Assembly: GCA_026874595.1 (NCBI GenBank) | Contig: CM049310.1 | Span: forward strand, 31,311,558 to 31,375,557 | Direction: 5' to 3' | DNA: 64,000 bases | DNA from: Sipunculus nudus | Taxonomy: Eukaryota; Annelida; Sipuncula; Golfingiida; Sipunculidae | In this document: piece by piece, positions 1 through 64,000 of the stretch | Layout of the letters: every line of letters begins with the position of its first letter | Position numbering within the stretch: the stretch's first letter is position 1 | The notes under the pieces: generated by a model | The model's input: only the letters and a program-made list of their open reading frames with translations | What the model was told of the DNA's origin: nothing | Databases searched by the model: none | Made by a program: the position numbers and the translations under genes

Positions 1-1
1 T

Positions 2-199
2 ATCATGACACTCATCCGGAGACAAGTTCTAGCTTGTCTCCATTTTAACTTAATCTTCCGTGCTTCGCATGTTCCTGGGGCCAGTAACACTGTAGCTGAC
101 CGTCTTTCTCGTTTACAGGTGCCGGCAGCCAAACAAGCAGCACCACATCTGGAGGCCACCCCAACAACAATCCCCAGACATCTGCTGCTGACACCTTAG
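2..199 (+). CDS. RNase H C-terminal tail of a DIRS-like polyprotein (partial)
   Basis: The frame encodes a hydrophobic strand followed by HVPGASNTVADRLSR, the usual end of the RNase H domain in DIRS and Gypsy-type reverse transcriptases (an H-x-P-G-x-x-N-x-x-A-D-x-L-S-R signature, in which the Asp is catalytic). A short Pro/Ala/Thr-rich tail follows before the stop at 197-199. The start lies outside the window. It would degrade the RNA strand of RNA/DNA hybrids during reverse transcription. Confident as a domain relic; activity cannot be judged from a fragment. Confidence 0.75.
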   Translation: MMTLIRRQVLACLHFNLIFRASHVPGASNTVADRLSRLQVPAAKQAAPHLEATPTTIPRHLLLTP

Positions 200-1101
200 C
201 CGCCCAGGTTTCTTCTCTACTTACTGCTAGTTTAGCTCCCAGTACTAGGCGAGCATATGGCAAAGCCCTGCAGAGCTTCCATGCCTTTTGCCTGCAATTA
301 AATGCCTCTGTACTCCCATGCAATCTTAACACTCTGGTCCGTTTCATTTTGCATCAACACAATATCAAAGGACTGGCACATTCCACCATTACCTCTCAGT
401 TGTCAGCTATAAATTTTGTACATAGAGTAGCAGGCTTTCATGCACCATCAGACTCATTTATCATTAAAAAAATGCTTGTGGGCCTTCAAAAAGGTGATAA
501 CCGGCGGGACAATCGTCTCCCAATTTCCTTAGACTTACTCCACAAGATGGTTTTAGCCACGCCCACACTTTTCCCGAACTGCTATCTGTGCAAATTGTTA
601 CAGGCAATGTTCTTATTGGCATTTTATGCCTTTTTGCGTGTGGGGGAAATTACTTCTTCTGGAAACACCACAGGGAACAACATAATGACCAGTGACGTCT
701 TAAAAGTAAGGGGTAATTACCATATCACACTCTCCAGATATAAACATGCACCACTGGACCATTCAGCTATGTTAATCCTTCAGCCGTCCACAGGACCCTT
801 CTGTCCGGTTACAGCATTGTCTGCCTTCCTTGCCCTCAGACCCAAATGTCATGGCCCCCTTTTCATTCTCGCAGACCACACCCCTGTTTCCCGTCCATTT
901 TTCAAATCTTGTATGGATAAGATCCTTTTGTCCATAGGCTGTCTGTCCCCCCATATAAACTGCCATAGCTTTCGAATAGGTGCTGCTTCCCATGCAGCTT
1001 CAGTGGGTATTTCAAACGATATGAGTATGCGCATGGGGAGGTGGAAGTCTAGGGCATTTCTGAAATATATTCGCCTCCCCCTACTCCAATGCAACCTGTA
1101 A
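100..1101 (+). CDS. Tyrosine recombinase of a DIRS/Ngaro-like element
   Basis: The frame is open from 100, after stops at 85 and 97. The first ATG at 349 is inside the protein, so translation probably comes from the upstream overlapping frame. An N-terminal SAM-like core-binding region lies at about 220-480, with the motif LAPSTRRAYGKALQSF. The catalytic domain follows: first Arg in FYAFLRVGE (codon 637), H-x-x-R in CHSFRIGAA (His codon 964, Arg codon 973) and the nucleophile Tyr in LKYIR (codon 1066). The R-H-x-x-R-Y set is complete, so this copy could still be active if the rest of the element is intact. The enzyme integrates a circular DNA intermediate without target duplication. Host integrases and Crypton recombinases are alternatives, but the adjoining RNase H favours DIRS/Ngaro. 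Confidence 0.8.
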   Translation, partial: PSFSFTGAGSQTSSTTSGGHPNNNPQTSAADTLAAQVSSLLTASLAPSTRRAYGKALQSFHAFCLQLNASVLPCNLNTLVRFILHQHNIKGLAHSTITSQLSAINFVHRVAGFHAPSDSFIIKKMLVGLQKGDNRRDNRLPISLDLLHKMVLATPTLFPNCYLCKLLQAMFLLAFYAFLRVGEITSSGNTTGNNIMTSDVLKVRGNYHITLSRYKHAPLDHSAMLILQPSTGPFCPVTALSAFLALRPKCHGPLFILADHTPVSRPFFKSCMDKILLSIGCLSPHINCHSFRIGAASHAASVGISNDMSMRMGRWKSRAFLKYIRLPLLQCNL

Positions 1102-1113
1102 ATCTAGCAATTT

Positions 1114-1930
1114 AAGGGATTTAGAATGTTAAGGGTTCTGACTCAAATGCTCGCCCCATTCCCCAACATAACTTGGTTAAAGGGATTCAGAATTTTGACT
1201 TGTCCTTATTTGTTTACCTTTTTCTATGCCTGTAATGTCTGTCACCCTGTAGCACAAACACGTCAAACGCCTTCTTGTTCCCATATAACAAGGATTCAGG
1301 ATGTGACTGGTCTTATCTATCCCACTATAAGTCATACACTTACTTGATTCCCAATTTTACAAGGATTCAGAATGTGACTGGTCCTTATTTGTCACAATAT
1401 ATTTTTATATAAGGATTCAGAATGTGACTGGTCCTTATTTGTCACAATATATTTTTATATAAGGATTCAGAATGTGACTGGTCCTTATTTGTCACAATAT
1501 ATTTTTATATAAGGATTCAGAATGTGACTGGTCCTTATTTGTCACAATATATTTTTATATAAGGATTCAGAATGTGACTGGTCCTTATTTGTCACAATAT
1601 ATTTTTATATAAGGATTCAGAATGTGACTGGTCCTTATTTGTCACAATATATTTTTATATAAGGATTCAGAATGTGACTGGTCCTTATTTGTCACAATAT
1701 ATTTTTATATAAGGATTCAGAATGTGACTGGTCCTTATTTGTCACAATATATTTTTATATAAGGATTCAGAATGTGACTGGTCCTTATTTGTCCCAATAT
1801 AATTTTATATAAGGTTTCGGAATGTGACTGGTCCTTATTTGTCACAATATAATTTTATATAAGGATTCAGAATGTGACTGGTCCTTATCAGTCCTAATAT
1901 AAGTCAAACACCTACTTCATGCACAATTTT
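1114..1930 (+). repeat. 50-bp tandem repeat downstream of the recombinase
   Basis: At least ten units of exactly 50 bp, running from about 1360 to 1890, share the core AAGGATTCAGAATGTGACTG followed by GTCCTTATTTGTC and an AT-rich spacer. Diverged copies flank the array at 1124, 1180, 1289 and 2063. Each core has a short inverted repeat, AAGGA against TCCTT. The central units are almost identical, the edge units degenerate, the usual pattern for unequal exchange. The array lies in the 3' noncoding part of the DIRS-like element. Confidence 0.9.
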
Positions 1931-2170
1931 CAAAAATCAACTAGACCGCAATATCTCAAATCTCAAGTATCCTCATGTGCTTAGTCATATATATACTATG
2001 TCTAAACGTACCTGAAGTGTCCATCCCCAAATTAGTAATAAGTCAGAATAACCATCGATATACAAGGATGCAGAACGTGACTGGTCCTTGTTTGTCAACT
2101 CATTACATTTCCCCTCTGTGACTCCCCATCACAACTATTCACATTTTCGCTATGTATTAATATTTTGCTT

Positions 2171-2218
2171 GGTGGGGAGCCTTGCTGTGCAAGGCTATGG
2201 CGTTCTTTGATCCCCACC
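2171..2218 (+). other. Nested hairpin at the start of the first 887-bp unit
   Basis: The inner arms GCCTTG and CAAGGC (2179-2184 and 2190-2195) enclose a 5-base loop. The outer arms GGTGGGGA (2171-2178) and TCCCCACC (2211-2218) pair around it. Later units keep only the right outer arm, so the complete hairpin exists only at the left boundary of the unit array. Confidence 0.7.
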
Positions 2219-2759
2219 AGCGCCTTATTTTAATTCAAATTGTATATTTAATTAACACAAGGTTTTTCAAAGTGGGATATCAGAGTACACTTTGTTTATT
2301 AATGTCATGCCTGTAATTTTTCTGTGAATATGTTGCTTTTAAGACATCTATCACTTTGTACAGCTAGGTAGATAGTTCACCTATTGCTACCCTCTATCGG
2401 GTTAGGTATCCGCTATTTCTATAGTTCACATTTTACTACCTTGTATGATTCTATATTTTATTTAAATCATGGGTAAATTGTACAGATAATACTGGAATTC
2501 AGACAGCATTCAAAGATTATTCATAATGTCCAGTAGTATTTACACTTTATTCCTACATCTCATTCTTAGATCAGAAATAGTCATTCCTATTTTACTTCAG
2601 AATACACTACCAAGGTTTCTCTTTTCTGGGATAATTGTTAACATAACATTAGTGTGTTATCTTTTATTCTGTGTTTTGATGTCTGTATGTTAAATTGTTT
2701 GTTTCGTCGTAATAATAAACGACATATAATCATCTATCTTGTGTTGTCTTCTGCATGTG

Positions 2760-2806
2760 TCTGCATAAATTACTCTATGACGACCAGTCATAGTACTTTA
2801 TGCAGA
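2760..2806 (+). other. Long hairpin in 887-bp unit (copy 1)
   Basis: Arms TCTGCATAAA (2760-2769) and TTTATGCAGA (2797-2806) are perfect inverted repeats. Inner arms around CTATGAC and GTCATAG extend the stem. The second copy is at 3648-3694. The third unit breaks off in the left arm of this structure at the element-host junction, which makes it a candidate terminal or recombination site. Confidence 0.7.
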
Positions 2807-3647
2807 ACATCCAGAATTTAACCTGTATTAGTACTATTGTTACACCCTTGTTATTGATTCAGAAGCGAGGCAACCCCTTCCCGCGGTCCCCTGGGGTCAG
2901 CCAATCCGGTGACGCGGATAGTCATGTGATCAGTCACATGACGCACGGCCCCAGCTGGCAAGACCATATCTCCATTCCTTTAATTCATATTGCCGCAAGC
3001 AAATGGTCAACACCGACTGAAAATTCCTCCACTACCCCGCCACAACCCTCGTTCCCTGATCAGTTTCCGGAGTTTAATATACATTGTGTTCTTTGATCCC
3101 CACCAGCGCCTTATTTTAATTCACATTGTATATTTAATTAACACAAGGTTTTTCAAAGTGGGATATCAGAGTACACTTTGTTTATTAATGTCATGCCTGT
3201 AATTTTTCTGTGAATATGTTGCTTTTAAGACATCTATCACTTTGTACAGCTAGGTAGATAGTGCACTCATTGCTACCCTCTATCGGGTTAGGTATCCGCT
3301 ATTTCTATAGTTCACATTTTACTACCTTGTATGATTCTATATTTTATTTAAATCATGGGTAAATTGTACAGATTATACTGGAATTCAGACAGCATTCAAA
3401 GATTATTCATAATGTCCAGTAGTATTTACACTTTATTCCTACATCTCATTCTTAGATCAGAAATAGTCATTCCTATTTTACTTCAGAATACACTACCAAG
3501 GTTTTCTCTTTTCTGGGATAATTGTTAACATAACATTAGTGTGTTATCTTTTATTCTGTGTTTTGATGTCTGCATGTTAAATTGTTTCTTTCGTCGTAAT
3601 AATAAACGACATATAATCATCTATCTTGTGTTGTCGTTCTGCATGTG

Positions 3648-3694
3648 TCTGCATAAATTACTCTATGACGACCAGTCATAGTACTTTATGCAGA
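3648..3694 (+). other. Long hairpin in 887-bp unit (copy 2)
   Basis: Same 10-base outer arms and inner stem as at 2760-2806, with one base changed in the sequence just before it. Confidence 0.7.
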
Positions 3695-4602
3695 ACATCC
3701 AGAACTTAACCTGTATTAGTACTATTGTTACACCTTTGTTATTGATTCAGAAGCGAGGCTTCCCCTTCCCTCGGTCCCCTGGGGTCAGCCAATCCGGTGA
3801 CGCGGATAGTCATGTGGTCAGTCACATGACGCACGGCCCCAGCTGGCAAGACCATATCTCCATTCCTTTAATTCATATTGCCGCAAGCTAATGGTCAACA
3901 CCGACTGAAAATTCCTCCACTACCCCGCCACCAACCTCACTCCCTGATCAGTTTCCGGAGTTTAATATACATTGCGTTCTTTGATCCCCACCAGCGCCTT
4001 ATTTTAATTCAAATTGTATATTTAATTAACACAAGGTTTTTCAAAGTGGGATATCAGAGTACACTTTGTTTATTAATGTCATGCCTGTAATTTTTCTGTG
4101 AATATGTTGCTTTTAAGACATCTATCACTTTGTACAGCTAGGAAGATAGTGCACCCATTGCTACCCTCTATCAGGTTAGGTATCCGCTATTTCTATAGTT
4201 CACATTTTACTACCTTGTATGATTCTATATTTTATTTAAATCATGGGTAAATTGTACAGATTATACTAGAATTCAGACAGCATTCAAAGATTATTCATAA
4301 TGTCCAGTAGTATTTACACTTTATTCCTACATCTCATTCTTAGATCTGAAATAGTCATTCCTATTGTACTTCAGAATACACTACCAAGGTTTCTCTTTTC
4401 TGGGATAATTGTTAACATAACATTAGTGTGTTATCTTTTATCCTGTGTTTTGATGTCTGTATGTTAAATTGTTTCTTTCGTTGTAATAATAAACGACATA
4501 TAATCATCTATCTTGTGTTGTCATTCTGCATGTGTCTGCATAAATAAACAATATGACAATATGACAATATGACAAATACTGTACTTAATCTTTCAAACTC
4601 AC

Positions 4603-4713
4603 CACAGCCTTCCTTTTCATCGCTCTTGTCAGCACAGTCCTCCACTGAGTTACAGAAGCTCACCTTGCTGATGCACTGACCATTGTCACAAAGGGTTTCA
4701 CCCTCAGCACAAG
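4603..4713 (-). CDS. LDLa exon, block C module m1
   Basis: 111 bp. Acceptor at 4714, donor GTGAGT at 4602. Six cysteines; start motif [13 protein letters not shown]; calcium end [11 protein letters not shown]. Leu occupies the position that is Gln in the A and B copies. It is the only block C exon in the window; its donor must join an exon left of position 1, across the DIRS-like insertion. Confidence 0.92.
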
Positions 4714-7700
4714 CTGTTAAAAAGCAGACAAAATGAGGAGTCTGTATTCAATGGTACAATATGAAAATTGTAGACACAGTTCATGGCAACAATCAAATTC
4801 ATCTGTCACATACTACTTATATAAAATATGGACACGACCGTTCATGAATCATTTGAATCTAACAAAAATTACATTAAAATGGATATCTCTACTTACTGCA
4901 GTTGAGTTCATCACTGAAGTCTCCACAGTTGTCTGTACGGTCACACTGCATGTAAGCCTTGATGCACAAGTCATTGTTGCAGTGGAACAGGTCTGATGCT
5001 GTGCAGTCTGTAAAACAAGATGAGTTTTCATTCAGTTACAAGGAAAAGGGAAAGAAAAAAGTAAGTTTTGCAATGGTAGTGCTGGCAAGCAGTTAAAAAG
5101 AGTACCATGTTTAATTGAGACAGATTATTTTCAAAACAACCCTGAAATACTGTGCCTGCTGAGTGGCATTAATACCTTGGCAAAGTCGGCCATTTAAGGA
5201 CATTAAAACAATACAGACATTAATACACAAGTGTCATCATGTTTTATTTTTGGTTTCTTTCATTCAAAATTTCCTGGTCTTCTATTTAAATATCTTCACA
5301 AAAATTTATTTTGAATCCTTCTGATTTTTTCCAACACCCTAACTTTGGGGGATCCGTTGACTGACAAAGCTACCAAGCAACCAAAATGTCAGAAAAGCAA
5401 AGAGTAATTTTATATATGGAGTTAAGAAAAAGTAGTAAATACTCACTACATCCATATTCATCAGAATTATCTCCACAATGGTCAACACCATCACATCTCT
5501 GCTCATTAGGGATGCAGACTCCAGAGTTGCATGCAAATGTCCATCGTGGGTCACAAACTGAAAAGGAGGGGCAAATTAAGATCCTACAGGTCTAAATGAT
5601 GAACAAGGGACGACTCTGAATATGTATATAGGTTGACTGATCATCCTCAAAACCGCACACAAATACCAGCAGGTTGAGAGAGCAACTAGTTGATGATGTC
5701 TGGGTTAAATGCTCTGGTAGACTCCAAGGTTCTGAAAAGTGTTGTGAAGACTTTACACCATGGCCTCCACTGAAAGCACTGTTTTAAGCCTTGACCATGA
5801 GAAATAGTACACTGGCATTTAAACAACTATATATTCATCAATCTATCAGTGAAAACAAAATTGGATAAAAACATCTTATTTACTATGTTATAAACAGATA
5901 AGGCACAGCTATGAAACACTTACCACATCCTGATGGTTCATCAGATGAGTCATCACACTCAGGGTTACTGTTACAGTAGTTGACACCATCAATACACATT
6001 CCACTGTCACATGAGAACTCATGGGCTTCACAGGCTGTAATACAAAATACATTAAGTCAGGTCCTGTTACAGTAGCTGACACCATCAATACACATTCCAC
6101 TGTCACATGAGAACTCATGGGCTTCACAGGCTGTAATACAAAATATATTAGGTCAGGTCCTGTTACAGCAGTTGACACCATCAATACACATTCCACTGTC
6201 ACATGAGAACTCATGGGCTTCACAGGCTGTAATACAAAATATATTAAGTCAGGTCCTGTTACAGTAGCTGACACCATCAATACACATTCCAATGTCACAT
6301 GAGAACTCATGGGCTTCACAGGCTGTAATACAAAATATATTAGGTCAGGTCCTGTTACAGTAGCTGACACCATCAATACACATTCCAATGTCACATGAGA
6401 ACTCATGGGCTTCAATGGCTGTAATACATAATACATTAAGTCAGGTCCTGTTACAGTAGCTGACACCATCAATACACATTCCAATGTCACATGAGAACTC
6501 ATGGGCTTCACAGGCTGTAATACAAAATATATTAGGTCAGGTCCTGTTACAGTAGCTGACACCATCAATACAAATTCCAATGTCACATGAGAACTCATGG
6601 GCTTCAATGGCTGTAATACAAAATACATTAAGTCAGGTCCTGTTACAGTAGTTGACACCATCAATACACATTCCAATGTCACATGAGTACTCATGGGCTT
6701 CACAGGCTGTAATACAAAAAACATTAAGTCAGGTCCTGTTACATTAGTTGACACAATCAATACACATTCCACTGTCACATGAGAACTCATGGGCTTCACA
6801 GGCTGTAATACAAAATATATTAGGTCAGGTCCTGTTACAGTAGTTGACACCATCAATACACATTCCACTGTCAAATGAGAACTCATGGGCTTCACAGGCT
6901 GTAATACAAAATATATTAGGTCTGGTCCTGTTACAGTAGTTGACACCATCAATACACATTCCACTGTCACATGAGAACTCATGGGCTTCACAGGCTGTAA
7001 TACAAAATACATTAAGTCAGGACCTGTTACAGTAGTTGACACCATGAATACACATTCCACTGCCACATGAGAAATCATGGGCTTCACAGGCTGTAATACA
7101 TAATGCATTAAGTCAGGACCTGTTACAGTAGTTGACACCATGAATACACATTCCACTGTCACATGAGAAATCATGGGCTTCACAGGCTGTAATACAAAAT
7201 ACATTAAGTCAGGTCCTGTAACAGTAGTTGACACCATCAATACACATTCCGCTGTCACATGAGAACTCATGGGCTTCACAGGCTGTAATACATAATACAT
7301 TAAGTCAGGTCCTGTAACAGTAGTTGACACCATCAATACACATTCCGCTGTCACATGAGAACTCATGGGCTTCACAGGCTGTAATACATAATACATTAAG
7401 TCAGGTCCTGTTACAGTAGTTGACACCATCAATATACATTCCACTGTCACATGAGAACTCATGGGCTTCACTTGCTGTAATACAAAATACATTAAGTCAG
7501 GTCCTGTTACAGTAGATGACACCATCAATACACATTCCAATGTCACATGAGAACTCATGGGCTTCACAGGCTGTAATACATAATACATTAAGTCAGGACC
7601 TGTTACAGTAGTTGACACCATGAATACACATTCCACTGTCACATGAGAAATCATGGGCTTCACAGGCTGTAATACAAAATACATTAAGTCAGGTCCTGTT

Positions 7701-10700
7701 ACAGTAGTTGACACCATCAATACACATTCCGCTGTCACATGAGAACTCATGGGCTTCACAGGCTGTAATACATAATACAATAAGTCAGGTCCTGTTACAG
7801 TAGTTGACACCATCAATATACATTCCACTGTCACATGAGAACTCATGGGCTTCACTTGCTGTAATACAAAATACATTAAGTCAGGTCCTGTTTCAGTAGT
7901 TGACACCATCAATACACATTCCAATGTCACATAAGAAACCATGGGCTTCACAGGCTGTAATACAAAATACATTAAGTCAGGTCCTGTTACATTAGTTGAC
8001 ACAATCAAACCCCATTCACTGCAACATGAGAACTCATGGGCTTCACAGGCTGTAATATAAAATACATTAAGTCAGATTCTGTTACAGTAGTTGACACCAT
8101 CAATACACACTCCACTCACATGAGAACACATGGGCTTCACAGGCTGTAATACAAACTACATTAAGTCAGGCCCTCCAAGACGTTACACCAGATACAGGCT
8201 GATAATAATTCCCTTATTGTTCCTAAATTCTACGATGTCTTCACTGGGATATACTGCAGACATTCTATGTACCAATCAGCTTAATAACAAAGACACTATA
8301 CTTACCTGATTTACCTGGTGCTATTAATAGATATATGTGAAATTTATGATTGAGTCATTAACCTCTTGCTTGGCATCTCTGTATAACCTGTTTAAATTTT
8401 CATAAAGATCCAACCAAAACTGATCAGATTATGAGTTATATCATAAATGTACAAAGTGTAAAATTCAGAGTTTGAAAATCCTAAAATAAATCTAAACAGG
8501 AAGGGGTGTGTATTGTGATAACCTAATGTAAACAGGAAAGGGTTAATTCAATTTGATCGTCCTCAAACAAATTTATGAATGGACAGATGAATGACCAGGG
8601 GATTACTATAGGGTACCTGATTTTTCAAGTTGGGCCTTACTAAACAAACAATAAAACACTCACTGCAGTTGTGTTCATCTGTGTAGTCTCCACAGTCATT
8701 GTTACGGTCACACATCTTGGTCTTCATGACACACAAGCCGTTATTACAGGTCATCTCATTTTCTTTGCAAGCTGAAAGGAAGAACCTATTACATAAATAC
8801 TACTAAATAAATTACATAATAACTATGATTTAATATTTGGAACCTTCTAAAAGATGTGAGACCTCATGCAAATATGATAGAACCAGATAAAGCTGTATTT
8901 GCATGCAAAAAAGTGAAGTGCCCAATGGTCACATAATTTCAGGAAGTCATTTCAAGATACACCTTAAACCACTTTTTGATGATATTTAGTCATTGTTGGA
9001 ATCACAAAAGTGCTAATAAGTTGCACAAATATGGTCAAGATGAACCAAAAGTTGATCAGGTTGAAAGATTCAGTTTGATACCTTAATTCCACTTAATTTT
9101 ACTCCATTTCAGTGGCCCTGTCCACCTGTTTTTTTTTCGCGATAATTTTTATAGTGCACTAAAGCTTCCCTTTATTTTCCCCAGAGGCAAATCAGACAAA
9201 TGTGGCGATTATCTAACAGCAAAACAATACTCTCCAATGTATGGATTCCATATGACCAATTCAGAGGGAAAAATGACTGAACTGATGTAAAGTCTTGCGA
9301 CATATCGACCTTATATAACGGTTAAATATATATCCCCATGACAACTTGAATTGATGACCTCACCATATGGTATTTGTACATCATGTGTTTGTATTAAGGA
9401 GGGTATTGGAGTGGGCAACCACCTCCTATACTGAAGAAACTTTTAAACAATTTAGGCTATAAATGGTGCATTCTGGAGAAATTTTATGATTTTCCAAATT
9501 TGTTGGAAAAATAAAAAAAAAAAGGGGGAGGGGCCACACCATTATCCAGCCCTGGTATTAAGTAAAAGATCTACTCACGGCAGTCCTTCTCGTCACTTTT
9601 GTCCCTGCAGTCATTGAAGCCATCACAGACAGCATCCATCTGCAGACACTGTCCTTGGGAACCTGTTGTACACTCAAACAGACCAAGGCTGGCACAGTCT
9701 GTTATTAAATTAAAATATTCACAATAATCTCATGAATACCTGAATCTTACTAAATATCAATGGCAAACATAGATGCAATACCGATCACTCTCAAAGGTTA
9801 TCACCAAAGTTCAGGATATCTCCAGGGTAATTCCAAGACTTTTTGGGAAGTTCAAAAGCAAAATACTTTAAAAAATGCAGTGGTTTATGTGAGAAATTAA
9901 GAAACAACCATTCTGAACTCTTATAAAACCACAGATGAGACAGGAACATAAGACTAAACAGCTTGTAGGTTTATGATAAAACAGATGATCATATTTACGA
10001 ATCCCCATAATTCAGATAGTAGGTAATCCTGCAGTTTGACAGTGACAAGTAAGTATACTGGACTCCAGAATTACCATAATGAATTTAAAATAACCAAAAA
10101 GCAGCAAAAAGAAAAAATATAATTTTGCTACATAATTATGAAGTTCATGCAGAAATGAAATATAGTATATCTTAAATTAAATTAAGAAGAAACTACTTGG
10201 TAGCAATACAACAACGATACATAGAGGTGACACCCTTTAGAAAATGAACTTTATTTTATTTAAAATTACAAACTCTTGTAGGGGACATGTACTCACCACA
10301 TTCACCCTCGTCACTGTTGTCAGGACAGTCATTACGTCCATCACACTGACGGTTTTTGTTGATGCATACACCATTGTCACATTTGAACTGGTTTTCAGTG
10401 CATGCTGGTAAAAAATAAAGAAATAAATCAGTCAATATGATCTTTAATCACATTCAAGCCATAATGCCTATCATTGGAACCCTCAACACATATTTTCAAT
10501 TGCTTTAGATTTCCAACTGGTTCAAAATTCAACATAAATGTAAACTATAAACATCCTAGAAACATAAATGTAAACTATAAACATCCTAGAAACATAAATG
10601 TAAACTATAAACATCTTATCTGTCCAAACTGTCTTTTATTGTTTACAATGAGAAGATACCAGGACAAAGAAAATATATTAAGTAATACAGTAACAAGTCA

Positions 10701-13700
10701 ATCAACCGTACTTACTGCAGTTCATTTCATCTGAGTAGTCTCCGCAGTCATCTTGTTCATTACAGAGGAAGGACTCGGCCACGCAGCGTCCGGTGCCACA
10801 TTTGAACAAACCAGTCTCATTGCAAGCTGGAAATAAACAGTTGTGCAAAGGATATACAATTATGAGAAAACATGCCATAAAATATAAGACACTGTATTAA
10901 AATGCTTAGCACTGCAAGGGTGCATAATACGCCCATTGTATGTCTTATGACCTTGTATGTCATTAAAAAGTGTGTGAATTTTGGAGGGAACTTAATACAG
11001 GTGAGAAGCTCTATTGGAAATTTTGTATGAGTCTCATGAAAATCCTTAGGGTTTTTGATAAGTAATCATGCCCCCATAAAAATCTGATGACCTTAAACCT
11101 CATTAATAATGCATGGAATCTGCTAGAAATAAAATCTTGAGTTCCATCAAAATCAAATTCCTGGTAAGTAAATGCTTCCAGGATCCAAATAAGCCAGGTG
11201 ACCTATGAATGCATTAAATATGTGTGGATTTTGCCTAGCATCCAATTCTGCCGAGATATAATCTGTTGGTAAGCAGTTGTAGCGTTCAGAGCCCTTGTAA
11301 ATTTGGCTTTGAAAGGTCAACAGATTTACTCAAGATGTGGGCCCTGTGACTTTGACCTTTAACCTTGTGAACTCAAAACCAACCGGGATTTTCCCTTATT
11401 ATCAGGAGAGCAGCATTTGAAAGATGGAAGTTGTGGTATGGAAAGTCTGGGCAGGACTTCTAAAGATATTGGGTTCACAAATATTGTAGATTTCCACAAA
11501 TTTATGGTACTACAGTACTTCAAAATATCCTTAATTAGGTCAATTCAACACTGAAGGTCATTGACACAAGTTTATGAATATGAGAAGTCACTATCCCTGA
11601 ACTTTCTTCATTCTTGATTTCATTACAATCCAAAAACTTATTTTGAGAAATGTAATGTTTTATCAGATTTTCACTAAATATGATATTATTCAAGGTCAAG
11701 GCCACTCTCATATTAAAGGTCATGACCCCTATTGGATCAGGCTTCATCCTGAGATCCATACATGTGCACAGTCAAAGGAAATCATATTGTTAGCTTGTAA
11801 ATGTGCCCATACTATTTCAAGTGATGTTCCATATTAAGGCTTTAAACTCCAATAACGCCCGCCAGGGCGCGCGGTTTGTCACGGGCCTGGTGTTCAAAAA
11901 CGCCCGCCCGGGCGCGCTAAAGCCCATTTTACATACCCGTAATTGGGGCAAGTTTTGGGGGTGAAATGTTTATTGTCATCCATCATATTTGTACTTAAAT
12001 GAAAGAGAAAAACGTCAAGTGTTGTTCTAACATGTGACCAAGATCCAAACTGGCGCGAACGCAGACTTGTTGGAAAAAATATAAAAATGATTGACTTTCA
12101 CTCACGTGGCCTTGTTACGTGGGCCCTGGTAACATGTCGGCTGCGAGAGTAAAATCAGACACCTACGCTAAATTCATCAGAAATCGGTAAATTACCAAAT
12201 GTTGGCAATCAATCCTGGTGACAAAATCAAGTGCAGTGTGTTTACAGATTTAACTTCCGTTAAACATTTCCAAGATCATATATTATCCCCTTTTTTATTG
12301 GTTTAACTTGTGACCAATGATCGCCGTCCGACTGACTGACGCGTCTGACAGACACCACGCACGTGATCTGCGTGACCTCCTTACTGTGTCATGTACTGGC
12401 ACTTGAAAACCATTTTTAACCGATATCATATAATAAAATGAGTATTTATTTTAAATATTAACATATTTTCTTAACTAAAAATCGAAGATACTGTCATATA
12501 TCATGTCGTATATATATGTGATGTCTGATTGTTTACTAGTGATCATTTCTGTGCCAAACATTCTATGTACAATCGTAATCGGGCACAATCGGCCGTGCAC
12601 AAGAACTGTCAATCATTCTAAGAGGCTTTTTGGATTGAAAATAAAATTAATACCGTCTTAAATTAGAAACAGCCAGATATTATATGGATATAGTTAATTT
12701 TCCAGTGTAAAATATAAAGATAACTTTATACTCCATGAAATATTGAAGTAATTATTTTACGACGTACGTGGATCGAACTGTACGCCTATACACCCAGATC
12801 CTTGAATATGTAAAACAAGACAGTAAGTGACTTATACGCTTGAACAAATATGTATTAATACGGTTTTAACACATACTGAACAGATTTTACAAATTTTTAT
12901 ATGTGTAGTACTTCCTGTATATGTATAGGCTACATGTGTACGTGCACGTGTGCGCGCTTTTGTGTGTGTGTGTATATATATAGGCCTATGTGCGTATTAT
13001 AATTTTCATTAGTGATTGAAAAAAGCACCAGTAGTTGTCACTGCCAGTGAAACAGATTTTCGGCGGAGCTGCAAAACATCCTTAAATATATATGGCACAT
13101 AGCAAACTAAATTTAAAAAATATAACCTATTATATTATGAATTGAAGTAAATAATTTTTTTTTTGTAATACGTTTGCCTATAACAGGCTATTCATTGTTG
13201 TAAGGAACAGTTATAAATGTGTGTACCTTTTAAACATAAAATCTGATCACTAATACCAGAACTTATAACTCCTTTTTATATTTCATCCATGAAAGTTTCT
13301 CAAATCGGGTTCATTCGCCGCCTATATTCATAAAAAATACATAACGTATACCGCAGACTGCATATATATCGCATATACCGTACGTGCACCCGGTATAAAC
13401 GCCGCTTTATATTGATATCGCTCTCAAAACCCAGTCAACGCTTGCATGCATGGCCCAGGGATTAAATATGGAAAATGTGTCGTGGTCATGATAATCCTTT
13501 AAAGTCATACGGCGGAGTCAGTCTCAGTCATGATACATGCAAGAAAATGAATAAAATGCATTCGCCAATCTTAAATTAGAAGCTATAGCGTATATATATA
13601 TAGTGACGGTGACACAGTGAAAGTAAAATATTAAGACCAAAGATGCGGACTTTCGATATGCATGCGCATGGTGTATTCAAAATGACGATCGAGAAACCAT

Positions 13701-16700
13701 GCAGGTGGACAAATTAGACTGAAATCTAATTGTACCTTTACATTGCTGTACAATAAGATTTAAAAGACGCAGGTATACAAATATATCTATATTGCAAAAT
13801 GTTTGATGGCTTTGTCTCAAACTTGCCCCTTTCGAAGACCTAAAATACCACAGGGTGTCGGCTTCTATTTTTACCCACCGACCTTGTCATATTCACGTTT
13901 GATTGACAGTTTTATTAGCACAAGGAAATTTTCCTATCACACAGAAGATTTTAGCGGAAAGACAGCACACAACATGTGGCCAACCAGACGGGGATTCGGA
14001 GTGAAAATTACTACTTTAAATTGGCATCTATAACATTAATCATCAAAGGATAATGACATCATTTACAATGTTCGGGAACCGAACGACATGTATAATTGCC
14101 AGGTGTAGGTCATGGTCCGCGTCTGTACAGCTGACGGGACTGGTGAATACAAAATAAATAAATAAACAAACACCCAAGAGATCATAACTTATTAGAAGTT
14201 TTTGGAACATTCCAGGTGCTTCTTAAGAATTATTGAATTGTTGCTGCATATTGTTTTATAATTAACTGGAACTCTGCCTCTCCGTGAAATCACCACCTTG
14301 CAGCCTGGGGAGACCGCATGCTTTCCTGCTGAAGCTGAAGTTTTATCAGCAGTGCATGATTTCTGACTATATGAGGGCTTAAATGTACAAAGTTGCATAC
14401 GGAGGTTACCAGATTAGCTAAATGATTTGAAGTTAGGTCTCGTGTATACAGCTAGTTAACCAAGGAATTGCATGTGCATCTCAAAATTATTAAATAAATT
14501 TTCTACTTTTCTTCAAGTGAAGTTGAATTGAATAAATGTAATTATATATTATATTTCCATTTTATATTAATTTCATATGACGTAATTATGCTTCATTTAA
14601 ATGTCACTGAAATAAAGTGCAAATTGAAGACCTGGATAAGTAAGTGCATGAAGATATGTAGGCCTACATGCAATTGTCCTCTAAGATACCAGAATGTACT
14701 GCTATGAAATCATAGTAACTAGGCATGATTTTAATAAGCATTGTTGGACTTACGTAGGCCTATATATTTGAATAACATAACCTACATTAAAATGTACTGT
14801 GAAAACATGTTTCTTTGGTGTTACTTCACAGTTTAGTATCGTTTTCCCACGTTTATAAACTTTGGTATTATGTGCATTATCCCCAATAGCACATTTTAAA
14901 AACACCTTTCCAACAATAAAAAATATTGATTTTCCGTTATTTTATATTCTTGTTAATAACGATTTGTTTACATTAATGTGCATAGGACTATTTATTATAT
15001 ATGTAATAAATTATTGTTCCACTAGTACTACCAGTGTTCTCATTGTTTCTGATCCCTGCGGGAAAAAAATCGATTCTAATGCATACATATTGCATGACGT
15101 GAGAGGATGTTTCCAGGTAACTCTTGCATGACGTGAGAGGATGTTTCCAGGTAACTCCCCCCCCCCCCCCCACCACCACCCCCACAAAAAAAAAAAGAAT
15201 AATTCGACCGCCAGTCGGCACAGCATCTCATGACGCTTCTTATAATAAACACGCCAGACTCAGTCACGTGAACCATGTCCATTTAAAAGACTTTACAAAA
15301 TAAACACGCCAGACCCAGTCACGTGAACCTTGCCGATGTAAAAGTAGATACGATTGGGTGAGAAAAGTTTACAGCGTCAGTGCGTCACCGCTGGCTGAGG
15401 GATGACGCGGTAAAATTGGACCGTTCAGGAAAAAAAACCCAAACAGACGTGTCGTCTTGCATCTTAATTGTCCAGTAAATGTTTTATTTATTTTAATTTT
15501 TCCGTTATATTGACTAGATAGGATAATTCTGCAACTAAAGTCTGGAAAACCGCCTCGTTAATGTACCTTGTGTGCTACATATTGCTAAATTCACTCATTA
15601 TCGCTCAATCACCGTCAGCCGCGGGGGCGGGTACTACAAAAGAAATTGCATGGATACCCTCAATTAAGAAAATAAGAGTTTTCACAAGTGTAAGACATTT
15701 TGGTTTTGATTTTCTATTTCAAATTTTAGTACCATCGCACTGTTTCGAATGGGAAAGATTTGGATATATCAACGTTTATTTAGGCTAATCGTTGATCGAA
15801 CCAAGTGCACACCTGTTTACCTGTCGCACCTGGATTTTTACCTGTGCAGATAAACGCGACAGACCAACTAAACAGCAATTTTATTATTGCATGAAATGTT
15901 AACAAACAGGGTAGACACATTTTTCCAGATTTTATTTTAAAATCAGTCGGCGATTTGTTTTTGCCTGCACATGTAAATATATATTAATTTGACATAAAAA
16001 GGTATATTACAGGTAACCAGATAATTAGTGCATTTCACACCCATAAATTATATATTTTGCACATTGGAACAAAGTAAATAGTTTTTATTGCAATGTCCCT
16101 TATAACAAGTATAATATATAATTTAAATTAAAAAAATGAGAATTTACCTTTATTTACCTGATCTTACCTGTGCAGGTGAGTAAACTTTTACAGGTAGAAA
16201 TTGGCAAAATTGAAATCCACAAGTCTCGTCGCTGTGCAGTTAATTAAAAGATAGCTTCTGCATATTGTTTTAACTCCTTCAAAATTTTCCTCTCCACTTT
16301 TAAAATAAAAAGTTGTCTTTATATTCTGTACTTACAAAGGTAATTAAATCTGTTTAAGGTCAAAGGTATCATTTCAGGTAACCCAATAAATAGTGCAGTT
16401 AGTACCTATAATTCATAAATTTTACACATGGCACTCAAAATTAAGTTGTATGTTTTTTTTTCTCCCTTATTACATGTATAAAATATATACTTCATGAAAA
16501 AAATAATTTACCTGTATTTACCTGAACTCACCTGTACAGGTGAGTATGTTTTTATGTGTAACCGTAACCAAAATTATCAATTTATGTTTTACATGTCTGA
16601 AAAATCAAAATATAATGGTTTTACACAGTTGACACTTGTTTATCCATATTCTTCTCAGCCACTTTTCAGCATGATTTTGTCACTGCCACAGGTAATTAGA

Positions 16701-19700
16701 TCAGTTGAAGAACAAAGGTACTATTCACATAGGTAACTTAATTACTGTATTAAAAGCACCTGTTCTTATATCAAAATGAATTATACAGTCCATAAATAGA
16801 GAAGGTATTAATTTATAGTAACTATATTGATGAACAAGGTGTTTGCTAACATATTCAGAAAAAAAAATAATTTACCTTTACTTACCTGTACAGGTAAACA
16901 TATGTGTTATATGTTAATAATCATAGAATGTGCTCTTTGGGTCAGCAAGCTTTTCAGGTGAAAAATATTTGATTTCCACAGAAAAATCCAATTTTACTTG
17001 CACATTCTGGTTCGTTGGTGGTTCCCTTTCCAGTATTAAACCAAATCATTTACCTTTTTCTTACCTTTAATTAATAATTACCTTAGAGTGAAAAAAAATC
17101 CTTAAATTTCCCTGTTTTTATCAAATGGTTAATGGGTTACCTGAACAGGATGAAAGGGGTCATTTTGGTGATATACCAGTGAGTGGAAATACAGTTAGTA
17201 CAGATTTACCTGTTTTTACCTGTATATACCTTAGCTACATACATATCAAACCAGGTATGTAGAAAATAAATGAAATAACATGATGGACATATACCTGACA
17301 GTAAAAGCTGAAAATTTCACAAAGATACCTTTAACGGTTACTGAGTTAATGTCTCTTATATAGATTCATGTCAAAATGTGGAAAAAATGCAAAATAAATC
17401 TGAACAGTAGGAGTGTGACAATCCACAGGCTAATCTGAACAGTAAAGGGTTAAACGGTGCAAAAACAAATCAAGGTGACACCTCCAGTCTTGGAAACAAG
17501 AAAAAGCTATCCAAGTCCTGGCAACCAAATTTCAAGAACAATCCATCAGGCCCAAGGTTAGATATCTGGCCTTTATATGCACTTTATTCTTTATCTGGGG
17601 TGCTCCAATACAACACCCCGTGTATACACAGGTCAAAGTGACCACATTTGAGGTTTACAAGGATATCTTTTTAGAACTACTATATGTGCCCTGCTAATTT
17701 ACAAGCAGACAGCCAACAGACAAAGCAATGCGACTTTCAGCTAGCTGAGCTAAACAGTTTATTATTTATTAATAATTTGTCAAATAACACCGTATAATTA
17801 CTTTACAGGTAGGAATTATACCACTGGCCTACTGATGGCCACTTTCCTGGAACATCTCATGTGTCAGTCAGTCAACTTTAGAAAATGAGAAGTAACTATG
17901 ACCATTCCTTTGAGTACATATCTTTTTCATATAGTCTCAATCCTCTAAGAATCCTGTCAAGACAACTAATATCTTATCAGCGAATGTCATATCTTGAAAA
18001 TATTTCTACTCAATAATGAGACACAATTTTCTGTAATAAAGCTCCATCCCATACAAACCCATCTACAAATGGACTGCAAAAAAGATGCTACTCACCGCAG
18101 TTCTCCTCATCAGACCAGTCTCCACAACCATCAAAACCATTACACACTGTATCCATGGTGATACATTTGTCATTGTCACACTTGAAGTTGGCTTCATGGT
18201 CACCACAGTCTGCAATTTCATAGAATTAGCATGGTCAAAATTTGTTAACTCCATAACATTTTACCTTCATGGTTGTTCCACATATTTATCAGAAACATCT
18301 GACTTTATTTTGGCACTTAGACTGCTATGTCTTTACCATTACCATGGTTATGTGAAGCCAACAAAGGTAAATTTCATTATTCCCTATACTTAGTCTTCTG
18401 TTAACTGGCAACCTGGGAGATATAAAATGAGTTATTTAAACTATTGTATGTGGTCCTGTGTGTTTTCACCAAAACATCTTGCCATAAAAACTAGAAATAT
18501 CTAACAATGATGACGTCATAGTATCCATAGGCCTTGGTCAAACCATCTTTTCAGCAGCTTTTTTCTCTACCCCTTGGGAGTTACAGAATGGACCTTAATC
18601 TACTGACACACCACATTTGGCGTAACTGCAGTTATTCCTGTTGCACCTTCATGTGTACAAATAAAACTGTATAAAACAAACAAGAAATTAAAGAGGAATG
18701 GATAATGGTCAAAGGGTTAGGGAATACTGAAGGTACAACCATCATCAAACTACAGAGTAATTCTGACAAATAAATAAGTTTTAAGTCACTACATGTCATG
18801 AAATAAAGTTGGTCTAAACACTGTTTCTCTTTCACAACCACAAGAGCATTCACTGAAAAAGAGTACTCTTGACCAAACCAATTTCACTGACATCACACAG
18901 ACAAGTGTACAAATGTTACAGGCACATTTCATCATGTTATTACATACCACATCCTGAGGCCTCATCCTCACCACCAGGACAGTTACGGACACTGTTACAG
19001 TAATCCTTGGCAGGAATACAGCCAGCTCCTGGACACTTGAACTGGCCTCGTGTACATGCTGCAAGATATATTCAATATTATATACATGTTAACTTACCTC
19101 ATGTACATGTTCCATAATACATTTCACATAGCACACATTTGTAAACACTTAAAACTGATATGTAGTGCATGTTGGGAAATAATTTTCAAAATGTAAATGC
19201 AACTACATATGGATTTATTCTTCAAATAAACTTCTCAAGCACATATCAAGAAGAGTTGGGAATCCTTCATTGAGCAACTGTAAGGTGATGCAGTGTTTAG
19301 ATTAAAGATGTCATTAATAAATGTACATCTTGATGAAAAACAAGAAGTTTCTAAACCACTGACTGTATTGACCAGATACTTACTGCAGTTAGCTTCATCA
19401 GACCAGTCTCCACAGTCATCCTTGTTGTTACACTCCTCAGACAGAGGGATACAGCGACCTGTACCACAGGAGAACTGGAACTCTGTACAGTCTGTAATAA
19501 AAGAATATGGTCAACCATAATCTTCAGGAGAACAGGAACTCTGTACAGTCTGTAATAAAAGAATATGGTCAACCATAATCTTCAGGAGTACTGGAACTCT
19601 GTTTAAGTCTGTAATAAAAAAATATGGTCAACTATAATCTTCAGGAGAACTGGAACTCTGTACAGTCTGTAATAAAAGAATATGGTCAACCATAACCTTC

Positions 19701-22700
19701 AGGAGAACTGGAACTCTGTACAGTCTGTAATAAAAGAATATGGTCAACCATAACCTTCAGGAGAACTGGAACTCTGTACAGTCTGTAATAAAAGAATATC
19801 TCAACCATTATCTTCAGGAGAACTGGAACTCTATATGTTGAGATCATAGAAACAAAACCACACAGACCAATAAGGCTTCAATACCTTTAAAGTTCATTAA
19901 TAATGACTTGTTTCATCAGATCCACCTTTTTTCACAGATTTTTAAATACCCATGTATGATGTAGTGAGCATTTCATTGAAGAAAACCTTATCTGAAGACC
20001 TTAATGCCACCATCGCTTTGGTTTGAGCCCTTTTCTAATACAATCAACCAATTGCTATTTCAAATAGTCCAAGAGGTGATCAGCCCTTCCTTTAATTTAC
20101 TAAGGACAAACCTTACTTATCACAAAGGTTAAAACAGAAAATACACTGTATTATAAGAATCAGCCAACTTATTGTTATCACACTGAATAGCTACAAGCAA
20201 GTGCTGCTCTGCTGGCAGAATAATGAAGATGTATAACTTACTGCAGCTGAGTTCGTCTTCTCCGTTTGTACACTCGTCAAAACCGTTACAGACCTGGTTT
20301 GCTCGGATACATGTGTCATCATCACATGTGAAGGCCAAGGTTGGGTGACAAGCTGAAGTTGAAAAGATTCCCATAAATTTTCAATTGCAACATTTTAAAA
20401 AGTTAAAGTTTGTAAAATACAATGTAATTATATAATGAAATGTACTCGAGGTAGACATCCTGTTAAAACTGAAATATAAGGATTCTTGCATTTTCTATAA
20501 AATTAACACCTTGTTGCAATCACAATGATAAATTATTCTGACTTGATACCAAATGAAATCAACAAGAATTTTATAACTCACTGCAGTTAGCCACTTCATC
20601 ATCACCATCCGGACAGTCTTCAGTGCCATCACAGTACTTGAGAGCGTCCAGACACAGACCCTGTTGACACTGAAATTCTCCACTGGCACAGGCTACAAAA
20701 CCAAGAAATTATGCACTAAATCATACATTACAGAGATTTTTATCTCAAACTCAAGGAGCGCTTTATTGATATTCTTCAGCAAGGAAAGCTAACCTGGAAT
20801 TCCTGTCATGTAAAACATTAATGTATTTAGTGTAACAAGAAGCTCTAATACTTCAGCAAACAGACATTAAATCTGTTTTCAGGTATTGACTTTTTATTAG
20901 AGGAAAGACTCACAGCATGAAGCCTCATCACTGCCATCAGCACAGTCCAGGTTCCCATCACAAACCATACTGTTGTCCAAACAACGGCCAGAAGTGTTGC
21001 ACGAGAACTCAAATGCAGAACAATCTGAGATGAAAAATAAATTAATTTTAGGAGTACTGAAGTTTAGAAGTTAAATAAACACACTAATACAAACGATTAA
21101 TGTAAAACCAACAACATAGAATAGTTTCCTTGGGCCATCCTTATAAAATTCTGTGTTGGGACTAACACTGGTCCACAAAATATCACCAGAAAAGGAGAAA
21201 AGATATTTACTTTTAAGGCAGGTTCTGAAATATATTGCACCTTTAAGTTTTCATACGTGAACCCATGTTAAGGGTTTTTGTCTGGCTAAAAAAAACAAAA
21301 CACTGTCTATACATGCAAGTCATTTGTAAAGCTTATATAGTAGCAGTGTTCTAAAAAAAAAAAGGTACAGAAAAGCTACAAATATGCAACCTAGAATGAA
21401 GAAAACTCTTTTGACAATACTGAAGTTCAGCAATAAAAAAGAACAATTAACAAACAATAAAAAATGATCAAATGTAACACAGTTAACACATAATTTTCTT
21501 TTGAAAGCTGATTAAACAAATAAATAGAACCATGTCCATCAGTTTAGCCATAAATTCATATGAAATTAATTATCTTTTTAATAGAAATTAACACATACAA
21601 AATTTGTAATACTTTGTGTACACTTGAGACATATTCCAATTCAGACTAGGATACATATGCACTTCCAGTGTAAAAGATATTCCAGACATTTCAAACCATG
21701 TAAAGTAACTGGAATAATAATTATACCCTGTTTGCTTTAATACAACTGCTTGTTCTTCCAAATAACAGCAGCATTGTCCTGCCCTAATGGATACAATCCA
21801 TTTCTGACATTTTAACCTTTTTATCTACTAGTTTATGACAGGCAGTAATGTAAGTTTCAATCAGTTTCACTTACCGCAGTTGGATTCATCACTCCAGTCC
21901 CCACAGTCATCATTTCTGTCACAACTGGCAGTCTTCGGAACACACTTGCCATTGTTACAGGAAAGGTGGAAGTCCTCAAGGCAAGCTTGGAGTAGAAAAA
22001 TATGTTTATGTTAATCAACTGGTAAGCAATCTGAACACATGTAACATTCTAAGTAGGAAGTCTTTACTATATTAATAGTGATAACAGTAAGAGCTTTCCT
22101 GTGTTTTATCAGAAAATTAGATGTACCATCACAAAACTGAACACCATGTATACTTACTACAGTTAGCATCCTCATCTGTTCCATCAGGACAATGAGGTGA
22201 ACCATCACAAAACTCCACACCATGTATACTTACTACAGCTGGCATCCTCATCTGTTCCATCAGGACACTGTGTTGTACCATCACAATACTGAACACCATG
22301 TATACCTACTACAGTTGGCATCCTCATCTGTTCAACCAGGACAGTATGGTGTACCATAAAAAAATGAACACCATGTATACTTACTACAGTTGGCATCCTC
22401 ATTTGTTCCATCAGGACAGTGTGGTGTACCATCACAATACTTAACACCATGTATACTTATTACAGTTGGCATCCTCATTTGTTCCATCAGGACAGTATGT
22501 TGTACCATCACAAAACTCCACACCATGTATACTTACTACAGTTGGCATCCTCATCTGTTCCATCAGGACAGTGTGGTGTACCATCACAATACTGAACACC
22601 AGGGATGCACACTCCAGATACTGGACAGCTCACTTGGTTCTCTGTGCAATCTAATAATAAAGAGGAGAAAATGTTTACCAACTGTTGCTCTATCTTATTC

Positions 22701-25700
22701 ACAACACTAAGTATGTTTCAGAGACTAGGGTCAATCCAGCTCAATCCTAGTCAGCAGTAAATACATGCTACAAATAAATTTAAATACCTTTGAATAAAAA
22801 TTAATTTATATAATTTTTAACTTAACTGACTTATTGCACATTTATGAACTATTGTTCAGTCTTATTCACAATGCTTCAGAGTTGTCCAGCTCATACACTT
22901 ATTCATGTAGATGTGTTTACTTACTGCAGTTTCCTTCATCGCTCCAGTCACCACAGTCATCCTCAGAGTCACAAGTCTCTGATTTTCGGATACACAACCC
23001 GTTGTCACACTTGAACACATCTGCTCCATCACAAGCTGAAATGTTAAATTGGTTGAAGGATAAATTCCTAATCATACCATAATTATACTGATAATTTAGT
23101 TATTGAACAGCTTAAAGTCATATATGGTTCTAATAATGTCTACTGTTCTAAATTTGAGTTCATTGTGTTCCTGTAATTATATAATTAAACTCAGAGGTAC
23201 CCTGGATCAATTACTCACTGCAGTTCATTTCATCAGACTTGTCCTCACAGTTGAATACACCATTACACTTGTAGATCTTCTCAACACATTCCCCGGAGTC
23301 ACACTTGAAAGTGAACTCAGTTTCACAGTCTGTGGTGGGAAGAAACAAATCAAAATGTGATTAAATCAAAATGTTCTAGGTACACTGTTAAGCAAATAAA
23401 ACAAAAATAAAGCATGCAATATTCATTATAAAGCCATATATGCAAAAAATTGTGACAGTTAAACCAGTATTACAAAAATCTTTCATAAAACTGAATATTA
23501 ACTACATACCACAGCCTGGTTTTTCATCAGATGAATCAGGACAATGCTCCGTTCCATCACAGAACTGGATGGCAGGGATACACAGGCCCTGGTCACACTT
23601 CACCTGACCGAAACTGCAGTCTGAGGAGTGTAAACAGTGCATCAAGTTAAATTAGTTCTGTCACAAACCAGGAAAATGACCTAATGGTTCATTTACTGGT
23701 AATTCCTCCATGGCAAAAATAAAGGGTTCATAGACAACATGGCCAGATATATTATGGATCTTAATATTTTGTTTCTAAAAAAGATTAAATTGTTTACTGG
23801 CAAACAGTCATTATCAGGGTATTAGTTAATATTTCAGTTAATTTGCACACAAGAAACAGATCACTTAACCTAGGGTCAGTTTTATACTAAAAGAGCTGAT
23901 AAAATCAACCTTGAATCTATTCTTTTTCTTCCCTTAACTAATTTCCTAACAGACTTAATATTTATACCCTGTATTATTTGGCACTTTTCCCAATGTTTTA
24001 TTCAAGTGTTGTTTACAGATTCACTTACTGCAGTTGGCTTCATCAGCAAAGTCTGAACAGTCTGGGTTGCTGTCACATACTTTCTGTTTGGCGATACAGT
24101 TGCCCTGGGTTGGACATTTAAATTCTGTGTCTTCATTACAGGCTGAAAGCAGGAGAAAAATCATTTCATACAAGGAGGCTATTTAAGTTTTCATTGTACA
24201 GAAAAGATTGTTACATTATGACATCCTTTCAGAACATAATAAAAGACCAAGATATGAATCCTGATTTACTTACTGCAGTTGTGTTCATCTGTGTTGTCCC
24301 CACAGTCGTCCACCTTGTTACAAACAGCGGCCATGGACACACATTCACCAGTTCCACATTTGAAGTTTCCAACACTGCTGCAGTCTGCAATAAGAAAAAG
24401 AAAGATTAAACAAGATTTGAAGTTACAGAGTACAAGGGTATGAACTCAATAAACCTAAATTAAAAACTTTAAATTCATTAAATAGCCTTATAGATCGAGC
24501 CTGCAGCACATGGAAAATCCTTTATAACCCCTACACATTGGTTTTATAAACAATATGACAATATGACAAATACTGTACTTAATCTTTCAAACTCACCACA
24601 GCCTTCCTTTTCATCGCTCTTGTCAGCACAGTCCTCCACTGAGTTACAGAAGCTCACCTTGCTGATGCACTGACCATTGTCACACTGGGTTTCACCCTCA
24701 GCACAAGCTGTTAACAAGCAGACAAAATGAGGAGTCTGTATTCAATGGTACAATATGAAAATTGTAGACACAGTTCATGGCAAAAATCAACTCATCTGTC
24801 ACATACTACTTATATAACATATGGACATATTGAATCTAACAACAAGGCCTACAGGCCTAATGCGAACCTGTGCATTGGGAAATACATTAGGTATAATGCT
24901 TCAATACTGGTCCATTACTTTTCATGTGTATGAACAATGCAAGTACTAAACATTTTGAATAAGAAACAATTACACAAACATCACTGCTGAAATTCTGGCA
25001 TGGGTGCACACAACACAAAAGTGATTGTAGTTGGCACCACCAGTCTTGTATACAACAAAGCTATCAGAGATATATACATATGCCCAATTTCAGACTGATA
25101 TATCAAACCCCTCCAGAGAAATAAGCAGGGACACACATTGTGCAAAAATTATTGTTGGTGACACCACCAGTCTTGTATATGACAAAGCTATTTGATATGT
25201 ATAAATATGCCCAATTTCAGGCTGATTATATCGAATTCCTCTGTAGAAATAAGGAGGCACATACACTGTGCAAGTCATTGTAGGTGGCGACACCTGTCTT
25301 GTGAACGAGAAAGCCATCAAAGACACATAGACAGGCCAAAATATCAGGCCACTACATCAAACTTACCTTGAGTCTGATGCATGGGGCTGACCAGGCTTAG
25401 GTGAGAAAGGCAGATGCCCAAAGTGAACTGTGACAAATTGCTAGCTCAGGCTACTGCACTGAGTGAACTCATAACCTGCACCTGGCTAGACTGAGTGAAC
25501 TTTTGACCTGTACCTCACTGCACTGAGTGAACTCTTTACCTATTGCATAATCTGACACAGTGGGCAGTCTGCCAATGCTATAAATAGAATGAAGCTACTG
25601 CATTGAGTGAACTCCTGACCTATACCTGGCTGCACTGAGTGAACTCTTGAAAGGTTACCTAATCTGATACAGTTGGCAGTCTGCCAAAGCTATAAATAGA

Positions 25701-28700
25701 TCCAGACTGACCTTCGGCCTGTTGCCAAATCTGAAATAGTAGCCACATCATTGCATAAGCTCACAGATTGGCTCCACATGCAGCCCTGAGGGGCATGACA
25801 CCCATGAGGTGATCACATGATACTCATGAGATGATCACATGCTACCCATGAGGTGATCACATGCTGCCCATGAGGTGTTCACATGACACCCATGGGGTGA
25901 TCACATGCCTTGTGCTTGGCTGCACTGATTGAACTCTTGACCTATATCTGGCTGCACTGAATGAACTCTTGATCTGTTGCAAAATCTGAAACAGTCGGCA
26001 GTTTTTCAACCTATTTAATGATACAGACACAATCTTTGCCTGTTGGTAAATCTGTCTACACATACTGAAAGACTTTGGCTAAAATGCTTTTTTTTTCAAG
26101 CTGACATATTCATAAACTTTTTACCAAAAATATCTATAATAATAAAAGATGCAGTCCTTTCATTGTTAAAGGTCCAATAATTCTGCCAAAAATCATTCAA
26201 GTAAACTTGAACAAAGGACACCTAAACAATTTTGTAGAAGAACACTATTGCAGTCCTCAGTTTGAAATAAACATAATAATGGCCATAAGACCAACTTAAG
26301 CTTTTCACGACTCAACCAAAAATAAACAAACTCAAGTCTATTCTTATATGATTGAAAGAACCATGTCCTAGAATAATTCTTTTGAAAAATTGAACGATTC
26401 AACTTAACAGTTTCATCTTAAACATTATAAGCTGAAAGAGGCTAAAGTTATGACGTTTTTGCCCATAAAAAACAGGTCAATGTAGGTGGCACCACAAAAT
26501 CTGCAACTTCAAATATGAGTCATGTGACCAACATTTGCACAATGCTATGTAATGCTAGGTTCTGTCATTTCTGAGATTACTATGTCAGTATGCTTACTTG
26601 GCCAAATGACTAAGTTCAAATTTGTCTAACTCCGCTAATATTCATCAAATGCAAACCATTTGAACAAACTTGAGAAAGCTTGCCTCTGGGTTCATTTCTG
26701 TAAAATATTGAACAATTTGGCTGGACTGTTTACATGAAGAAGACTTTTAGAGGTTCAGCCTTTTCCCTATAAAATTCAAGTTAATGCAGAAAACAAAAAA
26801 AATAAGCTGAATCCCACAACATATAATATGTGACAAATTATTGCATAAAATCTGGGGATGGTAGCTCCTGCTATTCTTGAGAAATTATGGGTTAATATAC
26901 AGATGACCAATGACCCCAGTACAAAAAAGGTCAATGCAAGTGGCGCCACCAATACCTGAATTCATATATGACTCATGTGACCAACATTGGCATAAAATTT
27001 GGTGATGATAGCTCAGGCTGTTTCTGAGACTGTCATTTTAGTAAGCCTTTTTGGACAGATGACTTAGTTCAACTTCCTGTAACTCGGCCAAATTCACCCA
27101 AAATTAACCATTTGAATAAACTTGATAGAGATGGTATAAGAGATTATTTCTGTGAAATATTGAACAATTTGGCTTAACTTCGGGGAAGAAGATTTTAAAC
27201 AGTTTTTTTAGCTTTTTCTCTATAAAATCTAAGTAAATGCAGAGTTTCTCAGATGGCTAATTTTTTGCATTGAATTTCAGTCCAGCTCCAGTCGTTGAAA
27301 AATATTAAACAAATAAGCCTCAGTTGTGTCAGTTAAAAATGTTTTGCAGGTTTATAACTCATACAGGAAAATACAGAAAAATGGCTAAGTTAAGCTTCCC
27401 ATAACTCGGCCAAAAATCACTAAAACCAAAACCATTTGAACGAACTTGAATTATCAACATCTAAGGATAATTAATGTGTGAGATTTAAGAATTCTGCCCT
27501 GTGGTTTTTGAGAAGAAGATCTTTGTAGCCACTGAGCTAAACTGGGCTGTCATGGCATATGACTAAATTCAGCTTCCCATAACTCAGTCAAAAGTCACTG
27601 AACAGAGATCATTTGAACAAAATTCAGAAAGCAGTACCCTAAGATCATTTCTGTGCGATATTAAACAATTTGGCCATGTGGTTTCAGAGAAGAAGTTTTT
27701 TGTAGCCCTCAGTATGATACGGGCACTGATGACCCCCATACAAAAAAAGGCTGATGCAGGTGGCGCCACCAATACCTCAATTTCAGATATGACTCATGAA
27801 ACAAACATTCACATATAATTTGGTGATGATAGCTCCAGCTGTTTCTGAGATTGTAATTTAAGTATGCGTTTTTTTGACAGATGACTAATTTTAGCTTCTT
27901 GTAACCCTGCCAAAATTTACTGAACTTAAACCATTCGAACAAACTTGAGAGAGATTGTTCCAGGGATCATTTCTGTAAAATATTGAACAATTTGGCTGAA
28001 CAGTTTCAGAGAAGAAGATTTTAAAAGGTTTTAAAGCTTTTTCTCTATTAAATCTAAGAAAATGCAGTTAGAAAAAAAAAAAAAACAAAATCCGATATAG
28101 ATTTTTGGATGACTGATTATTTGCAAAAAATTTGGTGATGCTAGCTCCTGCCGTTCTTGAGATAGCTATGGTTAACGTACAGACGACGCACGACGTACGA
28201 CGCATGACACACGACAGACGACGCCGCACCATCGCATAAGCTCACAGGTTCACTGAAAAGTGCATTATGTTTGGGCCCATAAATTAAAACAAATACACAA
28301 TACTGACATCATTTCTGGTATGTGCATCGCGAATGTATAGAAAAATATGTATATTATATATGATCAAAGTCAGATCAGTGGTTTTGATATTAGGCAATCT
28401 TACAGAGTAATAATGGGTTTTTTTTTTTTAATGGAAAAATGAAGTTTTTCATTAATATCTCGAAGGAATTAAGTCCTAGTGATCAAAATCTTGGCATGGT
28501 AGGGGATTTTGGAAACATCTAACTGTATGCCAAATTTAAGGAACTTAGAGCTGAAGCTGGAGAGCTGAGCTCTAGCAAACTGCATAATACTAGCTTGATG
28601 TAAACAATATGTGACATGGTGCTTAAAAACTTGAATAAAATCTACAGTTTTTGATCAACTGGTTTCAAATTTTTGGTGTTAACAGTTGAAATGGTAACAA

Positions 28701-31700
28701 AAACAAATGATCAGGATGACAATTTTAGGCTTTCAACCTATTTCATACTCATACATGATGTCAAGAATTTCAAGTATATGTGTTTCAACTGCGCATAATT
28801 AACAAAATCATATACTCTCCAATTCTGATATTATATGATAATACCTTAAGAATTCACATTCATACAAGCCAGCAAAGATTCAGGATTATGAATTTTATAG
28901 ATTAATAGTAAAATATAAATAACAAGAATTCCTATATTATATTAAATATAAAATCGAAAATTAAATCCTCAGCAGTTACAGGGAAAAAACGTGCCATGGT
29001 CAAACTTGGGCAAAATTTAAGGTACCAATTTTATATTTTTGCCAATATTTAAAAAAATTTATCAGATTTTGATCTAATTTTTGGTATACCATTAAATTTT
29101 AATTAATCAAAGTTGTATTACTGAAAAAAAGTCCCTACCTTTAACACTTTGGTCTTAAGTGACCAAATATTTTTCCTGATTTTTTTACAAAGTCCATTAT
29201 GTTTGGGCCCATAACTTTTTTAAAATTAAGTAAAACTGACTCAATTTCTGGCATGTGCATAGGAACTATATAGAGGAATATTTATGGTAAATATGAAGAA
29301 AACCAGATGAGTGGTTTTGATATTAGGCAGTCCTGAAGTGTGAAAATAGATCTCTGCATTAGTTGTTCAGATACTTCAGCTTTTGTATCAAATTGTTCAT
29401 TATTCTGAGGGATACTTCGGAGTCCTATAGCTTGAAGGATATGGGAAACAGAGACCTAATTTCAGGTTTCCACAGACACTTTTCATGGGCCTCCTTGCAT
29501 GACAAGAATCAAGATTCTAGGTCCAGTTGTTACGATTTGCACCCTGTTGACAGATAACCACATCTTTAAAGGTCTCATAAATAAGAGAAAACAATTCATA
29601 AAAAATCGAAAAATACAGGTGGCACCACCAGTCTGCAGAAACTGATGAAACACCTCTTGATCAATATGTATGCCGAAAATCATGACCATCAGTGTTGAAG
29701 TTATTGAGATGTTGCAGTTTGTTTTTATTAAGTTTTTCATTATTCTGGGGGGTAATTGGGAGCCTCACAGCTCAAAGAATATCCATGGGTAACAGAGACC
29801 CAATTTCAGGTTTCCATGGAGACTTTTCATGGGTCTCCCTGTGTGTCAAGAATGAAGATTCTAGGTCCAATTGTTATGATTTATGCCCTGTTAACAGATG
29901 TTCACATTTTTAAAGGTCTCAAAAATAGAGAAAACAATTCATAAAAAATAGAAAAATACAGGTGGCACCACCAGTCTGCAGAAACTGATGAAACACCTCT
30001 TGATCAATATGTATGCCGAAAATCATGACCATCAGTGTTGTAGTTATTGAGATGTTGCAGTTTGTTTTTATTAAGTTTTTCATTATTCTGGGGGGTAATT
30101 GGGAGCCCCACAGCTCAAAGGATATGGATAACAGAGACCTTATTTCAGGTTTCCATGGAGACTTTTCATAGGTCTCTCACTGTGTCAAGAATGAAGATTC
30201 TAGGTCCAGTCTTTACGACTTGTGCCCTGTTAACAGATGTTCACATTTTTAAAGGTCTCAAAAATAGAGAAAACAAATCGTAAAGAATCGAAAAATACAG
30301 GTGGCGCCACCAGTCTGCAGGAACTGATGAAACATCTCATGATCAATATGTATGCCAAAAATCATGACCATCAGTGATGAAGTGAATGAGATATTGAAAT
30401 TTTGAAATGTATGAAATTTTTTTACTATTCTGGGGGGTACTTTGGGGCCCCATAGCTCTAAGAATATGGGTAACAGAGACCAAATTTCTTGTTACCAAGG
30501 AGATTTTTTATGGACCTCTTAGAATGTCAAGTTACAAGATTTTAGGTCCAGCGGTTACGATTTGTGCCTGATTAACAGACAGACAGATGGACAGACAGAC
30601 AGACAGCTAGACAGACGGACGACAGACAAAGACTGATCGCTATAGCTCAGATGACTTACTGTCAACTGAGCTAAAAACTAGATGTGGTCAGACAATGGTC
30701 CTCAGAGGGCCCTGCTTTTCTGCTAGTGCTGGACAAGTTTACATATGGTTGAAAAATTAAGTTAAATTTAAAAAATATCATAAACAGAAACAGGTTTTTA
30801 TCAATATGCATGAGGGAAAAAATCATACTGGATTAAAGAAGACATGTTTGAAATAATGTGTGCAACAGAAAATCACCAAATATAGTCTGTTAGCCATATT
30901 TGATTTTGAGCAAGTCAGTAATACAATAGGTCTGGAGCCCTCATAGGTACCAATCATCCCTGTGAATTAGGGAAAGCTGCAGTAGGTTGTTGTTGAGTTA
31001 TCACACACAAAAGAAAATCAGCGATCGGGCTGTGGAGGCCATACTGGAATTCAGACAGGTCTGTTATTCAATAGGTCTGGAGCCCTCATAGGTACCAATC
31101 ATCCCTGTGAATTTGGGAAAGCTGCAGTAGGTTGTTTTTGAATTATCACACATGAAAGAAAATCAGCGATCGGGCTGTGGTGGCCATATTTAAATTCCAA
31201 CAGGTCTGTAATTCATAGGTCTGGTGCCCTCATAGGTTCCATCCATCCCTGTGAATTTGGGAAAGTTGCAGTATGTTATTGTTGAGTTATCGCGTGCTAA
31301 ATAAAATCAGCGATTCAGCTGTGGCGGCCATATTTGAATTCCAACAAGTCTGTAATTCAATAGATCTGGAGTCTATATAGGTACCAACAATCCCTATGAA
31401 CTTGCAAAAGCTGCAGTAGGTTGTTGTTGAGTTATTGCGTGCAAATTAAAATTAGTGATTGGGCTGTGGTGGCCATATTTGAATTCCGACAAGGTCTGGA
31501 GCCCTCATAGGTACCAATCATATCTGTGAATTTGGGAAAGCTGCAGTACCATAAAAAACCGCATATACGTCGAGAAATTTGTTCCCAAAAAAAAATCCAA
31601 GAAAGGGGAGTCGACTTATGTGTGGGTCTAAGCCTGAGAGGTAAAATTGTGCACGAACTTAGTCTTAACTGATCGACAACTAGATATCCGTTTCCGGTAA

Positions 31701-34700
31701 AGTCAGGTACACAAGTCCCCCTTTCGGTAAAAAAATACAGTCTAATAAGGTTTCAGAATATTTTTTTTCAAATTTTGACAATTTATGCTGTCCTTTCATT
31801 ACGATAATGCAGTATATTAAAATGTTTGCAATTTACACGGTTGCTGACAACTAGGAAATGACCCGCTTCTTGCTATAATGAGCTTCATTCACGGGCGATT
31901 AAGTATGAGTGCAAGAGGCACGGGTATTGCGTAATCAGTTGGGATTTTATCCAGGGCATCGGCCCCTGTGTATTTGACATCTAATTATGTTACACACAAA
32001 ATCATTTGGTGCTTGCGTAAGTTTGCAAACATGTAAACGGTTAAAGCCTGTGGGCCGTGGTATCTGAACTACAGACAGGTGACAAATGGCTGACTACAGC
32101 ACGGATTAGCGTTCACTCGGTACGGGGATGGCTGCCTGTCCAAAGAAGCCCCAAACTAGGTCACACTGTTCACCTGTGTACTTACACGCGGAGGATATTA
32201 TCACTCCGTTCGGAAGTTCCTACTTAAAAATCACCCAAAATCGTAGTGAATGACTGCGGCCCTGAGCAGAGCTCAGGGAAAAAATAGACCGAAGTTCAAC
32301 CTGACATCGATATCGCAATGAAAAAAAGAACACAAAACCTGCAAGACTTTGTCAAAACTAGTACTCAACAGAATGTGAAATATATGATTCATTCACGAAA
32401 ACTTTCATCAAAAAGATAGGAAAACAGAGTTTGATCAAAGAAGGACTGACGTGTTGCCTCCTTGCTCTCTCTGTGGTTCGCTATGCTGGATACCTACGCT
32501 GCATATATGCAGTTATATTGCATGTAATTGTTCATTAGTGCGTCAGTCTGTTGAGGCAAGGAAGACCAGAGTTAATTAAAACTTGAATTAAACTGTCGTT
32601 TAAGGCCTTGTGTTTTCTCAGAATGTATAATAAAAATCTCTGATAATAAAATTACTGCCCTTTATCCACGGATATGACCAAGCTGAGGACAGCTGACACG
32701 GTCACGTGGCCTTTTCAGGCGATTCGCTTGGTTCAACTTCGCGCGTTCTTTTCAATATAGATTATATAAAATGTAGAGAAGTCCGCGACAATCCTGTTTT
32801 ATTAACATGCTTAAATAGTCATGTTTTTATTGATATCTGACACAGCAATCATTAGAAGTTTAAAATAAATGAGCAATGACGGAAAGTGTGAGAATTCCTT
32901 GGCTGTTCTATTATCGCCCACCTGCCGATTCTGGGTGTCAGACAATCTTCATTTCTGCAAAATACTTTAAGTATCGACCTGTTATATTAATCTTAGAATC
33001 TTTATGATGCCCAATAACCTTTTAATAGATTGCACTACAAAACAAATGACATTTTTACAGTTAAAAAAAAAATGGAGTGGTATGAATGTCAAAAGCAGTT
33101 GCCAGTCATACAATTCACCTTTCCCCAGTGGCCTGTCACACTACTCTCGATGGTCATGTATGCTGCTTCAGACCTGTTTTGACCTCCAAAATGGCTTGAA
33201 AAAATTTTTACCCAATATTTAACCTGAAAATTTATACTCCACTAATATGCGAGATCAACTTATATGTGAGTTTTTACGGTATGTTGTTGTTGAGTGTTCG
33301 CGTGCTTAAGAAAGTGTCACTGATGGAAAGATGGAAGGACGGATGGACAGAAGGACGGACTGACACAGAGATCACTATAGGGCACCGCTTGTCAAGCGGG
33401 GCTTAATTACATTAAATGGATATCTCTACTTACTGCAGTTGAGTTCATCACTGAAGTCTCCACAGTTGTCTGTACGGTCACATTGCATGTAAGCCTTGAT
33501 GCACAAGTCATTGTTGCAGTGGAACAGGTCTGATGCTGTGCAGTCTGTAAAACAAGACGAGTTTTCATTCAGTTACAAGGAAAAAAAAAAGTAAGTTTTG
33601 CAATGGCAGTGCTGGCAAGCAGTTAAAAGAGTACCAGGTTTAATTCAGACAGAATATTTTCAAAACAACCCTTAAATACTGTGCCTGCTGAGTGGCATTA
33701 ATACTTCGGCAAAGTCAGCCATTTAAGGACATTCAAACAGCACAGACATTAATACAAAAGTGTCATCATGTTTTATTTTTGGTTTCTTTCATTCAAAATT
33801 TCCTGGTCTTCTAGTTAAATATCTTCACAAAAATTTATTTTGAATTCTTCTGATTTTTCCAACACCCTAACTCTGGGGGATCCGTTGACTGACAAGGCTA
33901 CCAAGTAACCAAAATGTCAGAAAAGCAAAGAGTCATTTTATATATGGAGTTAAGAAACAGTGGTAAATACTCACTACATCCATATTCATCAGAATTATCT
34001 CCACAATGGTCAACACCATCACATCTCTGCTCATTAGGGATGCAGGTTCCAGAGTTGCATGCAAATGTCCATCGTGGGTCACAAACTGATAAGAAGGGGC
34101 AAATTAAGATCATACAGGTCTAAATGATGAACAAGGGACGACTCTGAATATGTATATAGGTTGATTGATCATCATAATCAAAACCTCACACAAATACCAG
34201 CAGTTTGAGAGAGCAACCAGTTGATGATGTCTAGGGTAAATGCTCTGGTAGACTCCAAGGTTCTGAAAAGTGTTGTGAAAACTCTACACCATGGCCTCCA
34301 CTGAAAGCACTGTTTTAAGCCTTGACCATGATAAATAGTACACTGGCATTTAAACAACTATATATTCATACATCTATCAATGAAAACAAAATTGGATAAA
34401 AACATCTTATTTACTATGTTATAATCTGATAAGGCACAGCTATGAAACACTTACCACATCCTGATGGTTCATCAGATGAGTCATCACACTCAGGGTTACT
34501 GTTACAGTAGTTGACACCATCAATACACATTCCACTGTCACATGAGAACTCATGGGCTTCACAGGCTGAAATACAAAATATATAAGGTCAGGTCCTGTTA
34601 CAGTAGCTGACACCATCAATACACATTCCACTGTCACAGGAGAACTCATGGGCTTCAACAGGCTGTAATACAAAATACATTACGTCAGGCCCTGTTACAG

Positions 34701-37700
34701 TTATTGACACCATCAATACACATTCCACAGTCACATGAGAACTCATGGGCTTCACAGGCTGTAATACAAAATACATTACGTCAGGCCCTGTTACAGTAGT
34801 TGACACCATCAATACACAATTCACTGTCACATGAGAACTCATCAGCTTCACATGCTGTAATACTAAATACATTAAGTAAGGTCCTGTTACAGTAGTTGAC
34901 ACCATCAATACACATTCCACTGTCACATGAGAACTCATGGGCTTCAATGGCTGTAATACAAAATACAATAAGTCAGGACCTGTTACAGTAGTTGACACCA
35001 TGAATACACATTCCACTGTCACATGAGAACTCATGGGCTTCACAGATTGTAATACAAAATGCTAAGTCAGGTCTCGTTTTAAGTTACTGGTACATTATTT
35101 CTCTATCTGTATATATTAAGCCTTCATCAGGCATTATAATAAGAGTGATGTATAGTATTTATAATAATTTCCCACCAATGTACTGCTACATAAAATGGGT
35201 ATAAAAGACTCCATTATATGTAGTTTTTGTGAAGAAACAGACTACATTGAACACATTTTCTATTCATGTGAAAAACTGAAACACTTTTGGTTGGAAGTAG
35301 AAAGCAAAATTGCGGTAATAGCTTTCAAAACTGCAAAAGTGTCAAATTATCGGAAGCTGATGTAATACTCGGATACAAATGTGAGGTTATAGTGAGACTA
35401 CATCAAAAGTCAATCAAATTATCCTCATAGCAAAAATATCAGTAAATTTAAATATGGCAATACAGGCAACCTGTAATTTGTCTTTGTAGTAGAAATGGAG
35501 AATAGAATTTAAACTGTTAAAGTATCATATGTAGTTTCCTACAATCCTAGGTTCTAGCTGTTGGAACCAGATTGGATCTAATTGTAAAAGGCAGCTTATT
35601 AGGCAATAAACTGTGAAAAAAACAGTGATGAACTAAAGCCAAAATAACTGGCAATTATTTATGACATTTAAATTATAAACAAATATCTATGATATACAAG
35701 AGTTTTATACATTATTACTCATAACAGTGCTAATCAAGAGAAAAAACTGAATGTCATAATAGATCTATATTTAGTTAAAAAAATATAAAAACATAAAATG
35801 ATCCTCTGGATGGAAAAGAACTGAGAAACAAAAAAATCACGGATGCATGGATTGACTCCTTTTATACTTAAGAATTAATTTCATTCTTAGCTGTAATTTA
35901 TGAACCTCTCATGAGGACAACTGAATAGCACATTTAACTCTGAAGGAAACAAATAAATACACTCACTGCAGTTATGTTCATCTGTGTAGTCTCCACAGTC
36001 ATTGTTACGGTCACACATCTTTGTCTTCTTGACACACAGGCCGTTATTACAGGTCATCTCATCTTCCTTGCAAGCTGGAAGGAAGAAATTATTACATAAA
36101 TACCACTACATAAATTACCTAATAACCATGATTTTATATTTGGAACCTTCTTAAAGATGTGAGTACTCTTGCAAATATGATATAAGTACAGCTTTTTACT
36201 TGTTTGAAATGGGGTTACCAGCATAAAATCTGTCCAAGCTTAATTAGTACCTCGTATCAAGACCAGTTACTCTGTAAGGTTCTGGTCACGGTTTCCCCAC
36301 TACATGAAGCAATAAATGCATTTAGTTCTCAGGGGCAAATTATACAGGAGTATAGAAGGAGGAGGAGTGGGGGGGGGGGGGGATGGAGGGTTGAGAGGGA
36401 AGGTTAGCAGGCCTCGAAACTAACTTTTTACCTTATGGTCCCGGTACCGTCCCGAAATGCAGAATGAACCGTCCCGGGTACACAAATCACCGTCCCAGCT
36501 AGGACTCTCATGCCCCCCCCCCCCACCAAAAAACACACAACAACAATTATACAACAATTATTTTATTACTAGTGTCTGATCGGTTTAACATCACTCATCT
36601 GATTGGCAGAACCTGTGACATAGGGATTTGAGTGTGAACAGAATATAGTGGAGCAAGACTTTTTATGGAATCCATTGTAATTTAAAACTAGATGTGTCGG
36701 AACGACACGAATGTCCCCGCCTAGGGCAAATTAGAAACAATTGTAAAATTTTGAAACATTTTTTTAAGTTCAGGAGGTGTCGTATGGTCAAAAGTAAGTC
36801 AACAAGGGCAAAATGCAAACTCGATCTGTAACGGGTCATTATCAAGCAACACACCAAAAATCATGCCAGTATATGCAGGCATTGTGAAAAAAAGTCCATA
36901 CATGTGCATTTTCCATAAAAAATTCTGTCTTTCATGAAATGTTCTATGTTTAGGAGCCGTAAAACAATCAAAAGTAGGTCAGCCGGGACGAAACGCAACG
37001 CGATCTGTAACTGTCATTATCTGCCCACACATAAAAAATCAGGGTGGTATCTACAGGCACTGAGGAAAAAATGTCAGTACATATGCATTTGTTATGAAAA
37101 TTTCTATTTTTCATGAAACTTTCTATGTTCAGGAGCAGTCAAATGGTCAAAAGTAGGTCAACTGTGACAAAACGTGAACTCGATCTGTAACTGGTCATTA
37201 TCTGCCCACACACCAAAAATCAGGCCAATATCTGCAGGCATTGCGAAAAAAGTCTGTACATGTGTATTTGTCATGAAATTTCATATTTTCCATGAAATTT
37301 TCTATGTTCAGGAGCTGTAAAACGGTGAAAAGTAGGTCAACCTGGACGAAACGCGAACTCGATCTGTAACTGGTCTATATCTGCCTACAAACCAAAAATC
37401 AGGCCAATATCTGCAGGCATTGCGAAAAAATTCCGTACATGTGTATTTGTCATGAATATTTCTATTTTTCATGAAATTTTCTAAGGAGGCATAAAACGTT
37501 CAAAAGTAGGTCAACCGGGATGAAACGCGAACTCGATCTGTAACTGGTCTATATCTGTCCACACATCAAAAATCAGGCCAATATCTGCAGGCATTGCGAA
37601 AAACAAGGCCGTACATGTGTATCTGTCATGAATATTTCTATTTTTTATGAAATTTTCTAAATTAAGGAGGCATAAAACATTTTTGCAATGTAATTCAACA

Positions 37701-40700
37701 ATTTTGGGGAAGAAGGTAAACGGGGCCTCCTTCTTTGCAATGAAGTAGGCACAGTTAAATAGCTTCTCTAATTTCTCCCGAAAAGCAGCATCCATGTTTT
37801 GGAATGAACTGACAATCGGGGCTTGGGCAGGGGCTTCTTGCACACTCTTAGCACCAACACAGTCCAAGTGACTCCTTGTTGAAGCATGATCTTGTAGTGT
37901 TCTGATTCTGATTTTAGACCCCCCTACTCCACAAACCAATGTATTGTTTCTTGAAATTTTGGGGATTTCTCTGCATAGAGAACAATACATAACTGTTTCT
38001 TGCTCATCATAATTCACCCAGTCATAAATTTTCTTCCAATTCTCTTTAAAACACCTTTTCCGTTTGCTCTCGTACTTTTTTTTTAGAACAACAAGATATA
38101 GGTGCAGACTTCCCTTCTGAGGAACACGTGGCTTGACAAAAAACTGAACTGAAATATGCTGAAGTACCCCCACACCTTTTAATGATAATATAGAACGGTT
38201 ACCTTGCTGCTCAGGTATAAAAAGGGGGCGGGTTGTCAAGGGTAAAGGCTGTTAAATTTAATGAAAGATCTGTACTATACTTTCTGGCATATATCAGCAG
38301 GATAGTTTCACTTTAAATTAAAAGAAAAAGGAAATCTAATTATAAATAATCTGCCTTATTGACAATGCAGTTTCTACAAATAAAACCGACTTGAATTGTT
38401 TATAGTTTTAGCCATAATTTTAGCCAAATATGTGCTGTTAATACTAAATAATAGTTAAATAATCAGGTTAAGAAGTCCAGACGTTTTCAAATTTTGACAG
38501 TGCGGCATGCAACATCGATCGCCGGGGGCTGTGTTCATGCAATAGGGCCCGTTAGGATATATTTTCACAACGTGCCGTATTCTATTACTGCATAATATAA
38601 ATATTGTTAGTGAATGCAGAATACCCCGGTAGCGTCACCTGGTGTTTGCGTAAGAGACTAAGAATGTTGGGCCATGAAAAAAGTTACAACACAAACGTCA
38701 ATAGGTCTTCAGCTGATGTCCCAACGAAACTGGTGACATTGTAAAAATTTTACCTTGATCATGATAGCTAGACTGAAGAAATGTCTGGTGCGGGACAAGT
38801 TAATTTGCACAATATGCGCGGGACACTCCAGGGGTACATGGCGGGAACACGTGGACATAATCATATGCATGAGACTTCCAGGCCAAAACCGATGACGTCT
38901 GTTGGAATCCCTATCCAAATTATCACGTGTTGTCCACACTCGGTTAATTAGCATATAATGGACACCTATTTTATGAATAAACGCGCAACTCCGCATATGC
39001 AAATTATCACGTGGTGCGCAGTTTTATTAGCGATCAGCATACACTGTCACTGACACATTTTCCAGTGCAACCGTCGTGCCCAAGAACTTCCATGTGCAGT
39101 GTAATTTACAGATACGGCACACAGTGGTCTATCTCTGGCTTTGTGTCATTATGGTACACGGACATTAACAAGATTAACAGAGGAGAGTTTTGTAATTATT
39201 ACGCTGATTTACTTTGACATTTGACAAAGACATTCAATATTCAGTCGCCTAAAATTCCGTCATTTAAAATTTTCTTTCGGCATTCTTGCTGGACTTTCGT
39301 TTTTGGCGAAGTATTATATATAATGCGCGCGGGCCCTGTCTCTATATTGTCTTCATTGCGTATATAATATATGCTTACTCGGGGAAAATTTTAATAGGGA
39401 ACCCTGCTCTTCCGAAATTGCCAACTTGGTTGCTGCGAATTAATGATATGCGAGGTGCCGTCTTTGCAGCGCAATATGTAGGCCCTAAGCCCCTGTGGTA
39501 TGAAAACAACTGACCAATGGCGAACAGCTTCTAAAGTTATAGTAAACAACATTCATTCATGATGGACATATGTTTATGGAAATTTCTGTGACTTGGACCA
39601 ATCATTTTAATGTATCGTAAATTATTCAGAGTTACACGCTTGTGATGCTATTACCATTAGACCCAGCATAACTTTTTAAAATACGAGGTCCCGTATCAAC
39701 TAATTTCTAAATCTTTGAATTTGATGCATAATGTGTAGTTAACTGTTAATAATTAAAATAATACTGATTGAATAGGCAAGGGTTAATGACTGCGCACCTT
39801 ACTATACTGGTCACCGTGAATCAAAATCTGGTCAGGTCCATACTAGCGATTCTTCACGCGGCCGACTGGTACAAAAATTCTTAACCGCCGGTCCGCGCAT
39901 ACACGTGTCTGATAACGACGCTGTGTTGTATTACATGATACGATTTTATGTATCAATGACACTTGACAGGAGCAACATTCTAGACTGGACGGCAGCAGCT
40001 GTGTTGTGTGTACCACTCCTTTTCCGTCTTGGCAAAACACATAAAATATGAACTGTGATAAAAATTTTGCTGAGATGTTCCGAGGGTTTCTACCGTCCCA
40101 GCCTCGTCTCGGACGGCAAATATGATCGTCCCGAGCAAAACTCCGATCGTCCCCGGGACGACGGGACGCCGTTAGTTTCGAGGCCTGGGTTAGGGAGTGG
40201 GCAGCCGCAATAATCTACTCCTGATACCAAAAGATCTACTCACGGCAGTCCTTCTCGTCACTTTTGTCCCTGCAGTCATTGAAGCCATCACAGACAGCAT
40301 CCATCTGCAGACACTGTCCTTGGGACCCTGTTGTACACTCAAACAGACCCAGGCTGGCACAGTCTGTTATTACATTAAAATATTGTGATAAACTGAGCAA
40401 AGGGTATTCACTATAATCTCAGGAATACCTAAATCTTACTAAATATCAATGGCAAACATAGATACAACACAGTCAGTGATTAAATTAAAATATTGTGATA
40501 TACTGAGCAAAGGGTATTCACTATAATCTCAGGAAAACCTAAATCTTACTAAATATCAATGGCAAACATAGATACAGCACAGTCAGTGATTAAATTACAA
40601 TATTCTGATATACTGAGTAAAGAATATTCATTATAATCTCATGAATACCTGAATCTTAATAAATATTATTGGCAAACATAGATGCAACACAGATCTCTCT

Positions 40701-43700
40701 GGAAGGTAATCAGCAAAGTGGCTTATATAATACCTCCAGGGTGTTTCCAGGACTTTTGGGAATTTCAAGAGCAAAATACTGAACAAAATACAGTGGTTTA
40801 TGTAAGAAATTAAGAATATAACCACTCTCAACTCTTCTTAAACCACATACTAGACAGGAACATTAGCTGAGACTTCATCAACATACTGTATGTTTATGAC
40901 AAAACAAATGATCATATTTATAAGTCCCATGGATTTTAAATTAATGAACCTGTTTCATATTGTGCCACATTTTAATTTTATAACTGTATGTCTAGGATCA
41001 ATTTTACAAACCTACATTTACTCTGATATTAAACTGTCAGTTTGACAACAAACCGTCTTGGTTCACTGAGTGTAACCTGACTTATATATATTTGGATCTG
41101 GTCTAAATATTTTCCTGGAAATTTCAAATTAATTCAAAGATACACACAAATGAACCTTTCTTATTCAAGAAATTTACAGGCCTGAATTTTAATAAATCTA
41201 TTTTCCAGGATATCCAAGAAATGAAGGATTGTTATGAATCTTTTTTTATTGAGGGACATGAATGAATTAGAGACTACAGAGGAATAAATAAGGTGGTATG
41301 TAATTCTGCAATTTGACAGTGACAAGTAACTATAATGGTCTCACAAATTGCAATTATGTATTGAAAATTTACCAAAAGTGGCAAAAGGAAAAAAAAATAT
41401 AATATTGTTAAATAAATATGAAGTTCATGGTGGAAAATGAAATACAGTGGATCTGTAATTAAATGTAGATGAACCTACTTGCAAGTAAAATGATGATACA
41501 TGAAGGTGACACCCTTTACAATAGAAAATGAACTTCTGTGCAAAGATAGGGTTATTGAACTCACTTGATTCTCTGTGTGTGTATGTCCAAATGATATCTG
41601 GTGATGGTATAACAGATGTTATTGAAATTTATCATAAAGGCTGGTATTGTGAAAGTGTCGACAAAATTCAATTTTGTTATAATTTCAAGTGTATAAATAA
41701 CCTGGAATGAGTGTTTTATTGGTTTTTATAGCACATTTTTCTACTTGCACTTGTTGCATGTGACCATCAGGCCATCTGTCGAGCATGATCCATTATGTCA
41801 CAGGCAACAATGACATCACGCCATGCAACGCCTGCCTGAAAGGTAGTATTAACTGAACATTGAGCAGGGTCATTGATATACAATTAAGCAGGGCCGACTG
41901 TATTAAACTTAATGTCTAATGTTACAGGGCAGTATCTTTCAGAATGATCTTCCAAGAGCATGTGAAAGAGTATAAATGTCAAAAGCATATGCTGGTGACA
42001 ACGCCTGAATGTTTCCCTATATATTAGGCCAATTTTAAACACTACCTTCCGCACAGGGTTTGCATCCCTACTTCAATTTAATTTCATTTAAAATTATACT
42101 CTTGTTGGGGACATGTACTCACCACATTCACCCTCATCACTGTTGTCAGGACAGTCATTACGTCCATCACACTGACGGTTCTTGTCGATACACACTCCAT
42201 TGTTGCACTTGAACTGGTTCTCAGTACAATCTGGAAAAAATAAAAGTGTATGACATAATACACTTTAAAAGATTTGAACTGGTTATCAGAGCAGGCAGAA
42301 AGGATTATAACACCATATACTCAACGATCAACTGAATTTATCAATAAGGATATATGTTTATGAGCTTTCATCAAAATAGGGATCCTTTGATCAGTTTGAA
42401 GCCAACCTGCCAACGAAAACTAGAGTTATCATCCATAAACAAATTTGTGAATGGATGGGCCCTGTGACCTTAACCTTTGAGTTGGTGACTCCAAAATCAA
42501 AAGAAAACTTCTCCTATTGGCAGGTGTGCAACATATGGAAGACGGAAGTTTTGTGATGAAAATTTGGCTTAAAATGCATCCACATTCTTTCTTAAGAAGT
42601 GGATCCTGTGACCTTGACCTTTGATCTCATGACCCTAGAATTAACAGTTCTTCCTTAAGTGGTGTGCCATATATAAGTCAAGTTAGAAACCAATATTTCA
42701 ATCTAAACTGGTATTATTATTTTGAAACTTGTATGTGGATAGATTGAGCCTTGGGACGTTGACCTTTTACCCCAAAAATCAAAAGGGTTCTTACATTTTT
42801 GGTGGGTCATATATAAGACTGAAACCAATATGTCAATCACAACTGGAGTAATCATCCAGAACAAAAATGTCAACAGATGGCCCATTTGACCTTTTTCTCT
42901 GACCTTGCGACCACAAAATCCATCAGTTTCTTCCCTCATTGGCAGATAAATTATATGTGCAAGGTTGGAGATTTTAAATGAAAAGTTTGGCTTAAAATGC
43001 ATTCACAATCTTTCTAAATAAGTGGGTCATGTGACTTGGAGCTCTAACCCCATGACCCCAAAATCAATTGATTTCTTGCATAAGAGATAGGCCATATATT
43101 AGTCAAGTTTGAAAAAAATATGTCAAACCAAACTGGAGTTTTCATCAGGAAACAAACTTGACAGACATACAGAAAGACAAACAGATGGACGGAGAGAGTG
43201 ATTTATATAGGGCATCCACCAATTCCTGCGGGACCCTAATAAACAAACAAGGTTTCAGGAGATGAAAGAACAGTTGCTAATCTGATAGTATAAATTTAAT
43301 TTGGCAGTCTCAAAATAAAAAAATGCATAAAAAAAGAAAAAAATACATGTGGCGCCACCAGTCACTGAAGACACCAATCATAATCAATTAACACACTGGG
43401 TTTCAGGACACTGGATGAAACACCAGCTGAGAAACTAACATAATTACTGTCATTTGAGGGTATTGAAAACAGAAAAAAAATATTGTAAACATTAGAAAAA
43501 ATACAGGTCCCCCCCCCTGGTTTTTTGGTTAAATGACAAAACTAGCCATGGTCAATATTCACAGCAAGATTCATGGCAAACCATGCATTTATTATCAAGA
43601 TGCATTAATTATTTCAGGATTCTAGAAATAGTGGTTATGATTTGTGCCCTGATGATGAACAGCCAGATGGCTGGACACCCAGACTGACATCGGACAAAGG

Positions 43701-46700
43701 GCCATTCCTATACCTAAGATTACCTACAGTCTGCTGAGCTAATATAGAAAGAGTTTAAGGGAATATATCATTACTTTTTCTTACATTTTGTTTTATTAAA
43801 TCTGGACCATTCTATTTGTAAATTCATACTTACTGCAGTTCATCTCATCCGAGTAATCTCCACACTCATCCTTTTCATTACAGAGGAAAGACTCAGCCAC
43901 GCAGCGTCCGGTGCCACATTTGAACAAACCAGTCTCATTGCAAGCTATAAAGGCAATTTTTACACATTTAAAAACAAGGTATTACTATATTATCCAAAAG
44001 TATTACATTCTACATATAGACATGTAACATTCTACATATTACATTCTACAAATAGACTTATTACCATCAACAGGTCACACAGAGCTCTTTATATATATAT
44101 ATATATAATCCTCTTTATTCTAAGTTATGCAGTTATAAGTTATACTTTTATATTTTTTTATGTGCCAGTTTGAGTACTACTTGTATTTTTATATCATCTT
44201 GGTTATAGCAGATCCAATTAGTTATTACAGTTCAGTATAAATGAGGAAATAAAACTTACCGCAGTTCTCCTCATCAGACCAGTCTCCACAGCCATCAAAA
44301 CCATTACACACTGTATCCATGGTGATGCATTTGTCATTGTCACACTTGAAGTTGGCTTCATGGTCACCACAGTCTAAAATATAAAGTCAAATATGTATAG
44401 TTTGAAATCCTCACACACATACTGAAATATGAACGTGTAGTTAAAAAGTCTGTCATGACAAGGATTGTTCCTTATGCAAATTGGCAAAGGTCACCACTAA
44501 ATGGAAAACTAAGTAAAAAACAAAACACTTGGTACAAATGCTGGTGTAAAACAAGGGTGCATGGGCAACATTTAACCAGTTTTAAATAATGAGGCAGGCC
44601 AGGCAGTTTATGTATATGTTGTATTAAATATGGATAACTACAGAACATGTACACACTATGGCTTATCAAACAAGGGACCCATGGGTCATGGCGCTCAGCT
44701 GATCGTGATTGCACTATAAATGTTTCTCCACTGTGATACTATATCGAGTCGATAAAGCTTATGAATATCATGGACATGTTGGGCTATTATAAAGGAATGT
44801 AATGTAATATGTGAGTAAATGATAAATGAAATTACCTGACTGATGGATTAATAGAGTCAAATATAGTGGTTTATTTTTTATTTATTTAGGAGGGGTTGAA
44901 AATTGTGATATATTTGAGCAAATATGAATGCAATGACAGCAGTAATAAGCAGTAGTAGAATGATGATAAGGCTATTTGTTGAAATGATTTATGAATTTGT
45001 GACTGTATGACACAATATCTCTTTAGTCTTGACAAGGTACATTATTGTGATGCCCACTATGTCTACATATCACACAATATTGACATAATTTCTGGAATGT
45101 ACATAGGTACCTATGGACGTATAGTTATACAAAATATTAAAGTATGAATATATCTGATTCATCTTGTTCTTGCTTACTGAGGCTGACTTTGGGATGGGGT
45201 TCGGAGAAGGGAAAAGTAAGGGCAGCACGAAGGTGGAGGTAAAATATTCTATTGTAATGTTTTTCATTTATATAAGAATATGAAAAGCTAAGAGGAAAGG
45301 GGCCCTCCTACTTGGTTATAGTAAAGTTCTAAATATATGATTGCAAACTAATACTCTGACAAGACTGTCATGAAGAAAAACGGTAAAAGTTTTGAGATAC
45401 TGTGATGCATATGAAAATTTACAGATGGACAGGCAAGTGGACAGAATGGACTAATACCTTTATTTCACTTTCAAGGGAACAATGCATTTAAGTTTATATA
45501 TAATCCTATTTTTTTTAAGCATATCCACTTTTTCCATTAAAAAAGTTTTTATCTGAATCATTTTTTTTTATTTACAGGTTTTATAAATTTTTAATAAAAC
45601 AAGGGACCCATGGGTCACGGCGCTAAGCTGATCGTGATTGTACTATAAATGTTTCTCCACTGTGATACTATATCGAGTCGATAAAGCTTATGAATATCAT
45701 GGACATGTTGGGCTATTATAAAGGAATGTAATGTAATATGTGAGTATATGATAAATGAAATTACCTGACTGATGGATTAATAGAGTCAAATATAGTGGTT
45801 TATTTTTTATTTATTTAGGAGGGGTTGAAAATTGTGATATATTTGAGCAAATATGAATGCAATGACTGCAGTAATAAGCAGTAGTAGAATGATGATAAGG
45901 CTATTTGTTGAAATGATTTATGAATTTGTGACTGTATGACACAATATCTCTTTAGTCTTGACAAGGTACATTATTGTGATGCCCACTAGGTCTAAATATT
46001 ACACAATATTGACATAATTTCTGGCATGTACATAGGTACCTATGGACGTATAGTTATACAAAATATTAAAGTATGAATATATCTGATTCATCTTGTTCTT
46101 GCTTACTGAGGCTGACTTTGGGATGGGGTTCGGAGAAGGGAAAAGTGAGGGCAGCCTGAAGGTGGATGTAGAAAAATTCTATTGTAATGTTTTTCATTTA
46201 TATAAGAATATGAAAAGCTAAGGAAATGGGGCCCTCCTACTTGGTTATAGTAAAGTTCTAAATATATGATTGCAAACTAATACTCTGACAAGACTGTCAT
46301 AAAGAAAAACAGTAAAATTTTGAGATACTGTGATGCATATGAAAATTTACAGATGGACAGGCAAGTGGACAGAATGGACTAATACCTTTATTTCACTTTC
46401 AAGGGAATAAATCATTTAAGTTTATATATAATTCTATTTTTTTAAAGCATATCCACTGTTTCCATTAAGAAGTTTTTATCTTAATCATTTTTTTATTTAC
46501 AGGTTTTATAAATTTTTAATAAAAAAACCTGAAAATATAAGTTAAAATATTAGAATTGTTGCAAAAGTTGCAATCATTATATACCGTATTTCCTTGAACA
46601 GACGCCCGGGCGTCTATTTTTTTCAGACCCTGCTTTGACCCGGCGTCTAAACAAGGCCGGCTTCTATTTAAGGCCGGCGTTTATTTTAAAAAATACATCA

Positions 46701-49700
46701 TCAGGCTCGTCAGACAAACTAAAAATAGAACACGTCGAAAAAATGAACCCGCCGGTCACTAATCACTGACACAATTGAAAACATCGCCGGTACACGGATT
46801 GTGTTTACGAAATTTCCTTAGATGCCACAGGTATATGGGACACGTGCAATCTCCACAATCACGCACCATAATAAGAATTAACATAGATTCACAGCGTCCA
46901 GTTGTCCACAAAACTCGGTCCGCGCGGGCCCCTCGAAACCAGGTACCCAGGTGTTTTATGTGGCTGTTCCATTTATTTTACACCGCGTGAACTTGGTAAC
47001 ATTGTTTCGCTCTAAACACGGGGTGGCTCTTCAATTTACTGTTCTCAACGTACAACCGGTAGCATTTGTTCGATCGAAATACGGGGGTTTGGTACTTATA
47101 ACGGCACAGCGTAATTCATTTTCATTACACTTTCCTCTCGTTAAATATTTAACTGATTCAGCTCGACACAGCGTAATCAAGCGTTAATGGCCTTTTATAT
47201 ACTAAACACGGGGTGGCTCTTCCATTAACTGTTCACCGCGTATAACTTGTAATATTGGTTCCGTCGAAATACAGGGGGTTGGTTCTTAATAACGGCACAG
47301 CGTAGGTCAATTTCATGACTCTTTCCTCCCGTCCTTTATCTGATACAGCTTGACACAGCGTATTCAAGCGCCCACCTGGTATATACTGGTATGTGACATT
47401 TACTGCCGGGAATATTACTGAAAATATAGTTGTGGACAAGAGTACATACTATTTTTAACTTTAAAGATTATCTCAGAAGCGTGGTTTTGGTAAAAGTGGG
47501 GACGCATTTAAAAGAGCTAAAATGAAAGCAAGGAGCGTAATTTGGCTTGACTGTAGCTAGAAATTGTACCGCTCAGCACCATCATTTGGTGTCTGCATGC
47601 TACAGAAGTAATGTGTGCAAAAACGTATTTAAACAGTTCTGTTCAACCATCCGTGAGGTACAGACTTTCACCGTACCAAGTTTTACCGCTTGTTTCAAGC
47701 TGTACTATTTGCTATTGCTTCATAGCAGTGATAGTGTTAGCCTTCTCACTGCTGACGTATTTGTGTATCGTTTATTAGGATCGGTGATCGGCTTTAATCA
47801 TAATGGACGAATCAGGAATATATGGTGTCCCTTATGGAAACAAGGATTCACGTAAGATAAAAGATTGATTTATAGACAAAGAGGAATTAAACAAATTATC
47901 AATACAACACAAACCGAAATTCATACAACAATCTATGGTCACTTTGATGGTAAATTCACAAATTATAATGAAGGGAAAAGACATCTGGTGGCAAACATGG
48001 AAACTACTCTGACACCAGGCCTGTGAACAAGACCGGCGTCTGTTTAAGGCCGGCGTTTATTTTTCTGGGACATTGTTTCGCCCTGGCGTCTAAATAAGGC
48101 AGGCGACTATTAAAGGCCCGGCGTCTGTTCAAGGAAATACGGTATACAGAGTAAAAAACTGAAACTTTAAGTTAAAATTTTAGAATCATATATCTAGAGT
48201 GTAGCTCATATTGGGTCATATTATGCATACACATATATTTTATTATTTTTAAATCATAAATGTTTAAACTGAATTTAAAAGAAAATAATGCCACAACATG
48301 GCATCTACAAGAATATTCCTTGAATCACTATTAAAAAGTTTTGCAGTACATGCTTAATTTTATTCACCAAAATAAAATAAAAGTAAATTTGATAAAATAA
48401 AACATCTTTTCAAATAAAGTATACACACTGTTGGTTGAATGAGGGACAAACAATATCATTGTGCTAATTACTATCCCAGTTTTAATTTATTACTGGAATT
48501 AATAGTCAATTTCACACCTGGTGAAGTTTTTACTCTTCTGAAGTAAGGAATTACTTATCTGATGAACATCCACACTTTCATAACAATACACCACTTTGTG
48601 GACACAATTAAATGTACACTTTAATCATTGTAACCCTGGTGGTACAATACAAAATCTAAAATGTAGCATAGCCTAGAAGAAGAATGAATCAAATACAGAT
48701 AATAATAACTGGTAGTGGCCAGGCTGACCCAAGGCAAGCTGCCTGGGGTGGGTTACATAATGCAAGTAAAGGCTTTACTACTAGGTGGGCTAGATGTAAA
48801 CAACACTTGACATGGTGTATGAAAATATGAATAAAAGCTATTCTTTCCAATCAATTTCTTTGAAATTTCAGATTTTAAAAGATTAAATCCTTATGTATAT
48901 ATGCTGTGAAAATTAAATCAACAGTGCCAAAGTTGGACAAAATTTAAGGTATTGATTTTTTATTAATGCTAATAACTTGAAAAATTTGCAAAATTCAGAT
49001 CTAATTTTGGGTAAACAATTGAATCTTGATTAAATAAAGTTATATTACTGAAAAAAAGTCTCTAGGTTCAGCAATTCTCATGTTAGGTGAGTAAATATAT
49101 ATCCTGATTTTTAAAAAAATTGCATTATGTTTTGGCCCATAACTTCAAAATAATACCCAATACTGACCTAATTTTTGGTATGTTCACAGAAAATGTATGA
49201 AAGAATTGAATACTAAATACGATCAAAAACAGATCAGTGGTTTTGATATTAGGCAGCCTTGAAGTGTAACAATGGCTTTTTTTATGGAAAACGGAGTTTT
49301 TTTTCCTTAATATCTCGAAGGAACGAAGTCCTAATGACCCAATTTTCGGTATGGTAGGAGATTTTGGGGACATCTAAAATTATGCCAACAGCCTGGGGAG
49401 CATAGAGATGTGCACTGAATGACCTACAGTCATCAAAGTGGACTGCTTGACAATGTAAGGGAATACAACAAGAGCTTCTAAAAAAATTCAATAACTAGCC
49501 TAATTTTGCAGCTTTTATTTTCAAGTTTCAGATTTTAACAGATTAAATCCTTATGTATACATGCTGTGAAAATTAAATCCACAGTACTTACACGAAAAAA
49601 ACGTGCTGTGGCCAAAGTTGGGCAAAATTTAAGGTACAAATTTTATATTTTTGCCAATATTTAAAAAAATTTAACAGATTTTGATCTCATTTTTGGTATA

Positions 49701-52700
49701 CAATTAAATTTTGATTAATTAAAGTTGTATTACTGGAAAAAAGTCCCTACCTTTAACACTTCTGGTCCTAAGTGACCAAATATCTTCCTGATTTTTTTAC
49801 AAAGTCCATTATGTTTGGGCCCATAACTTTTTTAAATTATATAATACTGACTTAATATCTAGCATGTACATAGGAACTATATAGAGGAATATTTATGGTA
49901 AATATGAAGAAAACCAGATGAGTGGTTTTGATATTAGGCAGTCCCTGAAGTGTGAAAATAGATTTCTAATAAAAAATTGAGGTTTTTCCTTAATATCTCG
50001 AAGGAACGAAGTACTATTGACCCATATTTCGGCATGGTAGGAGATTTTGGGGACATCTAACTATATGCCGAATTTCAGATTCGTAGGTCCAACGGTGTCG
50101 AAATGTGCCAGTCTTACGGACAGACTTGCGGACAGACGGACGAACGACCAGACAGACGGACGGACGACGAACAATGGACCATGACTATAGCTCAGATGAC
50201 TTATAGTCAGCTGAGCTAAAATGTGTATAGTGAAACCCCTCTATAGTGGAGAGTCACAGGACCAGACAATTTGTCTATTATAGCTGGGTGTCTGCCCCAT
50301 AGGGGGTCTGGCCTAGGAGGTCCAGTTGCGACCACATGTCCAAGACCCAAGTATGGGACTAAAACAACCATGTAAGCGCCCTATGATTGGTAGGTTGGAC
50401 TCATTTCCTTGATGCATATGTTACAGTGATTGGTTGATGTCGAGGTCATGGGTGGTGAAAAAAAGATTTACAGGTCCCAATGGGTTGAGCTTGTAACCAT
50501 CAAATAGAAAAGATGGTTTCCAATATTTTTATTGCATTTATGTACACCGATCTGAGTTCATTAAGGTAATATATATGATAATATTATAAAACACAAGTAT
50601 AATGAAATGAAAATGAAATTACGATAAATAAACATTTGTTTTACTTAAAAGTCATAAAAGCAACAATTATTGAGACAAAAAAGTAACCTCCAACAAGTAT
50701 CACAAAATTATCAAAAAGGCATGAGGCTAGTTAATGAATAGAGTTAACAATTGAAATGACAAATCTAAAAAAAATCATTTCAAGAACTGACACTATGAGT
50801 CGCCATAGAGCTGCATAAATAACATCTTTGATCATCTTTGATCTAAACCCTGGCTTACCCCTACCCAGGCGAATAGTCATAACCCTTGAAAGTAATTGTT
50901 CAGGTGTGTAACCGATACATTCAGCATCCCTGCTCCTGGGCCAATATTAGAATAATGTGGCCCAAATTTAGAATTATTATGTAGCTTCACTGAAAGCTCA
51001 GCATAACAGGAACTCTGTGAAAGCTGTTAATTTTTGGGCACTGCTATGTATAAAAAGAATAAATGACCTGTAAATGATCCAGCTGAAAAAATAAGGTAAA
51101 TTTAGTAAAACTAGCTCGTCTTAGGGTCATGGCCGTATATCTAAATAATTAGAACATTATGAGTGGTAAAAGGAGTACTGAAAGCAGATATTATTTGCTA
51201 TTTCAATGGATTTGTGCCAACATCAATCAGGATAGCTGCTTAGGTGTCTGTTAGTGGCGTTATTTTAGCTATTGGGCAAAAAAAAAACTGTCCGTTATCC
51301 TGAATAGCAGGGTGTCCACATAAGAGGGGTTCTTATAGTAGTCAAAACATTTGGTCTGCCCAAAAACTGTCTGTTAGGCCCGGTGTCCACACGAGAGGGA
51401 AGTCTGCAGCCCAGGGTTTCACTGTATATTTTCTATGGCCTAAACCATGGATAATGTACATTCAATGGCCATGGGATATGTATAATTCCACTGAATATAA
51501 CCTGATAACAATACTCTGGTTGAGAGAAAAAATATTGTGATAGACTTGTTAAATAAAATATATTTATTCAAATACCATATCCATTTTTTATTGATACCGT
51601 GATAAATTTAGACTGATCACAGGGTGTCAAGAAAAAATACTGAAACAGACTTGTTAAATAAAAATAAATTTATTCATACAACATATTTAGATTTTGCTGA
51701 TACAGTGTTGAACACACATCAGTAGTGATCTGAATCACTCATGTATATAACGTATGCAAGTACTACCATGCAATAACAGCTGTGACAAGTGTCAAACAAT
51801 ATTTCATCTAATCTCCTGGGAAGCACTGGGCTGTGTCTCAAGGAATCAAGTTTGGCAATTGAATGTATACATACCATGGTTTGAACATAGAAATTAGAAT
51901 GTACACATGCTATAATTAGCTAAAATCTATACAAAATAGTTATGCACAGTCACAGTGACCCACTAGTGTTTCAGATTAAAACCAAGCACCTAGCAAAGTT
52001 TTTTTTAATATATAGTTTAAATTAATATAAATCTAAAATCCCCTTTTAAATGTTTAAACAGAACATCATAACATACCACATCCTGACACTTCATCCTCAC
52101 CACCAGGACAGTTCGGGATACTGTTACAGAAATCCTTGGCAGGAATACAACCAGCTCCTGGACACTTGAACTGACCTCGGGTACAAGCTGCACAATATAT
52201 TTTATACTTAACATATGTACACTTCTGGCATTGATACACTGATTTTCACAATGCACATTGAGAAAAATATATTCTACACTAGAATTCCTGGTATTGGAGA
52301 TGCAGAATATTCCAAGACTGGCTTTGTCCTCTAACCCATATCTATGCAGATGTAATATTTGAGAAAGATCCTCTTAATATTTTTTAGTTATCTTCAGTTT
52401 AATAATCAGTGACCACTCTGTTGAGACTGTGCTGAAACCATAGTATCCCTGACTTTCTGTCTGAGGATACAATTATAAATGTACAGACTTGAAAAAGAAT
52501 CTGTTTAAAACATGGAAACATGAAGAAAGGTTCAGGATCTTAAACAAGGGACCAATGGGTCTCTGCACTCAGCTGAATTTTTTAAAATTGCAAATGTACG
52601 ATATAGCTGATTTTTTTTTAAATTTAAGCAAATGCAAAATATACTTTTTTCTATTTTTTTAATATAAATTAGTGCCTGAAAAGCTAAGATAAAGTTCCAT

Positions 52701-55700
52701 GCTTTCAAACACATAAGTACTTATACTGTGCACTTTAACAAACTATAGTGAAGACGCCAGAGCCTCTCATGATCAAGTATCAAGTATCAGTATTTCAGCT
52801 ATATGATAGTAATATTTGTGTAAAATAACCACTCCACTGGGGAAGTGGAGATTAGCTGAAGTATAATATTACACATTTAATTGTATCACTGAAATTCACA
52901 TGTCTAGATTTACCTGTTTTCCATTTTTTTTAATTAACCAATTTTATAAATTTGCATTAAAAAAATCAGAAAGTATAAGACAATTCAGAATTATAAGCTG
53001 CATTTTTATTTATCTGTAGTTTGGCTCACATCAAGTCCAATAATTATTACATGTATATTTAATTTTTTTAATCACAAAACTGCAGAATTTAAAAGACTTT
53101 TTATAAGAAAATATCACTTAAAAACAATGCCACAACATGGCATCTTCAGGATTATTCTTTTAATTATTATTTAAAAAATGTTTTGTACATTGGAGTTTTC
53201 ATTTAATGTTTAATTTTATTATTAACTAAATAAAAGATTTAGTAAATTTGATTAAATATTCCCTTTTTCAAATCAAGTATACACACTCTTTGTTTGACGA
53301 GGGAAAAACAATATCATTATGCTAATTACCAACTCAACCATAATTAAATACGAAAATCAATATTCAATTTCACATGTTAAAAAAGTTTTACTCTTCTGAA
53401 GTAAGGAATTCCTCATATTATGAACATCCACACTTTTATAGCAATACATCACTTTGATGTATTTGATCACTTCAAGAGGGGAAGCCTAGCTGAGTCAAGG
53501 GAGATGCCTGGAGTGAAGCAGTTACATAACATAGGTGGAGGCTGCATTTCTCACTGCACACCACTGGACTGGGTTGGCATGATAAAAAACAACACTTGAC
53601 ATGGTGTATGAGACTTGAATAAAAGCTATGATTTTTCATCAATTCCTTTCAAATTTCAGATTTAATTAGCTTTAAACCTTATCTGTCCATCATGTTAACG
53701 TAAAAGCAAATGTACATACAGCAAAAAAATGTGTCATAGTAGGGCAAAATTTAAGGTAATTAATTTACATTTATGCTAATAATTTCTGGTATACCAGTAA
53801 AACTATGTTGAATGTAGATATAAACCTGAAATGAGCTCTCTTGCTTATCAAATTATCATGTTAAGTGAGAAAATATATTTCCTGATTTTTGACAAAGTGC
53901 ATTATGTTTGGCCACATAACTTTAAGATTTAAGCATTATTGACCTAATTTCTGGCATATAAATAGGACACATATGAAGGAATGGTTATATAAAATATGAA
54001 TGATTAACATCAGTTTTTATAGTAGGCAGTTGTGAAGTGTAACAATAGGTTTTTACTGAAAAACAAGAGGTTTTTCCTTAATCTCTCAAAGGAATGAAGT
54101 TGCAGTGCCTCAGTTTCAGGTCTGGTAGGAGAACTTAGAGACATGTTAGTCTTTATCAAATATTGGATTCATAGGTCTAATGGTTTTTAAACGTGCCCTG
54201 TTGACGGACCTCCAGCCAGAAGGCCAGACAGATAGATGGACGACAAAGGACCATGATTTAAGCTCAGATGACTTATAGTCAGCTGAGCTAAAAATATAAA
54301 ATATTTTTCAATATATTTCAAATTCTATAGAATATTGTAATGTATATTTCTATTTTCTGGTAATGAAAATTAAGAAATTTATGTTAACTTACTGCAGTTG
54401 GCTTCATCAGACCAATCTCCACAGTCATCCTTGTTGTTACACTCCTCAGAAAGAGAGATACAGCGACCTGTCCCACAGGAGAACTGGAACTCTGTGCAGT
54501 CTGTAATAAAAGAACATGGTCAGCTATAACCTTCAGGGGAACTGGAACTGAGTACAGTCTGTAATAAAAGAATAAATCAACATACCCTTCAGAAGAACAG
54601 GAACTCTGTTGGTTCAGATCATGGAAACAAAACCACATATACCCATAATCATCATACCCACCAGATCCACCTTTTCACAGATTTTTCAGTACCTATGCAT
54701 GATGTAGTGATCATTCCATTGAAGAAAATCTCATCTGTAGACCTCAATCCCATGATCACTTTGGTTTGAGCACTTCTCTAATACAATCAACCAATTGCCA
54801 TTTCAAATGGTCCAAAGGGTGGTCAGCCTTTCATTTAATTTACAAAGGACAAACCTTATTTATCACAAAGGTTAAAACAAAAAATACACTGTATTATAAG
54901 AATCAGCCAACTTATTGTTATCACACTGAATAGCTACAAGCAAGTGCTGCTCTGCTGGCAGAATAATGAAGATGTAAAACTTACTGCAGCTGAGTTCATC
55001 TTCTCCGTTTGTACACTCGTCAAAACCGTTACAGACCTGGTTTACTCGTATACACGTGTCATCATCACATGTGAAGGCCAAGGTTGGGTGACAAGCTGAA
55101 GTTAAAAAGATTCCCATAAAGTTTCAATTGCATTATTTTTAAGATTTAAAGTTTGTGGAAAACAATGTATAATGAAATGATACTTGAGGTAGATATCCTG
55201 ATGAAACCGAAATATTGTGATTCTTGCATTTTCTATAGAATTAACACCCTGGTGCAATCAGAATGATAAGTTAGGCCAAAAAAAAATAAAAGGTATGGTT
55301 CTCAGGCAACGCCCACGTCAATTTCAACACCCCGCATCAAACATTTTTATTTTGATTTTCATCTTTTAAAAAGATAAAATAATACAATTTCGATACAATT
55401 TCCTTTGTTATGTAGTGCTTTTACCGCTTTAGCAAAAACACCCTGTTATTTTCATGCTTTTCCATGGTCATATGACATTTTTATTGAAACATACAAAAAA
55501 AGGTCAAAAATAAAATACCGCCTGCCCACAGTGATTTCTGAAAAAAAAAGTGCCTGAGAACCATACCTTTTTATTTTTTTGGCCTTATTTTGACTAGATA
55601 TCAAAGGAACATAGGAATTTTATTACTCACTGCAGTTAGCCGCTTCATCATCACCATCAGGACAGTCTTCAGTGCCATCACAGTACTTGAGAGCATCCAG

Positions 55701-58700
55701 ACACAGACCTTGTTGGCATTTGAACTCTCCATTGGAACAGGCTGTGAAAATAAAATTGAATCTAGGGACCCATAGATCACGTCGCTCAGCCAAATTTTGG
55801 AAAACTTTAGCATATGCAAAGTATGTTTTCTTTTTCTTTTGCAATTTCATATATATTAGTATTTGATAAGTTAAGAGGAAAAGGCTGTGCTAAAACAAAA
55901 CCCTGTAACTTATAGATTAATGGACATGAGCCAAAGTATAATATTTAATAAACATTTATTTATTCACTGAAATAAAAAATGCTGCAAATAATTCAAATGA
56001 GCATAAACAAAATTTAATAAGCATGTTAAAAACAAGCCAATTAGGTATAAATTGCATTATTAGACCATATTATCTTGACTGTTAAAAGTCTTGTATTTTA
56101 TTGCACATGTCATCAATTTCACTTTGTCATTTAGTATATCACAAACAGTTAAAACATTATGTACTTGATTAGCATTAAGAAATAGTTCTTTAAACCCCTT
56201 GAAACAAGGTGAATTTAACCAGTAGATATTTACTTAGTGCAAAACATTCTAGTCATTTTTTTCCAAGACAGGCTAAGCTTTACCTGTGAAGCAACATATT
56301 TTATTAATTTTAAAGCAAAACTCACAGCATGAAGCCTCATCACTGCCATCAGCACAGTCCAGGTTCCCATCACAAACCAGACCATTGTCCAAACAACGAC
56401 CAGAAGTGTTGCAGGCAAACTCAAATGCAGAACAATCTGGAACCATGAGAACTATTTTAAGACTATTGTTCAAAGATTTGCAAGATAAGGTCATAGGCAT
56501 AAAAATCAGAAGGGGTGGGGGGGTTAGGAAAACAGATATATCTTCATCATCAAATGTACCCTACGAATCACCATATTTTGCTTGAGTTCAGAATAAAATT
56601 TTTATATCAACCTGGCATATTATTAATTTCTGAATCACAAGTCTAAAACCAAAAGATATACCTTAACAGATATATATCTAAATAAATTATGATAGAACAG
56701 GAGCATATGATGCTTCAGTCAACAATTTTCCAAATAACAATACAATAATTAGCTGTATGTTTCACAGTAACAGTTTTCAACTACCATGTTCAAAGAACTG
56801 AAAGAAATCTCATAGACATAAGGCTTTACAGTGAAAGGCATGAGGTAACTTAATCACTCTTACAGTACAGGAACTGACAAACTTACCACAGTTGGATTCA
56901 TCACTCCAGTCCCCACAGTCATCATTTCTGTCACAACTGGCAGCTTTTGGAACACACTTGCCGTTGTTACAGGTGAAGTGGAAGTCCTTGAGGCAAGCTG
57001 ATGTGAAGGTGAGACAAAAATACAAACATTAGGCCATCAGTATACATAATCAGTAACTTACAACACAGGGTTCATAACTCAGGGTTCGTACTCACCTTGC
57101 AGATCAAAACTCCAGGGGTTTTCCAGGTTATTCCCAGGTCTTACAGGGGTTTTTCCATGTCACAATAAATAACAACACTAAACAATCTGTAACTGACTTA
57201 TCCTATTAATCTTTAAAAAGAATGAATTTAAAATAAATGGTAAAAGTAACACAATGCCACCATAGCATGAATATGCAACAGGGTCTCACAGAGTTGCTGG
57301 CAAGTTGAAATGGTATTCTTTTCACCAGCCATTAGTATCTAAAACAGACGCCAGGCGGCACTACTGCTATGAACCTCGTGCCAAGGCTACATAACCTGCT
57401 GCCATGGATATCACATGCTGCTAGTGGGCTATATCTACAGTCATGTACAATGACCTATGCCAAAATTCAAGATTTATTCTAGGTGTACATTGAAAAACCC
57501 CTATTTTTCCAGGTTTTCCAGGACCTGGAAAAATTATTTGGAATATCCATAAGTATTCCAGGTTTAAAAGTTGAGTACGAACCCTGTAAACCTCAAGCAA
57601 ATCAAAATTTCATGACTTTTTCAGGACCTGCAACAAAAAAATATTCCTCATCACTTTGACATGTAAATGTTACTTAGGAAACTGTTGAAGCAGATTATCC
57701 TTGATCATTTAGATATGAAGAATATAGCTTAAAGAACTGCACCATTTGCAGCAATGTTCCACCAATCACATCAAGATTCCCATTTCACAAACACGGATGC
57801 CAATTAAACTACTTAATTTGAATACTATGGAAAATGGAAAGGGACGGAGCCCTCCTGAGCACCAATCATCCCTGTGGATTTGAGAAAGATCCATCATATT
57901 CACTTTGGGATAACGCGCTTGAAAGAAAATCACTGATTGTGCTCTGGCCACCATATTTAAATTTTGCAGGTCTGAAATTCAATAGGGACGGAGCCCTTCT
58001 AGGCACCAATCATCCCCGTGGATTTGAGAAAGATCCATTGTATTTTCTTTGGGATATCAGGCGGGAAAGAAAGTGTCACTGACGGATGGACAGACAGATA
58101 GACACAGTGATCACTTTTTCAAAGCAGGGCCCTAATAATGATAGATGATTTCAGTTGCTCAATTAATACTTATTTATTTAATATGTTCCCGTATCACACA
58201 CACGTGCCTATTAAACTACTTCATCTGTATACTACAAAAGTGAAAGAAATAAAATTATTTCAGTTACTTAATTTTTTACTTATTACTTTGATGTATTACT
58301 TTTTCAAATTAACCAATGTAATGTCATTAGTTTGATATGTGGAAGAAAAAGAAAGATCTTGATTAATTTAAGGTAATTGATTTAACTTTCTTAAAGATAT
58401 TCAGTGACACTAGCTACAGACAGGATGATTGTGAAACTATCACTTTAAACTGAGCTCATGTCAGTATTTAATTTCCCTATTATCGCTAACATAACACTTC
58501 TGATTGCAAATGAAATATTTTTAATTATGTCTCTATCAACATAATCATGGAATATAATATGAGTTGTTAGATTTATTTTCGAAAAAAGTATGGGATATGA
58601 CAGTTAATTTTTACCACTATGCAAACTTCAGGTAGTTTAATAATACATATCATTTATAGCATGCAACAGATTTATGCACTAAAAACATCATCAAAGTTAC

Positions 58701-61700
58701 CAGGGAGTGATAAGGTGGGAAACTTTGCCGCCCTTGGTGTTGTTTATTCATTCCATTGAAGTAGACCATGGTTCTTTTTCTGCTACATCTGTCAGGACAA
58801 TTTCTCCACCAATCCTCTATTTTCGATTTTAAACCTTAAAATACTTTTTTTAACTCTTGTTTTTTTGCAATTTATTGAATAGATTGGCAGACTGGCTTCT
58901 GTATTCATAACTTCCTGTCTGTTCAACTAACAGGAGTACGGGCAGAATGAGTTAATACAGGTGTAGGCTGTAGCAATGGTTTCCTGCCAAACCATATGGA
59001 ATGCACATGCTATGAAATGTTAAACATGCGTACATGAGGCCTCATTGGAATTTTTCATAACACTTTTATACAAGTATTTATATATTTATCCCTTTTTGTC
59101 TAAAACTTTAAGAGATACACAAGTGCTTGGAGTATGGGCATTATAATTTGCAATGCAATAGAAGGAATGTAAGGGCAGGGATTTTGCATTAAAACTTGGC
59201 AGACTCCCAAAAAATGGGAGCACTGGAATTTCTAACTGGATAACAATGATGCCATCATAATGACTATAAAGGCAATATTCTGTTAATTTCTGAAAATGGC
59301 AGCATGTTCTAATTTTCTTTCATTTTAAAAACTAAAGTTTTTAATATTGCAATTTTCAACATACAAAAGTCTTTCATCACATAAAAATATCTAGAAAAAG
59401 CATTTTTATTTATGATTAAAGATCTTAAAATCAAAGGCTTTAGTCAATATTTATTATTGCAAATGACAGTGAAATATTTTTATCTCATATATACCATTTT
59501 AAGCTTCACCCCTGTGATGTCAAAACTGCATTTGCACAGATCTATCTCCCCATTGCTGTGAATACTCCATAATGGAAAAGTTAAGTATTTGGTTCACTTG
59601 GTATTATATGAACAACACTCAATTCTTGAAATTCATAATACTGAATACATGTATACTTACTACAGTTGGCATCCTCATCTGTTCCATTAGGACAGGGTGG
59701 TGTACCATCACAATACTGAACACCATGTATACTTACTACAGTTGGCATCCTCATCTGTTCCATCAGGACAGTGTTGTGTACCATCACAATACTCAACACC
59801 ATGTATACTTACTACAGCTGGCATCCTCATCTGTTCCATCAGGACAGTGTGATGTGCCATCACAATACTGAACACCATGTATACTTACTACAGTTGGCAT
59901 CCTCATCTGTTCCGTCAGGACAGTATGTTGTACCATCACAAAACTCCACACCATGTATACTTACTACAGTTGGCATCCTCATCTGTTCCATCAGGACAGT
60001 GTGGTGTGCCATCACAATACTGAACACCAGGGATGCACACTCCAGATACTGGACAGCTCACTTGGTTCTCTGTGCAATCTAATAATAAAGAGGAAAAAAG
60101 GTTTACCAACTGGCCCCCTTTTATTCACAACATGCTATATGCTTCAGGGACTAGGGTCCAGCTCAATCCTAGTCAGTAGCACATACATGCTTCAAATAAA
60201 CATTAATCCCTTAGAATCAAAAATACTTTAAGAACAATTTACTTAACTTTCTCATTGTTCATTTATTAATTATTGATCTGTCTTATTCACAACACTAAGT
60301 ATGCTGCAGAGGGTCCAGCTCAAACACCCATTCATGTAGATTTGTTTACTTACTGCAGTTTCCTTCATCGCTCCAGTCACCACAGTCATCTTCAGAGTCA
60401 CAAGTCTCTGATTTTCGGATACACAACCCGTTGTCACACTTGAACACATCTGCTCCATCACAAGCTGAAATATTAAATTGATTAAAAGATATAAAGTGTC
60501 CTAACCATGAACTTTATTATATCTTTTCAATACCTATTATGTGTTCCATCCATGAATTTAATTATATCTTTCAATATTTCAATTAAATTTTTTGTTCCCA
60601 AATTCCTAATCATTCCATAGTTATACTAATAATTCAGTTACTGAACAGCTTAAAGTCATATATGGTTCTAATAATGTCTACTGTTCTAAATTTGAGTTCA
60701 TTGTGTTCCTGTAATTATATAATTAAACTCATATCCTGGATAAATTACTCACTGCAGTTCATTTCATCAGACTTGTCCTCACAGTTGAATACACCATTAC
60801 ACTTGTAGATCTTCTCAACACATTCCCCAGAGTCGCACTTGAATGTGAACTCAGTTTCACAGTCTGGTGGTAAGAAACAAATCATAATGTGATTAAATCA
60901 AAGTGTTCTAGGTAAATGGTTAGGCAAAAAAAATAAATAAATAAAGCATGCAATATTCTTATAAAGCCATAGATGCGAAAATTTGTGACAGTTAAACCAG
61001 TATCACAAAAAAATCTTTCATAAAACTGAATATAAACAATACTGATACCACAGCAATGGTTCTTTGATAAATGCATGTGATTTAAAGTGGAACATGCATG
61101 TGTTTGTGTGTATGCACACTTGATTCATGTGGGATATACGAGGATTCCAGAAGTTTTCTATAAGCTGTGCCCATCTGTGCATGAGATCCAAGATGTTTCA
61201 TGTGAAAGATAATGATTATTTATCTGAAATAATCTGGTGATATATCACACATCAAACTATGTTATAAAATGGTAAAACAATCTGCTGAATCATAACTCAT
61301 AAAGGACACTAAAGATATGAACTACACACCACAGCCTGGTTTTTCATCAGATGAATCAGGACAATGTTCAGTTCCATCACAGAACTGGATGGCTGGGATA
61401 CACAGACCCTGGTCACACTTCACCTGCCCAAAACTGCAGTCTGAGGAAATGAAAACAGTGCATTTAGTTCTGTCACAAACTGGGAACAGATGACCTAATG
61501 GTTCATTTACTGGTAATTCCTCCATGGCACAAATCAAGCGTTCATAGCCAACATGGCTAGATATATTGGTTCTGAATATTTTGTTTTTTAAAAACAATAA
61601 AATTATTTTCTGGCAAACAGTCATTATAAGGTTTTTAGTTAATATCTGAGTCACTTTGCACACAAGAAACATATCATGCCAGCACTTACACCAGGGTTCA

Positions 61701-62530
61701 ATTTTATTATAAAGAGCTGATAAATAAACCTTTAATCCATTTTCTTTCTTCCCATTACTAATTTACTAACAGTCCTAATTTTTATTATTCCCTGTAATAT
61801 TTGACACTTTTCCTATTGTTTTATCCGAGTGTTGTTTACAGATTGACTTACTGCAGTTGGCTTCATCAGCAAAGTCTGAACAGTCTGGGTTGCTGTCACA
61901 TACTTTCTGTTTGGCGATACAGTTGCCCTGGGTTGGACATTTAAATTCTGTGTCTTCATTACAGGCTGAAAGCAGGAGAAAAACCATTTCATACCATGAG
62001 GCTATTTAATTTTTCATTGAATGGAAAAGATTGTTACATTACAACATTCTTTTAGAACATTATAAAATACCAAGATATGAATCATGATTTACTTACTGCA
62101 GTTGTGTTCATCTGTGTTGTCCCCACAGTCGTCCACCTTGTTACAAACAGCGTCCATGGACACACATTCACCAGTTCCACATTTGAAGTTTCCAACACTG
62201 CTGCAGTCTGCAAATAGAAAAAGAAATATTAGCCAAGATATGAAGTTACAGAGAACAAGGGTACAAACTCAATAAACCTAAATAATAAACTTTAAATTCA
62301 TTAAATATCCTTGTAGATTGAGCCTGCAGCACATGGAAATCGTTTATAATCCCCACACCTTGGTGTTATCAACAGTATGACAAATATGACAAATACTGTA
62401 CTTAATCATTCAAACTCACCACAGCCTTCCTTTTCATCGCTCTTGTCAGCACAGTCCTCCACTGAGTTACAAAAGCTCACCTTGCTGATGCACTGACTAT
62501 TGTCACACTGGGTTTCACCCTCAGCACAAG
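4603..62530 (-). CDS. Giant LDLa-module gene, partial: 43 single-module exons in tandem 21-exon blocks
   Basis: Seen: 43 minus-strand exons, each encoding one LDL-receptor class A module with six cysteines and a C-terminal D-x-S-D-E-like calcium motif. All are in phase 1 at both ends, so any exon can be skipped, duplicated or shuffled without a frameshift. They form two complete blocks of 21 modules (B 33434-62530, A 4897-24707) plus module 1 of a third block C (4603-4713). Each block adds 2,340 coding bases, 780 residues. I read no stop codon inside any exon. Known: LDLa modules fold around one Ca2+ ion, bind protein ligands in the extracellular space or endocytic pathway, and occur in LDLR/LRP receptors, perlecan and secreted proteins. 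Not seen: signal peptide, EGF, YWTD, transmembrane or cytoplasmic exon; both ends lie outside the window. Parent family is therefore undetermined. An expressed gene is inferred from intact splice sites and silent-biased divergence between blocks. Confidence 0.9.
4714..4896 (-). other. 183-bp inter-block intron (A m21 to C m1)
   Basis: Short intron between two blocks. Its left part matches the sequence right of 24707 and its right part matches the sequence left of 33434, so it is the uninterrupted version of the 8.7-kb intron between blocks B and A. It gives the original junction of the tandem duplication. Confidence 0.8.
4897..5007 (-). CDS. LDLa exon, block A module m21
   Basis: 111 bp, donor GTAAGT, acceptor TTTTACAG. 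Module starts [14 protein letters not shown]; calcium end [10 protein letters not shown]. Protein identical to block B m21, with one silent difference seen. Confidence 0.93.
5008..5446 (-). other. Intron m20-m21, block A
   Basis: 439 bp, AT-rich, closely alignable with 33545-33974 of block B. No gene, element end or tandem repeat seen. Confidence 0.8.
5447..5557 (-). CDS. LDLa exon, block A module m20
   Basis: 111 bp, donor GTGAGT. Starts [14 protein letters not shown] and ends [10 protein letters not shown]. Val in SGVC is Thr in block B, a replacement between the second and third cysteines. Confidence 0.93.
5558..5923 (-). other. Intron m19-m20, block A
   Basis: 366 bp with no recognisable element; matches 34086-34454 in block B nearly base for base. 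Confidence 0.8.
5924..6034 (-). CDS. LDLa exon, block A module m19
   Basis: 111 bp, donor GTAAGT at 5923, acceptor TTACAG at 6035. Starts [13 protein letters not shown] and ends [11 protein letters not shown]. Nucleotide sequence identical to block B m19 by eye. Its first 67 bases, with the acceptor, are the source of the 96-bp array that follows on the plus strand. Confidence 0.93.
6035..8180 (-). repeat. 96-bp array of truncated m19 exon plus its 3' splice site (~22 units)
   Basis: On the minus strand each unit holds the acceptor tract TGTATTTTGTATTACAG, the first 67 bases of exon m19 to CTACTGTAACAG, then 29 intronic bases leading to the next acceptor. No unit keeps the second half of the exon or a donor. 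Spacing is exactly 96 bp for about 20 units, then slips by one base near 8040. In the LDLa frame each unit reaches TGA just after the truncation point. Another frame stays open for 699 codons simply because 96 is divisible by three. Confidence 0.93.
8181..8663 (-). other. Intron remainder between m18 and the m19 array, block A
   Basis: About 480 bp of AT-rich sequence without coding potential or clear element ends. Confidence 0.7.
8664..8771 (-). CDS. LDLa exon, block A module m18
   Basis: 108 bp, donor GTGAGT. Starts [13 protein letters not shown] and ends [10 protein letters not shown], with Thr in place of the usual Ser of the calcium motif. Differs from block B by Asn/Asp and Met/Lys before the fourth cysteine. 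Confidence 0.93.
8772..9578 (-). other. Intron m17-m18, block A
   Basis: 807 bp. Has an A-run followed by GGGGGAGGGG near 9513-9535. In block B the hAT element sits in the corresponding intron. No coding sequence seen. Confidence 0.7.
9579..9698 (-). CDS. LDLa exon, block A module m17 (longest module)
   Basis: 120 bp, the longest in the block because of extra residues in CTTGSQGQC between cysteines 2 and 3. Ends [10 protein letters not shown]. Protein identical to block B, two silent differences seen. Confidence 0.93.
9699..10296 (-). other. Intron m16-m17, block A
   Basis: 598 bp. Carries a single copy of the sequence that is tripled as a 110-bp repeat in block B (40361-40640). Otherwise nothing recognised. 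Confidence 0.7.
10297..10404 (-). CDS. LDLa exon, block A module m16
   Basis: 108 bp, donor GTGAGT. Starts [13 protein letters not shown] and ends [10 protein letters not shown]. Asp/Asn and Asn/Asp differences from block B lie around cysteine 3. The first residue of the module depends on the base supplied by the previous exon. Confidence 0.93.
10531..10616 (+). repeat. 30-bp tandem repeat, three units
   Basis: Units begin AACATAAATGTAAACTATAA at 10531, 10561 and 10591; the third is cut short. Lies in the m15-m16 intron of block A and was not seen in block B. Confidence 0.9.
10716..10826 (-). CDS. LDLa exon, block A module m15
   Basis: 111 bp, donor GTAAGT. Starts [14 protein letters not shown], which contains an N-x-T glycosylation sequon beside cysteine 1, and ends [17 protein letters not shown] here is CNEKDEC in block B. 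Confidence 0.93.
10827..11845 (-). other. Intron m14-m15, block A: left part with dispersed repeat
   Basis: From about 11040 the sequence has phrases such as TGACCTTTAACCTTGTGA that recur at 42460-43060 in block B, so it is a diverged copy of a dispersed repeat. No coding sequence. Confidence 0.5.
11846..15420 (+). other. CpG-bearing insertion in the block A m14-m15 intron
   Basis: Composition changes at about 11850 with two copies of AACGCCCGCC plus GGGCGCGC (11853 and 11899), and CpG stays frequent to about 15420, unlike the neighbouring introns. Block B has only 315 bp in this intron, so most of this is inserted. Internal items: a TG/TA microsatellite at 12953-12982, a direct repeat of GCATGACGTGAGAGGATG at 15092 and 15126, a C-run at 15156-15180, and AATAAACACGCCAGAC twice at 15246 and 15299. 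No element ends or convincing gene identified. Confidence 0.5.
15805..17250 (+). repeat. Diverged ~360-bp repeats with ACCTG/CAGGT palindromes
   Basis: Clusters of TTTACCTG and TTACCTG recur near 15811, 16143, 16506, 16872 and 17205. Central palindromes include CTCACCTGTACAGGTGAG (16527-16544, perfect 18 bp) and TTACCTGTACAGGTAA (16882-16897, perfect 16 bp), with an imperfect one at 16165-16179. On the minus strand, the sense strand of the LDLa gene, TTTACCTG reads CAGGTAAA, close to a 5' splice-site consensus. Confidence 0.65.
17251..18095 (-). other. Intron m14-m15, block A: right part
   Basis: Noncoding, AT-rich, no recognised element. Confidence 0.6.
18096..18209 (-). CDS. LDLa exon, block A module m14
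   Basis: 114 bp, donor GTGAGT. Starts [15 protein letters not shown] and ends [10 protein letters not shown] with Trp in the calcium loop. Protein identical to block B; two silent differences. Confidence 0.93.
18210..18947 (-). other. Intron m13-m14, block A
   Basis: 738 bp without insertion signs. It corresponds to a 7.7-kb intron in block B. Confidence 0.75.
18948..19058 (-). CDS. LDLa exon, block A module m13 (reduced calcium site)
   Basis: 111 bp, donor GTATGT. Starts [13 protein letters not shown]. The acidic end reads [17 protein letters not shown]: the Asp before cysteine 5 is Asn and the Asp two residues after it is Gly, both usual Ca2+-ligand positions. Block B shows the same loss, so the change predates the duplication. 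Confidence 0.92.
19384..19491 (-). CDS. LDLa exon, block A module m12
   Basis: 108 bp, donor GTAAGT. Starts [13 protein letters not shown] and ends [10 protein letters not shown]. Pro in RCIPLSEEC is Ser in block B. Its acceptor and first ~23 bases are copied in the array at 19492-19840. Confidence 0.93.
19492..19840 (-). repeat. ~58-bp array copying the m12 acceptor and exon start (about six units)
   Basis: On the minus strand each unit has TTTTATTACAG, then the first bases of exon m12 (ACTGTACAGAGTTCCAGTTC), then about 25 intronic bases. Acceptor copies begin at 19492, 19549, 19608, 19667, 19725 and 19783. Block B has about two units at the same place (54501-54615). Confidence 0.9.
19841..20241 (-). 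other. Intron m11-m12, block A, unique part
   Basis: About 400 bp alignable with 54616-54984; no element seen. Confidence 0.75.
20242..20352 (-). CDS. LDLa exon, block A module m11 (reduced calcium site)
   Basis: 111 bp. Starts [14 protein letters not shown]. The acidic end is [16 protein letters not shown]: the residue before cysteine 5 is Glu and the usual Asp two residues after it is Asn. Ala in IRANQVC is Val in block B, which otherwise shares this atypical motif. Confidence 0.92.
20582..20692 (-). CDS. LDLa exon, block A module m10
   Basis: 111 bp, donor GTGAGT, acceptor TTTTGTAG. Starts [13 protein letters not shown] and ends [11 protein letters not shown]. Block B differs at four residues (CSNGEFKC and DDEAANC). 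The block A intron to its left, near 20532, is the empty site of the block B MITE. Confidence 0.93.
20914..21024 (-). CDS. LDLa exon, block A module m9
   Basis: 111 bp, donor GTGAGT. Starts [14 protein letters not shown], with an N-T-S sequon, and ends [10 protein letters not shown]. Three replacements against block B, all before cysteine 4. Confidence 0.93.
21025..21874 (-). other. Intron m8-m9, block A
   Basis: 850 bp, AT-rich, with an A-run at 21353-21363. No element or gene seen. Confidence 0.7.
21875..21985 (-). CDS. LDLa exon, block A module m8
   Basis: 111 bp. Starts [14 protein letters not shown] and ends [10 protein letters not shown]. Four replacements against block B (Glu/Lys, Leu/Phe, Ser/Thr, Thr/Ala), all before cysteine 4, while the calcium half is unchanged. 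Confidence 0.92.
22130..22536 (-). repeat. 76-bp array copying the m7 donor and 3' half of the exon (five units)
   Basis: Unit boundaries at the donor-like TACTTAC are 22158, 22234, 22310, 22385, 22461 and, for the full exon, 22537: spacing 75-76 bp. On the minus strand each unit carries the exon end encoding [18 protein letters not shown] plus a GTAAGTATA donor, then leads into the next. One unit has lost the donor (ATAAGT at 22461) and one reads GTAGGT. Since 76 is not divisible by three the frame rotates between units. Confidence 0.92.
22537..22650 (-). CDS. LDLa exon, block A module m7
   Basis: 114 bp, donor GTAAGT, acceptor TTATTAG. Starts [14 protein letters not shown] and ends [11 protein letters not shown]. 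Protein identical to block B with one silent change. It is the only complete copy in the 76-bp array region. Confidence 0.93.
22925..23035 (-). CDS. LDLa exon, block A module m6
   Basis: 111 bp, donor GTAAGT. Starts [14 protein letters not shown] and ends [10 protein letters not shown]. Protein identical to block B; one silent change. Confidence 0.93.
23219..23329 (-). CDS. LDLa exon, block A module m5
   Basis: 111 bp, donor GTGAGT. Starts [14 protein letters not shown] and ends [10 protein letters not shown]; Asn replaces the usual Asp before cysteine 5. Protein identical to block B, three silent changes. Confidence 0.93.
23510..23620 (-). CDS. LDLa exon, block A module m4
   Basis: 111 bp, donor GTATGT. 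Starts [13 protein letters not shown] and ends [11 protein letters not shown]. Protein identical to block B despite six nucleotide differences, all silent. Confidence 0.93.
23621..24028 (-). other. Intron m3-m4, block A
   Basis: 408 bp, alignable with 61441-61851. No element seen. Confidence 0.8.
24029..24142 (-). CDS. LDLa exon, block A module m3
   Basis: 114 bp, donor GTAAGT. Starts [15 protein letters not shown] and ends [10 protein letters not shown], with Ala in place of Ser in the calcium motif. Nucleotide sequence identical to block B by eye. Confidence 0.93.
24274..24384 (-). CDS. LDLa exon, block A module m2
   Basis: 111 bp, donor GTAAGT. Starts [14 protein letters not shown] and ends [10 protein letters not shown]. 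Ala in SMAAVC is Asp in block B. Confidence 0.93.
24597..24707 (-). CDS. LDLa exon, block A module m1
   Basis: 111 bp, donor GTGAGT. Starts [13 protein letters not shown] and ends [11 protein letters not shown]. Three copies of this module in the window allow comparison: GETQ/DNG here, GETL/DNG in C, GETQ/DNS in B. Confidence 0.93.
25020..25370 (+). repeat. ~120-bp tandem repeat, three diverged units
   Basis: Units near 25020, 25147 and 25270 share GCACCACCAGTCTTGTATAC-like and ATATGCCCAATTTCAG phrases with about 10-20% divergence by eye. Confidence 0.75.
25400..26060 (+). repeat. Diverged tandem repeat around CTGCACTGAGTGAACTC
   Basis: CACTGAGTGAACTC-like phrases recur at about 25455, 25490, 25520, 25595, 25635, 25925 and 25955, followed by GACCTGTACCTGGCT-like text and ATCTGAAACAG-like text. 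Confidence 0.65.
25794..25908 (+). repeat. ~26-bp minisatellite with TGATCA
   Basis: Five units of roughly CCATGAGGTGATCACATGCTAC in tandem; each has the palindrome TGATCA or a one-base variant. Confidence 0.8.
26460..28250 (+). repeat. Dispersed repeat with AGGTGGCGCCACCAAT phrases
   Basis: The palindromic phrase GGTGGCGCCACC recurs at about 26938 and 27759, a variant at 26479; each is followed by text like TCATGTGACCAACATT. It ends in a GAC-rich simple repeat at 28180-28230. Noncoding; family not identified. Confidence 0.55.
28260..30665 (+). repeat. Dispersed repeat family F1, middle and tail portion
   Basis: GTCCATTATGTTTGGGCCCATAAC-like text occurs at 28263 and 29190, and again at 49805 and 53897. 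A ~340-bp internal unit is tandem, with copies at about 29609, 29954 and 30292. It ends with a GACA/GACG-rich stretch and TATAGCTCAGATGACTTACT then TCAACTGAGCTAAAA, the same tail as at 50219 and 54292. Confidence 0.6.
30671..33407 (+). repeat. Dispersed repeat family F2 with internal ~140-bp units
   Basis: Starts CTAGATGTGGTCAGACAATG, the same head as at 63703. Internal units with GGAGCCCTCATAGGTACCAA occur near 30937, 31077, 31215, 31365 and 31498. It ends near 33407 with ATCACTATAGGGCACCGC and a stem CGCTTGTCAAGCGG. It is split by the TIR element at 31549-33279. Confidence 0.65.
31549..33279. mobile_element. 1.7-kb non-autonomous TIR element flanked by TA
   Basis: Left end CCATAAAAAACCGCATATAC and right end (reversed) CCGTAAAAACTCACATATAA form imperfect terminal inverted repeats of about 28 bp. 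Flanking TA at 31547 and 33280 is a candidate target duplication. Removing the element restores GCAGTATGTTGTTG, as found uninterrupted in the neighbouring F2 unit near 31268. No transposase was recognised. Tc1/mariner-pogo superfamily is inferred from the TA flanks alone. Confidence 0.65.
33434..33544 (-). CDS. LDLa exon, block B module m21
   Basis: 111 bp, donor [20 protein letters not shown] to [10 protein letters not shown]. Last exon of block B in transcript order; its donor must reach block A m1 across 8.7 kb. Confidence 0.93.
33545..33974 (-). other. Intron m20-m21, block B
   Basis: 430 bp, matching 5008-5446 with small indels. Nothing else seen. Confidence 0.8.
33975..34085 (-). CDS. 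LDLa exon, block B module m20
   Basis: 111 bp, donor [20 protein letters not shown] to [10 protein letters not shown]; Thr in SGTC is Val in block A. Confidence 0.93.
34086..34454 (-). other. Intron m19-m20, block B
   Basis: 369 bp, nearly identical to 5558-5923; no element. Confidence 0.8.
34455..34565 (-). CDS. LDLa exon, block B module m19
   Basis: 111 bp, donor [19 protein letters not shown] to [11 protein letters not shown]. Acceptor is TTTCAG here, TTACAG in block A and in the array units. Confidence 0.93.
34566..35060 (-). repeat. 96-bp truncated-exon array at m19, block B (five units)
   Basis: Same unit as 6035-8180: acceptor tract, 67 bases of exon m19, 29 intronic bases. Acceptor copies lie near 34662, 34758, 34854, 34950 and 35046. 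Only five partial units, against about 22 in block A; small indels disrupt the open frame present in A. Confidence 0.92.
35100..35540 (+). pseudogene. LINE reverse-transcriptase 3' end, degraded (zinc-binding tail)
   Basis: Plus-strand translation from about 35170 gives [15 protein letters not shown], then [18 protein letters not shown] and [11 protein letters not shown], the C-x2-C...H...C pattern and FW of the zf-RVT domain that ends many non-LTR reverse transcriptases. A stop near 35364 and a frame change follow, after which [11 protein letters not shown] and LIILIAKIS continue the same family's tail. No catalytic domain is present. Fragment inserted in the m18-m19 intron; absent from block A. 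Confidence 0.7.
35541..35966 (-). other. Intron m18-m19, block B, remainder
   Basis: AT-rich and noncoding; nothing recognised. Confidence 0.65.
35967..36074 (-). CDS. LDLa exon, block B module m18
   Basis: 108 bp, donor [19 protein letters not shown] to [10 protein letters not shown]; Asp and Lys replace Asn and Met of block A. Confidence 0.93.
36075..36407 (-). other. Intron m17-m18, block B, left of the hAT element
   Basis: Left part alignable with 8772 onward. Contains a G-run at 36369-36382 next to the element boundary. Confidence 0.7.
36687..37685 (+). repeat. ~180-bp tandem repeat inside the hAT element (five units)
   Basis: AAAAGTAGGTCAAC-like phrases at 36790, 36969, 37149, 37328 and 37502 give a 174-180 bp period. 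Units share AACTCGATCTGTAACTGGTC and ATATCTGCAGGCATTGCGAA. Starts with CTAGATGTGTCGGAACGACA, resembling the F2 head. Probably a later insertion, because the transposase frame runs into it. Confidence 0.8.
37511..38239 (-). pseudogene. hAT transposase N-terminal fragment with TTF/BED-type zinc finger
   Basis: 242 codons. Residues ~60-130 hold a zinc finger: [15 protein letters not shown], then YCSLC and later DHASTRSH, a C-x2-C...H-x5-H arrangement as in TTF-type fingers of hAT transposases and domesticated ZNF862-like proteins. From about residue 186 the frame reads into the 180-bp tandem repeat, so the catalytic and dimerisation domains are missing. Likely inactive. Confidence 0.6.
37690..40090. 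other. hAT element interior without recognised gene
   Basis: Right of the transposase fragment (38240-40090) the interior is CpG-containing and has no open frame I can assign on either strand. Confidence 0.5.
40244..40363 (-). CDS. LDLa exon, block B module m17
   Basis: 120 bp, donor [15 protein letters not shown] insertion between cysteines 2 and 3 as in A; ends [10 protein letters not shown]. Its acceptor side borders the 110-bp repeat. Confidence 0.93.
40361..40640 (-). repeat. 110-bp repeat starting at the m17 acceptor, block B only
   Basis: Units begin at 40361, 40471 and 40581 (AGTCTGTTAT, then AGTCAGTGAT twice), so the repeat starts at the last exon bases next to the acceptor. Only a few exon bases are included and the two outer copies have lost the AG. 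Block A has a single copy. Confidence 0.8.
40641..42122 (-). other. Intron m16-m17, block B
   Basis: About 1.5 kb, partly alignable with 9770-10296; contains roughly 0.9 kb of extra AT-rich sequence (about 40900-41950) with no recognisable gene or element ends. Confidence 0.6.
42123..42230 (-). CDS. LDLa exon, block B module m16
   Basis: 108 bp, donor [22 protein letters not shown] to [10 protein letters not shown]; Asn/Asp exchange relative to block A around cysteine 3. Confidence 0.93.
42231..43833 (-). other. Intron m15-m16, block B, with dispersed repeats
   Basis: From about 42400 to 43247 it holds diverged repeats of GTGACCTTGACCTTTGA-like text (42440, 42608, 42755, 42890, 43030), ending in GGGCATCCACCAATTCCTGC. 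At 43255-43745 an F1-like segment with GGCGCCACCAGTC and the TGCTGAGCT tail follows. Block A has 311 bp here. Confidence 0.6.
43834..43944 (-). CDS. LDLa exon, block B module m15
   Basis: 111 bp, donor GTAAGT, acceptor [21 protein letters not shown] (sequon N-E-T) to [17 protein letters not shown] replaces CNEQDDC of block A. Confidence 0.93.
43945..44259 (-). other. Intron m14-m15, block B
   Basis: 315 bp with a TA microsatellite at 44090-44108. It lacks the 7-kb insertion of block A and so approximates the ancestral intron. Confidence 0.75.
44260..44373 (-). CDS. LDLa exon, block B module m14
   Basis: 114 bp, donor [21 protein letters not shown] to [10 protein letters not shown]; protein identical to block A. 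Confidence 0.93.
44671..50219 (+). repeat. Dispersed repeat family F1, near-complete copy with duplicated head
   Basis: Head CAAGGGACCCATGGGTCA is present at 44671 and 45600, giving a 929-bp tandem duplication of the head. The body continues after the TIR element 46584-48142 to the tail CTCAGATGACTTATAGTCAG and CTGAGCTAAAA at 50219. Head contains GCTCAGCTGA and tail contains TCAGCTGAGC, a short inverted pair. Related copies: 52541-54292, 28260-30665, 55762 (head), 62682 (head). No open frame identified. Confidence 0.65.
46584..48142. mobile_element. 1.56-kb non-autonomous TIR element (CCGTATTTCCTTGAACAGAC ends)
   Basis: Left end CCGTATTTCCTTGAACAGAC and right end, its reverse complement, are perfect for at least 20 bp. 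TATA occurs on both flanks, consistent with a TA or TATA target duplication. Subterminal sequence repeats AAGGCCGGCGTTTATTTT on both sides. The interior carries two ~190-bp copies of CTAAACACGGGGTGGCTCTT (47010 and 47200). No transposase seen; a pogo/Tc1-like or related superfamily is inferred. Confidence 0.75.
50228..51424. mobile_element. 1.2-kb TIR element with AGTGAAACC ends
   Basis: Left TAGTGAAACCCCTCTATAGT and right (reversed) CAGTGAAACCCTGGGCTGCA share about 12 bp at the ends, then related GTGTC and CTCTTATG-like subterminal text. TA flanks both ends (50226 and 51425). Resembles pogo/Tigger-type termini, but no transposase frame was found. Confidence 0.55.
51517..51720 (+). repeat. 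~115-bp direct duplication in the block B m13-m14 intron
   Basis: GACTTGTTAAATAAAATA-like text occurs at 51544 and 51649 with similar surroundings; two diverged units. Confidence 0.6.
52077..52187 (-). CDS. LDLa exon, block B module m13 (reduced calcium site)
   Basis: 111 bp, donor [19 protein letters not shown] to [17 protein letters not shown]. Has the same missing acidic ligands as block A but differs at Phe/Tyr, Ile/Val, Pro/Arg and Val/Ala. Confidence 0.92.
52188..54392 (-). other. Intron m12-m13, block B, expanded by an F1 copy
   Basis: Block A has 325 bp here. The extra ~1.75 kb (about 52541-54292) starts with ACAAGGGACCAATGGGTCTC and ends with CTCAGATGACTTATAGTCAG, the two ends of family F1. 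Confidence 0.7.
54393..54500 (-). CDS. LDLa exon, block B module m12
   Basis: 108 bp, donor [26 protein letters not shown] to [10 protein letters not shown]; Ser replaces Pro of block A. Confidence 0.93.
54501..54615 (-). repeat. m12 acceptor repeat, block B (two diverged units)
   Basis: Two partial copies of the m12 acceptor and exon start, near 54501 and 54560, then a shorter remnant GAACTCTGTTGG at 54600. Block A has about six better-matched units. Confidence 0.8.
54616..54984 (-). other. Intron m11-m12, block B, unique part
   Basis: 369 bp alignable with 19841-20241; nothing else. Confidence 0.75.
54985..55095 (-). CDS. LDLa exon, block B module m11 (reduced calcium site)
   Basis: 111 bp, donor [27 protein letters not shown] to [10 protein letters not shown]; keeps the atypical NGEDE motif of block A. 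Confidence 0.92.
55274..55584. mobile_element. 311-bp Harbinger-type MITE
   Basis: Ends GGCCAAAAAAAAATAAAAGG and its near-perfect reverse complement; inverted repeats extend about 34 bp to CTCAGGCA. TTA on both sides (55271-55273, 55585-55587) is the expected 3-bp target duplication. Block A at about 20530 (GATAAATTATTCTGACTTGA) has a single TTA and no element, so it is the empty site. Inserted after the A/B duplication, or lost from A. Confidence 0.85.
55631..55741 (-). CDS. LDLa exon, block B module m10
   Basis: 111 bp, donor GTGAGT, acceptor [20 protein letters not shown] to [11 protein letters not shown]; four replacements against block A. Confidence 0.93.
55742..56325 (-). other. Intron m9-m10, block B
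   Basis: 584 bp. Begins with a fragment of the F1 head (AGGGACCCATAGATCACG at 55764); rest is AT-rich. Block A has 221 bp here. Confidence 0.65.
56326..56436 (-). CDS. LDLa exon, block B module m9
   Basis: 111 bp, donor [27 protein letters not shown] to [10 protein letters not shown]; sequon N-T-S kept. Confidence 0.93.
56437..56886 (-). other. Intron m8-m9, block B
   Basis: 450 bp, AT-rich, a G-run at 56514-56522; no element seen. Confidence 0.7.
56887..56997 (-). CDS. LDLa exon, block B module m8
   Basis: 111 bp, donor GTAAGT, acceptor [28 protein letters not shown] to [10 protein letters not shown]. The first half differs at four residues from block A. Confidence 0.93.
57080..57585. mobile_element. 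~506-bp hAT-like MITE
   Basis: Ends CAGGGTTCGTACTCA and TGAGTACGAACCCTG are near-perfect inverted repeats (about 14 bp). Subterminal TCCAGG and CCTGGA motifs recur near both ends. Clear target duplication not seen; a second CAGGGTTCATAACTC just left (57066) may be a partial duplicate of the end. No coding sequence. Confidence 0.65.
57836..58137 (+). repeat. F2-family repeat, 5'-truncated copy
   Basis: Two units of AGGGACGGAGCCCT-like text (57838 and 57985), each followed by CACCAATCATCC and GGATTTGAGAAAGATCCAT, then GTGTCACTGACGGATGGACA and CAGTGATCACT, the F2 tail seen at 33310-33407. Confidence 0.7.
58138..59640 (-). other. Intron m7-m8, block B, remainder
   Basis: 1.5 kb AT-rich sequence, no gene or element ends recognised. 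Block A has about 0.15 kb between m8 and its 76-bp array. Confidence 0.6.
59640..59964 (-). repeat. 76-bp m7 donor array, block B (four units)
   Basis: Donor boundaries at 59661, 59737, 59813, 59889 and, for the full exon, 59965: spacing exactly 76 bp. All five donors read GTAAGT, unlike block A where two units are mutated. Confidence 0.92.
59965..60078 (-). CDS. LDLa exon, block B module m7
   Basis: 114 bp, donor GTAAGT, acceptor [21 protein letters not shown] to [11 protein letters not shown]; protein identical to block A. Confidence 0.93.
60354..60464 (-). CDS. LDLa exon, block B module m6
   Basis: 111 bp, donor [20 protein letters not shown] to [10 protein letters not shown]; protein identical to block A. 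Confidence 0.93.
60753..60863 (-). CDS. LDLa exon, block B module m5
   Basis: 111 bp, donor GTGAGT, acceptor [20 protein letters not shown] to [10 protein letters not shown]; protein identical to block A. Confidence 0.93.
60864..61329 (-). other. Intron m4-m5, block B
   Basis: 466 bp; first half aligns with 23330-23509, then about 280 bp extra of unrecognised sequence. Confidence 0.7.
61330..61440 (-). CDS. LDLa exon, block B module m4
   Basis: 111 bp. Donor is GTGTGT (GTATGT in block A), because extra sequence abuts the exon here. [13 protein letters not shown] to [11 protein letters not shown]; protein identical to block A with six silent differences. Confidence 0.92.
61441..61851 (-). 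other. Intron m3-m4, block B
   Basis: 411 bp alignable with 23621-24028; no element. Confidence 0.8.
61852..61965 (-). CDS. LDLa exon, block B module m3
   Basis: 114 bp, donor [21 protein letters not shown] to [10 protein letters not shown]; identical to block A in nucleotides by eye. Confidence 0.93.
62097..62207 (-). CDS. LDLa exon, block B module m2
   Basis: 111 bp, donor [27 protein letters not shown] to [10 protein letters not shown]; one replacement against block A. Confidence 0.93.
62420..62530 (-). CDS. LDLa exon, block B module m1
   Basis: 111 bp, donor GTGAGT, acceptor [20 protein letters not shown] to [11 protein letters not shown]. First exon of the gene visible in transcript order; the acceptor needs an exon right of the window. 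Confidence 0.93.
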
Positions 62531-63702
62531 CTGTTAACAAGCAGACAAAATGAGGAGTCTGGTGTTCAATGGTACAATATGAAAATTGTAGACAGTTCAT
62601 GGCAACAAACAAATTCATCTGTAACATACTACTTATATAACATATGGACAAGCCCATTCATGATTCATTTAAATCTTACAACAAGGGACCCATGGGCACA
62701 TATACGATGGCACTATAACCAACCTCTACAGTCCACAGGTGCAAAAAGACTTGGTGAATGTGGTGGGGTGGGGGGGGGGGGATAAACTGAATATTTAAAA
62801 ATGGTTAGAGACTGGTAAATAAACAAAGCTGAACTTTATCTAACATTCTGCTGAGGCAAGAAAATAATGAACAAATGTCAGATCGTCTCTTTTAGGATAA
62901 TTTTTTTTTAAGTTTATAATTTTTAAACATTTCCAATAGAACATATATATCTGAATATAAAAGTTTATCAATAATTCTAAAATACATCATTGTATATATC
63001 AATCCTGTTAGATTACACCACATTATGCATACAAATATATTATTTTACCACAAAAATATATCTTTTAAATTTGCAAAACAATTAATATCTGGAAATAAAC
63101 TTGACGAAGAATTCACAATTTTAATTGTGCCTTTATTTATTCACAATATGGTTAATATATTACCAATTTATGCATACTGATGAATTTAATTATATTTTTA
63201 TTTGTTAAAATTATTTTAAAGAAAATTGATTTATTTTAAAATGCTACATTACCACAAAATGGTTTCTTATGGTTTACTCCATGAATTGCTATTTTTCGAG
63301 AAAAGTTTTGTAAAGTGCAGTGGAAACAGTGCAAACAATAACAATTTCTGCATAACACCTGGTTGGGGTGGGGGGGGGGTTGATATGAGAATAACTGTAC
63401 ACTTGTCATAACAGGGGTTCTCCCCCAGTGACCCATTGGAAATCAGGTACCCTGGCATTGCTGACCTCAAGTGACAAGAAGTGGCTTGCTTGCAGTGAAT
63501 ACAAAAGAGCCTAAAAAATTCAATATCTAGCCTAATTCTTAAACTTATATTTTCATATTTCAGATTTGAACAGATTAAATGCTTAGTATACATGCTGTGA
63601 AATTTCAATCAACAGTACTTCCAGGAAATAAATGTGCCATGGTCAGAGATGGGCAAAATTTAAGGTACTGATTTTATTTTAAAGCTAAAAACAAAAATTA
63701 CA
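62531..63702 (-). other. Upstream intron with F1-like repeat
   Basis: 62531 to ~62680 matches the start of the A-C inter-block intron. From 62682 the F1 head CAAGGGACCCATGGGCAC begins, with G-runs at 62764-62778 and 63368-63380. No gene. Confidence 0.65.
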
Positions 63703-64000
63703 ACTAGATGTGGTCGGACAATGGTCTTCAGAGGGCCCCACATTTCTGGCAGTGCTGGACTAGTTTACATATGGGAGAAAAGTTTAGGTTAAAGTTGAAA
63801 AATATGACAAACAGAATTAGGTTTTTATCCATATGCATGAAGGAAAAAATCCTACTTGTTCAAATAATATTAAAGAAGATATGTCTGAAATAATGTTTGC
63901 AATAGTAAATCACCGATTGTAATCTGTTGCCCATATTTGATTTTGAGCAAGTCTGTATTTCAATAGGTCAAATGCCTCCATATAAGCACCAATGATTCCT
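63703..64000 (+). repeat. F2-family repeat head, cut by the window end
   Basis: CTAGATGTGGTCGGACAATG and following text match 30671-30960 closely. The copy continues beyond the window. Because F1 followed by F2 also occupies the B-A intron, another LDLa block may lie to the right. Confidence 0.75.

Follow-up and report, generated by a model that had tools for sequence, protein, structure and literature searches.

One LDLa exon in the window (the whole 64-kb stretch of DNA from which the analysis started) is preceded by a tandem array in which the acceptor and the first half of the exon, and never its donor, are repeated 22 times. The array is probably a boundary-spanning minisatellite ("mirage") that was founded at a microhomology and is tolerated through exon definition, and neutrality is the most likely condition predicted for it. 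Arrays of the same 96-bp family, differing in copy number, are found in ten modules of the gene.

LDLa Modules of the Gene

The window, located on contig 5 of an assembly of 1.43 Gb in 153 contigs, was joined to 191 kb of surrounding sequence, giving a gap-free stretch of 255 kb in which the gene lies on the minus strand. Elsewhere in the assembly, molluscan haemocyanin (PF14830) and big defensin (PF14862) yielded no match in searches run without a positive control; of 11 matches to COX1, the one examined (C123) is bacterial, and no contig was recognised as mitochondrial. Across this stretch 223 LDLa exons were counted, 43 of them inside the window, all with AG before, GT after, and matching phases; the search itself demanded AG/GT sites, and no candidate (score of at least 25, length of at least 99 nt) was dropped for missing sites. 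The exons follow a fixed order of 21 per module. The stretch contains ten complete modules, each of which retains all 21 exons in order, 12 exons of an eleventh, which is truncated where the sequence ends, and a single exon of a further module at the opposite end. For module pairs with dS >0.05, dN/dS is 0.06–0.23; the highest value among all 55 module pairs (0.45) comes from a pair with only 12 differences. Judged from dN/dS between modules, the gene looks to be under purifying selection.

Structure of the 96-bp Array

The earlier note had described about 22 copies of a 96-bp unit that contains the acceptor and the first 67 exon bases and lacks the donor half, and this description agrees with what was found by walking upstream from the exon: 22 units besides the real one, referred to here as decoys. 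The features concerned are as follows.

5924–6034, minus strand: real exon, one LDLa domain, 111 nt, phase 1-1; acceptor AG at 6035–6036, donor gtaagt from 5923 down
6035–6063, minus strand: 29-nt intron part of the real unit, GACCTGACTTAATGTATTTTGTATTACAG, holding the true acceptor
6064–8172, minus strand: 22 decoy units, each consisting of intron −29 to −1 and exon +1 to +67
8664–8771, minus strand: preceding LDLa exon (CKENEM...), with a donor that has to pass over all 22 decoys

Twenty of the decoys in the window are 96 bp long, one is 95 bp, and one is 94 bp. Tandem Repeats Finder reports the interval 5968–8174 with a period of 96, 23.0 copies, 93% matches, and a score of 3812, and the repeat did not arise by chance. 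The distance from the upstream donor to the true acceptor is 2629 nt, of which the decoys take up 2109 nt; the intron downstream of the exon (5558–5923) has 366 nt.

Splice signals were scored for all 107 decoys of the family, with an acceptor weight matrix trained on 104 distinct acceptors from 192 exons outside the acceptor-train slots. The decoy acceptors reach at least the 5th percentile of the real ones in 93 of 107 cases and at least the median in 84; in the window, 20 of 22 score in the real range of the gene and 6 of 22 match the height of the true acceptor. The intron half ends in CAG in 99 decoys, in TAG in 4, and in CAA in 3, and has a gap at these three bases in 1. The decoys, 82–97 bp in length over all arrays, each end short of the donor half. 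No donor-like site in any of the 107 reaches the 5th percentile of real donors (best score 8.94, compared with 9.75 for that percentile), and no decoy pairs an acceptor with a donor, as a decoy exon does. The expectation of credible acceptors in series without donors is thus borne out.

A second claim was that use of any upstream copy inserts TGA in the LDLa frame. This is true of 21 of the 22 window decoys, from which translation would run into a stop (for 17 of them at residue 24). It does not apply to decoy 21, in which a one-base deletion leaves no stop inside the extended exon and the reading exits the real exon out of phase. Over all arrays the in-frame TGA is retained in 102 of 107 decoys. 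The further claim, that productive splicing must use the last acceptor, is supported at the sequence level by the low dN/dS given above and by the real exons behind the 96-bp arrays, all ten of which have an open frame and an intact acceptor and donor.

Copy-Number Turnover Among Modules

The 96-bp array is present in 10 of 11 modules, with 4, 5, 22, 6, 4, 15, 17, 15, 4, and 15 decoys per module array. One of these lies in the neighbouring module.

34455–34565, minus strand: paralogous exon of the neighbouring module
34595–35073, minus strand: array of the neighbouring module, five decoys of the 96-bp family

The array of six decoys is split by a 2058-bp insertion, with one decoy before it and five beyond. 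The ends of this insertion, as judged by eye, are inverted copies of one another.

Above the array, modules −75416 and −95553 are letter-identical over 447 bp, and below it over 612 bp. They carry 17 and 15 decoys, respectively, and in the repeat map the difference is one repeated pair of units (ED); the exons of these two modules as a whole differ at 15 sites. In this pair, the copy number has been altered without change in any nearby base outside the array. Modules 6034 and −34925 carry 22 and 4 decoys, respectively, with flanks that are 98.5% identical over gap-free columns. Among the 117 units of the ten modules 91 sequences are distinct; the mean distance within arrays is 0.031–0.111 (ten arrays with at least four decoys), and that between arrays is 0.086. 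The unit at the 5′ edge is of odd length in 6 of 11 arrays when the single-decoy array is counted. The eleventh module, 93709, is without the 96-bp family and has a dS of about 0.7 or more to the other modules. At the corresponding exon it has its own train of twelve 58–59-bp repeats, the sites of which are mostly weak, and the real acceptor behind this train is likewise weak.

Origin of the Repeat Unit

Exon and array in the window diverge right after CTGTAACAG, as had been noted, but this point is not the original breakpoint, which the paralogs place two bases later. The exon of module 66849 reads CTGTAACAGGAACCC, and G likewise stands at the divergence position in module 93709, an outlier; the divergence seems to come two bases early in the window exon because that exon has T at +68. 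The intron above the first unit of module 66849 reads TTAAAATGAGACCTGAC, and the join CTGTAACAGGACCTGAC requires only a shared GA. The paralogs therefore suggest that exon ...CAGGA was joined to intron ...TGAGA/CCTGAC at a 2-bp (GA) microhomology. The slip or exchange previously proposed as the founding event, between CTGTAACAG (+59 to +67) and TGTATTACAG (−10 to −1), was rejected: these words lie 67 bp apart, so that an exchange between them would yield a 67-bp unit without intron and not one of 96 bp, and the paralog exon sets the breakpoint at CAGGA.

We infer that a local tandem duplication joined exon position ~+69 to intron position ~−29 at this GA, and that it copied the acceptor, the branch-like CTGAC, and half an exon. 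A tandem duplication of this kind would always leave the complete exon and the sole donor at the downstream end, and each upstream copy would therefore be an acceptor without a partner. The array would then have expanded and contracted separately in each duplicated gene module, probably via unequal exchange.

Splice-Site Choice and Selective Constraint

Exon definition would pair the single donor with the nearest acceptor, and the array is presumably tolerated for this reason. The exon predicted with the true site has 111 nt and those predicted with decoys have 207, 303, 399 nt and up, decoy k demanding an exon of ~111 + 96k nt; the spliceosome could thus skip the decoys without a special device. 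Where the flanking introns are large, splice sites that are closest across the exon are described as preferred (PMC9225289). As the downstream intron here is short, exon definition is not guaranteed. Some low or regulated use of the decoys may also occur.

The exon halves of the decoys vary by 5.7% at codon position 2 and by 3.2% at position 3. They do not look coding, since position 2 varies at least as much as position 3. Constraint on the decoy signals was evaluated from Fitch steps on a FastTree tree, compared with those of the other columns by the Mann-Whitney test. Selection preserving these signals was unsupported, with no significant constraint on AG plus CTGAC (P = 0.14) or on CAG alone (P = 0.14). 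Neutrality with homogenization allows, without strongly predicting, that most decoy acceptors lie in the real range.

A regulatory role seems unlikely. In this explanation U2AF/U2 would bind to the decoys, which would act as competitors of the true acceptor and reduce the inclusion of an in-frame, skippable LDLa exon or generate stop-containing transcripts that are decayed, and the copy number would set the dose. The high acceptor scores, the stop or frame shift that follows from every window decoy, and an exon whose skipping preserves the frame (111 nt, phase 1-1) are what such a role would call for. However, the decoy signals are without significant constraint, modules 6034 and −34925 differ in decoy number despite their closely similar flanks, and known decoy exons are described as having a donor (PMC12017769), which is missing from the decoys here.

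Exchange between array and exon was considered from comparisons with train-free control slots in 24 of 45 module pairs, those with controls differing by more than 2 on average. The real 96-bp unit is identical in modules 66849 and 6034, in which 18 of 90 aligned positions differ over the next 100 intron bases and the 18 control slots differ by a mean of 9.2 per 96 bp (minimum 1). In module −75416, the real unit equals its neighbouring decoy. When module 66849 was compared with the remaining 8 complete modules that bear trains, the controls as similar as the train slot numbered 0 to 3 of 18; other module pairs had as many as 8 of 18 or 6 of 10 such controls. The identity between 66849 and 6034 hints that the real acceptor and half exon share in the homogenization, and the other pairs are less clear. 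The array could serve as a donor of variation, homogenizing or diversifying the acceptor and first half-exon by conversion, also between modules. The identity between 66849 and 6034 and that within −75416 would be expected of it, yet it is improbable given the equally similar controls in other module pairs and a protein segment that is conserved, not diversified.

It is quite improbable that the copy number acts as a rheostat, with partnerless acceptors and donors tuning the retention of individual in-frame LDLa exons. If it did, variation in repeat length among modules and individuals would lead to length variants of a giant receptor-like protein.

An assembly error is unlikely, because ten paralogous modules have their own versions of the array with private variants. 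Exact counts do come from one assembly, which also includes bacterial sequence, and misassembled reads might inflate the copy number; the 91 distinct units and the absence of N runs within the 255 kb argue against this, and it is given very little credence. That decoy halves add half-LDLa peptides to the protein is scarcely credible: 96 nt is a multiple of three and read-through keeps the frame, but TGA is retained in nearly all decoys and the comparison of codon positions 1–2 with position 3 gives no sign of coding constraint.

These arrays form a natural splice-site competition experiment, in which one exon stands behind 4 to 22 near-identical donorless acceptors in ten modules, and are useful as a natural test of acceptor choice. 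Production of full-length message would demand a very low error at each decoy. The region contains 234 repeated boundaries (172 of acceptor type and 62 of donor type), not all of which hold a usable site; by arithmetic from this number, half of the transcripts would be intact at a misuse of less than ~0.3% per decoy. Whether exon definition by itself achieves such fidelity could be tested directly on these arrays.

Other Repeats at Exon Boundaries

Acceptor-type repeats precede 21 of 223 exons and donor-type repeats follow 11 of 223. One exon falls in both counts, its donor match being single and weak. The repeat families are the 96-bp family, a 58-bp acceptor family, a 76-bp donor family, the 58–59-bp family of module 93709, and a marginal 110-bp family without AG. 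Those outside the 96-bp family include the following.

19467–19832, minus strand: acceptor train, 58-bp unit, before exon 19384–19491 (CTEFQ...), five decoys
22122–22601, minus strand: donor train of 76-bp units located at the donor of exon 22537–22650 (CTENQV...) and beyond it, five decoys
59633–60029, minus strand: donor train of the next module, exon 59965–60078, four decoys, all four with scores as high as that of the real donor
40357–40692, minus strand: 110-bp repeat abutting the acceptor of exon 40244–40363, two copies without AG at the matching place, marginal

In donor trains the true donor stands first in the series. In acceptor and donor trains alike, the real site is the one closest to the partner site of the exon. 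This position results from the geometry of tandem duplication, and the site nearest the partner is also the one that exon definition would favour.

As a strong claim, a targeting of repeats to exon boundaries was not supported, and there was no clear excess of boundary-spanning repeats. Arrays overlapping an exon boundary numbered 29 of 67, compared with 28.0 at random, and boundary-holding repeat families numbered 4 of 17, compared with 2.85 expected (P = 0.31). For periods <150 bp, the count of 4 of 13 families leans towards an excess (1.58 expected, P = 0.06); with the marginal 110-bp family included, there are five boundary-holding families, and P is 0.134 for all periods and 0.013 for those <150 bp.

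A control came from three LDLa regions elsewhere in the genome, with 40 LDLa hits over 76 kb, in which 51 boundaries were testable (17 of 40 acceptors and 34 of 40 donors placed). No placed boundary lay inside any of the 11 tandem arrays of these regions, a weak control in view of the few acceptors placed. For four boundaries, which form two reciprocal pairs, another copy lay at a distance of 864 or 988 bp; such copies were taken for adjacent exons matching each other and were left uncounted.

Relation to Known Systems

The mirages of amphioxus are minisatellites that lie across an intron-exon boundary, described in Adh3 and globin genes (PMC3087553), the latter being BflGb6 and BflGb9 (PMC3087553, PMC3902484), and also in troponin C and PGBD5 (PMC3902484). 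Splicing despite the mirages seems regular, to judge from Adh3 data and globin RT-PCR (PMC3087553), and mirages reportedly leave splicing undisturbed (PMC3087553, PMC3902484). As in the arrays described here, the amphioxus units are depicted as tandem, boundary-holding, of acceptor or donor type, and variable in number; many hold cryptic splice signals, and the regular exon is intact. The unit of the window array (29 + 67 bases, 22 decoys) likewise spans the intron-exon boundary, and the authentic exon and its other splice site are preserved in all ten modules. In its anatomy the array is a large, well-replicated example of an already known type. It differs in scale, in its recurrence, and in the presence of both types in one gene: 22 copies stand at one site, whereas the BflGb6 arrays are given as 6 and 3 units in two haplotypes; ten paralogous arrays belong to one family; and acceptor and donor trains share one gene region with 223 LDLa exons. 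Splicing in the present case, unlike that of amphioxus, is inferred from genomic sequence. Among the literature matches listed, in titles and abstract beginnings, none concerned boundary-spanning trains outside amphioxus.

The decoy exons of retained introns (OGT, ARGLU1, SF3B1) are reported to have rarely used intronic acceptors that can bind early splicing factors (PMC12017769). They own both splice sites, whereas the decoys described here are without a donor-like site, and in OGT the effect of the decoy exon is stated to depend on the decoy donor (PMC12017769). In intron gain by tandem duplication of splice-site segments, as outlined in PMC3087553, a boundary is likewise tandemly copied in a gene. 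From the sequence, no new intron appears to have formed between the copies here, with no donor-like site in the units and the 21-exon order kept in all ten complete modules. NAGNAG tandem acceptors also place several acceptors in series, with a spacing of 3 nt; the spacing here is 96 nt, and a separate branch-like motif and exon half come with every copy.

Organization of the LDLa Gene Region

The 255-kb region of contig 5 (the window and loci L001–L020) contains at least 223 LDLa exons, and further LDLa matches lie outside both of its ends, at 31147969 and 31415348. Ten complete modules, each consisting of 21 exons and spanning about 16–32 kb, are present in this giant gene region, and purifying selection looks to be acting on them.

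Tandem Trains at Exon Boundaries and Other Repeats

Across the 255-kb region, 10 modules carry a donor-site train of 76-bp units located 3′ of a single LDLa exon slot. This train is the mirror image of the acceptor arrays, with donor sites following the exon whereas acceptors precede it. Its copy number is 17 in the most downstream module, -152573 (modules and exons are named by window-relative position, negative values being outside the window). Trains in several modules are interrupted by other DNA of about 1.2 to 4 kb; in the one split train inspected, the units are separated by an insertion of 2058 bp, the two ends of which are inverted relative to each other.

Window 22122–22601: donor train, 76-bp unit, after one LDLa exon slot
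Window 59633–60029: donor train, 76-bp unit, after one LDLa exon slot
Module -18763: split train
Exons -57352, -67700, -78796, -88020, -98933, -105235: split trains
Window 1361–1888: 50-bp repeat, 10.6 copies, 98% matches

The 50-bp repeat is more uniform than the remaining long arrays, and is perhaps a recent expansion. When read on the minus strand from decoy 21, the main-array unit with a one-base deletion, the entire acceptor array is open in the shifted frame for about 700 codons (8049 to 5924), probably as a by-product of the unit length, 96, being divisible by three.

Bacterial Sequence in the Assembly

The 112-kb contig 123 of the same assembly (G000; locus L023) carries a bacterial operon encoding a cbb3-type cytochrome oxidase. 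Stop-free COX1-like frames are found on contigs 60, 61, 62, 66, 72, 74, 75, and 89, which may likewise be bacterial. Together, the operon and these possibly bacterial contigs suggest the presence of symbionts or contamination.
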